Below, piece by piece: positions 1-64,000 of a DNA stretch of 64,000 nucleotides. A program made the translations under genes and the position numbers. The first letter of the stretch is position 1, and each line of letters opens with the position of its first letter. The notes below the pieces were generated by a model. It saw only the letters and a list, made by a program, of their open reading frames with translations. It was not told the DNA's origin and made no database searches. The DNA comes from Anaeromusa acidaminophila DSM 3853 (GTDB lineage Bacteria > Bacillota > Negativicutes > Anaeromusales > Anaeromusaceae): the NCBI RefSeq assembly GCF_000374545.1, contig NZ_KB894582.1, positions 62,001-126,000 of the forward strand. Direction: 5' to 3'.

Positions 1-85
1 AGTCGCCTTTGTGGAATCGTTCACTCTTTGTCCCGTTGTGTTTCGTTCCGGCTTTCAGTCGAGCTATATTTCTGATCTTTCTCTC

Positions 86-1267
86 TTAACCGCGAGCCAG
101 GAGGAAAATATTTTTCATGTCTTCTTGCGTGAGAACCTGGAAGGCGCCGACCGTCCGCTTGCCTTCAAAGCTGCATTTATAAGCCAGCTCATCAACCTGC
201 GCATCGCTGACTTTAAGACCTAGTTCTTTTAAAGAGGTAGGCATGCCAATGGAGGTATAGAAGTTCTCCATGGCCTTAATGCCGGCGAGAGCCGTGTTGT
301 CCGGCGAAGCGAAGTTGTTGGCAATGCCCAGCACATTGACGGCGAATTGGGCAAAGCGAGCCGAATTATTTTTTTGGACATACCGAGCCCAACTGCCCCA
401 GATGGCCGCCAAACCGGCGCCATGAGCCACGTCAAAAATGCCGCTTAATTCGTGCTCCAACTGATGGCAAGCCCAGTCGCCCAGGCTGCGATGTCCGGTG
501 AGATCGTTGTGAGAAAGGCTGCTAGCCCACATGATCTCTGCTCGGGCATTGTAGTTAGCAGGGTCTTTAACCAGGATGCGAGCATTGCGGATGACGGTGC
601 GCATAAGGGCTTCGCTGATGCTGTCGGTCAGTTCCATGGTGGCATGGGGGCTGAAATAGCGTTCCATCGAATGCATGAGAATATCGGCGCAGCCGCTGGC
701 TGTTTGATACGGAGGCAGCGTGGCCGTTAGCTCGGGATTCATAATCGCAAATTTGCAGCGGCTGTGATCGTTAGTGCAGCCGCGTTTGAGCCAGCCTTCT
801 TCATTGGTGATAACCGAGGAATTGCTCATTTCGCTGCCGGCGGCGGCAATAGTTAAAATGGTTCCTACCGGGAAGCAACCTTGCGGCTGGGCTTTGCCGC
901 AGTAAAAATCCCAAACGTCGCCGTCATAGGCAAGACCATAGCCGATCGCCTTGGCGGAATCGATGACGCTGCCGCCGCCAACGGCCAGCAGAAAGTCTAC
1001 CTTTTCCTTGCGACACAGCTCGATGCCTTCGCGCACCTTGGAAAGGCGGGGATTCGGCACGACGCCGCCAAGGCTGACGTGCTTTAGGCCGGCTTTTTCT
1101 AAGGAGGCGTAAACGCGGTCCAGCAGACCGGAGCGCTGTACGCTGCCGCCGCCAAAATGAACCAATACGGTTTGGCCTTGTTGTTCTTTGATGAGTTGTC
1201 CCACTTGATTTTCCGTGTCTTTACCGAAAATCACCCGGGTGGGTGCATAGTATTCAAAGTTTTTCAT
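86..1267 (-). CDS. Iron-containing alcohol dehydrogenase (butanol dehydrogenase-like)
   Basis: A 393-residue group III (iron-dependent) alcohol dehydrogenase, a family that reduces aldehydes with NAD(P)H in the cytoplasm. The cofactor motif GGGSVIDSAKAIG lies near residue 95. The metal-binding His-rich stretches are in the second half (DILMHSMERYF, the HDLTGHRSLGDWACHQLEHE region, and VAHGAGLAAIWG), and the length is normal for the family. The N-terminus (MKNFEYYAPTRVIFGKDTE) is typical of the BdhA/YqhD branch, which acts on butyraldehyde and other aldehydes. I chose the ATG at 1267 because AAGGAG lies about 10 nt upstream; the reading frame stays open further upstream but has no such site there. 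It is a single gene, transcribed away from the exporter at 1468. The exact substrate cannot be read from the sequence. Confidence 0.9.
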   Translation of the reverse strand: MKNFEYYAPTRVIFGKDTENQVGQLIKEQQGQTVLVHFGGGSVQRSGLLDRVYASLEKAGLKHVSLGGVVPNPRLSKVREGIELCRKEKVDFLLAVGGGSVIDSAKAIGYGLAYDGDVWDFYCGKAQPQGCFPVGTILTIAAAGSEMSNSSVITNEEGWLKRGCTNDHSRCKFAIMNPELTATLPPYQTASGCADILMHSMERYFSPHATMELTDSISEALMRTVIRNARILVKDPANYNARAEIMWASSLSHNDLTGHRSLGDWACHQLEHELSGIFDVAHGAGLAAIWGSWARYVQKNNSARFAQFAVNVLGIANNFASPDNTALAGIKAMENFYTSIGMPTSLKELGLKVSDAQVDELAYKCSFEGKRTVGAFQVLTQEDMKNIFLLARG

Positions 1268-1467
1268 GCTCTGTTCACTCCTTGTTCTTTGCAATAAAAT
1301 AAGAATTTCCACATGGAATGATTATTTTCCTTTGCCATACACAAAAAAACAAAACGCAACGTTTGGCAGAGGGAGGAGGTTCAGGGGGAAATACTTGTTG
1401 AGATGAAATAGAATTGTAACATCATAGTGCTACAATAGTATAAAAGGCAGTAGGAAGGAAGCGTTTT

Positions 1468-2736
1468 ATGAAAACCAATAGCTGTTTACAGCGAGAAGAA
1501 ATAACAATAGCTCAGCCTGGGAGGAGGCAGCGACTTTGGCTGGCGTGCTTATTAGGCCTGATTTCCGCTATGGGCCCCCTTTGCACCGATTTGTATTTGC
1601 CGGCGCTGCCGTTGCTCCAGCAAAGTCTTGGCGGCGCTACGCCGTCCCAGGTGCAGCTGAGCCTGACGGCGTCACTTTTAGGGTTGGCTCTCGGGCAGCT
1701 TTTGATGGGGCCGTATAGTGATGCGATGGGGCGTCATCGGCCTTTATGGCTGTCCTTGGGCGTGTTTTCCTTGGCCTCCTTTTGGTGCGCCTTTGCGACA
1801 TCCGCCTGGGAGCTGGCGGGCGTGCGCCTTTTGCAGGGGTTGGCTGGCGCTGGGGGCATTGTAATCTCTCGGGCTATGGTTAGGGATTTGTACGAAGGGG
1901 CGGAGCTTACTCGCTTTTTTTCTCTCCTCATGCTGGTGCATAGCGTTGCCCCAACTCTGGCACCGACTTTGGGCGGTTTGTTATTGCAAGTGACCAATTG
2001 GCAGGGGATTTTTATGGTTTTGGGTATGCTGGGAGTGCTGTTAACGGCCGGGGCTTGGTTAGGCCTAAAAGAAACACTGGCGGAGAAAAACCGTGTTCCC
2101 GCCAATGGCCAGGCTATTTGGGCTTCCTTCGTTTCACTGCTAGGCAATCGTTCTTTTCGTTACTATGTTTTTGTGCAGGGCTTTGTGGGAGGCGGGCTCT
2201 TTGCGTATATTGCCGGTTCCCCTTTTGTATTGCAAGGCGGTTTTGGTTTGTCAGCCCAGCAATTTGGCCTTTGTTTTGCTGTGAACAGCTTAGGCGCGCT
2301 GCTGACGACACAGTTGGTCAGCCGCTTTAACCGCAGCTATTCTGATCGGTTTTTAATGCGTCTGTCCCTGGTCGTTTCCGCAGCAGCGAGCTTTGCCTTA
2401 TTAGCGCTACTTCTTTTGGGAGGTCCGCTTTGGGCCGTTTTAGGCGCGTTGTGGCTTATGGTGGCTTGTGTAGGCTCTACGATGACAACTAGTTTTTCTC
2501 TGGCTATTCAGGACCAGGCCAAGGCGGCAGGCAGCGCATCGGCGCTGCTGGGGTTGGTCATGTTTGTTTTTGGAGCGGCCGTATCGCCTCTAGTCGGTTT
2601 GGGAGGAGACGCTCTATGGCCGATGGGGTTGTTGATAACGCTTTCGAATGGGGCGGCTCTTTGCTGCGGGTGGCAGGCGCTCCGGTCACCAAGAAAAATG
2701 GCGCAAGCAAAAGAAGAAAGAAAAATCAAAAAATAA
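1468..2736 (+). CDS. Bcr/CflA-type multidrug efflux MFS transporter
   Basis: A 422-residue inner-membrane drug:proton antiporter of the 12-helix major facilitator superfamily. The first transmembrane helix runs into the sequence MGPLCTDLYLPALPLL, the hallmark Asp-containing segment of the Bcr/CflA group. The motif-A equivalent after helix 2 reads GPYSDAMGRHRPL, and the motif-C-like helix includes GAGGIVISRAMVRDLYEG. The N-terminus has about 25 hydrophilic residues before helix 1, slightly longer than usual, and the C-terminus is highly basic. A GGAAGGAAG ribosome site precedes the ATG. It is divergent from the alcohol dehydrogenase at 86-1267, with about 200 bp between the two starts. Family assignment is firm; the exported compound is unknown. 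Confidence 0.88.
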   Translation: MKTNSCLQREEITIAQPGRRQRLWLACLLGLISAMGPLCTDLYLPALPLLQQSLGGATPSQVQLSLTASLLGLALGQLLMGPYSDAMGRHRPLWLSLGVFSLASFWCAFATSAWELAGVRLLQGLAGAGGIVISRAMVRDLYEGAELTRFFSLLMLVHSVAPTLAPTLGGLLLQVTNWQGIFMVLGMLGVLLTAGAWLGLKETLAEKNRVPANGQAIWASFVSLLGNRSFRYYVFVQGFVGGGLFAYIAGSPFVLQGGFGLSAQQFGLCFAVNSLGALLTTQLVSRFNRSYSDRFLMRLSLVVSAAASFALLALLLLGGPLWAVLGALWLMVACVGSTMTTSFSLAIQDQAKAAGSASALLGLVMFVFGAAVSPLVGLGGDALWPMGLLITLSNGAALCCGWQALRSPRKMAQAKEERKIKK

Positions 2737-2796
2737 TTGACATTTATTGGGAGATGTGGTGCCATATAAGTAGATCATCAATAGGGAGGGTTGGTT

Positions 2797-3129
2797 ATGA
2801 AAACGGGAAAAAAAGCAAAACCTTTGGGCGAAGCGACCGTACTTGAACTGACCGATCGCAAATGCGGTTTTTGCGGCCTCAACCTGTTGTTTGCAAAAGT
2901 AGAGTTAGAGGAAAAAGCGGCTTGGCTTGTATGCCCGACTTATGAAGCGCAGCGCGAGTTTTCCAAGAATGAGCACTCCGCCTATAAAGTGGCCTTGTCG
3001 GAGACGGGCTATCAAGCTGGCGATGAGGCTAAAGAAGCGCAGAGCGTCAAAGCAGGCGCTGCAGGCAAGCGGGCACACCATGACCGTCCGAACGTAGTGG
3101 CGCCGCCCCAATCATCACCTCGTAGATAA
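2797..3129 (+). CDS. Small Cys-containing hypothetical protein
   Basis: I do not recognise this 110-residue protein. It starts with a basic tail (MKTGKKAKPLG). A CGFCG knuckle lies near residue 25 and one further Cys follows about 23 residues later in LVCPTYEA, which could be an incomplete zinc or iron site. The C-terminal third is hydrophilic and low in complexity, rich in Lys, Ala, His and Pro, and probably disordered. The start is the ATG at 2797 behind AGGGAGGG. A TTG two codons upstream lies directly against that site and is less likely. It lies about 60 bp after the exporter gene and before a strong terminator, so it may be co-transcribed with the exporter. Confidence 0.6.
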   Translation: MKTGKKAKPLGEATVLELTDRKCGFCGLNLLFAKVELEEKAAWLVCPTYEAQREFSKNEHSAYKVALSETGYQAGDEAKEAQSVKAGAAGKRAHHDRPNVVAPPQSSPRR

Positions 3130-3132
3130 GCG

Positions 3133-3170
3133 CAGGCCTCTTCCGAGAACCGGAAGAGGCCTGGTTTTTT
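3133..3170 (+). terminator. Strong rho-independent terminator
   Basis: A 13-bp stem (CAGGCCTCTTCCG with its complement) with a short loop is followed directly by GTTTTTT. It closes the exporter/hypothetical transcription unit. Confidence 0.9.
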
Positions 3171-3173
3171 GTT

Positions 3174-3232
3174 ATACCGGAATTTACAAAACGAACCGCG
3201 AAATACACGAAAGACGCGAAAGAGATACGAGT
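3174..3232. repeat. Dispersed repeat D, copy 1
   Basis: The stretch contains AACGAACCGCGAAATACACG followed by AAAGACGCGAAAG. It matches two other intergenic sites in the window (48690-48741 and 60052-60092). It lies between a terminator and repeat C and carries no plausible gene. Confidence 0.75.
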
Positions 3233-3265
3233 AGGGATTTTCTATGTTCCACCCCGATTCTCCTG

Positions 3266-3352
3266 CGGGCCCTCCCGCTACTCACTCTACTCCTGTTAAA
3301 TTTCGTAACCCTCTGTCATACCCTCCCGAGACTCCGGTTCTCTTGTTCAATC
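3266..3352. repeat. Dispersed repeat C, copy 1
   Basis: It combines CTCACTCTACTCCTGTTAAA, CGTAACCCTC and GAGACTCCGG...CTTGTTCAATC blocks. The same blocks recur at 10365-10447, 62264-62358 and, partially or inverted, at several other gaps. The whole gap 3171-3358 holds only repeats. Confidence 0.75.
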
Positions 3353-3358
3353 CAATTC

Positions 3359-3658
3359 CTACTGCTTCTCCGCCAACTGGATCGCGGCGATCGCGGCGTT
3401 GACCGCTTCGTTGTTGCCGAAAAAAGCCATAGTATTGATATGCTGGGGGCAGTTGCCGACAATTTCCGCTGCTACAACATTCCCGGCTTTTTGAGCAATA
3501 TCGGCAAAATAGAAGAGACTGGGCACGTCGGTTTGAATCAGGCCGACAGCGTCAAAATGAAGGCCTTCGAGCTGCTTTTTAGCATCCGGCGCCGTACGGC
3601 GAAGCAGCATGGCTACCGTATTGGGACGGGGAGCGCGGATAATGCGCGTCGTGAGCAT
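3359..3658 (-). CDS. Orphan BMC-like (bacterial microcompartment shell) domain protein
   Basis: A 99-residue protein. After about 33 basic N-terminal residues, the rest fits the alpha/beta BMC shell fold in order: AVGLIQTDVPSLFYFADIAQ (strand 1 and helix 1, compare ALGLIET...A.D in PduA/EutM), AGNVVAAEIVG (strand 2), and NTMAFFGNNEAVNAAIAAIQ (strand and last helix, where shell proteins have a G-D-V-A-A-V segment). The start is the ATG at 3658 behind AAGGAAGG with 8-nt spacing; a GTG three codons earlier overlaps that site. No other microcompartment gene is nearby, so a solitary regulatory or adaptor role is possible. The assignment comes from motif recognition only. Confidence 0.55.
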   Translation of the reverse strand: MLTTRIIRAPRPNTVAMLLRRTAPDAKKQLEGLHFDAVGLIQTDVPSLFYFADIAQKAGNVVAAEIVGNCPQHINTMAFFGNNEAVNAAIAAIQLAEKQ

Positions 3659-3849
3659 GAAAATCACCTTCCTTATCTCTTATCATACGTTGAGGTTAGG
3701 GGGAAAAAGAGGCAGTCTATTGCGGAGTTGTTAAGTATTTTTGCTCTCTCTAAACGAGAACTGCTGCATATAGGATAGGGGATAGTCTTAGTTAGCGACT
3801 TCATTGCCTTTGAGACAAGATTTGCCTGTTCCTTTTTAGTCTTGATTGC
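3659..3849. other. Intergenic gap with a degenerate repeat B end
   Basis: No gene is visible. At 3808-3827 the sequence TTTGAGACAAGATTTGCC matches the left end of the 178-bp element seen at 10173 and 48771, so this looks like a decayed fragment. The start region of the minus-strand BMC-like gene occupies the first part. Confidence 0.5.
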
Positions 3850-4842
3850 TTAGGACGCTTGCTTCAGCCCATATTTGGCTTCATAGGCTTTGATGCGGTC
3901 CGCGACGTTTTGCTGCAGGTTGCGATAGAAGAAAAGGTAGTCATACACATGGTAGACCCCTGGCTGGAAGAGATCCAGCATAGGCGGGTAGTCGGCGTTG
4001 TCGATATCGGTAACCTTCAAAGAGCCTCGCGCCGGATCCAAGTAGGCGCCGGTAAGATGCGGGACTTCCTTGGTAATTTCGCCGTGGTAGTTTACAAAGA
4101 CGGCCCCGAGATTCAGTGATTTGTCGGCAGGCTCGCTGGTGGTTTTCCAGTTTAGCGGGTTGATGCTCAATGTTTTTTCCGGCACCAGCAAGGAAGAGGT
4201 TACTTCCGGCGCTTCGGTATTGAAAGAAATAACAACCCCTGTATCTTCGGCTTGCTGCGCCATCTTCAACTGCGGATACTGTAAGGCTTCCGCTGGGGTG
4301 ACAGGCCAGCCGATGGCATAGGCGGCAACCAGCTTTTGCTGCAACGCCGGATCGCGGTATACGTCTTTCATTATGCGCAGCACCATGTCCCCGCCTTGGC
4401 TAAAGCCGGCGAGGATGATCGGGCGTCCTTGGTTTTGCTCTCGCAGGTAGTAGGTGAAGGCTGCTTTGACATCCTCGTAAGCGAGAGAGAAATAAGGCGC
4501 GCTTTGTTGGCGTGGCAGCTTGTACATGGATAAAGAAGCTTGGCGGTAATAGGGGGCGTAAAAATTGCAGCTTTGATCGTAAATGCCTTTTTCCATGAGC
4601 GTGGCGCCAAGGAAGAATTGACGGGCCTGCGGGTCGTCTACAGGCATATTATGCTGTTCCGCGCTGCCCATGTAAGCGGTGGGACAGACGAAAAAGACGT
4701 CTACTGTGTGGCCGGATTTTGCCGGTTCGCCTTGAAAGGCCCAGTTGCTAGAAGTGGCGTAGTCTAGGGGAGCGCCTTGGGCGCTGCTAAAAACGAGCAG
4801 GCAAAAGAAGAAAGGCAATAAAATTCGTGGATATAGTCGCAT
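3850..4842 (-). CDS. Secreted alpha/beta hydrolase (DUF3089-like)
   Basis: A 330-residue exported serine hydrolase. A signal peptide (MRLYPRILLPFFFCLLVFSS, cut after AQGA) leads into VDVFFVCPTAYMG, typical of DUF3089 proteins. Further on are the nucleophile elbow GFSQGGD near residue 145 and a distal HVYDYLFFYRN, where the catalytic His is expected. The fold is that of lipases and esterases; the natural substrate is unknown. It stands alone between the BMC-like gene and the terminator at 4896, in the same orientation as the thioredoxin-reductase pair but separated from it by that terminator. Its start ATG at 4842 is preceded by AGAAGGAAC. Confidence 0.8.
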   Translation of the reverse strand: MRLYPRILLPFFFCLLVFSSAQGAPLDYATSSNWAFQGEPAKSGHTVDVFFVCPTAYMGSAEQHNMPVDDPQARQFFLGATLMEKGIYDQSCNFYAPYYRQASLSMYKLPRQQSAPYFSLAYEDVKAAFTYYLREQNQGRPIILAGFSQGGDMVLRIMKDVYRDPALQQKLVAAYAIGWPVTPAEALQYPQLKMAQQAEDTGVVISFNTEAPEVTSSLLVPEKTLSINPLNWKTTSEPADKSLNLGAVFVNYHGEITKEVPHLTGAYLDPARGSLKVTDIDNADYPPMLDLFQPGVYHVYDYLFFYRNLQQNVADRIKAYEAKYGLKQAS

Positions 4843-4895
4843 GCAGGTTCCTTCTTTCTGTGTAAAATATAAAGTTGCTACTCTGTTTCTACATA

Positions 4896-4932
4896 GAAAA
4901 GCCTGTTTCCTTTAGCTGGAAACAGGCTTTTC
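4896..4932 (-). terminator. Bidirectional-looking hairpin terminator
   Basis: A perfect 15-bp stem (GAAAAGCCTGTTTCC and complement) with a 7-nt loop lies just downstream of the minus-strand glutaredoxin gene. The stem ends in a run of T on either strand. Confidence 0.85.
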
Positions 4933-4981
4933 GTTTTAGGCTCATGTAATAGGACGGAACACAAAGCATAGCCTGCGTTGC

Positions 4982-5218
4982 TTATTCGGCAGCTATGGCC
5001 AAGGCTTCATCCAGAGCTTCGCGTTCAAAGCCCACTATCAGACGGCCGTCGATACTGGTAACAGGGACGCTCAATTGTTTAGTCAGATCCAGCAGCTCCT
5101 TGCGGCCCTCCAGATCGCTTTCAATGTTGACCTCTTGAAACTCAACTTGCCGCAGCTCCAGGTATTTTTTGACCTTTTGGCACCAGGGGCAGTCGGGAAT
5201 CGAATAGACTTTAATCAT
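4982..5218 (-). CDS. Glutaredoxin-like thiol-disulfide protein
   Basis: A 78-residue single-domain glutaredoxin/NrdH-type protein. It has the redox motif CPWCQK at residues 10-13, the cis-Pro segment VPVTSIDG, and the C-terminal VGFERE that follows the last strand. It should accept electrons in the cytoplasm from a reductase. Its gene follows, 26 bp downstream and on the same strand, the thioredoxin-reductase-like gene at 5245-6183, which makes that enzyme the likely partner. The terminator at 4896 closes the pair. The exact client (ribonucleotide reductase, peroxidase or other) cannot be inferred. Confidence 0.88.
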   Translation of the reverse strand: MIKVYSIPDCPWCQKVKKYLELRQVEFQEVNIESDLEGRKELLDLTKQLSVPVTSIDGRLIVGFEREALDEALAIAAE

Positions 5219-5244
5219 GATAAAAGACCTCCTTCAGGTTGTTT

Positions 5245-6183
5245 TTACTTTTTCGTTTGTTCGCTCAAGTACCGTTCCGCCAAAAGAGCCGCCACGGTAC
5301 CGTCGGCAGCGGCGGTTGTCAACTGCCGGATGGGCTTGGTACGGATATCGCCGGCGGCGAAGACGCCGGGGACGTTGGTTTCGCAGCTTTCCCCAGCCAG
5401 GATGTGTCCGCTGGCGTGCAGGGTAATATCTTGGCTGTAGAGGCTGGTCCGAGGAATGACGCCAATGTTGACGAAAATACCGTCTAAGTCCAGTGTTCGC
5501 TGCTCCTTAGTATGGACATTTTCCACGACAACGCTTTGCAGTTCTGTCTCGCCGGCGGCGGAGAGTATTTGGGTTTGGAAAAGAAATTCTGCATGTGGCA
5601 AATCCAGCACAGCCTGCTGCTCCGCAGGCTCCGCCGTCATTTGCGGCGAGCGGTGGATCAAATACAGTTTTTTGGCGTATTTGCTTAAAACCTTCAGGGC
5701 TCCCGCCGCCGCATTGCCACCGCCGACTACGGCGATGGTTTTGCCTTCGTACAGGTGTCCGTCGCAAAGCTCGCAGTAATGAATACCGCGGCTGCGAAAG
5801 CGTTTTTCTTCGGCAATGGGAAGACGGCGTCGTTCCATGCCGCCTGCGAGAATAACCGCTTGCGGCTGATAGACAGTGCTATGTGTTTCTATGATTTTTT
5901 CGGCGGCCGTCAGCTTGGCGCTGAGGACTTGGTCGAACTCATCTAAAAGAGCGCCTGCTTCCAGCGCTTGCTGTTCCAGCGTTTTGACCAAGTCGCTGCC
6001 TTTCACTTTGGGCAGGCCCGGATAGTTTTCTACGACATAAGCGTCGCGAATTTGTCCGCCCACCAAGGCGTCTTCCAGTATCAACGTAGTAAGTTTCATG
6101 CGCGCTGCGTATAGACCGGCAGTTAGGCCGGCGACGCCGGCGCCGATGATGAGTAAATCTAGCGGTTTATGGGGCTTGGACAT
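5245..6183 (-). CDS. trxB: Thioredoxin reductase-like FAD oxidoreductase
   Basis: A 312-residue flavoprotein of the low-molecular-weight thioredoxin reductase family. It has an N-terminal FAD site IIGAGVAGLTAGLYAAR (residues 11-28), the redox-active CELC at about residue 136 (canonical enzymes have CATC or CAVC), a second nucleotide-binding motif VVGGGNAAAGALKVL, and the FAD-closing FAAGDIRTKPIRQLTTAAADG. The NADPH helix reads GGGNAA followed by IHRSP, whose Arg fits NADPH, although ferredoxin-dependent relatives exist in anaerobes. It lies directly upstream of the glutaredoxin-like gene and they probably form a redox couple. The start ATG has GGAGG upstream. Confidence 0.85.
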   Translation of the reverse strand: MSKPHKPLDLLIIGAGVAGLTAGLYAARMKLTTLILEDALVGGQIRDAYVVENYPGLPKVKGSDLVKTLEQQALEAGALLDEFDQVLSAKLTAAEKIIETHSTVYQPQAVILAGGMERRRLPIAEEKRFRSRGIHYCELCDGHLYEGKTIAVVGGGNAAAGALKVLSKYAKKLYLIHRSPQMTAEPAEQQAVLDLPHAEFLFQTQILSAAGETELQSVVVENVHTKEQRTLDLDGIFVNIGVIPRTSLYSQDITLHASGHILAGESCETNVPGVFAAGDIRTKPIRQLTTAAADGTVAALLAERYLSEQTKK

Positions 6184-6428
6184 GACGGCAGCCTCCTTGC
6201 TGTAAGTACCCTATGTTAATTAAATTGTAGGTTGAGGAAATCGAGAAGTCAAGAAAGGCTTTTAGGTCGCCGCGGTTCTCCATTGAGAATCGAATTAAAA
6301 AGAGATGGCAAGTGCGAAAAAACATCCTAAAAGCAGGGGAAAAAGACGTAGGACTCGAAAAAGAAAACTGTGAAAAAGAAAACAAATGAGAAATTGTATG
6401 TAAGAAACCATAGAAGGAGGATGGCATT
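6184..6428. promoter_or_regulatory. Divergent intergenic region; TTG start with strong SD for mfrA
   Basis: About 245 bp between the trxB-like and mfrA starts. No gene or clear repeat is seen. AGAAGGAGG at 6412-6420 lies 8 nt from the TTG at 6429 but 17 nt from the first ATG at 6438, so the TTG is the better start. I could not pick a convincing promoter. Confidence 0.5.
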
Positions 6429-8258
6429 TTGCAAAAAATGAATCGACGGACCTTTTTGAAGGTCGGCGCAACCGCTGGAGCGGCCATGATGACCGGCGGC
6501 TGTTTTCTGTGGCCTGAAAACATTCCCCCCGCCGTGCGTCAGGGCAAGGCGCTTTATGACGTGTTAATTATCGGCAGCGGCGGCGGTGGCATGCGGGCCG
6601 CTTTGGAAGCGTCAAAGACGCCAGGTTTGAAGGTGGCGGTCATGACGAAGATGGCGCCTACCCGCTCAGCGACAACCATGGCCCAAGGGGGCATCAACGG
6701 GGCGGCGCGGACGACGGACTCCAAGGATTCGCCGGAAGTACACGCCTTTGATACCGTAAAAGGAGCCGATTATCTTTGTGACCAGGATGCGGTGGAGTAT
6801 TTTACGGAAAAAGCGCCGGAAATTCTTTTTGAGCTGGATTATCAGGGCATTGCCTTTAACCGTCAGGAGGACGGCCGTTTTCATCAACGGAAGATGGGCG
6901 GCAGCACCTATGCGCGCGCGGCCTACTCAGCGGATATCTCTGGACACGCAGTGCAGCATACCATGTTTGAGCAGTGCTTGAAGGCCAATATTGACTTCAT
7001 TTCCGAGTGCCAGCTGCTGGAAGTCGTGGCGCCGGAAAACCGTCTCAGCGGCGTGGTAGCGCTCGATATGCGCAGCGGCACAGTGCTGCCGATTGCCGCG
7101 AAAAGCGTTATCATTGCTACCGGTGGTTACGGGCGTGCGTATTGGGTGCGCACTTCCAATCCCTATAGCTCTACTGGCGATGGTATTGCAGCGGCTTTGC
7201 GCGCCGGCATTCCTTTCAAGGATCCGGAAATGGTGCAGTTCCATCCTACCGGCTTGGCCAGTAATGGCGTTTTAATGTCTGAATCCAGCCGCAGCGAGGG
7301 TGCGTATCTTCTCAACAAGAACGGCGAACGTTTTATGGCTAAATATGCGCCGAAAGCCATGGAGCTGGGACCGCGGGATTTGGTCTGTCAGTCGGTGGAA
7401 AAGGAAATCCTAGAAGGACGGGGCATCGGGGAAGGTCTCAGTGCCGCTGTGTACTTAGATTTCCGCCACATTCCTAAGGAACGTATTATGGAGCGCCTCT
7501 TCCAGGTTCGTCAGCTGGCGCTGAATTTTGAGGGAGTCGATGTGTTTGAAAAGCCGGTGCCGATTCGCGGTACCTGCCATTATTCCATGGGCGGCATTGA
7601 CGTCGTGGATTACAAGACCTGCGCTACCAAGGTGCCGGGGATTTTTGCAGCCGGAGAATGCTCCTGTATTTCCGTGCATGGCGCCAACCGTCTGGGCGCC
7701 AACTCCTTGACAGAGGTGCTGGTTTTCGGCAAAACCGCCGGCGCCGGAGCGGCAGCCTATGTCAAAGGAGCGGCGTATGCAGACTCCAAAGAGGACCTGG
7801 CTGCAGGCGTAAAACGGTGGGAGGCGCAGTTTGCCGCCGCTACCGGGCGCGGCAGCGGCCCGTCGGTGGCCAGCATTCGGGACCGCATGGCTCTAACCAT
7901 GTGGAACAATGCCGGGATTTTCCGCAACGAACAGGGACTGAACCAGGCGTTGAGGGATATTCAAGGTTTGCAGGAAGAATATAAGACCGCCTTTGTGGGC
8001 GATTCCAGCCGCGTCTATAATACGGCCTATATGAATTACCTGGAAATCGGCAACCTGCTCCAAGTTGCTCAAGCGATTGTGCTGGGGGCGCTGGCGCGCA
8101 AAGAAAGCCGCGGCAGTCACTCGCGCACCGATTTTGCCAAGCGGGATGATAAGAATTTTCTGCAGCACACCTTAATCAGCCGGGCCGGGGACGGCTTTAA
8201 GACAGAATACCGTCCTGTGGTTGTAACCAAGTACAAACCGGTAGAGAGGACGTATTGA
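6429..8258 (+). CDS. mfrA: Tat-exported fumarate reductase flavoprotein subunit (MfrA-like)
   Basis: A 609-residue flavoprotein of the SdhA/FrdA family. The N-terminus MNRRTFLKVGATAGAAMM is a twin-arginine signal, so the subunit should work outside the cytoplasmic membrane. The FAD site DVLIIGSGGGGMRAALEA follows at about residues 42-60, then the quinol-linked enzyme signatures MAQGGINGA, FHPTGLAS (dicarboxylate site) and a C-terminal capping region with FHPTG-linked Arg residues. With the two following genes it matches the MfrABE 8-methylmenaquinol:fumarate reductase described in Wolinella succinogenes, which likewise has a Tat signal only on the flavoprotein. Succinate oxidation is possible but less likely. 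The TTG start is chosen on ribosome-site spacing. Confidence 0.88.
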   Translation: MQKMNRRTFLKVGATAGAAMMTGGCFLWPENIPPAVRQGKALYDVLIIGSGGGGMRAALEASKTPGLKVAVMTKMAPTRSATTMAQGGINGAARTTDSKDSPEVHAFDTVKGADYLCDQDAVEYFTEKAPEILFELDYQGIAFNRQEDGRFHQRKMGGSTYARAAYSADISGHAVQHTMFEQCLKANIDFISECQLLEVVAPENRLSGVVALDMRSGTVLPIAAKSVIIATGGYGRAYWVRTSNPYSSTGDGIAAALRAGIPFKDPEMVQFHPTGLASNGVLMSESSRSEGAYLLNKNGERFMAKYAPKAMELGPRDLVCQSVEKEILEGRGIGEGLSAAVYLDFRHIPKERIMERLFQVRQLALNFEGVDVFEKPVPIRGTCHYSMGGIDVVDYKTCATKVPGIFAAGECSCISVHGANRLGANSLTEVLVFGKTAGAGAAAYVKGAAYADSKEDLAAGVKRWEAQFAAATGRGSGPSVASIRDRMALTMWNNAGIFRNEQGLNQALRDIQGLQEEYKTAFVGDSSRVYNTAYMNYLEIGNLLQVAQAIVLGALARKESRGSHSRTDFAKRDDKNFLQHTLISRAGDGFKTEYRPVVVTKYKPVERTY

Positions 8259-8259
8259 G

Positions 8260-9207
8260 ATGGCGATAACTTTAAAAATAGAGCGTTTTCTAGATGGAAA
8301 AACGTGGATGCAAGATTATGCGGTGGAACTGGAAAAAGGCATGACCGTCTTGGCGGCGCTGCTGAAAATCAAGGAAACCGTTGATCCGACACTGACTTTT
8401 ACCGCTTCCTGCCGCTCCAGCATTTGCGGCGCTTGCGCCGTTCGGGTCAACGACAATGCCGTCTTAGCCTGCGAAACGCTGCTGGAAGATTTGGTAAAGC
8501 GCTACCAAACGCAAACGCTGACTCTCGCGCCCTTGGGGAATTTTAAAGTATTGCGCGATTTGGCCGTGGATTGGCAGCCGAAATACGAGCGGTTGAAAAA
8601 GATTAAGCCCTTTTTGCAGCCGAAAAACGAATTCAGCGCTGCTGAAGGCTGCCGTCAGACGCTGGAGGCCTTTAAGAAGATCAGCAAGAACTCAGAATGC
8701 ATTCTTTGCGGTTCTTGTGTATCAGAGTGCAATAAATGTACTGCTGACAGCAGCGACTTTTTCGATCCCTTCGTTTTCGCCAGGGCGCAGAAATTTGCCG
8801 CTGATTCCCGGGATAGCGATCCGGCGGCTCATTTGGTGCCGGCTGTGCAGGACGGAGGCCTCTGGAAGTGTATGAACTGCCAGGAATGTACTACTAAGTG
8901 TCCCAAAGGCTTGAAGCCTGCGGAAGACATTGAAAAGCTGCGCATCGCTACCTTTCGGGAGAAGATGTATCGCGGAATAGGGCCGTCTCATGCGTTGGCT
9001 TTTTACGATGATATTAAAGACACAGGGCGTCTTAATGAGGCTATGCTGGCTGCGAAAAGCGAAGGCATTCAGGCAGCCTTGCGCATTCCTGTAGCGTATC
9101 GACTGCTGCGGGCCGGCAAGTTGGCGCCTTTGGAAAAACATGAAGCCATCGCTGAGATTCAGAAGGTGCGGACCATTATGGTGGCTGCGAAGGAGGACAA
9201 AGCATGA
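8260..9207 (+). CDS. mfrB: Fumarate reductase iron-sulfur subunit (MfrB-like)
   Basis: A 315-residue SdhB/FrdB-type electron-transfer subunit. A plant-type 2Fe-2S site reads CRSSICGACAVRVNDNAVLAC at about residues 48-68, written here with its Cys ligands at the first, sixth, ninth and last positions. Two further clusters are marked by CILCGSCVSECNKC and CMNCQECTTKCPKG. The length exceeds a standard SdhB by roughly 60 residues at the C-terminus, as in subunits that dock to a CCG-type partner. The start lies one base after the mfrA stop, and the 3' end overlaps mfrE by 4 bp (ATGA), so the three genes are translated together. It has no signal of its own and would ride with MfrA through Tat. Confidence 0.88.
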   Translation: MAITLKIERFLDGKTWMQDYAVELEKGMTVLAALLKIKETVDPTLTFTASCRSSICGACAVRVNDNAVLACETLLEDLVKRYQTQTLTLAPLGNFKVLRDLAVDWQPKYERLKKIKPFLQPKNEFSAAEGCRQTLEAFKKISKNSECILCGSCVSECNKCTADSSDFFDPFVFARAQKFAADSRDSDPAAHLVPAVQDGGLWKCMNCQECTTKCPKGLKPAEDIEKLRIATFREKMYRGIGPSHALAFYDDIKDTGRLNEAMLAAKSEGIQAALRIPVAYRLLRAGKLAPLEKHEAIAEIQKVRTIMVAAKEDKA

Positions 9208-10061
9208 AGTACGCCTTTTTTCCAGGCTGCGTGCTCCGCGGCGCTGCAAGTGAAGCGTTTTTAGCTACCGTAAAGGTGACGGAAGCCTTAGGGATTGAAT
9301 TGGTGGAAATTCCTAGTTGGACTTGCTGCGGGGCGTCGCATTTGCAGGATGTGGACGAGCTGACGGCGCTGTCCGTTAACGCACGCAATCTGGCGATTGC
9401 CGAAAGTATGGGCCTGCCGCTGTTGACGGTATGCAATACTTGTACGCTGCAGCTGCGCCGGGCTAAAGCAGCCCTAGACGCTGATGCGGAGTTGAAAAAG
9501 AAAGTGAATGCCTTATTGGCTCCGGCAGGGTATGAATACAAGGGCACCGGCAAGGTAACCCATTTGCTGTGGGAACTGGCTTCGCAGCCGCAGCTGCTGG
9601 CGGGGAAAGTTGCCAAGCCTCTTAACGGTTGGAAGGTGGCGTCCTATTACGGTTGCCACTTGCTGCGACCGCCGGAAATCATGGGATATGAAGACTGCTT
9701 CCATCCGCAGTCGCTGGAAAATGTGATTACCGCCTTGGGGGCGCAGCCGGTCGACTTTGCCTGGAAGCTTAAATGCTGCGGCTTCCATGCGTTTTGGACG
9801 GCGGAAGCCGACGTGATGAAGGTGACCGGACAGGCGGTGGACAGCGCGGTCAAAGCTGGCGCCGAGGTAGTAGTAACGCCTTGTCCGCTTTGCCAGATGC
9901 AGCTGGACATGTACCAGCCGGAAGGGCGGGAAGCCGCCAAGACCAATGCGGAGCTGCCTATCTTGCATTTGCCGCAGTTGATTGGCTTGGCTTTGGGACT
10001 GACCAAGGAAGAGCTCGGCCTGGCGCGGCACATTTCGGCGACGGCAAAGTTGAAGATTTAA
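9204..10061 (+). CDS. mfrE: CCG-domain quinol-reactive subunit (MfrE/SdhE type)
   Basis: A 285-residue protein of the HdrB-like CCG family. Two cysteine-rich units are visible: one with FFPGCVLRG, SWTCCGASHLQD and CNTCTLQL in the N-terminal half, and one with YYGCHLLRP, KCCGFHAFWT and TPCPLCQMQLD in the C-terminal half. In MfrABE and in non-classical SdhABE complexes this subunit replaces the heme-containing membrane anchors and links the enzyme to quinol. No transmembrane helix is apparent, so membrane contact would be peripheral. A strong terminator follows at 10091. Whether the real donor is methylmenaquinol or menaquinol cannot be told from these genes. Confidence 0.85.
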   Translation: MKYAFFPGCVLRGAASEAFLATVKVTEALGIELVEIPSWTCCGASHLQDVDELTALSVNARNLAIAESMGLPLLTVCNTCTLQLRRAKAALDADAELKKKVNALLAPAGYEYKGTGKVTHLLWELASQPQLLAGKVAKPLNGWKVASYYGCHLLRPPEIMGYEDCFHPQSLENVITALGAQPVDFAWKLKCCGFHAFWTAEADVMKVTGQAVDSAVKAGAEVVVTPCPLCQMQLDMYQPEGREAAKTNAELPILHLPQLIGLALGLTKEELGLARHISATAKLKI

Positions 10062-10090
10062 AGGACGAATCATAAAATAAAATATAAAGA

Positions 10091-10138
10091 AAAGTGTCAC
10101 CTCAGCGGCCAGTAGGCCAGCCGGGGTGACACTTTTTT
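10091..10138 (+). terminator. Terminator of mfrABE
   Basis: A hairpin with outer stem AAAGTGTCACC and its complement, plus an inner GGCC pairing, is followed by TTTTTTCT. Confidence 0.9.
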
Positions 10139-10172
10139 CTATACCAGAAATTATAAGTTTTTACGTAATAAA

Positions 10173-10350
10173 CGGCGGCATAACTGTATTTGAGACAAGA
10201 TTGCCGCGCGACTCGCAAAAACAGGAGTCGACAGCAGTTCCGCGAACTCGCTGGCGCTCAGACATACGGAACTTTTCTCCGTCGGCTTCTGCTTTTGCGT
10301 CCTGCGGACCGTCTTGCTCCAAAAAAGTCTCAAATATAGTCATCGCCGCG
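10173..10350. repeat. 178-bp palindromic TIR element (repeat B), copy 1
   Basis: Terminal inverted repeats of about 24 bp lie at 10173-10196 and 10327-10350 (core TATTTGAGAC with complement). Inside, GCAAAA...CAG, CGAC and GTTCCG segments pair with CGGAAC, GTCG and CTG...TTTTGC further right, giving one long hairpin. Its apex contains AACTCGCTGGCGCTCAGACA. The right arm GCTTTTGCGTCCTGCGGACC followed by GTCTTGCTCCAA is identical in the copy at 48771, which has exactly the same total length. No ORF with a start and ribosome site fills it. It resembles a non-autonomous miniature element or a REP-like structured repeat. Confidence 0.8.
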
Positions 10351-10364
10351 TAGCTTTAGTCGTT

Positions 10365-10447
10365 TCCTCAGTTTACTCACTCTACTCCTGTTAAATTCCG
10401 TAATCCTCCATCGTGCCCTCTCGCGACTCCGGTTTTCTTTTTCAATC
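10365..10447. repeat. Dispersed repeat C, copy 2
   Basis: Contains TTTACTCACTCTACTCCTGT, CGTAATCCTC and CTCGCGACTCCGG, matching 3266-3352. It follows repeat B after 15 bp, the same order as at 48948 and 62260. Confidence 0.75.
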
Positions 10448-10462
10448 CCGGTTTTTTGGTTC

Positions 10463-11437
10463 CTACAGCCAGATGGGAATGTCTTTAGCCGGAGGCGCGT
10501 TCTTTTTAGCAGTCGGAGGAGTTGGCGTACCGGTTGTTGGCAGCGGCGGCAGAAGTTGTGTTTGCGGGGTGCGCAGCACTAAGTCGGTAAAAAATTGCAT
10601 GGCTGGAGAAAGGTACTTGTTTTTGTGATACACAATCTTGAAGGTGCGCACAAAGGATAAGCCTGAAACAGGGACGATGGCCAATTCGCCCCGGGCAGCT
10701 TCTTTGGCTACCGCCAGGCGGGAGATGACCGTGTGCCCCAAGCCGGCGGCAACAGTAGCTTTGATGGTTTCGGCGTTGTTGTAGCAGCCTGCTAGCTTCC
10801 AGTTCAGGTCGGCGCTGGTCATGGCGGCTTCGAAGAGTTCGCGGGTGCCGCTGCCTGCTTCGCGGACAATGAAGGAAGCTCCTTCCAACTGGGCGGCGCG
10901 GATGCTTTTTTCTTTCGCCCAAGGATGCTGCGGCGCGCAGACAAGCACCATCTCATCTTCTTGGAAATTTTGTGTTACCAGCCAGGGCGATTGAATTTTT
11001 CCTTCGACCAAGCCCAGATCCAGACGGTCTTCTAAAAGATCGTTTTCAATGACGCTAGTATTATTGACGTAAGACGTAACTTCAATATCCGCCTTGGCGG
11101 CGCTCAGGCGGTGTAATAATGGTCCTAATAAGTAAGTGCCAACGGTGACGCTGGCGCCCAGCCGTAAAATGCCGTGTTCGCTGACTTCGCGCATGGCGGC
11201 GGCGGCTTCCTGGTTGAGATTGACAATGTGTCTGGCGTAGGTAAGCAGGCGCTTACCGGGCTCGGTGAGATACAAGCGGCGTCCTAACCGCTCAAAAAGT
11301 TTAACTTGATAATGGCTTTCCAGTTCGCCAATGGCCTGGCTGACGGAAGGCTGAGCCACAAAGAGCGCTTTGGCGGCGGCAGTCATGCTACCGCTGTCGC
11401 AGACTTGTAAGAAGATGGTTAAATGCCGGAATGTCAT
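10463..11437 (-). CDS. LysR-family transcriptional regulator
   Basis: A 324-residue LysR regulator. The winged helix-turn-helix is at residues 1-60 (HLTIFLQVCDSGSMTAAAKA then VAQPSVSQAIGELE). It is followed by the effector-binding domain with LGASVTVGTYLLGPLL and VREAGSGTRELFEAAM, the latter a typical substrate-pocket segment in CysL/YeiE-like members. The C-terminal 25 residues are Pro/Ala/Lys-rich and probably disordered. It is divergent from the YeiH-type transporter at 11545 with 107 bp between them, the standard arrangement for a LysR protein controlling its neighbour. The start ATG at 11437 has GGAGG 6 nt upstream; a GTG one codon earlier is too close to that site. Confidence 0.88.
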   Translation of the reverse strand: MTFRHLTIFLQVCDSGSMTAAAKALFVAQPSVSQAIGELESHYQVKLFERLGRRLYLTEPGKRLLTYARHIVNLNQEAAAAMREVSEHGILRLGASVTVGTYLLGPLLHRLSAAKADIEVTSYVNNTSVIENDLLEDRLDLGLVEGKIQSPWLVTQNFQEDEMVLVCAPQHPWAKEKSIRAAQLEGASFIVREAGSGTRELFEAAMTSADLNWKLAGCYNNAETIKATVAAGLGHTVISRLAVAKEAARGELAIVPVSGLSFVRTFKIVYHKNKYLSPAMQFFTDLVLRTPQTQLLPPLPTTGTPTPPTAKKNAPPAKDIPIWL

Positions 11438-11544
11438 CACACACCTCCATAGGTAATTTATTATCGATTATATAAAATTATAGTATTTTACATATAAACC
11501 GACAAAGGGTATGCTGGATTTGAATACGAAAGGAGCGAAGAACT
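11438..11544. promoter_or_regulatory. Shared LysR/YeiH control region
   Basis: A 107-bp AT-rich divergent region. Around 11458-11495 it contains several interrupted A/T palindromes (TTATCGATTATATAA, AAATTATAGTATTTTA) of the T-N11-A type that LysR proteins bind. No single site can be assigned. Confidence 0.4.
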
Positions 11545-12522
11545 ATGAAACAAATACCGGGAATTATGTTGGCGCTGCTCTTGGCGGTGCCGGCGTGGCT
11601 GTTAGGACAGGCGGTTCCATTGGTTGGAGGTCCTGTGTTTGCGATTTTGCTGGGGATTTTGCTGGCAGGCTGGAAGCGGCCAGAGCGTGTGGAAGCGGGG
11701 CTGCGTTTTACCGGCAAGAAAGTGCTGCAGTTGTCGATTGTCTTGTTGGGTTTTGAAATGAATTTGCACTATGTCTTGCAGGTGGGTGGACAGTCACTGG
11801 TAATTATTGTCGCGACACTGAGCGCGGCTTTTTTAACGGCTTGGCTGGTAGGACGCTGGCTGCGCCTACCGGGAAATACGACGGTTCTTATTGGGGTAGG
11901 TACCGCGATTTGCGGCGGTTCGGCCATTGCCGCTACGGCGCCGGTGATTGGCGCTAAGACCCAGGATGTGACCTATTCGATTTCGACGATTTTTCTTTTC
12001 AACATTGTTGCGGTATTTTTGTTTCCCTTTTTAGGACATCTATTGGGTTTGGGAGATGCAGGCTTTGGCATGTGGGCTGGCACCGCCATTAACGATACCT
12101 CTTCCGTAGTGGCGGCAGGCTACTCTTATAGTGATGCTGCGGGAAGCTACGCTACGATCGTCAAGCTGACGCGAACACTGATGATTATCCCGATTACCTT
12201 AGCGCTTGGTTTATATCAGGCAAAAAAATCCAGACAAGCAGGAGAAGGGTTTTCCTTAGGTCGTATTTTTCCGCTTTTTGTTTTGGGTTTTCTGGCTGCT
12301 TCTATTGTTAGCACCAGCGGTGTTTTGGGAGAAACAGCGGCGCATTTTCTGGGGCAGGCGGGTAAATTCTGTATTGCCGTAGCCATGGCGGCCATTGGCC
12401 TTAATACGCGCCTTGGAGAACTGGTTAAAAACGGCTTAGCGCCTATTTTGCTCGGCTTAGCTTGTTGGGCGGCGGTAGCGGTAGTGTCGCTTCTTTGCCA
12501 GCATATGATCGGTTTGTGGTAG
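11545..12522 (+). CDS. YeiH-family (UPF0324) putative sulfate/anion exporter
   Basis: A 325-residue inner-membrane protein with about ten hydrophobic helices. The family marker GVGTAICGGSAIAATAPVI is centred near residue 120, and GTAINDTSSVVAAGYSYSD near 180. The family is often annotated as a sulfate exporter, and its members are frequently paired with CysL/YeiE-type LysR regulators, as here. The transported substrate is not established. It has a good AAAGGAGCG ribosome site, and a terminator follows the stop by about 20 bp. Confidence 0.85.
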   Translation: MKQIPGIMLALLLAVPAWLLGQAVPLVGGPVFAILLGILLAGWKRPERVEAGLRFTGKKVLQLSIVLLGFEMNLHYVLQVGGQSLVIIVATLSAAFLTAWLVGRWLRLPGNTTVLIGVGTAICGGSAIAATAPVIGAKTQDVTYSISTIFLFNIVAVFLFPFLGHLLGLGDAGFGMWAGTAINDTSSVVAAGYSYSDAAGSYATIVKLTRTLMIIPITLALGLYQAKKSRQAGEGFSLGRIFPLFVLGFLAASIVSTSGVLGETAAHFLGQAGKFCIAVAMAAIGLNTRLGELVKNGLAPILLGLACWAAVAVVSLLCQHMIGLW

Positions 12523-12542
12523 GGAACTGCTGGCCTTGTCAA

Positions 12543-12584
12543 AAGGTCTCGGAATAGCGTCGCTGTTCTGAGACCCTTTTTTAT
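12543..12584 (+). terminator. Terminator of yeiH-like gene
   Basis: AAGGTCTCGGAA pairs imperfectly with TTCTGAGACC around a GC-rich loop and is followed by CTTTTTTA. Confidence 0.85.
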
Positions 12585-12660
12585 GTTTGATGAAAAAATC
12601 ATTGCAAAGCGGTTGCTTTAGAAAGGTAGACAAATAAGAACAATGTTGATAAAATACTTG

Positions 12661-12675
12661 TAGATAATTATTATT
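12661..12675. promoter_or_regulatory. PerR/Fur-like box upstream of superoxide reductase
   Basis: ATAATTATTAT at 12664-12674 equals the inner 11 bases of the PerR consensus (ATAAT-N-ATTAT). It lies 20 bp ahead of the superoxide reductase start, overlapping the expected promoter or leader. The outer two bases on each side do not match the consensus. Confidence 0.45.
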
Positions 12676-12694
12676 CTTCAAGGAGAGCATCAAC

Positions 12695-13141
12695 ATGAAT
12701 GAGTCAGTAGTTTTGTACCAATGCCCGGATTGCGGTTATATTGTAGAGGTTGTGAACCCGGGAAGCCCGGAGTTGATTTGCAGCGGCGAAGCGTTCGCGG
12801 CGACTTGTGTAGAGGTAGCGGCTGGGTTGGAGTGTTGCGGCAAGAAGATGGTTAAGCTGGAATCTAATACTGTGGAGGCTTCCCAGGAAAAGCATTTGCC
12901 TGTAGCTGAATGGCTGGCAACGGGACAAGTGGAGGTCAAGGTGGGAGCAGCAGCTCACCCCATGACTTCGGAGCATTGGATTCGCTGGATTTGGGCCGTG
13001 GCTGACGGTCAGGTGCAGCGGGTGGAACTGGAGCCGGAACAAAGTCCTGAGGCTGTCTTTAGCGTGAAGGAGGCAGGGGATGTTGTTCTTTATGCCTACT
13101 GTAATTTGCATGGTTTATGGAAAACGTTGCTGCCTCGTTGA
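12695..13141 (+). CDS. Desulfoferrodoxin-type superoxide reductase
   Basis: A 148-residue two-iron superoxide reductase that reduces superoxide to peroxide without making oxygen, in the cytoplasm. The N-terminal desulforedoxin-like domain supplies Cys ligands in YQCPDCG and LECCGKKM. The two are separated by a roughly 20-residue insertion that is longer than in classical desulfoferrodoxin and contains two more Cys residues. The catalytic domain shows EKHLPV, HPMTSEHWIRW and the C-terminal AYCNLHGLW, which give the four His and one Cys of the active iron. It has a good AAGGAG site and is followed 64 bp later by rubrerythrin, its usual functional partner for peroxide removal. Confidence 0.9.
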   Translation: MNESVVLYQCPDCGYIVEVVNPGSPELICSGEAFAATCVEVAAGLECCGKKMVKLESNTVEASQEKHLPVAEWLATGQVEVKVGAAAHPMTSEHWIRWIWAVADGQVQRVELEPEQSPEAVFSVKEAGDVVLYAYCNLHGLWKTLLPR

Positions 13142-13205
13142 CTCTTTTTGAAGAAAAGTGATATCCTTTACTAAACATAATAAATTATAGGAGGCTATTC
13201 AAAGT

Positions 13206-13745
13206 ATGAGCAATTTAAAAGGAACGAAAACAGAAGCAAATTTACAGGCGGCGTTTGCCGGTGAGAGTCAAGCTCGCAACAAGTATACATATTATGCAGC
13301 GGCGGCTAAAAAAGAAGGGCTGAATCAGATTGCCGCTCTTTTTGAAGAAACTGCTAACAATGAAAAAGAGCATGCTAAAATTTGGTTTAAGTTACTTCAT
13401 GACGGTATGCCGAAAACTGCCGAGAATCTCTTGGATGCTGCAGAAGGCGAAAACTACGAGTGGACTGATATGTACGCTTCTTTTGCTAAAACTGCCAAGG
13501 AAGAGGGCTTTGAGAAAATCGCGTACCTTTTTGAAGCGGTAGGAGAGATCGAAAAAGAACATGAAGAGCGCTATCGCAAGTTGTTGGCGAATCTAAAGGA
13601 AGAAACCGTTTTTGAGCGGCCTGAAGAGCAACGTTGGCAGTGCGCTAACTGCGGTCATATTCATGTAGGCACGAAAGCTCCCGCTATTTGCCCGGTTTGC
13701 GATCATCCCCAGGCGCATTTCCAAATTCTCGCTACGAACTACTAA
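13206..13745 (+). CDS. Rubrerythrin
   Basis: A 179-residue peroxidase of anaerobes. The four-helix diiron domain provides E-x-x-H type ligands ([48 protein letters not shown]). The C-terminal rubredoxin-like domain has CANCGH and CPVCDHP. It reduces hydrogen peroxide using electrons from rubredoxin or NADH-linked partners. It sits downstream of superoxide reductase, completing superoxide-to-water detoxification. A loose PerR-like palindrome (ATAAT-AA-ATTAT) lies in its upstream gap at about 13176-13190, with a 2-bp instead of 1-bp centre. Length and domain order are standard. Confidence 0.95.
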
Positions 13746-13746
13746 A

Positions 13747-14015
13747 AAGGAGCCGCAGATTTATTCACATCTCACGCTTGAGTAGATCTTTTTCCGTCAG
13801 CCTTTGTCAGAAAGCCTCGGCATAGCGCCGCTATGCCGAGGCTTTCTTTCGCGTCTGACAAAAAAGGTAGACGTCGGTTGCTATGCATTCCTTAGATTCT
13901 CAGCGGAGACCGGATACTTGCCTTCCTTGGCGTATCCGGCATTGGGTACATCACGTACCGTCAGGCGCATCCAGCGCCGTCGTAGGCGGAGCGTTCATTA
14001 AGTCAGCGGCTCCTT
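13747..14015. repeat. Hairpin repeat A, copy 1 (with inverted ends)
   Basis: A 269-bp non-coding block bounded by AAGGAGCCGC (13747-13756) and its exact complement (14006-14015). Inside is a near-perfect hairpin (GAAAGCCTCGGCATAGC with complement) flanked by GTCAG and CTGAC. The core recurs at 59860-60010 and 61954-62112. A 65-codon open frame at 13804-14001 runs through it but has no ribosome site and is not conserved between copies. Confidence 0.75.
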
Positions 14016-14042
14016 AAAAAGATAAGAGTTTAAGGAAAAGTG

Positions 14043-14082
14043 AAACGGAGAGCTTGCTCAAATGGCAAGCCCTCCGTTTTTG
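14043..14082 (+). terminator. Hairpin terminator between convergent genes
   Basis: AAACGGAGAGCTTGC pairs with GCAAGCCCTCCGTTT (one mismatch) and is followed by TTTTTG. It lies between rubrerythrin and the convergent chemoreceptor and may serve both. Confidence 0.8.
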
Positions 14083-14121
14083 TTATGAAAACTTCAGTCT
14101 TTGGATTTCTTTTGTGGCTGG

Positions 14122-16134
14122 TCAAATTTTAAACTTCGCCACTGTTTCACGGAGTTCTTCCGCCATGCAAGACAAGGCTTGGCTGGAAGAGGCGATTTCT
14201 TCCATCGAGGCGGATTGTTCTTCGGTGGCGGCGGAGACGGTCTGCGTTTGCTCGCTAGTTTTACGGCTGTGTTCATCAATGGTGCGAATGGAAGAGACCA
14301 TGGCTTCATTTCCTTTGGTGATAGCGCTGAAAGCTTCGGACATAGCCGTAACCTGTTCGGAAATGGAGGTAATGAAGGAAGAAATTTCTCGGAAGGAGTC
14401 GCCCGCTGTTGCGACCACATGATTTCCTTGTTCTACTTCTTTCGTGCCTGCATTCATGGCGGCTACTGCTGTTGCCGTTTCGCTTTGAATTTCGCCGATC
14501 AATTGGGCGATTTTCTTGGCTGCTTCTTGGGATTGTTCCGCCAGCTTTCGTACTTCTTCGGCGACAACAGCGAAGCCGCGGCCTTGTTCGCCCGCTCGGG
14601 CCGCTTCGATGGCGGCATTTAGGGCCAGCAGATTGGTCTGGCTGGCAATGCCGGAAATCGTGTCGATGATCTGACCGATTTCCTGAGAACGCGCTCCTAG
14701 GTTAGTTACCACTTGCGCTGAGCGGCTGACAGATTGAGAAATGGCTGCCATTTGCTGCGTGGCGGCGGCAATGGAGGCATCCCCGCTAGCGGCGGCTGTA
14801 GAAGTGCTGGTTACCGTAGCGACAATTTGCGAGCTGTTTTTTGCTAAATTGTTGATGTGCAGAGATGTTTCTTCTACGGTATGCAGAGCGTCTTGCATGC
14901 TATGCTGTTGTGCGTCGGCACTGCTCGCTACCAGGCTGATTGACTCGGCTACTTGGTTGACAGCTTGTGCGGACTGGTCGGTGCTGGCCGTCAACTGCTG
15001 CGAGGAAGCGGCTAACTGTTCCGAAGACTGAGCGACCCGTTGGACCAAGTGACGCATGTTTTCCGCCATAGAAGCAAAATTGGCGCTTAAGAGTTGTAAT
15101 TCATCGGCTGAGTCAGAGCGCGCAGAAGCTTGGTTCCCGGAGGCGACGGTTAAATCGCCTTGGGCCATGAATTCGACCTGCTCGTTGAGGCGAGTGATGG
15201 GACGAATGAGCCGTCTGGCGGCAAAGGCTCCTGCTGCGCAGGTAAGAACTAGAATGATTAGGCTAAGACCGATGGAGATGAAGGTAAAGGCGGATAGTTT
15301 AGCCGTTACTTCTTCTTTCGGAACTTCCAGAGCCAAGCTCCAGCTTGTACCTTCGATGGGGGCGTACGCCAGATAATGAGAGCCGCCGACGGCGTCATAT
15401 TGGCCTAGGCCTTCTTCGCCGCGGGTCATTTTTTCGCCAAGCGCTTTTATTGAGGCAGGGATGGCTTCGTCTTTCAACAGATTTTGCTTCATGACTTTTT
15501 CCTTATCAGGATGGCTGATTAAAAGACCGTCTTTTTGGATCATGAAAGCAAAGCCGCTTTGGGCAAACCGAATTTCTCCAAGACGTTTCATCAAGGTATC
15601 TACGGTCAGGGTGCCGCCGATAACGCCGGTGATTTGGCCGTTTTTCTTGATCGGTGCGACGATAGAGATAACCGTCTTTCCTTCGACTTTGGAAATAATG
15701 GGGTCTGTAATCAAGGGCTTGCCAGTACTCATGACTTGCTTGAAATAAGCCCGGTCGGCAATGTTCGTACGGTCGCCGGTAGAATGAATCGCTCGTCCTT
15801 GGGTATCAACCAGCCAGAAACGTAAAAAGTTCGGATTGCGTTTGGCTTCTTCCCGTAAGAAGGCTAGAGCGGCATCGGTATCGCCGTTAACAATACTGGG
15901 CATCGTTGAGAGGAGCGAGACTTCCTGTTCGCTGGCGTTTAACCATAAGCTGACTTCTTTGGCATAGCCTGTGGACTGCTCGACTAATAACTCTTCGGCA
16001 TCGTTGATTAAAATACTCCTAGCATTGTAATAGTTGGCAAAGCCAAGAATACTAAGGGAAAGCAGCAGACCGCAAATGACGAAAAGAATTACTTTGGCGG
16101 TTAGGCTACTTTGGATCTGTTTACAAAAAGACAC
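14122..16134 (-). CDS. Methyl-accepting chemotaxis protein with Cache sensor
   Basis: A 670-residue transmembrane chemoreceptor. Helix 1 is at residues 15-35 ([18 protein letters not shown]). A periplasmic double-Cache-like sensor follows ([48 protein letters not shown]), then helix 2 near residue 285, a HAMP segment ([20 protein letters not shown]) and a long coiled-coil signalling domain. The hairpin tip reads [20 protein letters not shown], the conserved CheA/CheW contact. The start is GTG at 16134 with GGGGTG upstream. It is a single gene; its ligand is unknown, though Cache receptors usually bind small organic molecules or amino acids. Confidence 0.92.
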
Positions 16135-16211
16135 TTTTTATCACCCCGATTGTTAAATTATAGTCATCGTAACAAAAGATGTGTTGTTTAGCAATAACTA
16201 TATAATAAAAT

Positions 16212-16236
16212 GGGCATCTCTTGGCAAGAGATGCCC
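16212..16236 (-). terminator. Terminator of abgT-like gene
   Basis: GGGCATCTCTTG and its complement form a 12-bp stem with almost no loop. On the minus strand it is followed by ATTTTATTAT, just past the transporter stop. Confidence 0.8.
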
Positions 16237-16252
16237 AGAAAAAAGCTTTTAT

Positions 16253-17785
16253 TTACCAGAGGCGTTGGGGAACTCCAGGACCTACAGGCAGTCCCATGAG
16301 ATACCAGAAGATAAACAAGGCGTACCACATGGCGAAGAAGGAAAGGGCGTAAGGCATCATCAAGGATAAATAGGTGCCGATGCCGGATTCTTCTTTGTAC
16401 TTTTTCAGCGTGTCCAAGAAAAGAGGCAGGAAGGGATTAACAACCTGAATGGTGTTGAAGGCGCCGTCGCCAGCTCGGAAGGCCACCTGGATGAATGCGG
16501 GGTGGTAGCCTAAAAGCATGAACATAGGCACGAACACCGGCGAAAGCAGCGACCAAATGGCGGAACCGCTAGCGATAAAGAGCCCCATGAATTGGCCGAA
16601 AAGCATAAAGCAAAGGAGAGCCGGTAAGCCGGTCATGCCGATACTTTTCAAAAATTCTGCTCCAGAAGTAGCAATAAGAGTAGAAATGTTTGTCCAGCTA
16701 AAGGCGGCGATAAACTGGGCAATGGCGAAAACCATGACCAAGAAACCAGCTAGGCCGCGAACGCATTCGGTCATCATTTTGACGTCGTCGTCGCCGCTTT
16801 TGATGGTGCGCGCTTTGATACCGTAGGTTAAACCGACTGTAAGGAAAAAGAGAAAGAGCAGCGGCACGATGCCTTTAATAAAGGGAGAGCCAGGAATGCC
16901 GCCAGTTGCAGGATTGCGCAAAAGCGCCCCTTCAGGAGCTACCAGAGCGACCAGGATGGCAACAAAAATCAGTGCGCTCCAACCGGCTGCTTTTAAAGAA
17001 GACAACTGGAGGCCGGAGGGTTTTTCCAAGACAACCGTTTGGTCACCGATGTATTTGCCCATGCGGGGCTCTACAAATTTTTCCGTGACAATAGTAGTTA
17101 AAATTGCTAAATAGAAAACGGCAAAGCACATGAAATACCAGTTGTCTACTGGCGTGACGACCATGTTGGGGTCGACAATTTTAGCGGCTTGCGTCGTAAT
17201 GCCGGAGAGCAGTACGTCGGTGGTGACGATTAAGATATTAGCGGTAAAGCCGGAGTAAATCGCCGCCAAAGAACAAGCGAACCCGACGAAGGGATGCCGA
17301 CCCATCGAATAAAAGACCATCGCCGCAATCGGCGGGACGACGACAATAGCGGCGTCCGAGGCCAAGTGACTCATAAAACTCATGATAATGATCGTAAAAG
17401 TAATAAAACGCTTAGGAATGGTATGTATAGCAGTTTTAATCAGGCTTTCCATGAGACCGGTTTTTTCAACTAAACCAATGCCCAGCGTTAAAACCAGAAT
17501 CATGCCGAGGGGAGGAAAGTTAATGTAGTTTTTGACCATGTCGGTCATAAACCAATGCAGCCCTTCTTGGCTAAAGAGGCTTTTGATAGGAATGACTTTG
17601 TGCGTCAGCGGATGAATGGCAGTTACATTTTGAGAAGCCAATACAGCAGATAAGGCGGCCAAAGCAAAAATAAGCAAGAGGAATAAAATAGCCGGATTGG
17701 GCAAGCGGTTGCCGACGACTTCCAAGCCGCGCAAAAAGCTGCCCCGATTGTCTGTTGTGTCAGACGCATACGAGGGATGACTCAT
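16253..17785 (-). CDS. abgT: AbgT-family transporter (p-aminobenzoyl-glutamate type)
   Basis: A 510-residue inner-membrane transporter with at least 12 hydrophobic segments. N-terminal family landmarks include GLEVVGNRLPNPAILFLLL and, later, GSAIWSLLSPVFVPMFMLLGYHPAFIQVAFRAGDGAFNTI. AbgT proteins were described as importers of p-aminobenzoyl-glutamate; later work on other members shows sulfonamide export. The next gene upstream on the same strand encodes an M20 amidohydrolase, which matches the abgT/abgAB pairing and favours import plus hydrolysis of an N-acyl amino acid. It has an AAAGGAGGA ribosome site and its own terminator. Confidence 0.88.
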   Translation of the reverse strand: MSHPSYASDTTDNRGSFLRGLEVVGNRLPNPAILFLLLIFALAALSAVLASQNVTAIHPLTHKVIPIKSLFSQEGLHWFMTDMVKNYINFPPLGMILVLTLGIGLVEKTGLMESLIKTAIHTIPKRFITFTIIIMSFMSHLASDAAIVVVPPIAAMVFYSMGRHPFVGFACSLAAIYSGFTANILIVTTDVLLSGITTQAAKIVDPNMVVTPVDNWYFMCFAVFYLAILTTIVTEKFVEPRMGKYIGDQTVVLEKPSGLQLSSLKAAGWSALIFVAILVALVAPEGALLRNPATGGIPGSPFIKGIVPLLFLFFLTVGLTYGIKARTIKSGDDDVKMMTECVRGLAGFLVMVFAIAQFIAAFSWTNISTLIATSGAEFLKSIGMTGLPALLCFMLFGQFMGLFIASGSAIWSLLSPVFVPMFMLLGYHPAFIQVAFRAGDGAFNTIQVVNPFLPLFLDTLKKYKEESGIGTYLSLMMPYALSFFAMWYALFIFWYLMGLPVGPGVPQRLW

Positions 17786-17899
17786 AATAAACAGATCCTC
17801 CTTTGACGTAAATGATTAGTGCGCAATGCGGTTAAGTTGGAAAAGAAAGAGCGGAAAACGTCACCTCCCAAAAGGATTTTTAAGGACATTTCCTAAAAA

Positions 17900-19105
17900 T
17901 CAAGAAAAAACAGGCGTTTTAACAGTGACTTCCGGTTGTTTTAATGCCAGCAAAGCCGTCTGATACAAAATAGCTACGCCGTGAAGCAACGCCGCTTCGT
18001 CGATTTCAAAATAAGGACTGTGCAGGCCGTGATTTTCTTTGTCCTTGAAGCCGCAGCCCAGCCAAAAGAAGCTGCCGGGAACTTGCACTAGGTATTTGGA
18101 AAAGTCTTCGGCTGCTAAGACCGGCTTGACTTCGGTGTGCACCTGGTCAGCGCCGAGAACGTTTATGGCCGCTTGTGTCAAAAGCGCGGTAGGCTGGGGC
18201 CAGTTGTTAAGAACCGGGTATCCATGCTGATAATTAAGACGGTAAGAGCCTCCTTGGGAAGCAGTCATACCAGCGAGAATACGATCAATTTTAGTGGGCA
18301 AGGTACTGCGTACCGATTCCGAAAGCGTACGGACCGTTCCTTCTAGGGATACTTCTCTGGCAATGACATTATAACGGTCGCCACCGTGAATTTGGCCGAT
18401 GTTGATGGTTGCCGTCTCTAAAGGATCTAATTGGCGGCTTAAGATGTGGCTGATGCCCTGCAACACGTCGGCGGCAATGGTAATGGCGTCAACGCCATGC
18501 TGCGGCTGACCGGCATGAGCGCCTTCTCCGAGAATGGTAATGCTAAGCCGATCGGAAGCCGCCATCAGAGCGCCTGGACGCAAGCCGATTTCGCCGCAAG
18601 GGAGGTCCGGCCACAGGTGCAGGCCAAAAATGGCGGAAACGTCATCAAGAAGACCTGCTTCCAGAAAGAAATGAGCGCCTCCTTCGGGAGCGGCTTCTTC
18701 GGCGGATTGGAAAAAGAGTTTCACAGTGCCGGCCAATTGCCGTCGATTATTGTGCAGCAAGCTGGCTAAGCCGAGTAATATGGCCATGTGGCCGTCATGG
18801 CCGCATGCATGCATGGCGCCTTCATGCTCGGAATGGAATTCGGAGTCTACTTCTTCACGGATGGATAGGGCATCCATGTCGGCGCGAAAAGCAATGACAG
18901 GACCGGGCTGACCGCCGTGAATCACAGCACACACTCCGTGGTGGCTGCTGAAAGTTTGCACGGAGAGCCCGATCTTTTGCAATTCCGCGGCAACCGCTTG
19001 GGACGTTTTTTCTTCTTTGTAGCTGGCTTCCGGGATGCGGTGCAGCTGTCTGCGCCAAGCAATCAGTTGACGTTCCAGTTGAGTCAGGGTCGATTTGTCA
19101 AACAT
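17900..19105 (-). CDS. M20-family amidohydrolase (AbgA/AbgB or hippurate hydrolase type)
   Basis: A 401-residue metal-dependent amidohydrolase. Metal ligands are recognisable in HACGHDGHMAILLG (about residue 100), EEAAPEGGAHFFLEAG (about residue 130), GLHLWPDLPCGEIGLR and the C-terminal VKPVLAAEDFSKYL. The dimerisation-type insert lies in the middle. The family releases amino acids from N-acyl or N-aryl conjugates in the cytoplasm. With the adjacent AbgT-type importer it probably cleaves an imported aminobenzoyl- or acyl-amino acid. I chose the ATG at 19105, which has AGAGGTG 6-7 nt upstream; a GTG three codons earlier overlaps that site. Confidence 0.88.
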   Translation of the reverse strand: MFDKSTLTQLERQLIAWRRQLHRIPEASYKEEKTSQAVAAELQKIGLSVQTFSSHHGVCAVIHGGQPGPVIAFRADMDALSIREEVDSEFHSEHEGAMHACGHDGHMAILLGLASLLHNNRRQLAGTVKLFFQSAEEAAPEGGAHFFLEAGLLDDVSAIFGLHLWPDLPCGEIGLRPGALMAASDRLSITILGEGAHAGQPQHGVDAITIAADVLQGISHILSRQLDPLETATINIGQIHGGDRYNVIAREVSLEGTVRTLSESVRSTLPTKIDRILAGMTASQGGSYRLNYQHGYPVLNNWPQPTALLTQAAINVLGADQVHTEVKPVLAAEDFSKYLVQVPGSFFWLGCGFKDKENHGLHSPYFEIDEAALLHGVAILYQTALLALKQPEVTVKTPVFS

Positions 19106-19283
19106 AATAAGCACCTCTGTGTATAAACGTTAGAAAGCGTCGTTCCTTATGCACTTGCAGAACCCAATTGTTCTTTTTTGTGCTTTCTTAAACGTATCAT
19201 ACCATACATTTAAAGACGTTTTAAAGACATTTCCAAAAATAAAACCAAAAAAATAATGAAAAAACAGAAAAAATACAAAATCC

Positions 19284-19318
19284 AAAAAAATAGAGCCCTC
19301 CACTTTCGTGAAGAGCTC
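19284..19318 (-). terminator. Minus-strand terminator of the regulator gene
   Basis: Read on the minus strand, GAGCTCTTCAC pairs with GTGGAGGGCTC through two G-U pairs and is followed by ATTTTTTTGG. On the plus strand the same positions give A-C mismatches, so it works in one direction. Confidence 0.85.
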
Positions 19319-19370
19319 CGTTGCTCATTGCTTTAAATTATCCTTAGTATATACTTCCTGAATGGTAGTG

Positions 19371-20717
19371 TCAACCCTCAGACGAGGTTTCGCCGGTTGC
19401 CGGCTGTAGAAGTTTTTGCCAATGAATGGAGTATAGCTTGCGGGGCCGGCCTTTACTGAGCAGTTCTTCACCAGTGACATCGGCTAAGCCTTGGTGCGTT
19501 AAGGTTGTCAGCAAGCGACGGGCGCTGCGCGTGGTAATGCCCAGGTGAAACGCCAGATCGTCCGCAGCCAGAGTGTCGCGTTTCAGTTGGTCTAAGGCAG
19601 CGAATAATTTATTGACAGTAGTGCGGCTGAGACTCAGCTTTTCGGCAAAATGCTGGCAAACCGAATCACTGGCGCGCAAAGAATATTTTAAATGCGTAGG
19701 GGAGCTGAGGGGGCCGACGGCCTCCCGGCTGTCGGTAACCGCCATCCATAAGCCTTTGCCGGCACGTTTCGCCAGACCCAAGGCGTGAAAGGCGTTTTCT
19801 TCCGCCACATAGGCAGTAGGCCCAAAGCCGATACCGCCGCTGACTTTCGCGCTGACGTGACGGGTGATTTCGTCGAAACAGGGCAGGACGGTCAATTCCT
19901 CTGTCCATTTTTCCAGAATGCCTCGCGTGGAGTAGAGCGTGTATTGACCATCGCCGCGGACAACGATGGAGCCTTGCAGTTGTTTGGCGTAATCTACCAA
20001 AATTTCATAAAGGCGCAGTTCTATTTTTTTGGCGGCATAGCTGGAAGAATTGCGCACCATATCGTCGTAGTCGTCAATCGTAATTTGCTGAATGGCCAGT
20101 TGTCCGCCTTTAAAGCGTTCCGCCCGCACCGCATTCAGGGCCACTTCGATGGTAGTGCGGATGTTGCTGCGCGTAGGCCAGATGCGGAAAACCGGCACGC
20201 CAAGTTCTTTGAGCTTTTCATACGTAGCTAAGTAGCAGGTGACGGCAATATGGCTTTGGCCGCTTTGCCAGAGCTGGTAATGATAGTCGGTTAGCTCGGC
20301 GGCGGTGACAATATCTTCGGTTTCGTGCAGGAACAGCTTTGGCAGAGGCATGTTGGCATCCAGAAAGGTTTCTTCGATTTCCTGGCGGTTGAAGGTGTCA
20401 AAGCTGATGCTATCTACTTCTAAATGAGCCATATGCGTGATCTGCAATAGCGCCCGATAGAGGCTGGAGCCGATATGAGGAATATAGAAGCAGGGGATGT
20501 TTAGACCGAGGCGTTGCGCATGTTTATAAGGAGAGATGCCGGAGAAAAGCCAGAAATCAAACTCCTCCAAGTGCTGCTGGACAATGTCAGGCACTTCTGC
20601 GGCGTTTTTGTAGACAAAAGGAGTGGATACGATCTGGTCCTCCCATTCTAAAGCGACAGGATACGTTAAAGCGACTGAGTCGGCAGGGCCGACCAAAGCC
20701 AGGCGAAGTTTTTCCAT
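19371..20717 (-). CDS. Putative multidomain transcriptional regulator of unknown type
   Basis: A 448-residue cytoplasmic protein I cannot assign to a named family. The N-terminal 180 residues begin LRLALVGPADSVALTYPVAL and look like an alpha/beta sensor. The centre (EILVDYAKQLQGSIVVRGDG, then VSGGIGFGPTAYVAEENAFHAL near residue 300) resembles a degenerate nucleotidyl-cyclase or GTP-cyclohydrolase III fold. The last 110 residues contain two helix-turn-helix-like parts (LSLSRTTVNKLFAALDQ and DLAFHLGITTRSARRLLTTL). It lies upstream of the amidohydrolase/AbgT pair on the same strand but behind its own terminator, and downstream of a structured RNA. It may control those genes. Confidence that it is a real gene is high; its role is inferred. 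Confidence 0.7.
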   Translation of the reverse strand: MEKLRLALVGPADSVALTYPVALEWEDQIVSTPFVYKNAAEVPDIVQQHLEEFDFWLFSGISPYKHAQRLGLNIPCFYIPHIGSSLYRALLQITHMAHLEVDSISFDTFNRQEIEETFLDANMPLPKLFLHETEDIVTAAELTDYHYQLWQSGQSHIAVTCYLATYEKLKELGVPVFRIWPTRSNIRTTIEVALNAVRAERFKGGQLAIQQITIDDYDDMVRNSSSYAAKKIELRLYEILVDYAKQLQGSIVVRGDGQYTLYSTRGILEKWTEELTVLPCFDEITRHVSAKVSGGIGFGPTAYVAEENAFHALGLAKRAGKGLWMAVTDSREAVGPLSSPTHLKYSLRASDSVCQHFAEKLSLSRTTVNKLFAALDQLKRDTLAADDLAFHLGITTRSARRLLTTLTHQGLADVTGEELLSKGRPRKLYSIHWQKLLQPATGETSSEG

Positions 20718-20798
20718 ACGTAATACCTCTATTCTTTAGCCGATGTTGGATTACTTCTTGATTTAATACGTATTCGCCTTTAACTCTAAAATTCCTGT

Positions 20799-20913
20799 AA
20801 AAAAAGACCCACCGGCGTGTTGGCGGTGGGGAGCAAGACTCGCTGCCGGGGCTGCAGTCGGAGAACTGCAGCTAGAGAGGGTGCTGCACAGGGGGCGCAG
20901 CAAACCAGCGAGT
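20799..20913 (-). ncRNA. Structured RNA candidate with terminator (leader or sRNA)
   Basis: On the minus strand ACTCGCTG (20913-20906) pairs exactly with CAGCGAGT (20845-20838). It encloses two hairpins (TGCTGC/GCAGCA, and GCTGCAG/CTGCAGC at 20872-20851), a three-way junction. It is followed by a CCCACCG/CGGTGGG terminator (20830-20808) ending in TTTTTTT. The unit lies between the GGDEF-EAL gene and the regulator gene at 20717, all on the minus strand. It could be a terminating leader of the regulator, a 3'-end sRNA, or only the terminator of the upstream gene. It matches no riboswitch that I know by heart. Confidence 0.5.
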
Positions 20914-20978
20914 ACCTTTATCATACGGTAGACACAGGGAAGCGGCAATGGACATCGTTGCACCATGATAGAAGGATG

Positions 20979-23246
20979 CTAACCATTCAATAATGACGGA
21001 GGCGGGGAAAAGGCTAAGGCCTCTTCCGCCGGGAGCGGTTTGGCGAGAAGATAGCCTTGAATCAAATCGCAGCCCATGGCGCAAAGACGCTGGAATTGTT
21101 CTTCCGTTTCTACGCCTTCCGCGACAACGGAGAGCTTCATGTCGTGCGCCAGGCGAATCATGGCGCGAACAATCGCTTGATTTTGCTCGGTATGATGTTT
21201 TTGCAAAAAGGTTTTATCCAGCTTGAGACGGTCAATGGGCAGTTGATTAAGATAGGTTAAAGAGGAATAACCGGTGCCAAAATCGTCCAGGGAAATGCTC
21301 AAGCCAGTCTCACGCAGCTCTTGCAGTTTTAAGACGTGCTCGTCAAAGGATTCCATGAGAATGGATTCCGTCAATTCTAGCTCCAGCCACTCAGGGGGAA
21401 TGTTTTCTTCCGCTAAAATACGCCGGACCCGCTGCGTGAAATCGGTCTGCATAAGTTGGCGGCCGGAAATATTGACCGCTACTCGGATCGGCGCCCCTTG
21501 CGGCGATCGCTGCCGCAAGAATCGGCAGGCGCTGCGCAGCACCCATTCGCCGATCGGCAGGATCAGGCCTGTTTCTTCGGCGAGGGGGATGAATTCCAGC
21601 GGCGAGACCAAGCCCCGTTCCGGATGTTGCCAGCGGATGAGGGCTTCAAAGGCAGTGACTTGACCGCTGGGCAGGTCCAATTGGGGCTGGAAATAAAGGA
21701 GAAACTGCCTGGCGGTCAAAGCCTGGTGCAACTGGCTTTCCAATTGAATACGCCGGATCATGGCCTCCTGCATGGCAGGCTCATAAAGACGCCAGGTTTT
21801 TTTGCCGGCGCTTTTGGCGCGGTTGAGGGCGGTGTCGGCGTTGCGCAGCACATCGTCCGCAGACAGATCGTTATTTAAAGGACATATGCCTAGACTGGCG
21901 GACAGCGGCAAAGAGGTGCCGCGGACAATGAGCGGACGGCTGCAAAGATCGAGAATGCGCTGCGCCCATTCATCTACTTCGCGTGTTGTTAAGGGGCCGA
22001 GTAAAACCGTAAATTCATCGCCGCCCAGACGGGTGGTCATAGCTTCGGTCGGCAGCAAACTTTGCAGGCGGTGCGCCACTTCTAACAGAACATCATCACC
22101 GCAGGCATGGCCCCAGGAATTGTTGATGAACTTGAAATTATCCAGGTCGAAAAGAAATAGAGTGTGTCGCTTTTCGCCGAGCTGCTGCGGCAGCAGCTCG
22201 GTTAACTTTTCTAGAAGACTGGCGCGGTTTGGCAAATTGGTCAGGGTATCGTGATAGGCCATGTGACGGATGCGTTCCTCCTGCTTTTTACGAGACGTAA
22301 TGTCTGTGTAGGAGCCGCACATGCGCAGGGGCTTGTTTTGTTCGTCAAAGAGCGCTTTGCCTCGTTCTAAAACCCAACAATAACGTCCATTCGGCAGGCG
22401 AAAGCGGTACTCGAATGAAAAATAAGAGCTCTGCTTTAGTAAATGCTGCCGCATCGCTTGTCGCCGTCCTGGCAGATCTTCGGGATGAATATGTTGCAGC
22501 CAGCGCTGAATGCTGTCTTCATAGGCTACCGAAGGGAAGCCTATGCGCTCCGCCCAATGCGGCGAAACAACGACCTGTTTGCGTACAAGATCCCAATCCC
22601 AGATGGCGTCGTTCGAACCGGCCATGGCTAAACGATAGCGATCTTCGCTCTCACGCAGTGAGGCTTGGCTGCTTTCCAGTTCGCGCACTTTCAATTTTAG
22701 CTCGTCTTCAGCTTGTGACAGTTGAGTATAGAGGGATTCCAGCTCCTCGTAATTAGCCTGCAGCTCTTCATATACGTCGGAAAGGTGCTGTTTGTCTTGT
22801 TTGTGCCGGGTGATGTCGCGGGCGACGATGACCAGCACGTCTTGGGTGGGCAACTGTACCCAGGTAAGGGTGATTTCCACGGGCACTTCTTTATTGCCGC
22901 AGCATTGCAGCAAACATTCCTGGGTTTTGGCGATTAATTCCACCGGCGTATCCGGCGTCATGTTTTCCGGGAGTTCTAGATCTAGCCAGTTTTGGATGGG
23001 AGCGCCTACCACTTCCTGAGCGCCGGCGCAATTGCGGGCGGCGGCATTGGCGTCAAGAATAAGATGACTGGCGCGGTCTACTAGGAAAATAGCGTCATGC
23101 GCTTGATCAAGAAGCAAACGAAAGCGCTCCAGATCCGCCATGCGCGCTTGAAGTTCGGGATAATAGTTCTTGCGCAGCGAGTCTTCGCCTAAGCCAATCA
23201 AAAGTTCGCGGGTGAATTTGTTGTGGTCTTCAGAGCGCCTGTTCAT
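20979..23246 (-). CDS. PAS-PAS-GGDEF-EAL c-di-GMP signalling protein
   Basis: A 755-residue soluble protein. PAS 1 is at about 35-150 (LLDQAHDAIFLVDRASHLIL) and a coiled-coil linker at about 160-205. PAS 2 with PAC is at about 206-325 (AMAGSNDAIWDWDLVRK). The GGDEF domain is at about 340-490 with an intact RLGGDEFTVLLG, and the EAL domain at about 515-750 with FEALIRWQHPERG, ELTESILMES and DDFGTGYSSLTYL. Both catalytic signatures look complete, so it could make or degrade c-di-GMP. No membrane segment is seen. Its start overlaps the 3' end of the alcohol dehydrogenase gene by 17 bp, suggesting coupled translation. Confidence 0.93.
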   Translation of the reverse strand: MNRRSEDHNKFTRELLIGLGEDSLRKNYYPELQARMADLERFRLLLDQAHDAIFLVDRASHLILDANAAARNCAGAQEVVGAPIQNWLDLELPENMTPDTPVELIAKTQECLLQCCGNKEVPVEITLTWVQLPTQDVLVIVARDITRHKQDKQHLSDVYEELQANYEELESLYTQLSQAEDELKLKVRELESSQASLRESEDRYRLAMAGSNDAIWDWDLVRKQVVVSPHWAERIGFPSVAYEDSIQRWLQHIHPEDLPGRRQAMRQHLLKQSSYFSFEYRFRLPNGRYCWVLERGKALFDEQNKPLRMCGSYTDITSRKKQEERIRHMAYHDTLTNLPNRASLLEKLTELLPQQLGEKRHTLFLFDLDNFKFINNSWGHACGDDVLLEVAHRLQSLLPTEAMTTRLGGDEFTVLLGPLTTREVDEWAQRILDLCSRPLIVRGTSLPLSASLGICPLNNDLSADDVLRNADTALNRAKSAGKKTWRLYEPAMQEAMIRRIQLESQLHQALTARQFLLYFQPQLDLPSGQVTAFEALIRWQHPERGLVSPLEFIPLAEETGLILPIGEWVLRSACRFLRQRSPQGAPIRVAVNISGRQLMQTDFTQRVRRILAEENIPPEWLELELTESILMESFDEHVLKLQELRETGLSISLDDFGTGYSSLTYLNQLPIDRLKLDKTFLQKHHTEQNQAIVRAMIRLAHDMKLSVVAEGVETEEQFQRLCAMGCDLIQGYLLAKPLPAEEALAFSPPPSLLNG

Positions 23247-24405
23247 AAATAGCCTCCAGCTCTTCCAGCGTCAAATCACGGGGGTTGGTGGCAAGACAGG
23301 CGTCATTGCTGGCATGTTCGGCTAAAAGCGGCAAATGTTCTTTTTTTACGCCTAAGTCGCCTAACGTCCGGCTGACGCCTAAGCGGCGGCGGAGGTCTTC
23401 GATATAGCTGCAGAGGAGATGGCCGCTTTCTTGGGGAGACAGATCCGCTACGGGAAGCTGCAGAGCAAGAGCGATTTGCTGGTAACGTTCCGGGCAGACT
23501 TCCATATTGCTGCGAATGACCGGCGCTAGTAAAATGGCGTTGCATTCGCCATGAGGCAGGTCTAAAAAACCGCCTAGGCTGTGAGCCATGGCGTGGACTG
23601 CGCCTAAAATGGCGTTGGAGAAGGCGAGACCGGCTTCCAGGCTGGCCAAAAGCATGTGGCTGCGCGCTACAAGGTGGTTTGGCTCGGCCCAGGCGGTGGG
23701 CAGCGATAAGCCAATTAAGCGGATGGCTTCTAAGGCGTGGAGATCGGTAATCGGCGAACTAGCGTTGGAAACATAAGCTTCAATGGCGTGCGTTAGCGCA
23801 TCCAGGCCGGTGCAGGCGGTTAGCTCCGGGGACATAGTGACGGTGAGCTCTGGATCGATCAAGGCGGTGTCGGGCACGACGGCTTTGCTGACAATAGCGA
23901 TCTTAGTGCGGCGGTTTTCGGCCATAATAATAGCAAATTGAGAAACCTCCGAGGCGGTGCCGCTGGTAGTGGGCAGGCATAAAAGAGGCGGCATGGGGCG
24001 TAAAATGCGGTCTACGCCTTCAAAGTCCAGCACATGGCCTCCGTTGGAGCTGACAATGCCGATGCCTTTAGCGCAGTCCATGACACTGCCGCCGCCGATG
24101 GCGACAATGGCGTTGCAATGTTCCTGTTGAAAAAGTTTAGCGCCCTCCATCGCTTCTGCCGAACGAGGATTGGGCGTAACTTGATCAAAAAGAACGCTTT
24201 CCAAGCCCGCTGCGGTCAGAAGCTGGCGCATTTCTTGAATCCAGTGCGTATGCTCCCGGAGAAATTTGTCGGTCACCAAGAGCACTTTGCGAGCGCCGCA
24301 GTTTTTGGCGTAGCGCCCAACAAGTTTGCGGGCGCCTAGACCAAAAATAAATTCCGGCGCGACAAATTTTCGCAACTCCAGCAGGGATTGCGTGTCTTTA
24401 TTCAT
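23230..24405 (-). CDS. Iron-containing alcohol dehydrogenase
   Basis: A 391-residue group III alcohol dehydrogenase. The coenzyme motif is AIGGGSVMDCAKGIGIV (about residue 95) and the substrate/metal region is LPTTSGTASEVSQFAIIM. The iron-binding His residues are in CTGLDALTHAIEAYVS, LGAVHAMAHSLGGFLDLPHG and the C-terminal HASNDACLATNPRDLT. It belongs to the general 1,3-propanediol/1,2-propanediol/ethanol dehydrogenase branch and is more canonical than the enzyme at 86-1267. The start ATG at 24405 has AGGAGG 9 nt upstream. The same frame stays open for 38 more codons upstream, into repeat C, without another ribosome site. It is co-oriented and overlapping with the GGDEF-EAL gene. Confidence 0.9.
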   Translation of the reverse strand: MNKDTQSLLELRKFVAPEFIFGLGARKLVGRYAKNCGARKVLLVTDKFLREHTHWIQEMRQLLTAAGLESVLFDQVTPNPRSAEAMEGAKLFQQEHCNAIVAIGGGSVMDCAKGIGIVSSNGGHVLDFEGVDRILRPMPPLLCLPTTSGTASEVSQFAIIMAENRRTKIAIVSKAVVPDTALIDPELTVTMSPELTACTGLDALTHAIEAYVSNASSPITDLHALEAIRLIGLSLPTAWAEPNHLVARSHMLLASLEAGLAFSNAILGAVHAMAHSLGGFLDLPHGECNAILLAPVIRSNMEVCPERYQQIALALQLPVADLSPQESGHLLCSYIEDLRRRLGVSRTLGDLGVKKEHLPLLAEHASNDACLATNPRDLTLEELEAIYEQAL

Positions 24406-24432
24406 GGCGGCCAACCTCCTTGAGAATATAAA

Positions 24433-24478
24433 AATATTGAATTGAACAGGAGTAGAGTGAGTAGAGGGAGGGTTACGA
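24433..24478. repeat. Dispersed repeat C, inverted copy
   Basis: TTGAACAGGAGTAGAGTGAG followed by TAGAGGGAGGGTTACGAG is the reverse complement of the repeat C core at 3266-3352. It lies between the murQ terminator and the dehydrogenase start. Confidence 0.7.
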
Positions 24479-24495
24479 GAAAAAACTATAAAATA

Positions 24496-24530
24496 AGGAA
24501 TCACTTCGACATGGGTCAAAGTGATTCCTT
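24496..24530 (-). terminator. Terminator-like hairpin near the murQ 3' end
   Basis: AAGGAATCACTT and its complement form a 12-bp stem with an 11-nt loop. T-rich sequence follows on the minus strand. The hairpin lies just past the murQ stop in the direction of murQ transcription. Confidence 0.7.
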
Positions 24531-24571
24531 CATAATGACAGAAAAATCAGAGAAAACAGAGAGCTATGGTT

Positions 24572-25489
24572 TTATTGTCCGTTCCCCCGTATTTCTTGCA
24601 GCGCTTTAGCAACAAAGCCGCTTCCTTGCTCCAGAGCTATGCGGGCTTTATTCGCATCTACGCATCCCAGTAGCATGACAATGGCGGTTTTAGCATGGCC
24701 GTCGGCAGCGGCGACGGCAGCGGCGACGGCTGCGGTATCTTCGCCGGTGGCGGTTTGGACAATGCGGAGCACTCGTTGCCGCAGTTTTTCGTTGCTGGCC
24801 TTTACGTCGACCATGAGATTGCCGTAGACTTTGCCTAAAAGAATCATGGCCGTCGTGGAGAGCATATTAAGTACCATCTTTTGGGCGCTGCCGGCTTTCA
24901 TGCGCGTTGAGCCAGTGATGACCTCGGGGCCGGTGACTACGGTAATGGCAAGCTCCGCCGCTGCGCTGATCGGCGAGTGAGGCGAGCAGGCCAAAGCGAC
25001 GGTGCGGCAGCCAAGAGCGCGGGCGTAGCCAAGAGCTCCCAGTACATAGGGAGTCCGGCCACTAGCGGCAATGCCGACAACCATATCTTTGGCCGTAAGG
25101 TTTTTGGCTTTGAGATCTTCTTCTCCTAATTCTGGACGGTCTTCGGCGGCTTCTACCGAACGGAATACCGCTGAAGGGCCTCCGGCAATAAGGCCTTGAA
25201 TTTGCTCCGGGTTGGTGCCGTACGTAGGCGGACATTCGCTGGCGTCGAGAATGCCCAAACGCCCGCTGGTACCGGCGCCGATGTAAAAGAGGCGGCCTCC
25301 TTGGGCGAGCGCTTCGGCAATCCACATTGCGCCTTGAGCGATGGCCTCTAAAGCCGGGGCGATGGCTGCGGTGAGTGCGGCGTCTTCCTGATGAATGCGG
25401 CGGACGATGTCGAGCGGTGTTAATTGATCGATGTCGGCGGTGGCGCGATTTTGCTCTTCTGTAGCGAGTGATTCTAGGGCGATGGTCAT
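24572..25489 (-). CDS. murQ: N-acetylmuramic acid 6-phosphate etherase
   Basis: A 305-residue SIS-domain lyase that cleaves the lactyl ether of MurNAc-6-phosphate to give GlcNAc-6-phosphate and D-lactate. Signatures are GGRLFYIGAGTSGRLGILDASECPPTYG (cited here by its GAGTSGRLG core, about residues 70-80) with the catalytic Glu in SECPPT. Also present are GIAASGRTPYVLGAL and ITGSTRMKAGSAQKMVLNML. The length is standard. It overlaps mupG by 4 bp (ATGA) and is the last gene of murP-mupG-murQ. This places it at the end of a cytoplasmic route that recycles cell-wall disaccharides or MurNAc. Confidence 0.95.
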   Translation of the reverse strand: MTIALESLATEEQNRATADIDQLTPLDIVRRIHQEDAALTAAIAPALEAIAQGAMWIAEALAQGGRLFYIGAGTSGRLGILDASECPPTYGTNPEQIQGLIAGGPSAVFRSVEAAEDRPELGEEDLKAKNLTAKDMVVGIAASGRTPYVLGALGYARALGCRTVALACSPHSPISAAAELAITVVTGPEVITGSTRMKAGSAQKMVLNMLSTTAMILLGKVYGNLMVDVKASNEKLRQRVLRIVQTATGEDTAAVAAAVAAADGHAKTAIVMLLGCVDANKARIALEQGSGFVAKALQEIRGNGQ

Positions 25490-26583
25490 GGCGTACCTCC
25501 TGCAGAATTTTCAAAAGCGAAGGAACTTCCTGGCTCAAGATAGTCAAGCAGGAAAAGTTCTGTCGGCTCAATACGGGCGACTACGTTGACCCGCGGGTCG
25601 GCAGGTAAATCCTGCAGCACGATTTGCAGCTCTCCTTGATAACGGCCATAGCTGCTGTTGTCGATGGTAACGCTGCCTTTGAGGCGCGGCTGCGCCGGGC
25701 GAGGCGGCACCTCTTCGGTGCAAAGGCCGCGGGCCTCTTGCGAGCGGACACAGACAGCGCCGGGGTCGTGGCGATTGGTATGGGGCGCATTCAGCAGTAG
25801 GCGTTCTATGGGGGAAAGCTCCGGCTCTACTTGAAGGCGTAGTGAAAGAAGCTGCGCTTCGACACGTCCTACGGCCAGCAGTTCTTCCTCTGTCGCCAAG
25901 GGGTCGCCGAAGAAAATGCCTTGCACTAGACCGCAGGCGGCCAGTTCTTTGGCGGCCGCCTGCGCCGGCAAGGTTCGGTGGGCTTCTAGCGTGGGCAAGC
26001 CGGCGAAGAGAGGCCCTCGCGGATTGTGAAGGGAAGGAACGAAAGCCGCTACTTCAATGCCATGGGAGGCAAAAAGACGGCAGCGCTCGGAGAAAAGCCG
26101 CCAGGACAGGCCGGTTTCCGGGCGAGGATAATAGTTGTGACAGCTTTGTAGGCGAGAAGCGTAGACGCCATGGTCTAGAAGCTGCTGCAAATCTGCTGCG
26201 GTAGTTGTACTGGTATTAAGGCAAATAGACCACTGCTGTTCATGAGTAAGGGATACGATATCGTCGCAGGTGAAGCCGTCATCCAAGCGCAAGGACGTTA
26301 GCCTCAAACGAGCTAAGGCGGCGGTGTTTTGCAGCGAGCCGCCGAAAAAGCGGAAGGTACGCGGTGAAATGTCGGCGGTAACGGCAAAATCCAGTTCTTT
26401 TGCCTTTTCTAAAATGGCGTCTAGCTCCGCCAGCAGCGTTTGGTTATCGGCCTCCGGTATATGGAGGGAAGTGAAAAGTTCACTGAAACCAGCTGCTTTG
26501 GCGGTTTCTAGGTACTGCAAACTGTCAGCGAGGGGGTGTCCCATGCCGGCAAATAGAGAAATGCCTTTTTTTATCTTTTTCAT
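25486..26583 (-). CDS. mupG: 6-phospho-N-acetylmuramidase (DUF871 family)
   Basis: A 365-residue TIM-barrel protein of the DUF871 family, matching MupG of Staphylococcus aureus. MupG splits the phosphorylated disaccharide MurNAc-6P-GlcNAc after PTS uptake. Landmarks are the N-terminal KGISLFAGMGHPLADSLQYL and, in the C-terminal domain, GSVTIDNSSYGRYQGELQIV. The last strand-rich portion is the small beta domain seen in the family. Gene order, with 4-bp overlaps on both sides, is the murP-mupG-murQ order of Firmicute MurNAc operons. This explains the function better than the older label of unknown. Confidence 0.9.
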   Translation of the reverse strand: MKKIKKGISLFAGMGHPLADSLQYLETAKAAGFSELFTSLHIPEADNQTLLAELDAILEKAKELDFAVTADISPRTFRFFGGSLQNTAALARLRLTSLRLDDGFTCDDIVSLTHEQQWSICLNTSTTTAADLQQLLDHGVYASRLQSCHNYYPRPETGLSWRLFSERCRLFASHGIEVAAFVPSLHNPRGPLFAGLPTLEAHRTLPAQAAAKELAACGLVQGIFFGDPLATEEELLAVGRVEAQLLSLRLQVEPELSPIERLLLNAPHTNRHDPGAVCVRSQEARGLCTEEVPPRPAQPRLKGSVTIDNSSYGRYQGELQIVLQDLPADPRVNVVARIEPTELFLLDYLEPGSSFAFENSAGGTP

Positions 26584-27962
26584 GCTTCTGCCTCCTCCGA
26601 CGTTTCTACGGGATCTTCAAAGCCGACGAGCCATGTGGCGCAAAAACCGCCGGTATAGGCGATAACTAGGCCCAGCAGATAATGCATGAGGCTGTCCGGT
26701 TGGATGAGAAAAGCTAAGGGCAGGCCTGATACGCCCATGGAAATGGAAGCCGTATGCATAGCCGCCTGATAGGCTCCGCCGAAGGCGGCACCTAGACACG
26801 CTGTGAAAAAAGGGCGTCCTAAGGGCAGGGTAACGCCGAAAATCAGCGGTTCGCCAATGCCCAAGAGACCGACAGGCAACGCGCTTTTAATGATATGCTG
26901 CAAACGGGTATTTTTTGTTTTTAGGTAGACTGCCAGCGAAGCTCCTACTTGACCGGCGCCGCCCATGGCGAGGATGGGAAGCAGCGGATTTTCGTGGAGC
27001 GTGTTGAGAAACTCCATATGAATGGGCGTCAGTCCTTGATGCAAGCCGGTCATGACGATAGGTAGGATGGTGCCGGCGAGCACAAAGCCGGCAAAACCGC
27101 CGCCGTCCTGGAGCAAAACTTTGAAAGCAAAGACGATGGTATCCGATAAAAAACCGCCTAAGGGCTGGAGTACATAGTAGGTAGCCAAAGCGCCTATAAG
27201 CAGCGTCAGCGTAGGGGTGACAATGATGTCCAGTGCGTTGGGAACATAGCGGCGCAGACGCCGCTCCAGCCAAGCCATAAAGCAGGCTACCAGAAGAACG
27301 CCGATGACGCCGCCCCGGCCGGGAACTAACGCTTCGCCTCCCAATTGAATGGAAGCGATGGCCGGGTTGATGAGTAAAACTCCAGCCAGGCCTCCGAGCG
27401 CCGGCGTGCCGCCGAATTCCTTGGCGGCGTTGAAGCCGATAAAGATGGACAAATAGGCGAAAAGACCCCAGCCGGTTACGGAAAGCAGCGTGGCCAGCTC
27501 GTGTTCCGGAGGCAGGCCCAGACGGATGGCGAGATTGGTCAGGCCGGCGACCATGCCGGAAGCGACAATGGCGGGAATGAGCGGGATAAAAATGCCAGCG
27601 AGACGGCGCAGCAGCAGCTTGAAAGGCGTGCGGTTTTTTTCATCAAGAGCCGCTTTGCGTGTGCGCGCTTCCGCGAGTGGTTCTGGCTGGTTGGGAGAGG
27701 CGGGCTGTTGCTGTAATATCTGCAGATGGGCGGTTACCTTATTGACAATCCCGGGGCCCAGGACGATTTGACAGCGTCCTTCTGCGCCCAGCAAGCCTAG
27801 CACGCCTGGGAGGTTTTTGATTTTTTCCTTATCTACCTTTGCTTCGTCAGCGACGGTGATGCGCAGGCGGGTCATGCAGTGCGAAATGGAAAGCAGGTTG
27901 TCCGCTCCTCCTAAGAGGGGCAGCAACGCGGCGGCAAGTTGTTGTTCTTTATCGGCGGTCAT
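26580..27962 (-). CDS. murP: PTS EIIBC transporter for MurNAc or MurNAc-GlcNAc
   Basis: A 460-residue phosphotransferase permease. The EIIB domain is at about residues 1-85 with the phospho-Cys in ISHCMTRLRI (residue 29). A Pro/Glu linker follows, then EIIC with about ten helices from residue 110 (FIPLIPAIVASGMVAGL) and the substrate-loop motif GIGEPLIFGVTLPLGRPF. There is no EIIA domain, so a glucose-type EIIA must act in trans. It heads the operon with mupG and murQ. The operon order points to a muropeptide sugar rather than sucrose or trehalose, which related permeases carry. The ATG has AAGGAG upstream. Confidence 0.88.
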   Translation of the reverse strand: MTADKEQQLAAALLPLLGGADNLLSISHCMTRLRITVADEAKVDKEKIKNLPGVLGLLGAEGRCQIVLGPGIVNKVTAHLQILQQQPASPNQPEPLAEARTRKAALDEKNRTPFKLLLRRLAGIFIPLIPAIVASGMVAGLTNLAIRLGLPPEHELATLLSVTGWGLFAYLSIFIGFNAAKEFGGTPALGGLAGVLLINPAIASIQLGGEALVPGRGGVIGVLLVACFMAWLERRLRRYVPNALDIIVTPTLTLLIGALATYYVLQPLGGFLSDTIVFAFKVLLQDGGGFAGFVLAGTILPIVMTGLHQGLTPIHMEFLNTLHENPLLPILAMGGAGQVGASLAVYLKTKNTRLQHIIKSALPVGLLGIGEPLIFGVTLPLGRPFFTACLGAAFGGAYQAAMHTASISMGVSGLPLAFLIQPDSLMHYLLGLVIAYTGGFCATWLVGFEDPVETSEEAEA

Positions 27963-28133
27963 GCAGTATCTCCTTAGTTTGCGTAGATTTAAAATAAGAC
28001 CTTAACTTTCATTCGCCGCGCAGGAGCTGATTCCTGTTTCTTAGTGCACCGGAGCAGGAAGTTGGCAGAAGGGCAACGAACAAGACAAGAGAAATAAAGT
28101 GAGTACTACTAGTACTAAGAGGAGGATGTATCT
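27963..28133. promoter_or_regulatory. Divergent region between murP and the protease inhibitor
   Basis: 171 bp serve both starts. No local murR-type regulator gene or convincing promoter was found. AGTACTACTAGTACT at about 28104-28118 is a direct/inverted AGTACT pair just before the GAGGAGG site of the plus-strand gene. Confidence 0.35.
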
Positions 28134-28577
28134 ATGCGTAAGTCAGTATTGTTATTTGTTCTGTGCGCGCTTCTTTGGACGCTTCCTGAAGTGGCGGCGG
28201 CTGAAGGCATGGCTTGGAGGGAGCTTCCTGTAGTGGCTCAAGTGCAGTGGGATGGTAAGCTAGGCGGTACGGAAAGCCTGCAACTGCAGCTGCGGGCGGG
28301 ACAGACGGTACAAGTAGATTTGATGGCGGCGGCTGGTACAGGGTATCTCTGGAGCACGCCGATTACAGCGGACTTGAAGTATGCTGTTTTAGCGCATGAT
28401 TCCGGCCCTCAGGCGCTGACGGAGCGCGCAGGCGGTCCATTACAGCAGCGTTTGTTCTACCAGGCCCGCGGCGGCGTGGAAGGCACGGAAACACTGACTT
28501 TTGTGCTGCGCCGTCCTTGGGAAGCCGCAGACAAAGTTGCCGCTACCAGGACGCTGACTATCAGCGTTAAACCGTAA
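28134..28577 (+). CDS. Secreted chagasin-like (I42) protease inhibitor
   Basis: A 147-residue exported protein. The signal peptide MRKSVLLFVLCALLWTLPEV is cut near AAAEG. The mature part has the three inhibitory-loop signatures of the chagasin family in the right order. GTGYLWS (about residue 67) corresponds to NPTTGY, the GG-rich turn AGGPLQQRLFYQARGG corresponds to the G-x-G loop, and VLRRPWE (about residue 127) is the conserved RPW. The family blocks papain-like cysteine proteases. No such protease is encoded nearby. An inverted repeat C and a terminator follow. Confidence 0.8.
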   Translation: MRKSVLLFVLCALLWTLPEVAAAEGMAWRELPVVAQVQWDGKLGGTESLQLQLRAGQTVQVDLMAAAGTGYLWSTPITADLKYAVLAHDSGPQALTERAGGPLQQRLFYQARGGVEGTETLTFVLRRPWEAADKVAATRTLTISVKP

Positions 28578-28612
28578 AGAGAACGAACAAGAGAACCAGA
28601 GTGACCGGAGGG
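28575..28612. repeat. Repeat C fragment, inverted
   Basis: GAACAAGAGAACCAGAGTGA then CCGGAGGGTACG is the complement of the GACTCCGG...CTTGTTC block of repeat C. Confidence 0.55.
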
Positions 28613-28630
28613 TACGACTAAGAAACATAG

Positions 28631-28675
28631 AAGATCCAGGCAATGCTTGCTTGCAAGTTTTGCCTGGATCTTTAC
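28631..28675 (+). terminator. Terminator between convergent genes
   Basis: AAGATCCAGGCAA and its complement form a 13-bp stem followed by TTTACTTTC. It serves the inhibitor gene and possibly the convergent transporter. Confidence 0.85.
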
Positions 28676-28683
28676 TTTCTCAT

Positions 28684-28722
28684 GCGAGCCCTCTCATGAC
28701 TCCAATTTTCCTGTTCAAATCT
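28684..28722. repeat. Repeat C fragment
   Basis: GAGCCCTCTCATGACTCCAA followed by TTTTCCTGTTCAAATC is a diverged C block in forward orientation. With the inverted block at 28575 it flanks the terminator hairpin. Confidence 0.5.
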
Positions 28723-29693
28723 CAATTTCCGTTTTTCTTGGTACTCCCCAAGCGCTTAAAAAAGCGGTACACATAGGGTACAAGGGTAGCTACCGGCTGC
28801 TGGTATAAGATGGACATGGTAATGGGGATAGCTGCCGCCGGGGGGAAATAGCTGAGCGCTAAAACGACGCCGCAGGCGTTGTTGCGAATGCCTACATTAT
28901 AAATCATGGTAAGGACGGTTGATTCCCGGCGATCTTTCAAAGCTAGCGAACCGAGCCAACCGACAAAGAAGCTGGCGCTAACGACGCCCAATGTAATAAT
29001 CAGAGCTTTTAGGGTGGACGCGTTCCAGGACAATAACGGCATGACAACTGCGGAATTGATAAAGATAACCGCGCTTAAAGAAAGCTTGGAAGTAACGCCG
29101 CCGACGCCTTTAGCAAAAGAGGCGGTGCGGCCCTTGGAGAAATCATTGCAAAGCATGCCTAGCAAACTAGGAATCGTAACCATAAGCAAAAGATCTTCCA
29201 CCATCTTTAGATAACTGATTTCGATGGTTTCGCCAATTACAAAGTGGAAAAAAGCGGGCAAGACAAGCGGAACCAAAAAGGTGTCCAAGGTCACGGCTAC
29301 CAAAGACACTGCTAAATCGCCCTGAACCAGAGCTGTCCAAATAATAGAAGTGACACCGACGGGAATGGAAGCGCCAATTAGATAACCAATACGAATCAGT
29401 GGTTCATCAGGATAGAAAACGTGGCCTACAATCCATGCAGTGAAAGGAGAGGCGAGATGAACCAGCGCCAAAATCCACAAAGGCTGCCAGGGATGGCGCA
29501 GTACCTGAAGAAAATCGCGCAAGCTGGTGGATAGGGCGGTGACAAAGGTCATATAAGCAAAAAGCAAGACCGTTGTCTGCCGGAGTAACGAAGAATCACT
29601 GAGAGGAAAGAAAATGCCGCCAATTAAAGCAGTTACGACGACAAGAAACATTCTCTTGCCTAACCAGGCATTTAAAGATAACCACTTTGTCAT
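28722..29693 (-). CDS. Bile acid:sodium symporter (BASS/ArsB-like) family transporter
   Basis: A 323-residue inner-membrane protein with ten predicted helices of the bile acid:sodium symporter fold. Crossover-type motifs are ASIPVGVTSIIWTAL in the first half and YNVGIRNNACGVVLALSYFP in the second, the latter typical of this superfamily. The physiological cargo in bacteria is often an organic anion and cannot be told here. The start ATG at 29693 has GGAGG 9 nt upstream. It is divergent from the exonuclease gene. Confidence 0.8.
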   Translation of the reverse strand: MTKWLSLNAWLGKRMFLVVVTALIGGIFFPLSDSSLLRQTTVLLFAYMTFVTALSTSLRDFLQVLRHPWQPLWILALVHLASPFTAWIVGHVFYPDEPLIRIGYLIGASIPVGVTSIIWTALVQGDLAVSLVAVTLDTFLVPLVLPAFFHFVIGETIEISYLKMVEDLLLMVTIPSLLGMLCNDFSKGRTASFAKGVGGVTSKLSLSAVIFINSAVVMPLLSWNASTLKALIITLGVVSASFFVGWLGSLALKDRRESTVLTMIYNVGIRNNACGVVLALSYFPPAAAIPITMSILYQQPVATLVPYVYRFFKRLGSTKKNGN

Positions 29694-29810
29694 TAGATAC
29701 AGCCTCCGTACGTTGGTATGTGTGTACTCTCTATCCTAGCATGGCCTTGGCATTTTTTCTAATCTTTTTCGAAAAGAAAAACAAGACGGGTATTCTCCGC
29801 GGAAAAAAAA

Positions 29811-29826
29811 CTGTACAATAGTACAG
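29811..29826. promoter_or_regulatory. Palindrome upstream of the exonuclease gene
   Basis: CTGTACAATAGTACAG is a 6-bp inverted repeat with a 4-bp centre and also contains a TACAAT -10-like hexamer. It could be an operator on the promoter of the gene at 29874. Confidence 0.4.
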
Positions 29827-29873
29827 AAGAAAGCGTTCAAGTAACGCAGGCAGACGGGAAAGGTGGCGCATGG

Positions 29874-30461
29874 ATGGTTGCGGACATGGCGGGACGGGAT
29901 TTTTTAATCATTGATTTTGAATTTACAACACATAAAAAACTGGTAGGCAAGCCGAGAGCGTTTTTTCCGGAGATCATCGAAGTGGGCGCGGTGCGTATGG
30001 GAGCCCCGGAATTAGCGCTAGGCGAAGAATACCAGTCGTTTGTTAAGCCGCGTTTCTTTCCGCGTTTGACGAAGGAATGCATGGAGATTGCCATCATCAA
30101 CCAGGACGATGTGGATGGCGGTGTAGATCTAGCAGAAATGCTTGCAGGACTAAGTGATTTATATCAAGAAGGGCGGACGTACTTTGTCGCCTGGGGCGAT
30201 TCGGACCGAGAAGTGCTGGCGACGGATTGCAAGCGCTATGGTCTGGAGTATCCGTTTGTATATGAAGACTATATCGACTTGGCAGCGGCCTATAAGCAGC
30301 ATTATGGCAAAGACCGCACTCCTTCCCTTAAGCACGCAGTGGAAGAAAGCGGTATTGATCGCTTGGGGTGGTGCCATATGGCGCTGGATGACGCTAAAAA
30401 TACAGGATTGCTTCTGGCGCACCTTTTGCGTGATGGCTGGCGTCCGGGAATGGATGTCTAG
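29874..30461 (+). CDS. 3'-5' exonuclease (DnaQ/KapD-like DEDDh)
   Basis: A 195-residue exonuclease-fold protein. The four DEDDh motifs are present: DFEFTT (motif I, about residue 14), the region around WGDSDREVLATD (motif II, about 104), and HMALDDAKNTGLLL (motif III with catalytic His and Asp, about 165). FPEIIEVGAVRMG is the strand after motif I. The size and the insertion pattern match KapD/ERI1-like proteins that trim RNA or DNA ends. AAAGGTGG precedes the ATG at 29874. It ends 28 bp before the lipase gene, so they may be co-transcribed. The nucleic acid substrate is unknown. Confidence 0.85.
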   Translation: MVADMAGRDFLIIDFEFTTHKKLVGKPRAFFPEIIEVGAVRMGAPELALGEEYQSFVKPRFFPRLTKECMEIAIINQDDVDGGVDLAEMLAGLSDLYQEGRTYFVAWGDSDREVLATDCKRYGLEYPFVYEDYIDLAAAYKQHYGKDRTPSLKHAVEESGIDRLGWCHMALDDAKNTGLLLAHLLRDGWRPGMDV

Positions 30462-30488
30462 GTTCGAAAATGAGAGGAGTGAAGAAAC

Positions 30489-31838
30489 ATGGGGATGCGG
30501 GAAACCTGGTTTCGGCAAGCTGCTTCCGTAGTCTTGGGTGCGGGCTTTTTCTTGGCGGTATCGGTGGCGCAGGCGGGGGCGGCTCTTGATGAAGTGCATG
30601 AAAAGGGAAAAGTCTATCTGGCGGCGGCGGCATCGCTAGCTGCTTATAATGATCGCTTAGGCATGCTGGTGAATGAGGCGCTTCAGGAAGAAGGCTGGGA
30701 AATTACCAAATATCGTTATAGTACGCCGGCGGCGGATGCTCGCTTTATTGTATTGAGAAACTTGCAAGTGGATCCCTGGGAGCCTACGCTTACGCTGGCT
30801 GTAGCTGGTACGGAAAATTTTAAAGACGTGAAAACCGATATGAAGCTCGGTAAAGTTTGGTTTTCCGGTGCGACACAAGCGGAATTTAATGCAGCTGGCG
30901 CTACGCCTAATGTTCCTGATGACAAGCCCAAGGTACATAAGGGGTTCTACCAGTATGTACAAACAGCGATTGATGCAGGCGAGGAAGGCCATCCCATCTA
31001 TAAGACCCTACAGAGCGATCCTTCGCAACGGCTGCTGCTGACAGGGCATAGCTTGGGCGGCGCTGTTGCTACTTTGGGCGGCGCTCGGCTTCTTTTGGCT
31101 GGAATCAATCCGGCGCAGGTGGAGGTAGTGACTTTCGGAGCGCCTGCAGTAGGGAATGCCGCTTTTAAGCAAGAGACGGAAGGAAAGCTGGCATTGGAAC
31201 GAGTAGTGTTGGATGGAGATCCGATTCCTTCTTTGGTGCAAAAAATTGGCGGCGGCTATGCCCAGTTTGGTAAGGAAGTTCGTTGGCAGGAAGAAAACTA
31301 TATGCATCAAAAACCGCACTCCATGGCGGTCTATATGGATGTGGCAATGAAGGATTATTATCGGGCCTTGCGGGAGGCGGAAAAATCAGGAGAAATTGCG
31401 AGATCCAAACGAAGCGAAGGTGAAGGCCCTAAGGCGTATATCGTGCCGGCCAGCTTTAAACTTCCCCAAGAAATGGAGGCGGAGCAGCCTTTTATGGAGC
31501 AAGTAATGGAGCGGCAGTATCAACGAGCGTTGAAGGGATATGTGCTGGCGGATGCGGCGACTGCTGCGCCGAACGGCGATTTTGAAGCGGCAAAACAGGC
31601 TGGCTGTCAATGGTTGGTGCGCACGGATGTGCAAGTGAACCGCTTGCGCGAAGAAGTCAACGGTCACGTGATTTCCTTGAATCAAATGGTGTATCGGGTA
31701 GCGGACGGTCGGTTGGTAGCGACCAGCGATTACCAATCTTCGACGCGGGAGCTGACGCCGCTGGAAGTCATGATGCATCTGACACGCAATTTTGCGAAAG
31801 ACGGTGTGCGTTGGCTGGATATGCCGCAAAAGGGGTAA
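30489..31838 (+). CDS. Secreted class 3 lipase
   Basis: A 449-residue exported lipase-like protein. A signal peptide lies in the first 33 residues (cut after AQAGA). The lipase_3 core shows LAVAGTENFKDVKTDMKLG (oxyanion region), the nucleophile elbow LLTGHSLGGAVATLGGARLL (Ser near residue 180), an Asp in LDGDPIPSL, and a His in MHQKPHSMAVYM. The C-terminal 150 residues (from about 300) form a separate beta-rich domain that I do not recognise. It lies in a same-strand run with the exonuclease upstream and the ArsC-like gene 6 bp downstream. The substrate is probably a lipid ester. Confidence 0.85.
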   Translation: MGMRETWFRQAASVVLGAGFFLAVSVAQAGAALDEVHEKGKVYLAAAASLAAYNDRLGMLVNEALQEEGWEITKYRYSTPAADARFIVLRNLQVDPWEPTLTLAVAGTENFKDVKTDMKLGKVWFSGATQAEFNAAGATPNVPDDKPKVHKGFYQYVQTAIDAGEEGHPIYKTLQSDPSQRLLLTGHSLGGAVATLGGARLLLAGINPAQVEVVTFGAPAVGNAAFKQETEGKLALERVVLDGDPIPSLVQKIGGGYAQFGKEVRWQEENYMHQKPHSMAVYMDVAMKDYYRALREAEKSGEIARSKRSEGEGPKAYIVPASFKLPQEMEAEQPFMEQVMERQYQRALKGYVLADAATAAPNGDFEAAKQAGCQWLVRTDVQVNRLREEVNGHVISLNQMVYRVADGRLVATSDYQSSTRELTPLEVMMHLTRNFAKDGVRWLDMPQKG

Positions 31839-31843
31839 CGAAC

Positions 31844-32185
31844 ATGGCGTTGAACATCCAAATTTTCGGCACGAAAAAGTGCCAAGATACGCGCAAGGCG
31901 GAGCGTTATTTTAAAGAACGCCGCATGCCGTATCATTTTATTGATTTGAATATTCGCGGTCTGTCCAAAGGAGAATTAAGAGCTGTGGCGCAAGCTGTTG
32001 GCGGTGTGGAAAAGATGGCCGATGCAAACGGCAAAGAAGCGGCGCGTCTTAATCTGCGATACATTTTGCATAATGTACAAGAAAAGCTGTTGGAGCACCC
32101 GCTGCTTTTAAAAACTCCAGTTGTGCGCAACGGGGCTAAGGCGACGGTGGGGTATTGTCCAGAGGTATGGCAGACATGGCAGTAA
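31844..32185 (+). CDS. ArsC/Spx-family protein
   Basis: A 113-residue thioredoxin-fold protein of the ArsC/Spx/YffB family. It begins IQIFGTKKCQDTRKAERYFK, with a single Cys in the first active-site turn (C-x3-R-K), and ends with LLLKTPVVRNGAKATVGYCPEVW, including the cis-Pro loop. The two-Cys CxxC of Spx is absent, so it is closer to ArsC-like reductases of unknown substrate. The same frame extends far upstream inside the lipase gene, but the ATG at 31844 gives the correct N-terminus. It overlaps the next gene by 10 bp. Confidence 0.82.
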   Translation: MALNIQIFGTKKCQDTRKAERYFKERRMPYHFIDLNIRGLSKGELRAVAQAVGGVEKMADANGKEAARLNLRYILHNVQEKLLEHPLLLKTPVVRNGAKATVGYCPEVWQTWQ

Positions 32186-32499
32186 CTGCCTGGACCTATA
32201 TTTTAAAATGCGCGGACGACAGCTTTTATATCGGTTGGACCAACGATCCGCCGCGGCGTTTGGCGGCGCACAATGCCGGTAAGGGCGCTCGCTATACCCG
32301 CGGGCGGGGACCGGTGCAACCGGTTTATTGGGAAGCATTTGAAGAATTTCGCGCCGCTCAGCGAAGGGAATGGCAGCTTAAGCAGCTATCGCGCAAAGAA
32401 AAGGAAAGCTTGGTAAGCCGTTTTGCGGAAGAACGGCGCGGGCAGGAAGGAGCTTGGCCATGGGAGGAACACAACGCAAAGACATCCGTCCCGGAGTGA
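32176..32499 (+). CDS. GIY-YIG nuclease superfamily protein (YhbQ/YazA type)
   Basis: A 107-residue single-domain GIY-YIG protein. It begins WTYILKCADDSFYIGWTND (the Y and Y-I-G of the motif), has the Arg of RRLAAHNAGKGARYTRGRGP, and has the Glu of YWEAFEEFRAAQRREWQLK. The ATG at 32176 is 9 nt after AGAGGT. An in-frame ATG at 32167 abuts that site and is unlikely. Small members act as DNA endonucleases or are uncharacterised. It overlaps both neighbours (10 bp upstream, 40 bp downstream) within a compact run of small genes. Confidence 0.85.
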   Translation: MAVTAWTYILKCADDSFYIGWTNDPPRRLAAHNAGKGARYTRGRGPVQPVYWEAFEEFRAAQRREWQLKQLSRKEKESLVSRFAEERRGQEGAWPWEEHNAKTSVPE

Positions 32500-32654
32500 G
32501 GGTGAAGGTGGTGCAAAAACCGCATCAACGCACTGGAGAATTGACCGAAGGGATTGTGAAAGATATTTTGACGAACAGCGCCGTGCATCACCGGGGCATT
32601 AAAGTGCGCCTGGAAGGCGGTATAGTCGGCCGGGTGCAGGAAATTCTCGGCTAA
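32460..32654 (+). CDS. ywbE: YwbE-family small protein
   Basis: A 64-residue basic protein of the YwbE (DUF2196) family. RKDIRPGVRVKVVQKPHQRT, then LTEGIVKDILTNSAVHHRGI, then KVRLEGGIVGRVQEIL form the near-complete family signature. It looks like a KOW/SH3-type beta barrel, but its function is not established. The ATG at 32460 lies 8 nt after GGAAGGAG and is inside the 3' end of the GIY-YIG gene. A strong terminator follows. Confidence 0.9.
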   Translation: MGGTQRKDIRPGVRVKVVQKPHQRTGELTEGIVKDILTNSAVHHRGIKVRLEGGIVGRVQEILG

Positions 32655-32671
32655 ACAAAGAGCTAAAAAAG

Positions 32672-32718
32672 AAAGCTTTCGTTTGCAGGTTCAAGGCTTG
32701 CAAACGAAAGCTTTTTCC
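32672..32718 (+). terminator. Strong terminator after ywbE
   Basis: AAAGCTTTCGTTTGCA and its exact complement make a 16-bp stem with an 11-nt loop, then TTCCTTTT. It lies in the convergent gap with the NDH-2 gene. Confidence 0.9.
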
Positions 32719-32815
32719 TTTTACGGTTTAAGCTACTGGAGAGTTCAGGCTTTTGCTATATAGGTGCTCTGTGAGTCAGACTTTGGCAGTTGCTGTTCCT
32801 CATCGGGTCGTTAGT

Positions 32816-34072
32816 TTATTGCCTTGTAATGATGCGCACGGTGCGGTCATAGACAAAGTAGTCCCAAACCCACTTAGCAAAGACAATGAAGCGATTGCGA
32901 AAATCGATGAGTCGCAGAATATGCACGAAGGACCAGAATAGCCAAGCGCTAAAACCCTGCAACTGCACGCTGCCCATATGCACGACAGCGGCATTACGTC
33001 CAATGGTGGCCATATTGCCCATATCATTATAGAGGAAGGGGAGCACGTCTTGACCGCGCAGTAGCAAGTGGATTTGGCGAGCAGCGTGCTGTCCCTGCTG
33101 GATGGCGACCTGGGCCACCATGGGCAGCGGTCGGCCGTTTGGCTGTTCAAAGCAGGCGGCGTCGCCTACGATAAACACATCTTCCAGACCTTCCGGTTGC
33201 AGCGTGCTGCGGACTTTGATGCGTTTCTGGCGGTCTAACGGCAATTGCAGCGTGCTAGTAAGAGGCGCCGCTTCCACTCCGGCGGCCCAAATCAGAGTGC
33301 GCGCAGGAATGACCTCGCCGCCTTTAAGATATACTTTTTCGCCGTCATAGTCGGCTACTTGCGTACAAAGGCGTACTTCTACATCCTTGCGTACCAAGGT
33401 GCTGCGCGTTGCCTCTTGCAGCGCTTCCGACATGCTGGCTAAGAGGCGATCCGAGGCTTCCATAAGCACGATGCGAGCCTCTTTGAAGTTGAGATCCGGA
33501 TACTCCCGGGCCAATACATGGTACATCAGTTCAGACAGGGCGCCGGCGGACTCGACGCCGGTGGGGCCGCCGCCAACAACCAAAAAGGTGAGCAATGCGC
33601 GGCGTTTATCTGGGTTTTGTTCATGACTGGCCAACTCAAACATTTTCAAGAGGTGATTGCGGATATTAACGGCTTCGTCTAGCGTTTTCATGCCAAAGCC
33701 GTATTTTTGCACATTAGCGAGACCGAAAAAATTAGTAGCCCCGCCAGCGGCGACGATTAAGTAGTCGTAAGAAAGGGTATCGGCTTCGGTAAGCACAGTT
33801 TTGGCCGCGCAGTCGATGCTGCGAACTTCAGCCATGTGAAAACGCACGTTTTTCCAATCCTTGACCATGGCTCGCACCGGATACGCGATATCGTCTACCG
33901 ATAGGCCGGCAGTAGCCACTTGGTATAGTAAGGGCTGGAACAGCTGATAGTTTTGACGGTCAATTAAAGTGATGCGGACCGGCGAGGAGGAAAGACGGTG
34001 GGCAGCCTGGAGGCCGCCGAAGCCGGCGCCGATAATGACGACATGAGGCAGTTGGGGTGTGGTGTTGGACAT
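32816..34072 (-). CDS. ndh: Type II NADH dehydrogenase (NDH-2)
   Basis: A 418-residue single-subunit NADH:quinone oxidoreductase. The FAD site HVVIIGAGFGGLQAAHRL is at residues 10-27, and the quinone-site region includes QLFQPLLYQVATAGLSVDDI. The NADH site is FLVVGGGPTGVESAGALSEL near residue 165. FIVGDAACFEQPNGRPLPMV closes the FAD site, and the C-terminal hydrophobic patch (FSAWLFWSFVHILRLIDFRN) would anchor it to the inner face of the membrane. The protein transfers electrons without pumping protons. The start ATG at 34072 has AAGGAG 8 nt upstream; in-frame ATG and GTG codons further up sit too close to that site. Confidence 0.92.
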   Translation of the reverse strand: MSNTTPQLPHVVIIGAGFGGLQAAHRLSSSPVRITLIDRQNYQLFQPLLYQVATAGLSVDDIAYPVRAMVKDWKNVRFHMAEVRSIDCAAKTVLTEADTLSYDYLIVAAGGATNFFGLANVQKYGFGMKTLDEAVNIRNHLLKMFELASHEQNPDKRRALLTFLVVGGGPTGVESAGALSELMYHVLAREYPDLNFKEARIVLMEASDRLLASMSEALQEATRSTLVRKDVEVRLCTQVADYDGEKVYLKGGEVIPARTLIWAAGVEAAPLTSTLQLPLDRQKRIKVRSTLQPEGLEDVFIVGDAACFEQPNGRPLPMVAQVAIQQGQHAARQIHLLLRGQDVLPFLYNDMGNMATIGRNAAVVHMGSVQLQGFSAWLFWSFVHILRLIDFRNRFIVFAKWVWDYFVYDRTVRIITRQ

Positions 34073-34177
34073 GTGCATCACTCCTTTGGCCTGACATTCT
34101 TATGGAGGAGTAATTCTTCGCGCGGTAAGCTCCTTCCTGCTTAGGAGTGTAAAAAGTAGAAGGAGGAACCCGTTTGT

Positions 34178-34219
34178 ATGGCGGCGAATCCAGAAGTGAA
34201 TAAAAATTGCAGGTGCTAG
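34178..34219 (+). CDS. Possible 13-residue leader peptide upstream of gntP-like gene
   Basis: ATG at 34178 follows GAAGGAGG by 11 nt and encodes MAANPEVNKNCRC, then TAG. The stop codon overlaps the TAGGAG ribosome site of the permease gene, an arrangement that would couple leader and permease translation. There is no repeated regulatory codon run, so amino-acid attenuation is not indicated. Confidence 0.35.
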   Translation: MAANPEVNKNCRC

Positions 34220-34230
34220 GAGATGAATCA

Positions 34231-35646
34231 TTGGAAGCGGGACTCATTTTTATTAGTTTGATTCTTTTGATGGCGGCGGCGTACCGAGGGTATTCTATTA
34301 TCTTGGTAGCTCCTTTTTTTGCAATGCTGGCGGCTGTCGGCAGCGAATACGCACTGATGCCAGTGTATAGTGAACTTTATATGACGAAAGCGGCGGAATA
34401 CGTGAAGGTGTATTATCCGGTATTTTTGCTGGGCGCTGTTTTTGCGAAAATTATGGAGGATGGCGGCTTAGCGGCGGCGGTAGCCAAGCAGATTGTACGT
34501 TCTTTGGGTCCGCAACAGGCGGTGCTGGCCGTTCTGCTTGGGTGCGGCGTTCTTGTATACGGCGGTCTGAGCGTTTTTGTAGTGGCTTTTGTCATGTATC
34601 CTTTTAGCGCTATTTTATTTCGCCAGGCGGACATACCCAAGCGGTTACTGCCGGCAGTGTTGTGGATGGGGATTTTTACCTATGCCATGATTGCGCTTCC
34701 TGGAGCGCCGCAGATTCAAAATATTATTCCTACGGCCTTTTTTGGCACTACGACCTGGTCGGGTGTTGGGTTAGGGATGGTGGGAGCGGTGGCGTATTTT
34801 TTATTGGGCTGGGGCTGGATTTCCTGGCGTCACAGAAAATTAGCGGCCCAGGGAGAAGGCTATGGCGCGCATATTCTAAATGAACCGGAGCGTACGGAAA
34901 CGAATTTGCCAGACTGGCGGATGTCTTCGCTGCCATTGTTGGTTGTTGTTTTGGTCAATTTGTATTTAAGCAATCCCTTTCACTGGTCTTGGGGCTATCA
35001 TTGGCCGGCGGACAGCCTTGCGGCGATGAAGGTGTTGAAACTGTCGCTGTTAAGCCCTTCGGTAGAACGCGTGCAGGCCATTTGGTCTATTTGTCTGGCG
35101 CTTCTGGCGGGAAGCGTTTGCGCCGCTATGGTTGGCCGGCGTCAAATGCGGCGTCAGGGAGGCTTGCTGCAGCCGCTGAACGCCGGAGCTATGGCCTCTA
35201 TTCCGGCGATTTTAAATACAGCCTCCGGCTATGCCTTTGGCAGCGTCATTGCCGCCTTGCCTGGCTTTTTTGCTATCAAGGATGCGCTGCTTCATTTGCA
35301 GATAGGCGGCGGACCTTTGGTCTCCGCCATTCTAACGACGAATGTGATGACCGCCGTGACTGGTTCGGCTTCGGGCGGCTTAACCATTGCGTTGGGTATG
35401 TTGGGGCAGGAATGGCTGGCCTGGGGCGCCTCGCTGGGGATGTCGCCGGAGGTGCTGCACCGTATCGTATGCCTGGCTTCGGAGGGGTTGGATACAGTTC
35501 CCCACAGCGGAGCGTTGGTGACCTTGATGGCTGTTTGCGGTTTGACGCATCGGGAGTCCTATTATGATGTCTTTGTGCTGACGCTGCTCAAGCCGTTGGT
35601 AGCCGTGCTTTGCCTGCTGGTATATTTGATGACAGGACTCGTTTGA
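34231..35646 (+). CDS. GntP-family permease
   Basis: A 471-residue inner-membrane permease with about twelve hydrophobic helices. The family signature is IFTYAMIALPGAPQIQNIIPTAFFGTTTW near residue 160 (core PGAPQIQNIIPT), with further glycine-rich segments SASGGLTIALGM and HSGALVTLMAVCGLTH. GntP proteins carry gluconate and related sugar or hydroxy acids with protons. The TTG at 34231 lies 8 nt after TAGGAG and is preferred over an earlier TTG at 34207, which has no ribosome site. No catabolic gene sits next to it, so the cargo is open. Confidence 0.85.
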   Translation: MEAGLIFISLILLMAAAYRGYSIILVAPFFAMLAAVGSEYALMPVYSELYMTKAAEYVKVYYPVFLLGAVFAKIMEDGGLAAAVAKQIVRSLGPQQAVLAVLLGCGVLVYGGLSVFVVAFVMYPFSAILFRQADIPKRLLPAVLWMGIFTYAMIALPGAPQIQNIIPTAFFGTTTWSGVGLGMVGAVAYFLLGWGWISWRHRKLAAQGEGYGAHILNEPERTETNLPDWRMSSLPLLVVVLVNLYLSNPFHWSWGYHWPADSLAAMKVLKLSLLSPSVERVQAIWSICLALLAGSVCAAMVGRRQMRRQGGLLQPLNAGAMASIPAILNTASGYAFGSVIAALPGFFAIKDALLHLQIGGGPLVSAILTTNVMTAVTGSASGGLTIALGMLGQEWLAWGASLGMSPEVLHRIVCLASEGLDTVPHSGALVTLMAVCGLTHRESYYDVFVLTLLKPLVAVLCLLVYLMTGLV

Positions 35647-35708
35647 GTTAACTTCGAAATTTGTATTTTATTCCATGTTCTATTTTGGGAAAAAGAAAAA
35701 AAGTTCCC

Positions 35709-35767
35709 CGAACACTTGTGCGAACAAAAGAGGTATGCTAGAATGAATTTAGACGAACAAGTGTTCA
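35709..35767 (+). promoter_or_regulatory. Extended -10 promoter flanked by two LexA/SOS boxes
   Basis: A -35 TTGTGC (35716-35721) and a -10 TAGAAT (35739-35744, with an upstream TG) are 17 bp apart. CGAACAAGTGTTCA at 35754-35767 fits the Gram-positive LexA site CGAAC-N4-GTTCG in 13 of 14 fixed or free positions. CGAACACTTGTGCG at 35709-35722 is a weaker second site overlapping the -35. Both would block the promoter of the LysM gene that follows. Confidence 0.7.
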
Positions 35768-35780
35768 GGGGGCGATGTGT

Positions 35781-36056
35781 ATGCATAGAAAAAAAGTTTG
35801 CGCATGGCTTTTGCTAGGGCTGTGCTTTTTAATGGTTTCCGTGGTCAAATCCAGTCCCGGACCTGCTGGGATTCGCTATGCCGAAGTGACGGTGCGCGGC
35901 GGCGATACTTTGTGGCAATTGGCGGCGCTGCATTGCGGGGAAAAGGAAGACATTCGAGAAAAAATCTATGCGATTCGCGACCTGAACCGCCTGACGGCGC
36001 AAGCGTCTTTAACGCCCGGGCAGAAATTAAAAATACCTTTGAAAAATGCAGAGTAA
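35781..36056 (+). CDS. YneA-like SOS cell-division suppressor (TM-LysM)
   Basis: A 91-residue protein with one N-terminal membrane segment (about residues 5-24, VCAWLLLGLCFLMVSVV) followed by a single LysM domain. VTVRGGDTLWQLAALHCG opens the domain and LTPGQKLKIPL closes it. The size and the order of transmembrane helix then LysM match YneA of Bacillus subtilis, which stops septum formation after DNA damage. The LexA-like boxes upstream support the same role. In Bacillus yneA lies next to lexA; no lexA is seen here. The ATG at 35781 has GGGGG at correct spacing. Similarity to YneA is by architecture and control, not by close sequence identity. Confidence 0.7.
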   Translation: MHRKKVCAWLLLGLCFLMVSVVKSSPGPAGIRYAEVTVRGGDTLWQLAALHCGEKEDIREKIYAIRDLNRLTAQASLTPGQKLKIPLKNAE

Positions 36057-36077
36057 CAGAACTAATTTAGTAGCTAT

Positions 36078-36118
36078 AAGACGGAACGCGGCGCGTGCGC
36101 CGAAGGTCCCGTCTTTTT
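36078..36118 (+). terminator. Terminator of the LysM gene
   Basis: AAGACGG and CCGTCTT close around an inner GCGGCGCG/TGCGCC hairpin, followed by TTTATTAT. Confidence 0.8.
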
Positions 36119-36231
36119 ATTATAATTAGCCAAGCGAGTATGAGTAGTTAGCAGGATTTTTTCGGAAAAAATAGAAGTAATAATGTGGAAAATAACAGCC
36201 TTAAGTCGGCTGAATTTGAGGTGATTGCTGC

Positions 36232-37080
36232 ATGAAGCCTTTACGCATTTTAGTGGTGGATGATTCGCCTTTTAGCCAGAAAATCATGACGGGACTGTTG
36301 AAAAAGAATGGTTTTGATGTTTGCGGTTATGCGGATACAGGGGGACAAGGCATAGAACAGTATCGGGAGTTGAGACCTGATGTTGTAACTATGGACATGA
36401 CATTGCCGGATATGGACGGCTTGGAATGCAGCAAGGCGATTCTGGCGGCGGACCCGACGGCCAAAATTGTTATGGTAAGCGCTATGAAAGACGAAACTTT
36501 AATGACAAATGGCTATACGGCCGGAATTAAAGGGTTTGTGCAAAAGCCGCCGCGAGCGGAAGAATTAGCGGAATTGATACGCAAGGTGTGCCAAGAAGCG
36601 GAAGAATGTTCTTTGTGCCAAAAATACCTGGCTTTTTTTGAACAATCGCTGCAAGAGAATCTTAGCTACATGGTTGGCGTCGAAAGCGAAATAGAGACTG
36701 AGCCGGACAACGAAAGCAAATTTTTATCACAAGGTGTAGCGGTAATTGTGGGCTTGACCGGAAAGGTGCAGGGCCGGGTCATTTTGGATAGCTCCGAGCA
36801 AACGGCGCAGCAATTAACGCGCATGATTCTTAGTACTGAAGAAGTATCGGAAGATGATATGCTGAACGGCATGGCGGAACTGGCGAATATTGTCAGTGGT
36901 AATGGCGTATCTTCTGTAAACAACGCGTATCGGGAGCTGGAACTGCGGTTGACGCCGCCAAGTATTCTTTGCGGGAGAAAAATTAGCATTGTCAATCCAA
37001 AACTAGATGCTTACATTATGACGGCGCAGACGCCGTATGGGGATATTCGTATGAGCATTGGCTTCGCAGGGGGGAAATAA
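36232..37080 (+). CDS. CheY-like receiver fused to CheX-type phosphatase domain
   Basis: A 282-residue two-domain protein. The receiver is at residues 1-120 (LRILVVDDSPFSQKIMTGLL, phospho-Asp in VTMDMTLPDMDG, Lys in GFVQKPPRAEEL). A short linker with paired Cys residues (ECSLCQKYL) follows, then a CheX/CheC-like domain at about 150-282. That domain's helix carries the E-x-x-N phosphatase motif (GMAELANIVSGNG). CheX domains remove phosphate from CheY-P. In this fusion the domain could dephosphorylate its own receiver or be controlled by it. It lies immediately upstream of a stand-alone CheX and probably in the same operon. Confidence 0.88.
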   Translation: MKPLRILVVDDSPFSQKIMTGLLKKNGFDVCGYADTGGQGIEQYRELRPDVVTMDMTLPDMDGLECSKAILAADPTAKIVMVSAMKDETLMTNGYTAGIKGFVQKPPRAEELAELIRKVCQEAEECSLCQKYLAFFEQSLQENLSYMVGVESEIETEPDNESKFLSQGVAVIVGLTGKVQGRVILDSSEQTAQQLTRMILSTEEVSEDDMLNGMAELANIVSGNGVSSVNNAYRELELRLTPPSILCGRKISIVNPKLDAYIMTAQTPYGDIRMSIGFAGGK

Positions 37081-37081
37081 C

Positions 37082-37549
37082 ATGGATGCAAAAATGATTA
37101 ATCCCTTCGTGGATGCCGTGGCGACGGTCTTGCCTCAGCTTGGCTTTCAATCGGTAGAGCGGGGGCAAATCCGCCTGGGGGAAGAATTCGTAGAAGGCCG
37201 GGGCGTGACGGTATTGATTGGCTTAACACAAGATGTGCAAGGCAATCTGGCCTATAATTTTACGGAAGAGGCGGCTAAAGGCATTGCTTCAACCATGATG
37301 ATGGGGATGCCGGTAACGCAGATGGATGAGATGGCGCAAAGCGCTATTTCTGAATTAGTGAATATGATTACCGCCAATGCGGCGACTCACTTTTCTTCAC
37401 AAAATTTGCTTGTTGATATTTCGCCACCGAGCTTGGTTGTGGGTGAGGCTCTTAAGGCACGGATCAGCAACGGAAAATTCTTGGTTGTAGAAGTGAATGC
37501 AGACAGCTATTCCTTTGAATTGAATATTGGCATTGCCAGCAGCAAGTAA
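37082..37549 (+). CDS. cheX: CheX-family CheY-P phosphatase
   Basis: A 155-residue stand-alone CheX. The N-terminus MDAKMINPFVDAVATVLPQLGF is the typical first helix, and the E-x-x-N motif is in AISELVNMITANAATHFSSQ. The central strands include VTVLIGLTQDVQGNLAYNF. It should dephosphorylate CheY-P in the cytoplasm and shorten the motor response. The ATG at 37082 lies one base after the stop of the CheY-CheX gene, with GGGGGG upstream, so the two are co-translated. A strong terminator follows. Confidence 0.88.
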   Translation: MDAKMINPFVDAVATVLPQLGFQSVERGQIRLGEEFVEGRGVTVLIGLTQDVQGNLAYNFTEEAAKGIASTMMMGMPVTQMDEMAQSAISELVNMITANAATHFSSQNLLVDISPPSLVVGEALKARISNGKFLVVEVNADSYSFELNIGIASSK

Positions 37550-37552
37550 AAA

Positions 37553-37596
37553 CAGGCTGACAGACGCGAGGGGCGCGTTGTCAGCCTGCTTTTTTT
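37553..37596 (+). terminator. Terminator of the cheY-cheX/cheX operon
   Basis: CAGGCTGACA and its complement with an inner ACGCG/CGCGT pairing, then CTTTTTTTA. Confidence 0.9.
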
Positions 37597-37689
37597 ATGG
37601 CAAAAAAGGAAAACGAAAGTCATTATGGAATAAGAGTATTTGTTAGATGTAAGAGAGAATGAAATAGAGGGTGTATAGGAGCGGTAGTT

Positions 37690-38055
37690 ATGTGGAAACA
37701 AGCGTATCGATTTTGCGGGCAGGTTTTTTTCCTTTGGTGTATTTATTGGCTTGGTAATCAAGCGGCGATTATTTCGCATGCGCCTATTCCGGGCAATGTT
37801 CTGGGAATGGTGCTGTTATTTTTGCTCTTGGCGACAGGCGTGGTCAAAGTGGAGCAGCTAGAGCTGGCGGGGGGCTTTTTGCTGCGGCATATTACCTTTT
37901 TCTTTATTCCGATCGCCGTAGGTTTGATGAATTGGGCGGATTTATTTTACCAGCATGTCGTGGCGCTGACGGTAACGATTGTTGTGAGTGCTGTGGCTGC
38001 ATTTTGGGTTGCCGGTTTTGTATTTCAGCGGCTACAAGGGAGAAATAAAGCATGA
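37690..38055 (+). CDS. lrgA: CidA/LrgA-family holin-like protein
   Basis: A 121-residue membrane protein with four hydrophobic helices. ISHAPIPGNVLGMVLLFLLL is the family signature (about residues 30-49), and FIPIAVGLMNWADLF is the second marker. CidA/LrgA proteins form small membrane pores or modulators acting with a CidB/LrgB partner in murein hydrolase control and, in some species, pyruvate or overflow-acid transport. Its stop overlaps the lrgB-like start by 4 bp (ATGA). The promoter is not obvious. Confidence 0.88.
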   Translation: MWKQAYRFCGQVFFLWCIYWLGNQAAIISHAPIPGNVLGMVLLFLLLATGVVKVEQLELAGGFLLRHITFFFIPIAVGLMNWADLFYQHVVALTVTIVVSAVAAFWVAGFVFQRLQGRNKA

Positions 38056-38735
38056 ATGAACTAATGATTATGGCATTTACGGTGTTGACGGTTGGCGCCT
38101 ATATAGTGAGCCGTTGGTTATTTTTTCGTTATGGACATCCCTTGTTCAATATGGTTTTGTTTGGTACTATCTTGATGATCAGTTTGTTAGCGCTTTCCGG
38201 CACGTCTTACAGCGCCTACGAACCAGCCAAAGAATTTATGACCTTTTTGCTGGGGCCGGCAACCGTAGCGCTAGCGATTCCTTTGTATAAAAATAGGGAG
38301 CTTTTGCGGCGGCACGGGCTGGCTATCGGCAGCAGTGTAGCGGCAGGGTCCTTAACTTCTATGAGCTTAGTTTTGTTTTTGGCGAAAGCGGGCGGTTTGA
38401 GCCAGGCCGTGCTGATTTCTGCGCTGCCTAAATCGGTGACAGCGCCAATCGCTATTGAAATTGCGCAATTGTCCGGCGGAGCCCCCGCTTTAGCTGTGGC
38501 TTTTGTGGTGGCAACAGGGACCTTCGGAGGCTCTCTGGGGCCGACGTTGCTGCGGTGGTGCGGCATTCGCCTGCCTGAGGCCAGAGGGCTGGCCTTGGGA
38601 ACCGTGGCTCATGCCCAGGGAGTTGGCATGGCTCTTTTGGAAGGAGAGGCTTCTGCAGCGATGGCCAGTTCGGCGATGGCGATTGCCGCCATCTTTACGT
38701 CGCTGGCGGCTCCGGTATTGCTTGCGCTACTATAA
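38052..38735 (+). CDS. lrgB: LrgB-family protein
   Basis: A 227-residue inner-membrane protein, the usual partner of LrgA/CidA. Family segments are FLGPATVALAIPLYKNRELL, LPKSVTAPIAIEIAQLSGG and, later, LGTVAHAQGVGMALLEGE with its conserved HA. Seven or more hydrophobic helices are present. It is translationally coupled to lrgA by the ATGA overlap, and 14 bp precede hydE. The function of the pair here (autolysis control or carboxylate transport) cannot be decided from the sequence. Confidence 0.88.
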   Translation: MNELMIMAFTVLTVGAYIVSRWLFFRYGHPLFNMVLFGTILMISLLALSGTSYSAYEPAKEFMTFLLGPATVALAIPLYKNRELLRRHGLAIGSSVAAGSLTSMSLVLFLAKAGGLSQAVLISALPKSVTAPIAIEIAQLSGGAPALAVAFVVATGTFGGSLGPTLLRWCGIRLPEARGLALGTVAHAQGVGMALLEGEASAAMASSAMAIAAIFTSLAAPVLLALL

Positions 38736-38749
38736 GGAGAAATTGTTTT

Positions 38750-39772
38750 ATGGAAAAATTAATCGCCCGGGCGGAAGAAACACAAACTTTATCACAGGAA
38801 GAATTGGTGCAGTTATTAGCTGCAGATGAAGCGGCCGCGGAAACGCTTTTTACAGCAGCAGACCGCGTACGGCAGCAGCAGGTGGGCGATGGCGTTCATT
38901 TGCGAGGGCTCATTGAGTTTTCCAATACTTGTCGGCAAAACTGTCTCTATTGTGGCCTGCGTCGGGACAACCTCCAGGTGCAGCGTTACCGCATGGAGCC
39001 GGAAGAAATTTACGAATTGGCCGTTAAGGCGGTCGGCTACGGCTATAAAACGGTTGTGCTTCAGTCTGGCGAGGATCCGTATTATACCCTAGAGATCATG
39101 GAACCGCTGCTGCGCCGGATCAAGGCGCTGGGGCTGGCAATTACTTTGAGTATTGGCGAAAAATCCCGCGAAGAGTATGCGCGTTATCGCGCAGCCGGAG
39201 CGGACCGATATTTGCTGCGCATTGAAACTACCGACCAGGCGCTCTATGAGCGGTTGGACTCGGGGATGAGCTTTGCTAATCGTCTGCGGTGCTTGCGAGA
39301 TTTGCGAGAATTGGGGTATGAAGTGGGTACTGGCTGCCTGGTGGGTTTGCCTGGGCAGACGCTGGCTTCTTTGGCGGCGGATATCCTATTTTTTCAAAGT
39401 CTAGATGCGGATATGGTGGGGATCGGGCCCTTCATTCCTAATGCCGATACTCCCTTGGGGCAAGAAGCAGGCGGAACATTTGAACTCGCGACGAGGGTTA
39501 TGGCGCTGACGCGTTTGCTTTTGCCCAATAGCAATATTCCGGCGACAACGGCCATGGAAACGCTGAATCCCCAGGGGAGAATCCTGGCGCTGCAGCGCGG
39601 AGCCAATGTAGTCATGCCTAATGTCACAGAAGGAGACTATCGACGGCAGTACGCTCTGTATCCGGGAAAAATCTGTGTGAACGATACGCCAGCGCACTGT
39701 CGGGGCTGCATCACCGGCAAAATTCAAGCCATCGGTCGTTATGTGGCTACGGATGCAGGGTTTCGTCGTTAG
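38750..39772 (+). CDS. hydE: [FeFe]-hydrogenase maturase HydE (radical SAM)
   Basis: A 340-residue radical SAM enzyme. The cluster motif CRQNCLYCGLR (C-x3-C-x2-C, about residues 63-70) and the barrel segments VVLQSGEDPYYTLE, GVGTGCLVGLPGQT-like (here EVGTGCLVGLPGQTL), GIGPFIPNADTPLG and NIPATTAMETLNPQG match HydE. HydE works with HydF and HydG to build the active-site cluster of [FeFe] hydrogenases. Related PylB and NosL-type enzymes share the fold, but the C-terminal GANVVMPNVTEGDYR favours HydE. No hydF, hydG or hydrogenase gene is in the window, and it follows lrgB at 14 bp. Confidence 0.82.
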   Translation: MEKLIARAEETQTLSQEELVQLLAADEAAAETLFTAADRVRQQQVGDGVHLRGLIEFSNTCRQNCLYCGLRRDNLQVQRYRMEPEEIYELAVKAVGYGYKTVVLQSGEDPYYTLEIMEPLLRRIKALGLAITLSIGEKSREEYARYRAAGADRYLLRIETTDQALYERLDSGMSFANRLRCLRDLRELGYEVGTGCLVGLPGQTLASLAADILFFQSLDADMVGIGPFIPNADTPLGQEAGGTFELATRVMALTRLLLPNSNIPATTAMETLNPQGRILALQRGANVVMPNVTEGDYRRQYALYPGKICVNDTPAHCRGCITGKIQAIGRYVATDAGFRR

Positions 39773-39780
39773 CCTTTAGG

Positions 39781-39818
39781 CAAACCCTTACTTTACTCCC
39801 GCTACTCTTGTTTAATTG
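39781..39818. repeat. Repeat C fragment
   Basis: ACCCTTACTTTACTCCCGCT then ACTCTTGTTTAATTG is a diverged copy of the repeat C blocks, squeezed between hydE and the convergent membrane-protein gene. Confidence 0.5.
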
Positions 39819-40321
39819 TTCGGTTTCAGTCTTTTTAGCACCAATTGCGCCAGCAGCAACCCCGATAAAGACGTGATAAATTGCGGCCAGCTAAGGAGCA
39901 ATCCCAGCAGGCGCTGTAACAGCTCCGGCAAAGCCAGTAGAGAAAGAAGGAAGGTAACGCCGCCCCAAAGAAAGAGCATTTTTCCTAGCGGCGGTACAAA
40001 AAGACTGAGCAAGGCGCCTTTGCGTTGCAGCATAAGATAGAGGCTGCCGAAGAAAAAATTTCCGCCCGCTACTAACGGGATGAAAATCGGCAGTGGCAAT
40101 AGCTGCTGTAAATAAGCGATAAGCGGCGCCAGCACAGAAAGAACCGCCAGACCGCGATATCCGCCGCTGACGGCGCTTAGGATCAAGCAAGCGTTAACAA
40201 GGCTGCCGATGAGCAGTGTCGATGCTACTGGCGGCAGAGGGAGAAAAAGGCGCAAGGATTGAAAAGCAAGAAGCAGCGCCGCGATCAGAGCGGTGCGAGT
40301 AAGATTGCGTGTGGTATTCAT
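39812..40321 (-). CDS. Small integral membrane protein, possibly ECF S component
   Basis: A 169-residue very hydrophobic protein with about five to six helices. The opening TRNLTRTALIAALLLAFQSL is typical of substrate-binding S components of energy-coupling-factor vitamin transporters. The helices continue with LLIGSLVNACLILSAVSGGY and LPLPIFIPLVAGGNFFFGSL. No transporter ATPase or EcfT gene is adjacent, which is normal for group II ECF systems that share a module. I cannot assign a vitamin. AAAGGGG precedes the ATG. Confidence 0.6.
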   Translation of the reverse strand: MNTTRNLTRTALIAALLLAFQSLRLFLPLPPVASTLLIGSLVNACLILSAVSGGYRGLAVLSVLAPLIAYLQQLLPLPIFIPLVAGGNFFFGSLYLMLQRKGALLSLFVPPLGKMLFLWGGVTFLLSLLALPELLQRLLGLLLSWPQFITSLSGLLLAQLVLKRLKPNN

Positions 40322-40399
40322 AGGAGCCCCTTTCTGTAGAAATATTGTAAACTTATTCGGGGCTGAAACGGTTTAATCCTGCGGATTTTGATTTTTCTA

Positions 40400-40428
40400 T
40401 TGACGTACTATGTAAAAAGGGATACAAT
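40400..40428 (+). promoter_or_regulatory. Sigma-70-type promoter of tRNA-Gln
   Basis: TTGACG (40400-40405) and TACAAT (40423-40428) are separated by 17 bp, with the tRNA starting 30 bp downstream. Confidence 0.85.
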
Positions 40429-40457
40429 AACACCTGTGGTTTTTAATACTACCATAT

Positions 40458-40534
40458 TGGGGAGTAGCCAAGCTGGTTAAGGCACCTGACTCTGACTCAG
40501 GCATCCGAGGGTTCGAATCCTTCCTCCCCAGCCA
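40458..40534 (+). tRNA. tRNA-Gln(CTG)
   Basis: Acceptor TGGGGAG pairs with CTCCCCA. The anticodon arm CCTGA-CTCTGAC-TCAGG gives anticodon CTG (reads CAG). The T-loop is TTCGAAT. The 3' CCA is encoded in the DNA. It stands as a single tRNA between its promoter and a terminator. Confidence 0.95.
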
Positions 40535-40543
40535 TTGAAAAAT

Positions 40544-40580
40544 AAGCGCTTGTTGCTTTCGCAATAAGCGCTTTTGTTGT
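40544..40580 (+). terminator. Terminator of tRNA-Gln
   Basis: AAGCGCTTGTTGC pairs with GCAATAAGCGCTT around TTTC and is followed by TTGTTGTTTT. Confidence 0.85.
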
Positions 40581-40617
40581 TTTGAAAAACGATTTTAGTA
40601 TTGGTTGAAACATGAAA

Positions 40618-40639
40618 GAAGACGGCTTGTGCCGTCTTC
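40618..40639 (-). terminator. Terminator-like hairpin after the alpha-oxoamine synthase gene
   Basis: GAAGACGGC and its complement form a 9-bp stem with a 4-nt loop just past the minus-strand stop. T residues follow on the minus strand. Confidence 0.65.
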
Positions 40640-40646
40640 TTCTGTT

Positions 40647-41858
40647 TCAAATAAGCCCAAAATGCTTGCCCATGGAGTGGAAGGTTTCCAGGGCGCGATC
40701 AATATCCGCATCGGTGTGGGTAGCAATGGTTGTCAGGCGTATGCGGCTCTCATTTTTCTTAACCACCGGGTATTTAATAGCCGGGGCTAGGATGCCGTGA
40801 TCGAAAAGATAGCGAGCCACATTAACGCATTTTTGTTCTTCACCGATGATGATAGGAATGATTTGTGTTTCCGAGTTGATGACGTCAAAACCCATGGATT
40901 TAAGCCCGTCTTTAAGGCGACGGACATTTTTCCATAAAGAGAGACGTAAGCTTTCATCTGCCTGCATGATCTTTAGGGCTGCTAGGATGCCGCAAGCCTG
41001 TTCCGGCGGAATGGACGAAGTATAAATGAAGGAAGAGGCGCGCATTTTCAGGTACTGGATCAATGCTTCCGACCCGGCGACATAGCCGCCAATGGCGCCG
41101 AAGGCCTTGCTCATAGTGCCCATTTCGATGTCGACTTGTCCTTGAACGCCAAAGTACTCGGAGGTTCCTTTGCCGTTAGGACCCAGCACGCCGGTAGCAT
41201 GGGCGTCATCCACCATGATCATGGCGTCGTATTTGCGGGCCAGGCGTATAATGTCCGGTAGCGGCGCAATATCGCCGTCCATGCTGAAAACGCCGTCCGT
41301 AACAATTAGCTTGCGCTTGGCTGTTGTTCGCTTCAGAATTTTTTCCAGATGGTCCATATCTTTATGGATATAGCTTTTTACACTAGCCCGGCTAATCATG
41401 CAGCCTTCGCGAATGCTTTGGTGGTTGAGAAAATCGCTGATAATCAGATTGTCTTTGTCGCTCACCGACATGGGCAGATTGTAAATGCCAAACTGGTCGG
41501 GATCGTCCATGATGGCGGGAATAATGCCCAAATTGGCCATAAAGCCGGTAATAAAGACGATAGCGGCGGGCAGATTTTTGAACTTGGCCAGTGTCTGTTC
41601 TAGCTCTTCCAATACCTCTAGGTTGCCTGCTACCATACGGGACTCGCAGGTGCCAATGCCGTAGCGCTCAATCCCCTTGATGGCCGCTGCCTTTACCTGG
41701 GGATGAATGGACAGCCCTAGGTAATTATTGGAGCAAAAACATAAATATTCCTTGCCTTCTATAATTAGGCTGGGATAAGGTACGTCATTAACGACACGCA
41801 TATCCGGATATAGATCATTGGATTTTACATAACTTAAAACGCGTTCGATGAACTTCAT
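40647..41858 (-). CDS. PLP-dependent alpha-oxoamine synthase (BioF/Kbl/SPT-like)
   Basis: A 403-residue fold-type I PLP enzyme. CSNNYLGLSIHPQVKAAAI near residue 42 is the family opening. The PLP region shows the Asp-His pair DDAHATGVLGPNGKG (about residue 216) and the Schiff-base Lys in GTMSKAFGAIGGYVAGS (about residue 252). Family members condense an amino acid with an acyl-CoA: glycine C-acetyltransferase, 8-amino-7-oxononanoate synthase, serine palmitoyltransferase. The N-terminal extension KFIERVLSYVKSNDLYPDMR and the lack of bio or tdh genes nearby leave the substrate pair undecided. AAGGAG precedes the ATG. Confidence 0.82.
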   Translation of the reverse strand: MKFIERVLSYVKSNDLYPDMRVVNDVPYPSLIIEGKEYLCFCSNNYLGLSIHPQVKAAAIKGIERYGIGTCESRMVAGNLEVLEELEQTLAKFKNLPAAIVFITGFMANLGIIPAIMDDPDQFGIYNLPMSVSDKDNLIISDFLNHQSIREGCMISRASVKSYIHKDMDHLEKILKRTTAKRKLIVTDGVFSMDGDIAPLPDIIRLARKYDAMIMVDDAHATGVLGPNGKGTSEYFGVQGQVDIEMGTMSKAFGAIGGYVAGSEALIQYLKMRASSFIYTSSIPPEQACGILAALKIMQADESLRLSLWKNVRRLKDGLKSMGFDVINSETQIIPIIIGEEQKCVNVARYLFDHGILAPAIKYPVVKKNESRIRLTTIATHTDADIDRALETFHSMGKHFGLI

Positions 41859-41958
41859 AAATATACTCCTTCGAGACGATTTGAAAAATTTACCTGAAAC
41901 TCATTATAGTCATTTATGTGAAGAATGACTATGCTTTTAAGAAATTTTACAATGAACG

Positions 41959-41987
41959 TTGCATTTTATATTTTGGAGGCGTATAAT
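41959..41987 (+). promoter_or_regulatory. Sigma-70-type promoter of tRNA-Lys(CTT)
   Basis: TTGCAT (41959-41964) and a perfect TATAAT (41982-41987) are 17 bp apart; the tRNA begins 46 bp downstream. Confidence 0.8.
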
Positions 41988-42032
41988 AAAGACCGTGTTA
42001 AGGGAAACGGAATAGTTCTCTTATGAAATAAT

Positions 42033-42108
<76 letters not shown>

Positions 42109-42116
42109 ATAAATAC

Positions 42117-42147
42117 GCGCCTCTCAGGTTCTGAGAGGCGCTTTTTT
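42117..42147 (+). terminator. Terminator of tRNA-Lys(CTT)
   Basis: GCGCCTCTCAG and its exact complement form an 11-bp stem with a 3-nt loop, then TTTTTT. Confidence 0.92.
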
Positions 42148-42172
42148 GTTTATGTTGCTTTTCGCTGTGTTC

Positions 42173-42931
42173 TCAATTTCCTTGTTCTTCTGCCTTTTTC
42201 GGCAAGTGAGGCTGATGGAGTTTAACGGGCTGACTCTTTCTGATTTTCAGGTTGAACATCTCGACGATTACAGAGAAGGCCATGGCGAAATAGATATATC
42301 CTTTCGGAATATGCATATCGAGACCATCACCAATGAGAACTACGCCGATTAAAAGCAGAAAACTCAGAGCCAGAATCTTGATTGTCGGATGAGTTTCCAC
42401 AAAAGAGCTTATTTTTCCTGAAAACACCATCATGAAAAGAACGGCGATAACAACGGCCGCAATCATGACTCCGAGTTGTTCGGCCATTCCCAAGGCGGTA
42501 ATGATGGAGTCAAGAGAAAAGACGATGTCTAAAAGCAAGATTTGAATGATTACAGCGCTGAAGGTTGTTTTAGCTTGTATAGAAGAATCTTCCTCGGCGC
42601 CTTCAAGCTTTTCATGGATTTCCATGGTGCTTTTCCAAATCAAGAACAAGCCGCCGACAATAAGGATTAAGTCACGTCCTGATATTTCGTTGTTCAAAAT
42701 GGTGAAAAGCGTTGCGGTGAGTCCCATGAGCCAAGAAAAAGAAAACAGCAATGCAATGCGTATAATCATAGCTAAAGCAAGGCCGACTTTGCGAGCTTTC
42801 TCTTGAAGGGGAACCGGAAGTTTGCCTGCTTGAATAGATATAAACACGATATTGTCAATTCCGAGTACAATTTCCAGGGCGCTTAGTGTTATCAGCGCCA
42901 TCCAGACTTGAGGATTTAGTGCCCATTCCAT
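42173..42931 (-). CDS. TerC-family integral membrane protein
   Basis: A 252-residue inner-membrane protein. The TerC signature LSALEIVLGIDNIVFISI is at about residues 16-33, and a second acidic helix LLLDIVFSLDSIITALGMAE at about 120. These pairs of Asp/Glu in helices support metal binding. Relatives export manganese or load metal onto secreted proteins. The frame is open upstream for 27 codons, but the ATG at 42931 has AAAGGAG 8 nt away and gives the usual N-terminus. I looked for a manganese-sensing yybP-ykoY leader, which often precedes terC-like genes, and did not find one. Confidence 0.88.
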   Translation of the reverse strand: MEWALNPQVWMALITLSALEIVLGIDNIVFISIQAGKLPVPLQEKARKVGLALAMIIRIALLFSFSWLMGLTATLFTILNNEISGRDLILIVGGLFLIWKSTMEIHEKLEGAEEDSSIQAKTTFSAVIIQILLLDIVFSLDSIITALGMAEQLGVMIAAVVIAVLFMMVFSGKISSFVETHPTIKILALSFLLLIGVVLIGDGLDMHIPKGYIYFAMAFSVIVEMFNLKIRKSQPVKLHQPHLPKKAEEQGN

Positions 42932-43034
42932 TACATAAGCTCCTTTCGGTGATAACATAATAGTAAAGAATATGCCGCACGAATCATTTTGTTTGCGGGC
43001 TTGGAGAAGCAAAGATAATTTTTGTGATGAATTG

Positions 43035-43373
43035 CTAATGCATTAACCATAGGCTTGCCAAAACGACAGCTCCATAAGTGAATAAGCTGGAGATATTGGC
43101 TGGAGCTAGGAGCAGGGTAGTCTTGGTATCTCGTTTGTACGACAAAGCAGCACAGTATGCGCCGGACATATAGCCGAAAATCATAAAAAGCGTTTCAACG
43201 TTTGCGACAAGGTATGCAAAGAGGGCGGCAGTCAGCAGTCCCCAAAGAAAACCGATTATGACTTTAGGGAAAACGCCCAGCCCTATAATTCTATCCGTTA
43301 AGTTAGAGGAGAGCTTTCGAAAAGCGAAAGGAAGCAGCAGAAAGAAGATAACGAATTTTACAGTGAACTCCAT
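43035..43373 (-). CDS. Small membrane protein of unknown function
   Basis: A 112-residue hydrophobic protein with about four transmembrane helices (FVIFFLLLPFAF, VIIGFLWGLLTAALFAYL, LFMIFGYMSGAYCAAL, ISSLFTYGAVVLASLWL). I do not recognise the family. The ATG at 43373 follows AAAGGCGGTG. The frame runs 24 codons further upstream through the terminator hairpin of the next gene, which argues against an earlier start. It lies upstream of terC on the same strand with about 100 bp between them. Confidence 0.65.
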   Translation of the reverse strand: MEFTVKFVIFFLLLPFAFRKLSSNLTDRIIGLGVFPKVIIGFLWGLLTAALFAYLVANVETLFMIFGYMSGAYCAALSYKRDTKTTLLLAPANISSLFTYGAVVLASLWLMH

Positions 43374-43414
43374 ATAGAACACCGCCTTTGATCGCCCCAA
43401 AGAGCGAGTGGTAG

Positions 43415-43451
43415 CAAAAAAGGGCCGTATGAAACAAGGTTTCAATACGGC
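43415..43451 (-). terminator. Terminator of the HD-GYP gene
   Basis: Minus strand: GCCGTATTGAAAC pairs with GTTTCATACGGC, then CCTTTTTTGC. It ends 12 bp after the HD-GYP stop. Confidence 0.85.
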
Positions 43452-43462
43452 TCGAAAAGTAC

Positions 43463-44569
43463 TTAAATTCCCTTGAAACTGCGGCTAAGATAGAGTACCT
43501 CTTCTTCGCGCAGTACTTTGGTGATTTGCGTAGTTAAATTTTTGGTCAAATCCATTTCAAAAGGAGTGGGGTAGGGGTGGCCGTTCGGATCGGCCAGCAA
43601 GCTGATGGTGGGACGCATTTGCAATCGAGGAAGTACCTTGGTGACAATGCCGAACTCGCCGCTGTCCAGTCGTACAATACTACCAATAGGGTAAATGGCC
43701 ACGGTGCGTAAAAATGCATCTAAATAGTCTGGATCTACATAGCGGCCGCTCAATGTCATGAGAAGTTCGTAGGCTTCGTGAGGCAGAAAGCCGCGACGCT
43801 GAGGCCGATCAGAAACGAGAGCGTCAAACATATTGGGAATGGCTGTCAGGCGCGCGTAATCATGAATATCATCTTTGGCAAGCTTGCGCGGATAGCCGCT
43901 GCCGTCAAAATTTTCATGATGCTGGTAAGCGATGTGTGCCGAGAGAATGGATAAATCCCGGACTTTGCGCAGCGCCTCAAAGCCTTTGGTGGTATGACTG
44001 TGGATGACATCCCATTCGGCAGGGGTAAGCTTAGCCGGCTTATTTAGTATTTCATCGGGAATTAGCATTTCGCCAATATCGTGAAGTATAACGCCCATGG
44101 CTAGATCACGCAGGCGTTCCTCATTGAATTCCATAGTAGCGGCGACTAAAACTGTCATCATAGTAACATTAACAACGTGGGCGTAAAGATAGTCCTCGTT
44201 GGTGCGGCAATCGACAAAATGCACCATCATGTGTCGATTGCGAATGATCTCGCTGACAAGGCGCTTGATTCGCGGCTTTAACGGCTCAACGTCAATTTGG
44301 CCGTTTTCCTGAAAGGTTTTATAGACTTGTTGAACCTGCTTGACTAAAAGGCGGCGGTCGTCTTCCTCCAGAAGATCTTCGGGCAGCTCTAGGCCGCTAT
44401 AGAGCATATTTTTTACATAAATGGACCGTAAGCCCAAGGTTTTTAAGCGAGCAACATATTGATCATCCAGTTCGCGGTCTGCGCTGACTAAAAGCACGCC
44501 TTCGCTATTGTAAATATTGTGCGCTGTGATCATGCCTGGTTGCAGAAGTGAGACGGAAACCCGCAGCAT
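43463..44569 (-). CDS. HD-GYP domain protein (putative c-di-GMP phosphodiesterase)
   Basis: A 368-residue cytoplasmic protein. The N-terminal 130 residues include a DUF3391-like or regulatory segment (LLQPGMITAHNIYNSEGVLL). The HD-GYP domain follows at about 130-320, with the metal ligands in DCRTNEDYLYAHVVNVTMM, ILHDIGEMLIPDEILNKPAKL, IHSHTTKGFEAL and HHENFDGSGYPRKL. The C-terminus (GEFGIVTKVLPRLQMRPTIS) is a small beta domain. The GYP signature appears as G-S-G-Y-P, so activity is plausible. The ATG at 44569 has AAAGGTGG 7 nt upstream. A structured transcript candidate lies just upstream. Confidence 0.9.
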   Translation of the reverse strand: MLRVSVSLLQPGMITAHNIYNSEGVLLVSADRELDDQYVARLKTLGLRSIYVKNMLYSGLELPEDLLEEDDRRLLVKQVQQVYKTFQENGQIDVEPLKPRIKRLVSEIIRNRHMMVHFVDCRTNEDYLYAHVVNVTMMTVLVAATMEFNEERLRDLAMGVILHDIGEMLIPDEILNKPAKLTPAEWDVIHSHTTKGFEALRKVRDLSILSAHIAYQHHENFDGSGYPRKLAKDDIHDYARLTAIPNMFDALVSDRPQRRGFLPHEAYELLMTLSGRYVDPDYLDAFLRTVAIYPIGSIVRLDSGEFGIVTKVLPRLQMRPTISLLADPNGHPYPTPFEMDLTKNLTTQITKVLREEEVLYLSRSFKGI

Positions 44570-44654
44570 TTTGTGTCCACCTTTCACACGGTACATGGGA
44601 AGAGTTACATTTTCAACTAATTAGGCGTAAAGGGACCAAAATCCTGCTTTTGAA

Positions 44655-44868
44655 CCAAAAAAAGAAAACCCGCCGCCTTGCCGACTGGCAAGGCGGCGAG
44701 CAGAGGCTCGCTGGCATGAGGCTCACGGACTAGGCTTGGCATTCCGACTTTTCGGCCCTTGAAGACCCACGGGACAGGTGAACGAGGATTCGACAGAACT
44801 GGGATAACGAACACCGATTGACACCACCGGGTTGACAGGAATTCGATTTGGGGAATGCCAGCGAGTTC
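44655..44868 (-). ncRNA. Structured RNA candidate with own promoter and terminator
   Basis: On the minus strand a promoter (TTGTTT at 44903-44898, 17-bp spacer, TATATT at 44880-44875) precedes a roughly 210-nt non-coding stretch. Its 5' segment CTCGCTGGCAT (44865-44855) pairs exactly with ATGCCAGCGAG (44717-44707). A 12-bp GC-rich terminator stem (44698-44671) ends in TTTTCTTTTTTT. The rod-like closure and length fit a 6S-type RNA; an alternative is a leader of the HD-GYP gene, which starts 86 bp further on. GGAATGCC at 44745-44738 offers a competing partner for the 5' strand. It could also be a palindromic intergenic repeat. Confidence 0.5.
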
Positions 44869-44939
44869 ACTTATAATATACCATGAAACAATAAATTAAA
44901 CAACTATTCTGACAAAAATAAAAGGTGACAAGACTAAAA

Positions 44940-44968
44940 TTTACATCAAGCAAATGCCCATGTACAAT
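44940..44968 (+). promoter_or_regulatory. Promoter of the FrhB-like gene
   Basis: TTTACA (44940-44945) and TACAAT (44963-44968) with a 17-bp spacer, about 75 bp before the ATG at 45045. Confidence 0.65.
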
Positions 44969-45044
44969 AAAATTAAATCAGGCGGCGGTGAATTCAGCTT
45001 CCTTTAAGTAAATCTAAGCTTGGACAGAGGAGGGTGTGTAGCAA

Positions 45045-46151
45045 ATGGAAAGGGTCTATGAAGCTAAGACAGATTGCTCCGGTTGCGGCGCTTGCGCGCG
45101 GCTTTGCCCTGAGGGAGCGATTGCTATGATTGCGGACGAGGAAGGCTTTTTATATCCGCATATACAGCAGGAACACTGCGTTGATTGCGGGGTATGCAAG
45201 CTGCGTTGTCCGCTTGAGAAAAAAGGACATTTTAAAGAAGCCGGTCGAGCGCGTTTTTATGCGGCCCGTCACCGCTCGCGGGAAGTGCTGGAACAATCAA
45301 CCTCCGGCGGCGCCTTTACGGCTGTATCAGATGCGGTATTGCGGCAGGGCGGCGTTGTGTACGGTGCAGACTATGATGAAGCGTTTCATGTTATACATAA
45401 ACGAGCGGAAACGGCGTCGCAACGCGATCGTATGCGTATTTCCAAGTATGTCCAAAGCGATTTGGGAGAAACCTTTGTCCAGGTCAAAGCCGATTTGCAA
45501 AGTGGGCGCAAGGTGTTGTTTACGGGAACTCCCTGTCAAGCGGCGGGGCTGCGCTCTTTTTTGCAAGGCTCGCCAGAGTTGTTGAATCTATATGTATGTG
45601 ATTTGATCTGCCATAGCATTCCCAGCCCGTACATATGGGAAGCCTATAAAATGCTATTGGAAAAGGAAAATACCGGCAAGCTGACGCATGTGCAGTTTCG
45701 CTCGAAAAAAGACGGCTGGAGTCGTGATAACAGCAACAAAGGATTTTTATTTTCAATAGACGGAGAAACCGTGCGACGAGAAGATGACCGCTTTTATCAG
45801 CTGTTTTTTAAGGTCAAGACGATTACCCGTCCGTCTTGTTCTCGTTGCCGTTTTACGGACGTGCAACGGCCTTCGGATATGACGATTGCCGACTACTGGG
45901 GAATTGAAAAATATCGCCCGGACTGGTTTGACTCTATGGGCGTATCGTTGGTGATGGTCAATTCGCCGCAAGGCGCTGCGTTGCTGAAGCAGTGCAGGGA
46001 AGAGCTGCTCTTTGAAGAGCGGCCAGCGGCGGAATCCTTGCAGGAGCAGCAGCGTCTCAGCCGCTCGGGTGCTCTGCCTCTGGCGCGGGAGCGCTTTTGG
46101 GAAGACTTCCGGCAGTTCGGACTGGAGTATGTTTTAAAAAACTATGTATAA
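45045..46151 (+). CDS. FrhB/F420-hydrogenase beta-like iron-sulfur oxidoreductase
   Basis: A 368-residue protein. Two 4Fe-4S ferredoxin motifs open it (CSGCGACARLCP and CVDCGVCKLRCP, residues 10-50). They are followed by the FrhB N-terminal domain (SGGAFTAVSDAVLRQGGVVYG, about 85-105; FTGTPCQAAGLRSFL, about 165) and the FrhB C-terminal domain with further Cys residues (RPSCSRCRFTDVQRPSDMTI). The family transfers electrons from ferredoxin or flavins; members without F420 occur in polysaccharide and other clusters. Here it stands alone, with its own promoter and terminator, so a partner cannot be named. An AGGAGGG site lies upstream. Confidence 0.82.
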   Translation: MERVYEAKTDCSGCGACARLCPEGAIAMIADEEGFLYPHIQQEHCVDCGVCKLRCPLEKKGHFKEAGRARFYAARHRSREVLEQSTSGGAFTAVSDAVLRQGGVVYGADYDEAFHVIHKRAETASQRDRMRISKYVQSDLGETFVQVKADLQSGRKVLFTGTPCQAAGLRSFLQGSPELLNLYVCDLICHSIPSPYIWEAYKMLLEKENTGKLTHVQFRSKKDGWSRDNSNKGFLFSIDGETVRREDDRFYQLFFKVKTITRPSCSRCRFTDVQRPSDMTIADYWGIEKYRPDWFDSMGVSLVMVNSPQGAALLKQCREELLFEERPAAESLQEQQRLSRSGALPLARERFWEDFRQFGLEYVLKNYV

Positions 46152-46153
46152 AT

Positions 46154-46190
46154 AAAAAAACCGGCTGCGTAAACGCTGCCGGTTTTTCTT
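46154..46190 (+). terminator. Terminator between convergent genes
   Basis: AAAAACCGGC and its complement with a 12-nt loop, followed by CTTATAAG. It lies between the FrhB-like gene and rpsR. Confidence 0.85.
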
Positions 46191-46201
46191 ATAAGTAGTT
46201 C

Positions 46202-46432
46202 TTACTCCGCCGTGAAGGGCAACAGGACGATGTTACGCGCCCGTTTGATGGCCAAAGTCAGCTGACGCTGATGCTTGGCGCAGTTGCCGGAGATGCGGCG
46301 GGGAAGGATTTTGCCACGCTCGGTGGTATAGCGACGCAATTTCACGATATCTTTGTAATCGATGCTGGTCACTTTATCCACGCAGAAGCTGCAAATTTTC
46401 TTTTTCGGTTTTCTGCCTCTTTCCCGTCTCAC
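46202..46432 (-). CDS. rpsR: 30S ribosomal protein S18
   Basis: A 76-residue small-subunit protein that binds with S6 at the platform. [17 protein letters not shown] has the zinc-type Cys pair found in many S18 proteins, and [19 protein letters not shown] is followed by [20 protein letters not shown]. The start is GTG with GGGGG 8 nt upstream. It is the last gene of rpsF-ssb-rpsR and ends at a convergent terminator. Confidence 0.97.
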
Positions 46433-46446
46433 TGCTGAAACCCCCT

Positions 46447-46878
46447 TTAAAATGGAATGTCTTCTTCAGGGATACTTGGCCCGAAGCCGAATCCATCGTG
46501 CTGATTGCTGTTTTGATTATTTTGGCTGTTGCCAGCACTGCCGCCTTCGCCGGGAGCTCCCGGGGCGCGGTTGCTGTCAAGAAATTCAATGTTTTGTGCG
46601 ATAACTTCAGCGACGCGACGTTTCTGTCCGTCCTGCGCTTCGTAAGAACGAATTTGCAGACGGCCTTCAACGAGGATACGACGGCCTTTGGTGAGATTGT
46701 TGCCACAGATTTCAGCCAGCTTTTCCCACGAAACGATGGGAATAAAGTCAGTGCTTTCTTGGCCTTGCCCTACCCGGCGGCTGACAGCCAGCGAGAATGT
46801 GGCGACGGCCTTGCCGTTAGCGGTGTAACGCACTTCCGGATCCTGGGCGAGACGACCTACCAGTATCACCTTGTTCAT
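46447..46878 (-). CDS. ssb: Single-stranded DNA-binding protein
   Basis: A 143-residue SSB. The OB-fold is at residues 1-105 ([54 protein letters not shown]). A Gly/Asn/Gln-rich tail follows and ends in the acidic tip IPEEDIPF, which docks repair and replication proteins. It lies between rpsF and rpsR in the classical Firmicute operon. AGGAGG precedes the ATG. Confidence 0.97.
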
Positions 46879-46893
46879 GATGTTCCTCCTGGA

Positions 46894-47178
46894 TTATGCC
46901 TCTTGCTTGACAATCATGTGCTTGATGACGTCTTCAGTAATCTTCAGTACACGATCGAGTTCAGCAACGACGGCGGGTTCTGCAGTGAAGTGGATCAGGC
47001 AGTAGAAACCTTCGAGATTCTTCTTCACTTCGTACGCCAGGCGTTTTTTACCCCAACGGTCAATTTTGACGATTTCACCACCGTTGTTCTTGATCAGGTT
47101 CTCGAACTTGGTAATGACAGCGTTGGTAGCTTCTTCTTCCTGCGACTTGATGATAAACATGACTTCGTACTTTCTCAC
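46894..47178 (-). CDS. rpsF: 30S ribosomal protein S6
   Basis: A 94-residue protein. It begins [20 protein letters not shown] and contains [20 protein letters not shown], the standard S6 fold. The start is GTG at 47178, 7 nt after AGGAGG. The ATG six codons in would cut the first strand, and the open frame further upstream covers the ribosome site itself. It is the first gene of rpsF-ssb-rpsR. Confidence 0.97.
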
Positions 47179-47291
47179 GAAATCACCTCCTTTGGACTGA
47201 TGGCCCCGCTTCAATACAACGGAGCAGAAGGTTCAAGCGGCAACTGCCAACTTGACTTATCTAGTATAGCGCCTCTAAAAGGAAAAAGCAA
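47179..47291 (-). promoter_or_regulatory. rpsF promoter and leader, possible S6:S18 autoregulatory site
   Basis: Minus strand: TTGCTT (47291-47286), 17 bp, TATACT (47268-47263). The roughly 75-nt leader contains GCTTGAACC...CCGTTGTATTGAAGC, a hairpin with a CCG triplet in its loop region. S6:S18-binding leaders known from other bacteria carry such a CCG. The promoter is well supported; the S6:S18 site is a guess from the motif. Confidence 0.6.
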
Positions 47292-47315
47292 GGATGAGAT
47301 AAGACGAAATTGCTT

Positions 47316-48368
47316 TTAATTGTTCTTTAAAAATACTTCCCGCGTGGGATAGGGAATAACAATGCCTTCTTGGCGGTAGCGTTTGATTAAGCGCTTAATT
47401 AAAGCGTGCCGCAAAGGGGAAAGCTCGCTGTACTCATGCACCGTAAAGATAATGTTGAAAGCAATACCGGAGTCGCCGAAGGTGTGGAAACGAATCAACG
47501 GTTCTTCTTGCGGCGGCGAGTCCATGGCTTCGAGCAGCACGGCTTTGACTTCTTCCAGCGTAATCGCCTCGACTTGCTCCAAATTACTGTCATAGGCGAC
47601 GGAGGCGGGAATGACAACAGACAATTGCGGGCTGGGAAAGGAATAATTGGTGATGATGGACTGGGCCACTTTGACGTTGGGAATGATGACGGTCTGCTGG
47701 CTTAAGGTACGGATGGTTGTGCTGCGCCAGTTAATGTCGCTGATATGGCCTTCTTCCTTGGTGCTGAGGCAAATATAATCGCCAGGGCGGAGTTGGCGGG
47801 AGAATAAAATACTGAGGCCTGCGAACAAGTTGGCCAAGGTATCCTGAAGGGCCAGCGCGACGGCCAAACCGCCTACGCCCAAGGCGGTGAGGATAGGCGT
47901 GATGGAAATCCCCAACGATTCTAAAGTGATTAAGGCGCCGAGGAGAAATACGAACACTTCAGCAATCGTGACCAGGATGGAAGTTGTGGGTAAAAGAGTT
48001 TGGGCGCGCTTAGCATATAAGGTGGCCAAACCGCCGACAATGCGGGCGGCTACCAGCGTGGCGGAGAGCAGCACTAGCGCTAAAAGTGCGCTAGATAGAA
48101 GCTGCTGGATGTTTGCCGCCAGCGACACGGTGCGCGTGGTCAGATACATGCCGCCCATGAGGGACCAGAGAATAGGAATGCCGCGAAAAGCGTGGACTAA
48201 CAATTCGTGGGCCTGCTCCATGGGCTCTGAAAGAGGGATGGCGCGCAGTCGCTGTGAGATCAAGCGGTTGAGCAGAATGCCTAGCAAAAGAGAAATAAGG
48301 ATAATTGCCGCGGGGAGCATCCAAAGTTGCAGCATATCCCAACCAAGGGGAAATGTAATTGTATTCAT
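47316..48368 (-). CDS. Small-conductance mechanosensitive channel (MscS family)
   Basis: A 350-residue membrane protein. Three to five N-terminal helices precede the pore helix TALGVGGLAVALALQDTLANLFAGLSILF (about residues 165-193, core GVGGLAVALALQDTLANL). A beta domain (PGDYICLSTKEEGHISDINW) and an alpha/beta C-terminal cage (FGDSGIAFNIIFTVHEYSEL) follow. It opens when membrane tension rises and protects against osmotic downshock. The pore helix keeps the Gly/Ala packing pattern. It lies upstream of rpsF on the same strand but has no clear link to it. Confidence 0.92.
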   Translation of the reverse strand: MNTITFPLGWDMLQLWMLPAAIILISLLLGILLNRLISQRLRAIPLSEPMEQAHELLVHAFRGIPILWSLMGGMYLTTRTVSLAANIQQLLSSALLALVLLSATLVAARIVGGLATLYAKRAQTLLPTTSILVTIAEVFVFLLGALITLESLGISITPILTALGVGGLAVALALQDTLANLFAGLSILFSRQLRPGDYICLSTKEEGHISDINWRSTTIRTLSQQTVIIPNVKVAQSIITNYSFPSPQLSVVIPASVAYDSNLEQVEAITLEEVKAVLLEAMDSPPQEEPLIRFHTFGDSGIAFNIIFTVHEYSELSPLRHALIKRLIKRYRQEGIVIPYPTREVFLKNN

Positions 48369-48463
48369 AGTGAATAGCCTCCGGAAAAGACAGTGAATTT
48401 TATGGGGTGTTTATGGTATAATAAATAGCAGGAATGTGTTTTTGGACAGTAAGGAGGTGGCGA

Positions 48464-48637
48464 ATGGATATCGCTCTTTTGTCCATGTCGATGAGTCAAA
48501 GTCGAGTTCAGGACCAAATTGGAGTTTCCATTATGAAAAAGGCCATGGATAATGGCACGGAACAGGCTGGGCGTGAATTGGATCTGCTGATGCCTGCTAT
48601 TCCTGGTTTGGGAGAAACCATTGACATTCAAGCTTGA
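48464..48637 (+). CDS. YjfB-like putative motility protein
   Basis: A 57-residue helical protein beginning MDIALLSMSMSQSRVQDQIG then VSIMKKAMDNGTEQAGREL, the pattern of the YjfB family found near flagellar or motility genes in Firmicutes. The Met/Ser-rich N-terminal helix is typical. ATG at 48464 follows AAGGAGGTG by 6 nt. It is a single gene between mscS (divergent) and a terminator. The molecular role of the family is not established. Confidence 0.8.
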   Translation: MDIALLSMSMSQSRVQDQIGVSIMKKAMDNGTEQAGRELDLLMPAIPGLGETIDIQA

Positions 48638-48652
48638 ATATAGTTGTAATGT

Positions 48653-48688
48653 AACCCCTTGGCTTTTGGCCAAGGGGGTTTTCTTTTT
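48653..48688 (+). terminator. Terminator of the YjfB-like gene
   Basis: AACCCCTTGG pairs with CCAAGGGGGTT and is followed by TTCTTTTTTA. Confidence 0.9.
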
Positions 48689-48689
48689 T

Positions 48690-48741
48690 ATATAGCAGAA
48701 TTCATAAAACGAACCGCGAAACACACGAAAACGCGAAAGGG
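48690..48741. repeat. Dispersed repeat D, copy 2
   Basis: ATAAAACGAACCGCGAAACA then CACGAAAACGCGAAAGGG matches copies at 3174 and 60052. Confidence 0.75.
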
Positions 48742-48770
48742 TTTTCACGGGCGAGGAGCTTCTGTATAAA

Positions 48771-48948
48771 CGTCGGCAGGATTATATTTGAGACAAGATT
48801 TCCGCGCGCCTCTCAAAAGCTGGCAAAGTCGGCAGTTTCTTAACTCGCTGCGCTCAAACAGGCGAAACTGTGATCCGCCTTAGCCAGCTTTTGCGTCCTG
48901 CGGACCGTCTTGCTCCAATAAAAGTCTCAAATACAATCATTGCCGACG
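48771..48948. repeat. 178-bp palindromic TIR element (repeat B), copy 2
   Basis: Terminal repeats of about 24 bp (CGTCGGCA...ATTTGAGAC, 48771-48794, complement at 48924-48948) are better preserved than in copy 1. The stem differs in sequence but still pairs (AAAAGCTGGC with GCCAGCTTTT, and GCAGTTTC with GAAACTG). The apical AACTCGCTGCGCTCAAACA and the right arm GCTTTTGCGTCCTGCGGACC are conserved. Length equals copy 1 exactly. Confidence 0.8.
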
Positions 48949-48957
48949 CAAGCCTCA

Positions 48958-48990
48958 ATCGTACCCTTCCATGACTCCCGCGCCTCTCCC
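48958..48990. repeat. Repeat C fragment following repeat B
   Basis: TCGTACCCTTCCATGACTCC then CGCGCCTCTCC is a short C block, 10 bp after the B element and just before the minus-strand ankyrin gene end. Confidence 0.5.
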
Positions 48991-48996
48991 GGCGCC

Positions 48997-51348
48997 TTAT
49001 TGCTGCACGATGATGCGGCTGATTTTGAGGCTGTTGGGCAAGGTGTTTTCAGGGTTTCCCTGCAGCCATTCCGTAGGCAGTGACTCGACAGAAACTCCAA
49101 GCTCAAAGAGAACATTAGTATCGCTGGCAGTAGCAAGGAAGGAACCGTCCATATAACGAATGGCCTTTAACGTATGACTTTGACGCAATTCTCCCAATGT
49201 GGAACCGACGCCGATATTTTTGTTGGTGCGGAACGCAGAGGAATAGACGTCAATGCTTAAAACGGAACGAGAGGGGCTGAGCGTGATAGAAAGCGATGGG
49301 GTAGTGTCACGCGGGTCTGGATAGACATTTAAGATTTGATAGCGGCGATCCGCAATATAGATTTCATCTGGACTGATTTTGGCTTCCGGATAGGCGCTGC
49401 GAATGCCGGCTAAGCCCAAACCTATTTTTATGGGGCCGGCTTGGCCGTTTGCCAAAAGAAATGACGGAGCAATTTGGCTGTCCGGTACGTTAGAAGGCTT
49501 CGAGGTTGCTAGTTCCGGCGGCGGGGCCGGCGGCGTTCCGGCGGCTGGACCTTCGTCCGGCGCATTGAGCGAACGAAGCCATTGTACAACTGCTCCTTGG
49601 TTGCGGTTGGCGGCCAAACGCAAGGCGGTTTGCCCTAATTTGTCTTTGCGGGCCAGGTCAGCGCCACGGTCAATTAAAAGACGTACGACATCAAGTCGTC
49701 CGGCTGCGGCCGCACGCATAAGCGCGGTTTGCTTATCTTTATCGATGGCATTTACGTTGGCGCCATGATTCAACAAGAGTTCTACTGTCGCTAGGCGGCC
49801 TGATTCTGAGGCGGCAATGAGAGGCGTGTAACCGTCAAAGGCTCGGAAGACTTCCGGCGACATGCCTGCATCTAAGAAAAGTCCAGCTACGGTCAAATTA
49901 CCGCGTTCAGCATTTTCGACAAAAGCTTGTTGACTGAAAGCGACGCCTTTTTGAGATAATGCTTCCTTCGGCGCCAGCGTTGCGGCATCATCCGAACCAT
50001 GCTGCTTTACGCCTAAATAGTAACCAGCGAGAACTACTAGAGGAAGTAAAAGCAAGGTTGTGGCTGCAATCGCCTTGAAGCTGAGCTTACGGGCGCTAAC
50101 ATCCTCTTCTTCCGTGGCGGAAGTTGAAGAGGCTTCGCTCTTGACTGGTATTGCTTCTTGCGCTTCCAGCGCAGCGGCGCGTTTGCGTAAAGGAAGTTTA
50201 GCAAACCATGTCTTAAGAAGCAGTAAAAATGCAGCGAAGCGTCCTGACAGAGCGGAAGTGGAGGATGGCGTTTCTTCAACCACCGGTTCGATGGTAGCAG
50301 TTTCTGCATCGGATAAGATAGGAACTGGCTGCGTGTCATCCAACTTAGGAGTTGCTTCGGCAGGCGTTTCTTGCTCGGTTTGCTCAAGCGGTCCTAAATC
50401 GGAAAGAAGCTTTTCAATATCGTCTTGGCTCATTTGGGCGTTCGGATCGGCTGCCGGTGCAGCAGGAGCTTCTTCCGGCGCAGTTTCCGCGACCGGCGTT
50501 TCTTCCGCCTTCTCCGGTTCGCTTGGCATGGAGGCCAAGAGCGCTGCAATGTCATCCTGGCTCATTTGAACGTTCGGATCAGCTGCCGGTGCAGCAGGAA
50601 CTTCTTCCGGCGCAGTTTTTGCAACCGGCGGTTCTTCTGCCTTCTCCGGCTCGCTTTGCATAGAGGCCAAGAGAGCCGCAATATCGTCCTGACTCATCTG
50701 GGCGTTCGGATCAGCCGCCGGTGCAGCAGGGGCCGCTTCGGGCGCAGTTTCTGCGACAGGCGGTTCTTCTGCCTTTTCCGGCTCGCTTTGCATGGAGGCC
50801 AAAAGCGCTGCAATATCGTCCTGGCTCATTTGGGCGTTCGGATCAGCCGCTGGTGCGGCAGGTGCGGCTTCCGGCGCAGCTTCTGCGACAGGCGGTTCTT
50901 CGGCTTTCTCCGGCTCGCTTTGCATAGAGGCCAAGAGAGCCGCGATATCATCCTGGCTCATCTGGGCGTTCGGGTCGGCTGCCGGTGCGGCAGATGCCGC
51001 TTCGGGCGCAGCTTCTGCGACAGCTGGTTCTTCCGCTTTCTCCGGCTCGCTTTGCATAGAAGCCAAAAGCGCTGCAATATCATCTTGGCTCATCTGGGCG
51101 TTCGGATCGGCTGCCGGTGCAGCAGGCGCCGCTTCAACAGGTTCGGCGGCTTTTTCTGGTTCTGTTTGCATGGAAGCAAATAACGCTGCAATGTCATCCT
51201 GACTCATTTGCGCGTTGGGATCTTGGCTGGACACGCCAACGGACCCTGCTGGAGGTGTCTCTGCCGGAGTTTCCTCTGGCGGCAGCGTTTTCAGCAGGGC
51301 TGTAATTTCTTCTTGTGTTAATGTTGCGTGAGGCGCCTTGTCATTCAT
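48997..51348 (-). CDS. Membrane protein with eight FliM-like N-terminal motifs and ankyrin repeats
   Basis: A 783-residue protein I do not recognise as a known family. Residues 8-20 contain LTQEEITALLKTL. From residue 48 there are seven copies of MSQDDIAALLASM-type motifs at 48, 86, 130, 174, 218, 262 and 306, mostly 44 residues apart and joined by Ala/Pro/Glu linkers. The motif resembles the LSQDEIDALL N-terminus of FliM, which binds CheY-P. A single transmembrane helix lies at 425-445 with Arg/Lys before it, so the repeats should be cytoplasmic. Ankyrin repeats follow at about 472-595 and an unknown beta-rich domain at about 620-783, both outside. The start at 51348 is 9 nt after AAGGA; an ATG two codons earlier is possible. 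Confidence 0.8.
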   Translation of the reverse strand: MNDKAPHATLTQEEITALLKTLPPEETPAETPPAGSVGVSSQDPNAQMSQDDIAALFASMQTEPEKAAEPVEAAPAAPAADPNAQMSQDDIAALLASMQSEPEKAEEPAVAEAAPEAASAAPAADPNAQMSQDDIAALLASMQSEPEKAEEPPVAEAAPEAAPAAPAADPNAQMSQDDIAALLASMQSEPEKAEEPPVAETAPEAAPAAPAADPNAQMSQDDIAALLASMQSEPEKAEEPPVAKTAPEEVPAAPAADPNVQMSQDDIAALLASMPSEPEKAEETPVAETAPEEAPAAPAADPNAQMSQDDIEKLLSDLGPLEQTEQETPAEATPKLDDTQPVPILSDAETATIEPVVEETPSSTSALSGRFAAFLLLLKTWFAKLPLRKRAAALEAQEAIPVKSEASSTSATEEEDVSARKLSFKAIAATTLLLLPLVVLAGYYLGVKQHGSDDAATLAPKEALSQKGVAFSQQAFVENAERGNLTVAGLFLDAGMSPEVFRAFDGYTPLIAASESGRLATVELLLNHGANVNAIDKDKQTALMRAAAAGRLDVVRLLIDRGADLARKDKLGQTALRLAANRNQGAVVQWLRSLNAPDEGPAAGTPPAPPPELATSKPSNVPDSQIAPSFLLANGQAGPIKIGLGLAGIRSAYPEAKISPDEIYIADRRYQILNVYPDPRDTTPSLSITLSPSRSVLSIDVYSSAFRTNKNIGVGSTLGELRQSHTLKAIRYMDGSFLATASDTNVLFELGVSVESLPTEWLQGNPENTLPNSLKISRIIVQQ
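50413..51210. repeat. Tandem 132-bp coding repeats
   Basis: Five full 132-bp units and a shorter first unit (114 bp), plus a partial last one, inside the ankyrin-protein gene. Each unit encodes DPNAQ-MSQDDI-AALLASM and an acidic Ala/Pro linker. Units differ by scattered, mostly silent or linker changes, so they are not a recent perfect expansion. Copy number is likely to vary between strains. Confidence 0.9.
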
Positions 51349-51473
51349 TGGCATCGTTCCTTCGATTGTTCTGAGTGGGCAAGGCGATTGGGAAGCAGGC
51401 GCTTCCTCTAAAATGGCTTCCAGCGTAGCTGTAGCCAGAAGTTACCTTGCAAAATGACCGGAGTATGGTATCA

Positions 51474-51902
51474 TTACTTAATAACTAGCACAGGAACTTG
51501 AGAATAAGTAACCAGTTTATGTGCTACGCTCCCTAAAAGCAGGGAGCCGATTTCACCTAAACCGCGAGTGCCGCACAAAATCAAATCAATCGGATTGGCG
51601 GCGGCATAGCTTATAATTTCATCAGCGGGATTTCCGTCGAGAAGAACGGTTTCAATAGTAAGGCCTTCCTTTAAAAAGGCTTCTTTTGCATCGTTTTGCA
51701 AGTCTTCTAGATATTGCTTAGCAGACATTTCAAATTGCAGTAAGTTAGCTGCTTTGCCGATTGGATATTGCGCTAACGGTTCAAAAACGCTTAGTAAAAC
51801 CGTGGCTGCGCCACTTTCTTTGGCAAAGCGGATGGCCCAGGGCAGGGCCTTGCGGCTGGTTTCTGAACCATCGAATGAAAAAATAATGCGACGAACGCTC
51901 AT
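51474..51902 (-). CDS. Universal stress protein (UspA family)
   Basis: A 142-residue single-domain Usp protein. It begins RRIIFSFDGSETSRKALPWA. It ends with LILCGTRGLGEIGSLLLGSVAHKLV, whose G-x-x-G-x9-G-S/H-type ATP loop (GTRGLGEIGSLLLGS) suggests nucleotide binding. It likely acts in the cytoplasm under starvation or stress. It is a monocistronic gene with GGGGAGGTG upstream. The ankyrin-protein gene follows on the same strand after 125 bp. Confidence 0.92.
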   Translation of the reverse strand: MSVRRIIFSFDGSETSRKALPWAIRFAKESGAATVLLSVFEPLAQYPIGKAANLLQFEMSAKQYLEDLQNDAKEAFLKEGLTIETVLLDGNPADEIISYAAANPIDLILCGTRGLGEIGSLLLGSVAHKLVTYSQVPVLVIK

Positions 51903-52243
51903 TCAAAACACCTCCCCGCGAAAATGAATTTGTTGCTATTCTTACTAGTGATATCTGTTTTATTCGCTGTTTATTTAGGGAATCCTGTTGGCTGTTGAAA
52001 ATTAAGCCCGTTGGCCCTTGCAGGTCCAAAGGGGGGGAGAGTTCCGTGGATTGAACAAGAGTCGCGGGAGTCAAGGACGAGCATGCATGAGGGCGTGTTT
52101 GGAAATGAATTTATAGGTGATTGATTTTCTTGCTTAATTATTTTTCCTTGTTTTGAAAACGATAACTTTTGGCAGGAAAGAGCCAAGAGGACTGCGAATC
52201 TAATACAAGATATACTTCTTATTTTGGGAAACGAGGTTGTTGC
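51903..52243. other. Intergenic region with an inverted repeat C fragment
   Basis: About 340 bp between divergent usp and yybS-like genes. At 52034-52080 TGGATTGAACAAGAGTCGCG then GGAGTCAAGG is an inverted repeat C piece. A GGCCCTTGCAGGTCCAAAGGG-like stretch around 52012-52033 could form a small hairpin. No gene is supported; an open frame on either strand lacks a ribosome site. Confidence 0.5.
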
Positions 52244-53206
52244 ATGACGCAGACACGAATTCGGCCGCTGGTGGAAGGCGGTATTTTATCGGCGATTGCC
52301 ATTGTTTTTGCTTTGATGAGCGCGTATTTGCCCATCTTGGGACCTTTTGTCAATATGCTTTGGCCAGTGCCGATTATTCTTTTGGGAGTTCGCCATGGCT
52401 TTCGCTGGAGCGTGATGGCTACATTATCGGCGGGCGTACTAATTGCCGTATTAATGCATCCGCTGCACGCGCTGAGCGTGGTGGTCGGATTTGGTTTAAT
52501 CGGTATTGTTTTGGGACATGCGATTCGAGAAGCCTACTCGCCAGGAAAGGCCTTAGTTTGGGGCTCTTTGGCTTCGCTTCTTTCGAAGGTGGCCGTTCTG
52601 GGGCTGAGCGCCTTCATTTTAGGTATCAATCCATTGGAAATGCAGATTGATGTTATGGCCAAAGGCACGGAAGAGGCTCTAGCCATGTACCGCTCCATGG
52701 GAATGCAAGAAGAAGAATTGCAGCGCTTGGCGGCGACGATGGGGCAATTGGTTGATGTATTGCGTATTATTCTGCCGGCTGGGTTTGCTATGGCGGCCGT
52801 AGTAGATACGTATCTCAATTTTATTGTGGCGCGGCTGGTATTGCGTCGCTTAGGTATGGACGTACCGGCGTTCCCGCCGTTTCGGGAATGGCGTTTTCAC
52901 GGCGGCCTCGCATACGCGTATGCGCTGGCGTTGGTGGGTGCGTACTGGGGATCTAGTCGTGAGTGGTTATGGCTGCGGGATATTGCTATGAATGTGCAGG
53001 TTATTGCCAGCTTGTTTTTGTTTGTGCAAGGCTTGTCTTTAGTAGTGTTTTTGACGGACAAATACCGCTTGCCGAAATTTGTGCGCGGTTTGATTTTGCT
53101 GTTACTTGTAACCAATGGTTTTTTGACGCAAATGGTGATTTATGCCGGTGTGGCCGAAGCGTGGGTGGACGTGCGTCGGCTGCGTAAATCGGGGGAACCA
53201 TCGTAG
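52244..53206 (+). CDS. yybS: YybS-family (DUF2232) membrane protein
   Basis: A 320-residue integral membrane protein with about eight helices. The N-terminal IRPLVEGGILSAIAIVFALM and PVPIILLGVRHGFRWSVMAT segments, and the amphipathic loop EEALAMYRSMGMQEEELQRL in the middle, are typical of DUF2232. Gene order yybS-gdpP-rplI is conserved in Firmicutes. ECF S-component-like topology has been noted for the family, but the substrate is unknown. GAGG lies 7 nt before the ATG. Confidence 0.85.
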   Translation: MTQTRIRPLVEGGILSAIAIVFALMSAYLPILGPFVNMLWPVPIILLGVRHGFRWSVMATLSAGVLIAVLMHPLHALSVVVGFGLIGIVLGHAIREAYSPGKALVWGSLASLLSKVAVLGLSAFILGINPLEMQIDVMAKGTEEALAMYRSMGMQEEELQRLAATMGQLVDVLRIILPAGFAMAAVVDTYLNFIVARLVLRRLGMDVPAFPPFREWRFHGGLAYAYALALVGAYWGSSREWLWLRDIAMNVQVIASLFLFVQGLSLVVFLTDKYRLPKFVRGLILLLLVTNGFLTQMVIYAGVAEAWVDVRRLRKSGEPS

Positions 53207-53218
53207 GAGGCGACTGTC

Positions 53219-55204
53219 ATGAAACTCATTCCCGACTTTTGGCGGGAGGCCCGTCTCTATCTGCTTGTGGCGCTGGGCCTGTTGGCGCTGTTTGGCTTTT
53301 ACAATTTATATATTGCGTTGTTGGGGGCGTTTTTCTTAGGCGCGTTGTATTTATACGGGCGGGAGCAACGCCACGAAAATCAGCGTGAACTGGAAGCGTA
53401 CATAAAAAAGCTGGCTGTGCAAGTGGGAGCCGCGGAAAATTATGCGCTAGAAGAGCTTCCTTTGGCGATTGCAGTAATTGATCAAGAGGGCATAGTTTGT
53501 TGGCACAATGATCGCTTACTGGAATGGTCGGAAGGACGTCTGCATACAGGAACGCGCATTGATTTGCTTTGGCCGGAACTGTTGCCCAATGGTTGGTGGG
53601 GGCAGGCAGGGGAGTTCACTTTTATGGCTGGCGCCCATTATTATCTTGTATTGCACCGGCCGGCGGAAGAACGCATGATCCTGTACATTCAAGACATGAC
53701 GGAAGAAGAAGGGCGTCGCTTAGCTCTTAAAGCGGCATTGCCCGCCGTAGCTTATGTGCAGATTGACAATTTTGATGATGTGCTCCAGGGGCTGACCGAG
53801 AGTAAGCGTGCAGAGCTTCTAGCGGCAGTCAATAAGGAAATTGTCGACTGGGTAGCCGGACTAAAAGGATTTTCCAAAAAATATACTCGCGATATTTACT
53901 TGGTGATGTTAGGGCGCGGCCAGTTGGAAAAAGCTATGCGTGAGAAGTTTGACGTTCTGGATCGGGTACGGGAGCTTCATGCAGGAAATCGCATTCCGGT
54001 GACTCTTAGTATTGGCGTAGCTACAGGCGAACCGTCGCTGGCGGCGCTGGGAGAACGGGCACAAATCGGTCTGGATGTGGCTTTGGGACGCGGCGGCGAT
54101 CAGGTTGCTGCGTATTGTGATGGCAAGGTGCAATTCTTTGGCGGCAAATCAAAGGCGGTGGAGAAAAACACCCGCGTTAAGGCGCGGACCGTGGCGCAGG
54201 CGGTACGGAAAAGCATGCTGGATGCGTCCAAGGTTTTGGTTATGGGCCATATTGGGGAAGATTTCGACAGCTTGGGCGCTGCCATCGGCGTGGCTCGCAT
54301 GGCGCGGCATCTGAAAGAAGAAGTTCATGTTATTGTTAGCCAGCCGGGCACGGCCAGCCGCAAGCTGGAGGAACTCTTGTCCGACTATAGCGAATACGAA
54401 GGGCTCTTGGTCCCTGCAGATCAGGCGCAAGCTTTGGTTGAGCCTGGCGTTTTGCTGGTGGTAGTGGATACGCACCGGCCGGGGCTGGTAGCGGCCCCTG
54501 AATTGTTAAGCCTGATTGAACGTACAATTGTCATTGATCATCATCGACGCAGCGAAGATTTCATTTTAAATCCGTTTTTGGTGTATTTGGAGCCGTCCGC
54601 CTCTTCGACCAGCGAAATGGTAGCGGAGCTTTTGATGTACTTTGATGAATCGGTAGAATTGACTCGTTCAGACGCTACGGCGCTGTATGCGGGTATTGTA
54701 GTGGATACGAAAAGCTTTACCGTACAGGCGGGAGTGCGAACGTTCGAGGCGGCGTCTTTTTTGCGCCGCGCTGGGGCCGATCCGGTACTTGTGCGCTACT
54801 TGTTCCGCACGGATTTTGCTACAACGCAAGCCAAGGCGCGCATGATGGTGGATACGGAAATGCTGCCTGGAGGGGCGGCCGTGTCGGTTTGTCCTCCAGA
54901 TGTGAGGGATGCTCAAGTGGTGGCCTCGCAGGTGGCGGACGGACTTTTGATGGTGGAAGGCGTGCATATGAGCTTTGTGCTCTTTCCGTACGAAGACGGC
55001 GTAGGCATTAGCGCTCGCTGTCAAGGGGATTGTAATGTACATGTGATTATGGAGCGCTTCGGCGGCGGCGGTCATCAGACGGTGGCCGGGGCGCAAATCC
55101 GCGGCGTTATGGCAGCGGACATAAAAATGCAGCTGGAGGAAATCCTCCACGAGATAGCAAAGGAGAGTGCAGCAGATGAAGGTAATTCTGACGCAAGAAG
55201 TTAA
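53219..55204 (+). CDS. gdpP: Cyclic-di-AMP phosphodiesterase GdpP
   Basis: A 661-residue membrane phosphodiesterase. Two N-terminal helices lie at about residues 10-50 ([20 protein letters not shown]). A PAS-like domain follows at about 75-165 and a degenerate GGDEF domain at about 170-300 that lacks the GGDEF residues. Then come the DHH domain with [18 protein letters not shown] and [11 protein letters not shown], and DHHA1 ending in [15 protein letters not shown]. It degrades c-di-AMP and so affects potassium and cell-wall homeostasis. The gene overlaps rplI by 29 bp, which probably couples their translation. Confidence 0.93.
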
Positions 55205-55628
55205 AAAATTAGGTAAAAAAGGCGATATTATTGAAGTGGCTGAAGCCTATGCGCGCAACGTGCTGTTTCGGCAGCAGTTGGCTATTGAAGCCACCGCGTC
55301 GAATGTGAATACCGCCAAGCAGCAGTCGGCTGCTAAAGAGCATAAAGAACAACGCGCTCATGATGAGGCGAAAGTGTTGGCTTCGCAAATGACGAAGGTC
55401 AAAGTGACGCTGGAAGTGAAAGTGGGCGAAGGCGGCAAGGTATTTGGCGCGATTACGTCCAAGGATGTGGCGGATGCCTTAGTTAAACAGCACGATTTGG
55501 ATGTGGACAAGCGCAAAATTGAAATTAAAGAGGCCATTAAAACGGTGGGGATCTATCCGGTAACTGTTAAACTTCACCCCGAAGTCAGCACCCAGATTCA
55601 GGTGGAGATTGTTGCAGCTAAGGCGTAA
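55176..55628 (+). CDS. rplI: 50S ribosomal protein L9
   Basis: A 150-residue protein. The N-terminal domain [20 protein letters not shown] is followed by [16 protein letters not shown], a long charged helix and the C-terminal domain ([20 protein letters not shown]). The ATG at 55176 lies inside the end of gdpP with AAAGGAGAG upstream. It binds 23S rRNA domain V and limits frameshifting. Gene order gdpP-rplI-lonC-dnaB is typical of Firmicutes. Confidence 0.97.
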
Positions 55629-55663
55629 TCCTCATATCCTAATAGATCGGAGCCAAGTGGGGT

Positions 55664-57571
55664 ATGAAAGATTTTTTACAACGTATTTTGCATAAAGAAG
55701 AAATACAGCCGCAGGAGCCGCCGCAAGAGCGGCAACTTTTGGCCTTATATCGTACCTATGCTTCGTTGGTCGGTCAAGAAAAGCTGATCATTAAAGCGGG
55801 GAAAATGGGCGTGCTGCCGTTGATGCAGTCGGAACGTTTTGAAGAGCGGCTGTTAGGGTTAGAGCGCTTGGTTTTTGAAGATCCCACCCTGAAGGAGGTT
55901 CCGCCCAAGCAGGAAGTTCCGGCAGTATTGCGGGATATTGAAAATTTGCTGGCGGACATGCTGGCGAAAAAGCGCGTTGAAGACCGCATTGAGAAAAAAG
56001 TAAACGAAAAAATGGAAGAGCGCCATCAAGAATACCTGCGCGACATTCGCTTGCAGGTACTGCGGGATGAAGAAGGCGGCGAAACGCCGGCGATGCGCAA
56101 AAAATATGAAGAACTGGAAAAAATGGAAGAACGCAGCGTTTCTAAGTCTGTTATGTCCATGCTGCGGCCAGCTTCTTTTGATGAGATTGTCGGACAAGAA
56201 CGGGCGCTGGAGGCGTTGCGTTCCAAATTGGCGTCTCCTTATCCACAACATTTGATTTTGTACGGCCCTCCTGGCGTGGGGAAAACAACGGCGGCGCGCA
56301 TTGCGTTGGAAGAAGCGAAGCGGTTGGCATATACGCCATTTTCGCAGGATGCGCCGTTTGTCGAAGTGGATGGCACGACGCTGCGTTGGGACCCGCGGGA
56401 TATTACCAATCCCTTGGTGGGTTCTGTGCATGATCCCATTTACCAAGGCGCTCGGCGAGATTTGGTGGACAGCGGCGTGCCGGAGCCCAAGCCGGGCTTG
56501 GTAACGGATGCGCATGGCGGTATTTTGTTCATTGATGAAATCGGTGAAATGGATATTATGCTCCAGAGCAAGCTGCTTAAGGTGCTGGAGGACAAGCGAG
56601 TTTATTTTGAATCGGCTTACTACGATCCGAATGATCCGCAAGTGCCGCCCTATGTGCGCAAGCTCTTCAAAGACGGCGCGCCGGCGGATTTTATTCTCAT
56701 TGGCGCGACCACGCGTGAAGCGGATGACATTGCTCCGGCTATTCGCTCGCGTTGCGCGGAAATTTATTTTGAACCGTTGACGCCGCAGCACATTCAGATC
56801 ATCGTCACTAATGCGGCGAGCAAGCTCAAAGTGAAGCTGGACGCAGGCGTGGCGGAGCTGATCAGCGAATATACCATCGAAGGACGGAAGGCCGTCAATA
56901 TTTTAGCCGATGCCCATGGCGTTTCGTTGTACCGCCAGGATGGGACCGAGGGACGTATTACCTTGGAAGATGTATATCGGGTGGCCCAGGTGAGTCGCTT
57001 AACGCCGTATGTCAGCCAGAAAGCCAGCGCCACTAGCGAGGTGGGCAAGGTCTTCGGCCTCGGCGTCGCCGGCTATTTGGGCTCGGTGCTGGAAATTGAA
57101 GCGGTAGCGTTTCCGGCGGCGGAAAAAGGCAAAGGCGCTATGCGTTTCAACGACACTGCCGGCTCTATGGCGAAGGACTCGGTATTCAATGCGGCGGCAG
57201 TGGTGCGCAAGTTGATCGGTGCGGATTTGCCGGATTTTGATTTGCATATTAATATTGTCGGCGGCGGTCGTATTGATGGTCCTTCGGCAGGGGTGGCCAT
57301 TACGGCAGCCCTCATTTCCGCCATCTCCGGACGCGCCGTACGGCAGGACGTTGCTGTGACTGGCGAGGTTTCCATCCAGGGACGTGTCAAAGCCGTAGGC
57401 GGCGTGTTTGAAAAAGCCTATGGCGCGAAACAAGCTGGAGTACAGGTTATGCTGATTCCTAAGGAGAATGCGAAAGACATTCCGGAGGGGCATTTAGGAC
57501 TGGATATTCGGCCTGTCGAAACGGTTTCCGAGGCGCTGGACATCTTGTTGGAAGAAAAGCCTGCGACATAA
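55664..57571 (+). CDS. lonC: Lon-type AAA+ protease LonC
   Basis: A 635-residue ATP-dependent protease. The N-terminal 190 residues are coiled and lack the classical Lon N-domain. The AAA+ module starts with ASFDEIVGQERALEALRSKL and has Walker A GPPGVGKTTAARIAL (about residue 205) and Walker B ILFIDEIGEMD (about 288). The Lon protease domain carries the catalytic Ser in GGGRIDGPSAGVAITAALIS (about residue 545) and Lys in VKAVGGVFEKAYGAKQAG (about 588). The architecture and locus between rplI and dnaB match LonC, a subfamily typical of Negativicutes and some Clostridia. Target proteins are unknown. Confidence 0.9.
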   Translation: MKDFLQRILHKEEIQPQEPPQERQLLALYRTYASLVGQEKLIIKAGKMGVLPLMQSERFEERLLGLERLVFEDPTLKEVPPKQEVPAVLRDIENLLADMLAKKRVEDRIEKKVNEKMEERHQEYLRDIRLQVLRDEEGGETPAMRKKYEELEKMEERSVSKSVMSMLRPASFDEIVGQERALEALRSKLASPYPQHLILYGPPGVGKTTAARIALEEAKRLAYTPFSQDAPFVEVDGTTLRWDPRDITNPLVGSVHDPIYQGARRDLVDSGVPEPKPGLVTDAHGGILFIDEIGEMDIMLQSKLLKVLEDKRVYFESAYYDPNDPQVPPYVRKLFKDGAPADFILIGATTREADDIAPAIRSRCAEIYFEPLTPQHIQIIVTNAASKLKVKLDAGVAELISEYTIEGRKAVNILADAHGVSLYRQDGTEGRITLEDVYRVAQVSRLTPYVSQKASATSEVGKVFGLGVAGYLGSVLEIEAVAFPAAEKGKGAMRFNDTAGSMAKDSVFNAAAVVRKLIGADLPDFDLHINIVGGGRIDGPSAGVAITAALISAISGRAVRQDVAVTGEVSIQGRVKAVGGVFEKAYGAKQAGVQVMLIPKENAKDIPEGHLGLDIRPVETVSEALDILLEEKPAT

Positions 57572-57579
57572 GTAAATAG

Positions 57580-57622
57580 AACTCCCCGCTACAGGATGGA
57601 ACCTGCGGCGGGGAGTTTGTTT
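57580..57622 (+). terminator. Terminator after lonC
   Basis: AACTCCCCGC and GCGGGGAGTT with a loop, followed by TGTTTGCTT. Confidence 0.85.
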
Positions 57623-57729
57623 GCTTCTGTTCAATTTCCGTGCCCCTTGTGATCCGCTTTTTTGCAGGAGACTGTTTTTGTGTGTCGAAAAATAACCAAA
57701 ACAAACACTTCGGACAATATGGAGAGGGG

Positions 57730-58434
57730 ATGGTCGGCATGTTGCGCATTTATGCTCCGCTAGAAAATCCCGAAAATGGTTGGAGGCCTCTTTTGGCCAA
57801 AGAGGAGCTGCATTGGCAGCCAGGCAGTCCGATGCGGGCATTGGCTTACTGCTGGTGCGGCGCCGCAAAAGGGTTTCCTAAAGAGGTGGCTGCCGTATTT
57901 GCGGCGGCGGAAGAGCCTGAATTGAAAAGCATGCGGCTGCTTTTTGCCTTTCCAGAGTTTCAAGTGCATCTTCCAGGCGGCGAAACGGCGTCCCAATGTG
58001 ATTTGTGCGTATTGGCGCGGAACGATTTGGAGCAGCATGTGCTCATCGTAGAGGCGCAAGGAGAAGAATCTTTGGGTCCTACGGTGCAGGAATGGCTGCC
58101 GCCGGCAAGTCTGCAAAAAGGCAAACGGGAACGGTTGCGGGCGTTTTTATCGTTGTTGGAGCTGGAAGAAGACGCCGCTGCGAATTGCCAATATCCCTGG
58201 ATTCATCGCACCATTGCGGCTTTGTTGGAAGCTAGCCGTATAGGAGCGCCTAACGCTATGCTGGTGGTTCACGCATTTCAGGCGCCACCTGAGGTGTGGG
58301 AGGCCTATGTGCATTTTTTAGCTTGTTTAGGTCTGGAAGCAAGCCGGGGCGGTATTACTCCGGCCTTGCGTCGGGGCGGCTGTCAACTACGCTTTGCTTG
58401 GGTAGACGGAAATCCAGCTTGTATGCGCCGTTAG
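57730..58434 (+). CDS. DUF6946-like protein of unknown function
   Basis: A 234-residue soluble protein. The core begins WQPGSPMRALAYCWCGAAKG and contains LLFAFPEFQVHLPGG, then SQCDLCVLARNDLEQHVLIV, VEAQGEESLGPTVQEWL and HRTIAALLEASRIGAPNAML. The SQ-D-L-x-V, E-A-Q and hydrophobic strand pattern resembles a nuclease-like (PD-(D/E)XK-type) core, as in DUF6946 proteins; this is a tentative reading. The start is ATG 57730 with GGAGAGGGG upstream; ATG 57739 is an equal alternative. It is inserted between lonC and dnaB, after a terminator, so it is transcribed separately. Confidence 0.65.
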   Translation: MVGMLRIYAPLENPENGWRPLLAKEELHWQPGSPMRALAYCWCGAAKGFPKEVAAVFAAAEEPELKSMRLLFAFPEFQVHLPGGETASQCDLCVLARNDLEQHVLIVEAQGEESLGPTVQEWLPPASLQKGKRERLRAFLSLLELEEDAAANCQYPWIHRTIAALLEASRIGAPNAMLVVHAFQAPPEVWEAYVHFLACLGLEASRGGITPALRRGGCQLRFAWVDGNPACMRR

Positions 58435-58518
58435 AAAGCTTGTGCAAAAATGCAGGGAATGCGTTATAATAAATGATTGTGAACATATGTTTTTGTTGCA
58501 GTACAGGAGGAAAGAATT

Positions 58519-59853
58519 TTGTTGATTGAACGTGTTCCCCCGCAGAACTTAGAGGCGGAGCAAGCCGTCCTTGGGGCGATGTTAATAGAAAAAGAAGCGA
58601 TAGCCAGAGTGACGGAGCTTTTAAAAGGCGGCGACTTTTATCGTGAGGCGCATCGGCTGATTTTTGAAGCTATGCTGGATTTGTACAACCGCAATGAAGC
58701 CGTGGATATGATTACGGTTATAGAGCTGCTGAAGCGGGAAGACAATTTGGAAAAAGTGGGCGGTATCGCGTATGTGACTTCGCTGGCAAACAGCGTGCCG
58801 ACGGCGGCAAATGTGCATTATCATGCCAAGATTGTGGAGGAAAAGGCGCTTTTGCGTCAGCTCATCCAGACTTCAACGCAAATTGCCGCTCTGGGCTATG
58901 AGGGCAGCGAAGAAGTATCGCAAATCGTCGATCAGGCGGAGAAGATGATTTTGGAGGTATCCAATCGTCGTATCGGCGGCGATTTTGCGCCGATAAAAAG
59001 CATCGTCTTAGACGCTTTTGGCAAGATTGAGCAGTTATACGAATCCCGCGGCGGCATTACTGGTTTGGCTACAGGCTTTAAAGACTTGGACCGTTTGACT
59101 TCCGGTTTGCAAAAATCCGATTTGATTCTTGTGGCGGCTCGCCCCAGTATGGGTAAAACGGCATTTACCCTGAATATTGCCTCCAATGTAGCCATTCGAG
59201 AAAAAAAGGCGGTAGCGTTTTTTTCCTTGGAAATGTCGAAGGAGCAGTTGGTGCAGCGTATGCTTTGCGCCGAAGCGTCTATTGATTCGCAGAAATTGCG
59301 TATTGGCGAACTGGAGGACGATGATTGGACCAAACTGATCAATGCAGCGGACCGCCTTTCTGGTGCGCCGATCTTTATCGACGATACCGCAGGCATTTCG
59401 GTGCTGGAAATGCGTTCTAAGGCGCGTCGCCTTAAAGTGGAACATGATTTGTCTCTTATCATCATTGACTATTTGCAGCTCATGCAGGGAAGCGGCGGCA
59501 AAGGCGGCGAAAATCGTCAGCAGGAAATTTCCGAGATTTCCCGTTCCTTAAAAGGATTGGCCCGTGAGCTGGGCGTTCCCGTTGTTGCGCTGTCTCAGCT
59601 TAGCCGCAGCGTGGAATCTCGCCAGGTGAAAAAGCCCATGCTCAGCGATTTGCGCGAATCCGGCTCGCTAGAGCAGGATGCGGATATTGTGGCGTTTCTC
59701 TATCGTGAAGACTACTACAATCCGGATACGGAAAACAAAAATATTACTGAGATCATTGTGGCTAAACACCGCAACGGCCCGGTGGACAGCGTGCAGCTCT
59801 TCTTCCACAAGCAGTTTACGCGCTTTGCGGATTTGACTCGCATGCCTGAATAA
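58519..59853 (+). CDS. dnaB: Replicative DNA helicase DnaB
   Basis: A 444-residue hexameric helicase. The N-terminal domain is at residues 1-105 (RVPPQNLEAEQAVLGAMLIE), followed by a linker helix and the RecA-like C-terminal domain. That domain shows Walker A ILVAARPSMGKTAFTLNIAS (about residue 205), FFSLEMSKEQLVQRML (about 240), Walker B LIIIDYLQLMQG (about 312) and the arginine-finger region LSDLRESGSLEQDADIV. It unwinds DNA ahead of the replisome. The start is TTG at 58519, 8 nt after GGAGG. No in-frame ATG lies near it. Gene position is the conserved one. Confidence 0.97.
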   Translation: MLIERVPPQNLEAEQAVLGAMLIEKEAIARVTELLKGGDFYREAHRLIFEAMLDLYNRNEAVDMITVIELLKREDNLEKVGGIAYVTSLANSVPTAANVHYHAKIVEEKALLRQLIQTSTQIAALGYEGSEEVSQIVDQAEKMILEVSNRRIGGDFAPIKSIVLDAFGKIEQLYESRGGITGLATGFKDLDRLTSGLQKSDLILVAARPSMGKTAFTLNIASNVAIREKKAVAFFSLEMSKEQLVQRMLCAEASIDSQKLRIGELEDDDWTKLINAADRLSGAPIFIDDTAGISVLEMRSKARRLKVEHDLSLIIIDYLQLMQGSGGKGGENRQQEISEISRSLKGLARELGVPVVALSQLSRSVESRQVKKPMLSDLRESGSLEQDADIVAFLYREDYYNPDTENKNITEIIVAKHRNGPVDSVQLFFHKQFTRFADLTRMPE

Positions 59854-59859
59854 GGAACC

Positions 59860-60010
59860 TATCCAATGCTCACGTCCGCGCCATGACGGAGCTTTTTCCG
59901 CCAAAACTTGTCAGAAAGCCTCGGCATAGCCCCGCTATGCCTGTGTTTTCTTTTTCGTCTGGCAATAGGGCCTTCGGTTGTCGTGCGATCCCTAGATTTT
60001 CAGAGGAGAC
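59860..60010. repeat. Hairpin repeat A, copy 2 (right-truncated)
   Basis: The core TTGTCAGAAAGCCTCGGCAT then AGCCCCGCTATGCC matches copies 1 and 3, and AGATTTTCAGAGGAGACCGG matches copy 1 further right, before similarity ends. The pairing on the right side of the hairpin is weaker than in copy 1. Confidence 0.7.
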
Positions 60011-60051
60011 CGGCGATGTTTCTTCAACAGACTTTTTGAGAATCCTGGGCG

Positions 60052-60092
60052 GATAAAGAACCGCGAAACACACGAAAGGCGCGAAAGGTTTT
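60052..60092. repeat. Dispersed repeat D, copy 3
   Basis: AAAGAACCGCGAAACACACG then AAAGGCGCGAAAGG, the cleanest copy of repeat D. The rest of the gap to the purA promoter (60093-60270) shows no gene; minus-strand open frames lack ribosome sites. Confidence 0.75.
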
Positions 60093-60272
60093 TTGAAATT
60101 ATGTCTTTCTTCTTTTCTCTGGCTTTTCTCTGTTGCTCTGTGTGATGTTTCTTTACTGGCGAATTGAAAGATTTTTGCAAAATAAAACAAGCGCCGGCTC
60201 ATTGTGAATAAAAAATGACAAAGCTGTATGGGGTAAGCGCGAGCGGCAGGCGAACGTACGTAACGGAGCGGG

Positions 60273-60427
60273 ATAACCGAACGTTGAAGTGTAAATCAAG
60301 AAAAATATTCGGCAAAATATTGACAGGAGGAAATTTTCCTGTTATGATATTTATGGTGAAAAATGAATAACTTGCGGGAGACTCAATCTCGGCGCTCCAT
60401 GATGAGACCGTATTGAGTTCTTTTTAT
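60273..60427 (+). promoter_or_regulatory. purA control region: possible PurBox, promoter, attenuator
   Basis: ATAACCGAACGTT at 60273-60285 fits the Bacillus PurR box (A-W3-CCGAAC-W2-T) except one base, and AATATTCGGCAAA at 60304-60316 is a poor inverted partner. The promoter TTGACA (60320-60325), 17 bp, TATGAT (60343-60348) is strong; its spacer holds AGGAAATTTTCCT, a near-perfect palindrome. A leader hairpin (ACTCAAT 60381-60387 with ATTGAGT 60412-60418) followed by TCTTTTTA lies about 70 nt before the ATG and could be an attenuator. Confidence 0.55.
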
Positions 60428-60494
60428 GCGTGAAAAATGACTAAGCTAAATTAATCATGGCTCGTTTTGAGCTATAAAAAAGGTGAGTGATATC

Positions 60495-61778
60495 ATGTCA
60501 GCAATTATTGTTATCGGCAGTCAATGGGGCGATGAAGGAAAAGGGAAAGTAGTCGACTACCTGGCGGAACAGGCTAACGTGGTTGTTCGTTATTCCGGCG
60601 GCAACAATGCCGGCCATACCGTAGTGGTAAACGACGAAGCTTATAAGCTGCAACTGCTGCCATCGGGCATTCTTTATAAAGGAAAGACCTGCGTTTTGGG
60701 CAATGGCGTTGTTATTGATCCGGAAGCTATTTTGAAAGAAATCAACGGCATGAAAGAACGGGGCATTGATACTTCGAGTCTGCGTATTTCTACGCGGGCG
60801 CAGGTGCTGCTGCCTTATCATCGCCGCCAGGATGAAGCGGAAGAAGTCGCTCGCGGCGAGTTTAAAATCGGCACGACCAAGCGCGGCATCGGTCCTTGTT
60901 ACATGGATAAAGTCGCTCGCTGCGGCATCCGCATTGTGGACTTGATGGACGCAGAAGAGTTTGCAGCCAAGCTGAAACATAATCTGGCCGCCAAAAATGA
61001 ATTGTTGGTGAAACTCTACGGAGCAGAGCCGTTTGAGTACGAGCCCATGCTGGAGCAGTACTTGGCTTTTGCCGAGCAGCTTCGCCCGTATGTGGCTGAT
61101 ACGACCTACCTTCTCAGCGACGCTTTGGACAAAGGCGAAAAAGTGCTCTTCGAAGGTGCGCAGGCAACGTTATTGGATCTGGACCATGGCACCTATCCTT
61201 ATGTGACTTCGTCCAATCCGATTGCCGGCGGCGCTTGCACCGGAGCTGGCGTAGGACCTGGCAAGATTGACAAAGTAGTGGGCGTAGTGAAAGCTTATAC
61301 TACTCGCGTTGGCGAAGGTCCGTTCCCGACGGAACTGCATTGTAAAATGGGCGACACCATTCGCGAAGCTGGTCATGAATTCGGCACCGTTACAGGCCGT
61401 CCGCGTCGCTGTGGCTGGCTGGACGCCTGCATTGTCAAGTATGCCGGCCAAGTAAGCGGTCTGGATGCGCTGGCTATTACCCGTCTGGACATCCTGGACG
61501 GCTTGGATAGCATTAAACTGTGCGTCGGATACCTTTATAACGGTGAGATTCTTAAAGAATATCCGGCTAGCTTGAAAGTATTGTCCAAAGTGGAGCCGGT
61601 TTATGAAGAATTTGCCGGTTGGAAGACAGACATTACCAAAGTGCGCCGCTATGAAGACTTGCCGGCGGCTGCTAGAACCTATTTGGAGCGTCTTAGCGAA
61701 GTGGCGGGCGTTCGAATTGGTATTGTTTCTGTCGGCCCCAATCGTGAACAAACTATCATTATGGAAGAAATGTTTTAA
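60495..61778 (+). CDS. purA: Adenylosuccinate synthetase
   Basis: A 427-residue enzyme of AMP synthesis (IMP + aspartate + GTP). The GTP loop IGSQWGDEGKGKVVDYLA is at residues 7-24 and the IMP region RYSGGNNAGHTVVVNDEAYK at 35-55. FKIGTTKRGIGPCYMDKVAR and the distal VTGRPRRCGWLDACIVKYAG are family signatures. The ATG at 60495 gives the usual N-terminus; AAAGGTG lies about 10 nt upstream. It is transcribed alone from the promoter at 60320 and ends just before the tRNA-Lys promoter. Confidence 0.97.
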   Translation: MSAIIVIGSQWGDEGKGKVVDYLAEQANVVVRYSGGNNAGHTVVVNDEAYKLQLLPSGILYKGKTCVLGNGVVIDPEAILKEINGMKERGIDTSSLRISTRAQVLLPYHRRQDEAEEVARGEFKIGTTKRGIGPCYMDKVARCGIRIVDLMDAEEFAAKLKHNLAAKNELLVKLYGAEPFEYEPMLEQYLAFAEQLRPYVADTTYLLSDALDKGEKVLFEGAQATLLDLDHGTYPYVTSSNPIAGGACTGAGVGPGKIDKVVGVVKAYTTRVGEGPFPTELHCKMGDTIREAGHEFGTVTGRPRRCGWLDACIVKYAGQVSGLDALAITRLDILDGLDSIKLCVGYLYNGEILKEYPASLKVLSKVEPVYEEFAGWKTDITKVRRYEDLPAAARTYLERLSEVAGVRIGIVSVGPNREQTIIMEEMF

Positions 61779-61785
61779 AATATCA

Positions 61786-61814
61786 TTGACAAGAAAACCG
61801 AATGATGATATAAT
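61786..61814 (+). promoter_or_regulatory. Consensus promoter of tRNA-Lys(TTT)
   Basis: TTGACA (61786-61791), 17-bp spacer, TATAAT (61809-61814): a perfect sigma-70 consensus, 18 bp before the tRNA. Confidence 0.95.
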
Positions 61815-61831
61815 TCCTTTCTGTGAGACAT

Positions 61832-61907
61832 GACCCACTAGCTCAGTCGGTAGAGCACCTGACTTTTAATCAGGGTGTCGTTGGTTCGAGTCCAACGTGG
61901 GTCACCA
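61832..61907 (+). tRNA. tRNA-Lys(TTT)
   Basis: Acceptor GACCCAC pairs with GTGGGTC. The anticodon arm CCTGA-CTTTTAA-TCAGG gives TTT (reads AAA/AAG). The T-loop is TTCGAGT and CCA is encoded. It is a single gene with its own promoter and terminator. Confidence 0.96.
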
Positions 61908-61917
61908 GCAAAAACTC

Positions 61918-61950
61918 AGCCTTTCAGGTTCGCCTGAAGGGCTTTTTTTT
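61918..61950 (+). terminator. Terminator of tRNA-Lys(TTT)
   Basis: AGCCTTTCAGG-TTCG-CCTGAAGGGCT, an 11-bp stem with a stable UUCG-type loop, then TTTTTTTT. Confidence 0.93.
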
Positions 61951-61953
61951 ATC

Positions 61954-62112
61954 GGAGCAGAAGCTTTACTCACGGCTCGCACCAAAACAGATCTTTTTGC
62001 GTCAGCCTTTGTCAGAAAGCCTCGGCATAGCCCCCACTATGCCTGTGTTTTCTTTCGCGCCTGACGGAAAAATCTTTTGTTTTGGCGGAGCGTTCGCTAA
62101 AGTTTCTGCTCC
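61954..62112. repeat. Hairpin repeat A, copy 3
   Basis: A 159-bp hairpin with ends GGAGCAGAAGCTTTA and TAAAGTTTCTGCTCC (one mismatch), a middle stem (CCAAAACAGATCTTTT with its near complement), and the core GTCAGAAAGCCTCGGCATAG. The whole unit folds on itself. Confidence 0.75.
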
Positions 62113-62114
62113 TT

Positions 62115-62260
62115 GCAGCCACTAGCTTTTGGGACGAAGTTGCTCATTAAGCTAATGGCTGCTGTCGTTTTAGACTCTAACTGTTATTCGGCTTAATCTG
62201 ATTTTTTTGTTCTGTGATCATCTTGTTCCAATAAATGTTTTAAATACAACCATTGCTCCG
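62115..62260. repeat. Degenerate repeat B (right end recognisable)
   Basis: CATCTTGTTCCAATAAATGT then TTTAAATACAACCATTGC aligns with the right end of the 178-bp elements (GTCTTGCTCCAATAAAAGTC... and CAAATACAATCATTGCC). The left half is heavily diverged. Confidence 0.5.
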
Positions 62261-62263
62261 TAA

Positions 62264-62358
62264 CCCTCTGAGAAATCCTCCGATTCTCATCGAGACTCTT
62301 GTTCAATCGTCTTACCCTCACTCTACTCCCTTTACTCCTGTTGCATTTTCGTACCCTG
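62264..62358. repeat. Dispersed repeat C, copy 3
   Basis: CGTAACCCTCTGAG..., GAGACTCTTGTTCAATC, and CCTCACTCTACTCCCTTTAC then TCCTGTTGCATTTTCG. It contains the same blocks as 3266-3352 but in swapped order, again directly after repeat B. Confidence 0.7.
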
Positions 62359-62379
62359 CGCCTCTTAATGGAAGCATTA

Positions 62380-62575
62380 TTGCTTTTAATAAAGATTCGC
62401 GATATAATTAATGGAATGCATTGAGCGGATAGAAGTCAGCCCCTACTTGGTATACGGAACGGACGGCAACCATATAGTGGTTATATAGGAACTCGCATGC
62501 AAGCGAGCTTTCTTTTGTATGTAAAAATGCAGTCGAAAATAAGAAAATTATAATAAAAACATGGAGGATTTTTTA
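62380..62575 (+). promoter_or_regulatory. rnjA promoter and long structured leader
   Basis: TTGCTT (62380-62385), 17 bp, TATAAT (62403-62408). The roughly 160-nt leader holds two small hairpins in a row: AACCATATAGTGGTT (62468-62482), and CTCGC-N6-GCGAG (62492-62507) followed by CTTTCTTTT, which resembles a weak terminator. The gene start follows with a GGAGG site. RNase J may adjust its own message here, but that is inference. Confidence 0.6.
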
Positions 62576-64000
62576 GTGAGATCATCAAAACCAAAAGGAA
62601 AATTGCTGGTTATTCCCTTGGGCGGCCTAGGGGAAATTGGCAAGAACATGACGGTGTTTCAGTACGGCGACGACATCGTGATTCTGGATGCAGGTCTGGC
62701 ATTCCCGGAAGATGATATGCTGGGCATTGATTTAGTGATTCCGGATATGTCGTATCTGTTTGAAAACCGAGACAAAGTGCGCGGTGTTGTTTTGACCCAT
62801 GGTCATGAGGACCATATTGGCGCGTTGTCTTATTTGCTGCGGGAGATTAATGTTCCCGTATACGGCAGTCGCTTGGCCTTGGGTCTTGTGGAAGGCCGCT
62901 TGAAAGAAAACCGCGTTGGCAAGTATAATCTGGTGCCGACAAATCCAGGGGATGAGCTGACCTTAGGGGTCTTCAAGATCGGCTTTATTCAGGGCAGTCA
63001 TTCCATTCCTGACGCTTGCGGCATTTACTTCAAAACGCCGGTGGGGACAGTAGTGCATACTGGTGACTTTAAGATTGATCAGACGCCTGTAGACAATAAG
63101 CTCATTGATATTCATAAGTTTGCCGAATTGGGTAATCAAGGCGTGCTGCTTCTGATGTCGGACAGCACCAACGCGGAACGCCCCGGCTATACCGCTTCGG
63201 AGCGGACCGTAACGGCAGCGCTGGACGTGCAGTTCCGGGCCGCGAAAAACCGCATTATTATGGCTAGCTTTGCTTCTAATGTATTGCGTGTGGGCCAAGC
63301 TATCCAGACAGCGGCTAAATACGGCCGTAAAGTAGTAGTAATGGGCCGCAGCATGGTAAACGTGGTGGCGATTTCTACGGAACTGGGCTATTTGGATATT
63401 CCCGAAGGCGTCTTGATTGAGCCTGAAGAAATGAAAAACTACCGCGACGATCAATTGCTGATTTTGACTACCGGCAGCCAGGGCGAGCCGATGGCGGGCT
63501 TGAGCCGCATGGCCTCGGGAACTCATCGTAATGTGGCTGTTGTGCCTGGCGATACGGTAATTATTTCCGCTACGCCGATTCCGGGGAATGAGAAGTCTGT
63601 TTCCCGTACCATCGACAGTCTGCTTCGATTGGGCGCTCATGTAGTATATGAGCGGTCCTCGGGCATTCATGTATCCGGCCATGCCAGCCGGGAAGAGTTG
63701 AAATTGATGCTGAATTTAGTGCGTCCGAAATACTTTATCCCCGTTCATGGCGAGTACCGTATGCTGCGGCAGCACGGCGCATTGGCGGAAGAGATGGGCG
63801 TGCCTTCGGAAAATGTTTTTTACGGTGAAAACGGGCATGTTTTCGAGTTTACGCGCAAAGCGGCGCGCATGGCCGGCAAGGTAAAAGCGGGACGCGTCTT
63901 TATCGATGGCTTGGGCGTGGGCGATGTAGGTAATATTGTAATTCGAGATCGGCAGCAGTTGGCGAACGAAGGGGTTATCATCGTCGTCGTCACGCTGGAT
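62576..64000 (+). CDS. rnjA: Ribonuclease J (3' end beyond window)
   Basis: The first 475 codons of a beta-lactamase/beta-CASP ribonuclease for 5'-3' and endo cleavage of mRNA. LLVIPLGGLGEIGKNMTVFQ opens it. The zinc motif VVLTHGHEDHIGALSYLL is near residue 70, and MSDSTNAERPGYTASERTV near 190. The beta-CASP part shows GSQGEPMAGLSRMASGTH and GIHVSGHASREELKLML, then FIPVHGEYRMLRQHG. The start is GTG at 62576, 8 nt after GGAGG, with no better ATG nearby. The frame is open to the window edge, which cuts the C-terminal domain. Confidence 0.95.
   Translation, partial: MRSSKPKGKLLVIPLGGLGEIGKNMTVFQYGDDIVILDAGLAFPEDDMLGIDLVIPDMSYLFENRDKVRGVVLTHGHEDHIGALSYLLREINVPVYGSRLALGLVEGRLKENRVGKYNLVPTNPGDELTLGVFKIGFIQGSHSIPDACGIYFKTPVGTVVHTGDFKIDQTPVDNKLIDIHKFAELGNQGVLLLMSDSTNAERPGYTASERTVTAALDVQFRAAKNRIIMASFASNVLRVGQAIQTAAKYGRKVVVMGRSMVNVVAISTELGYLDIPEGVLIEPEEMKNYRDDQLLILTTGSQGEPMAGLSRMASGTHRNVAVVPGDTVIISATPIPGNEKSVSRTIDSLLRLGAHVVYERSSGIHVSGHASREELKLMLNLVRPKYFIPVHGEYRMLRQHGALAEEMGVPSENVFYGENGHVFEFTRKAARMAGKVKAGRVFIDGLGVGDVGNIVIRDRQQLANEGVIIVVVTLD

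Follow-up and report, generated by a model that had tools for sequence, protein, structure and literature searches.

In known chemotaxis systems, the flagellar motor reads phosphorylated CheY (CheY-P) and phosphatases remove it. The E. coli FliM peptide is LSQAEIDALL; at its C terminus CheZ has a similar helix, acidic and amphipathic, which docks on the same CheY face. CheY-P is bound by the EIDALL motif of FliM and FliY, and the role described for the FliM N-terminus (FliM-N) is to concentrate CheY-P for the core of FliM (PMC9126983); the same paper cites a Kd of 27 uM reported for a FliM peptide. In E. coli, a salt bridge joins FliM Asp12 to CheY Lys119 (PMC7012829). Membrane hubs offer a second point of comparison. 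HubP contains acidic repeats that differ in number from one species to a close relative (PMC12918733), and FimL, bound to the polar hub FimV, recruits the CheY-like PilG to the pole (PMC10519157). We found no mention in the open-access papers searched of multivalent FliM-like tails or of the protein described here.

This protein, P0001, is encoded in the window, the whole 64,000-nucleotide stretch of Anaeromusa acidaminophila DNA that we analysed. From the N to the C terminus it consists of an acidic, motif-bearing tail, one transmembrane (TM) helix, ankyrin repeats and a C-terminal domain, and from sequence and structure models it is best read as a bitopic inner-membrane scaffold. The earlier note gave its span as 48997-51348. 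Position 51348 is indeed an in-frame second ATG (MPMNDK), with good spacing from a GAAGGA-like ribosome site and as plausible a start as 51354, but the full ORF reaches 51354. The features are as follows.

48997..51354, minus strand: whole ORF, 785-aa bitopic membrane protein P0001 (ORF listing)
51292..51321, minus strand: motif 1, LTQEEITALL, residues 12-21, the most FliM/FliY-like copy (DNA pattern search and matrix)
51178..51207, minus strand: motif 2, MSQDDIAALF, residues 50-59 (DNA pattern search and matrix)
51064..51093, minus strand: motif 3, MSQDDIAALL, residues 88-97 (DNA pattern search and matrix)
50932..50961, minus strand: motif 4, MSQDDIAALL, residues 132-141 (DNA pattern search and matrix)
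50800..50829, minus strand: motif 5, MSQDDIAALL, residues 176-185 (DNA pattern search and matrix)
50668..50697, minus strand: motif 6, MSQDDIAALL, residues 220-229 (DNA pattern search and matrix)
50536..50565, minus strand: motif 7, MSQDDIAALL, residues 264-273 (DNA pattern search and matrix)
50404..50433, minus strand: motif 8, MSQDDIEKLL, residues 308-317 (DNA pattern search and copy comparison)
50415..51135, minus strand: 132-bp tandem repeat array with a 44-aa unit, DPN-x-x-motif plus a Glu/Pro/Ala linker (repeat search)
50008..50076, minus strand: single TM helix, about residues 427-449, predicted N-in, C-out (hydropathy, flanking charge and predicted helix)
49561..49932, minus strand: ankyrin repeats, about residues 475-598, predicted periplasmic (Ank_2, E 3.4e-25, and model)
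49000..49461, minus strand: C-terminal domain, about residues 632-785, YfeY/DUF1131-like predicted fold (structure model and fold search)

A motif array in the N-terminal tail

All eight motif copies that the earlier note had placed within the first 320 residues were located, and seven are identical in MSQDDI as it had stated, motif 1 (LTQEEI) being the exception. They lie in a low-complexity region, with a net charge of about -65 before the TM helix, at start-to-start spacings of 38, 38 and then five times 44 residues. At the DNA level the tandem repeat comprises 5.5 copies, a copy number that could be collapsed in this draft assembly. Motif 8 has the counterpart MSQDEIEKLLSDL in the three congeners.

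A degenerate DNA pattern for the motif gave nine matches in the 3.48-Mb genome, eight of them in this ORF and the ninth in a TamB/AsmA-like protein, and the reversed pattern gave none across the same genome; the array is thus more than chance. Searches with the spacings and the Met-initiated motif found no other protein with such arrays, either in the 380 Negativicutes genomes or in the 397 further genomes of a phylum sample.

Motif 8 (SQDDIEKLLSDLG) resembles the CheY-binding helix at the C terminus of CheZ. The Pfam CheZ match covers the C-terminal end only (E 1.3, 9.3 bits against a cut-off of 30.7), and the four-helix phosphatase domain of CheZ is absent here. Pfam matches of the tail to Nif11, CheZ and iHD-CE all fell below their own cut-offs and were rejected.

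Resemblance to the FliM/FliY N-terminus

FliM of the same genome begins VLSQSEIDELLNAL, and its FliY begins FLSQEELDALLKG and contains FLSQEELDALL. We scored the motifs with a matrix built from 22 FliM/FliY peptides of other Negativicutes genomes, using as background 137,558 13-mers from unrelated ORFs. Motif 1 (TLTQEEITALLKT) scored 16.8, above every background 13-mer (best 15.3), and the common MSQDDIAALL copies scored 8.5, which about four background 13-mers also attained. When tails were shuffled, none or very few of the shuffles equalled the best motif in families f1 and f18, in most of f10 and in part of f6. The array of genome G018, which belongs to another family, did not beat its shuffles (45 of 500 reached its score), and for one Pelosinus-like protein over half of the shuffles reached the tail score. 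The resemblance to the FliM N-terminus noticed earlier is therefore above background for the leading motif and weaker for later copies.

Like FliM and FliY, P0001 has an N-capped short helix of the form [LM]-[ST]-Q-x-[DE]-I-x-x-L-L whose first copy lies near the N-terminus, with a hydrophobic register in common at motif positions 1, 6, 9, 10 and 13. Unlike them, it carries this helix in eight tandem copies on a transmembrane protein, with Asp12 usually replaced and Gln8 often Pro. Gln8 is invariant across the 22 FliM/FliY peptides used, and its position is occupied by Pro in many amplified copies, including all 14 in G018; the Asp12 position is Ala in amplified copies. Together with the matrix and shuffle results, this indicates that the leading motifs are FliM-like and that the amplified copies drift at Gln8 and Asp12. 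The Asp12-Lys119 bridge would be unusable here anyway, because the organism's CheY, aligned by eye, has Ala at the Lys119 position. We found no Pfam or NCBIfam match in P0001 to the FliM middle (CheC-like) domain or the SpoA (FliMN_C) domain.

The drift bears on a possible alternative, to which we give appreciably less than an even chance: the multivalent tail may dock a different partner, such as a receiver from outside chemotaxis, a ParA/MinD-type protein or a structural protein, which would make P0001 a HubP/FimV-like landmark with its own client. Any amphipathic helix capped by Ser or Thr would then look as FliM-like as these motifs do. In favour of this alternative, Gln8 and Asp12 drift in amplified copies in which D-D-I-x-A-L-[LF]-A-S-M and the DPN before it are nearly fixed, but the leading motifs keep the FliM-like Gln and score like real FliM/FliY peptides.

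Constraint on the motif between repeat copies

We compared the repeat copies within each gene in five genomes, taking pN and pS as raw proportions. Motif codons had a pS of 0.42-0.65 and a pN of 0-0.046, and linkers a pS of 0.27-0.49 and a pN of 0.06-0.14. The resulting pN/pS was 0.00/0.11/0.07/0.07/0.03 for the motif versus 0.14/0.24/0.41/0.24/0.33 for the linkers in the five genomes; since pS is high in places and the values are raw, and exchange between copies could lower both pN and pS, only the contrast between motif and linker should be read. Within P0001, the five copies at 44-residue spacing showed synonymous differences only across 13 motif codons, and the DPN before the motif was likewise fixed. 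Because motif residues are far more constrained than linkers, the comparison argues for a docking helix that is kept copy by copy under purifying selection.

It also makes it highly improbable that the array is a neutral expansion of a partnerless low-complexity repeat. Such an expansion would suit a 132-bp tandem repeat whose copy number differs between congeners, the Glu/Pro/Ala-rich linkers and the existence of orthologues lacking the motif. However, in all five genomes synonymous changes have saturated the motif codons and the residues have stayed fixed, more strongly than in the linkers, and G018 amplifies an unrelated unit with the same core.

Membrane topology and the predicted extracytoplasmic part

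The single TM helix preceded by positive residues that had been reported from the sequence was confirmed (RK..K before the helix). The N-in/C-out charge signal beside it is modest in P0001 and clear in the orthologues of genomes G018, G038, G033 and G026, and we infer that the tail is cytoplasmic and that the ankyrin and C-terminal parts are periplasmic. Ankyrin repeats follow the helix, as had been described, with an Ank_2 score of 88.9 bits against a curated cut-off of 27.3 and a model that matched DARPins with a Z of about 22 in a fold search.

The C-terminal domain, called unknown in the earlier note, has no Pfam match in any of 11 members, but its model predicts a YfeY-like (DUF1131) fold. 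We modelled this domain separately because ankyrins filled the fold search with the whole model. The separate model (pLDDT 88, pTM 0.83) matched E. coli YfeY (2qzb) with a Foldseek E of 2.6e-08 and a Z of 15.4 over 139 aligned residues at 2.7 A, and next after YfeY came B. subtilis YjgB (DUF4309; Z 9.6). Identity to YfeY and YjgB is 13-14% or less, and here the domain is fused to a TM helix and ankyrin repeats. YfeY and YjgB both lie outside the cytoplasm, as the C-terminal domain would under the N-in/C-out topology that the charges flanking the TM helix suggest. A PDB profile match to titin was discarded, being a local match of 22 residues.

Other arrangements of these parts occur. The G048 orthologue (L113 6287-7303) has the TM helix and the C-terminal domain and lacks the ankyrin part, which the C-terminal domain therefore does not require. 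In G042 (L114 6169-7442) two adjacent ORFs, of 272 and 152 aa, encode the ankyrin part and the C-terminal domain separately, either a natural split or a frameshift. The window's own genome (C18) encodes a separate ankyrin protein with a lipobox (VLLAGC; L118 3568-4209), related to the ankyrin part of P0001 and adjoining a 158-aa secreted-looking protein that lacks a Pfam match; similar ankyrin proteins match in three congeners.

With HubP and FimV, P0001 shares a single TM helix, a periplasmic domain and a long, acidic, repeat-bearing cytoplasmic part. The order is reversed here, with the tail first; ankyrin repeats and a YfeY-like domain take the place of LysM, and the repeat holds one well-conserved helical motif. 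No LysM, TPR or FimV domain was matched in P0001 by Pfam or NCBIfam. A landmark with its own client draws some support here, since acidic repeats, one TM helix, a periplasmic domain and a variable copy number fit the description of HubP (PMC12918733). P0001 is neither a FliM nor a HubP: in its family a docking motif of known kind is multiplied on a transmembrane ankyrin protein.

A copy-number series across Negativicutes

We defined orthologues by the TM-ankyrin-C-terminal part and found them in 33 of 380 Negativicutes genomes from seven families (labels such as 'Pelosinus-like' are inferred from sequence), with 0-21 motifs each. Named members, from a collection scan with an eight-row alignment, include Propionispora sp. 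2/2-37 and several Sporomusa species. In the window genus the counts, including the leading LTQEEI, are 8 (P0001), 21, 12 and 12; short-read copy counts may be too low, because in G033 and G038 the contigs break off within the tail. G018 has 14 copies of the MSPDDIAALLASM type. The G038 gene, which lies over two contigs, begins with MSQAEIEALM, close to the E. coli FliM sequence, and MSQKEIEAFL, followed by MTPEEIEAML copies. Two motifs are present in Propionispora-type orthologues, one or two in those of family f18, and one degenerate helix (MSEAAIDELLAVA) in Pelosinus-like ones; Sporomusa-type orthologues have none and keep the TM helix, ankyrin repeats and C-terminal domain. The G038 gene (L182, L104) appears split, both contig ends falling inside the repeat array.

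FliM was present in all 33 genomes with the family versus 39 of 60 in a sample of relatives, a co-occurrence that partly reflects shared ancestry. Non-flagellated genomes that keep the motif, the case that the earlier note had named as refuting its reading, were looked for and not found. This confinement to FliM-bearing genomes also counts against a partner other than a chemotaxis receiver.

Gene context and proposed function

The chemotaxis genes cited earlier as context are present in the window:

14122-16134: MCP
36232-37080: CheY-CheX fusion gene, followed by a stand-alone CheX at 37085-37549

They are, however, at least 11 kb away, and none adjoins an orthologue. The CheY-CheX protein of this region might serve as an alternative receiver for the tail. 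In addition, the genome has a CheY adjoining fliY, a CheC and several stand-alone receivers. We found no flagellar operon or conserved motility-gene neighbourhood at the orthologue loci read, and the best scores for a sigma-28-like promoter upstream of the gene resembled those of random stretches. In the window genus the gene order is conserved, with the gene near rpsF/ssb and dnaB. G018 and the Pelosinus-like family (L103, L110, L111, L112) share a conserved order of their own, with metH and a noc-like gene flanking the orthologue within the mnmE-mnmG-rsmG-parAB region, close to the replication origin; neighbourhoods of the remaining orthologues are unrelated. The missing flagellar context, together with 45 receiver-domain places in the genome (E <= 1e-5), adds to the case for another partner.

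We consider it nearly an even bet that P0001 is a HubP-like bitopic scaffold with a tail that brings a CheY-type receiver to the membrane. More specifically, and a little more tentatively, it may be a membrane-anchored, copy-number-tunable CheY-P reservoir, in which up to about 20 copies of the motor's CheY-P docking helix, in a disordered tail, are coupled across the membrane to periplasmic ankyrin and YfeY-like domains. Each tail helix would bind weakly to the alpha4-alpha5 face of a CheY-type receiver, for which phosphorylated CheY is the likeliest candidate, and the tail would act as a membrane-bound reservoir or hub for it. Motif copy number would set its capacity, and a ligand of the periplasmic part might position or tune it. 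As CheY is monomeric, many sites would raise local capacity and rebinding, not affinity. We infer the client's identity, the phospho-dependence and any periplasmic input. The membrane hub holding CheY-P that the earlier note had proposed is partly supported: the FliM-like motif, the predicted cytoplasmic place of the tail, the FliM co-occurrence and selection on the motif speak for it, and it is weakened by the loss of Asp12, and often of Gln8, in the amplified copies, by the motif-free orthologues of Sporomusa and relatives, whose genomes do have FliM, and by the lack of a flagellar operon and of a sigma-28-like signal.

It is unlikely that the tail instead imitates FliM/FliY beside the C-ring, competing for or delivering CheY-P and so biasing switching. 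The motif evidence applies equally there, the membrane anchor would permit a place near the basal body, and FliM-N is itself described as concentrating CheY-P for the FliM core (PMC9126983), but P0001 lacks any sign of a motor-binding part, its ankyrin and C-terminal domains are predicted to be periplasmic, and gene linkage to the motor is absent.

If the scaffold reading is true, a protein with many FliM-like sites would add to chemotaxis a layer of buffering or localisation set by repeat number, in a class of diderm Firmicutes whose motility control has been little studied. Even with another partner, this conserved transmembrane ankyrin family offers a natural docking-motif series from 0 to 21. 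Elsewhere in the window, positions 28134-28577 encode a secreted-looking peptidase inhibitor of the chagasin family (Inhibitor_I42, 147 aa).
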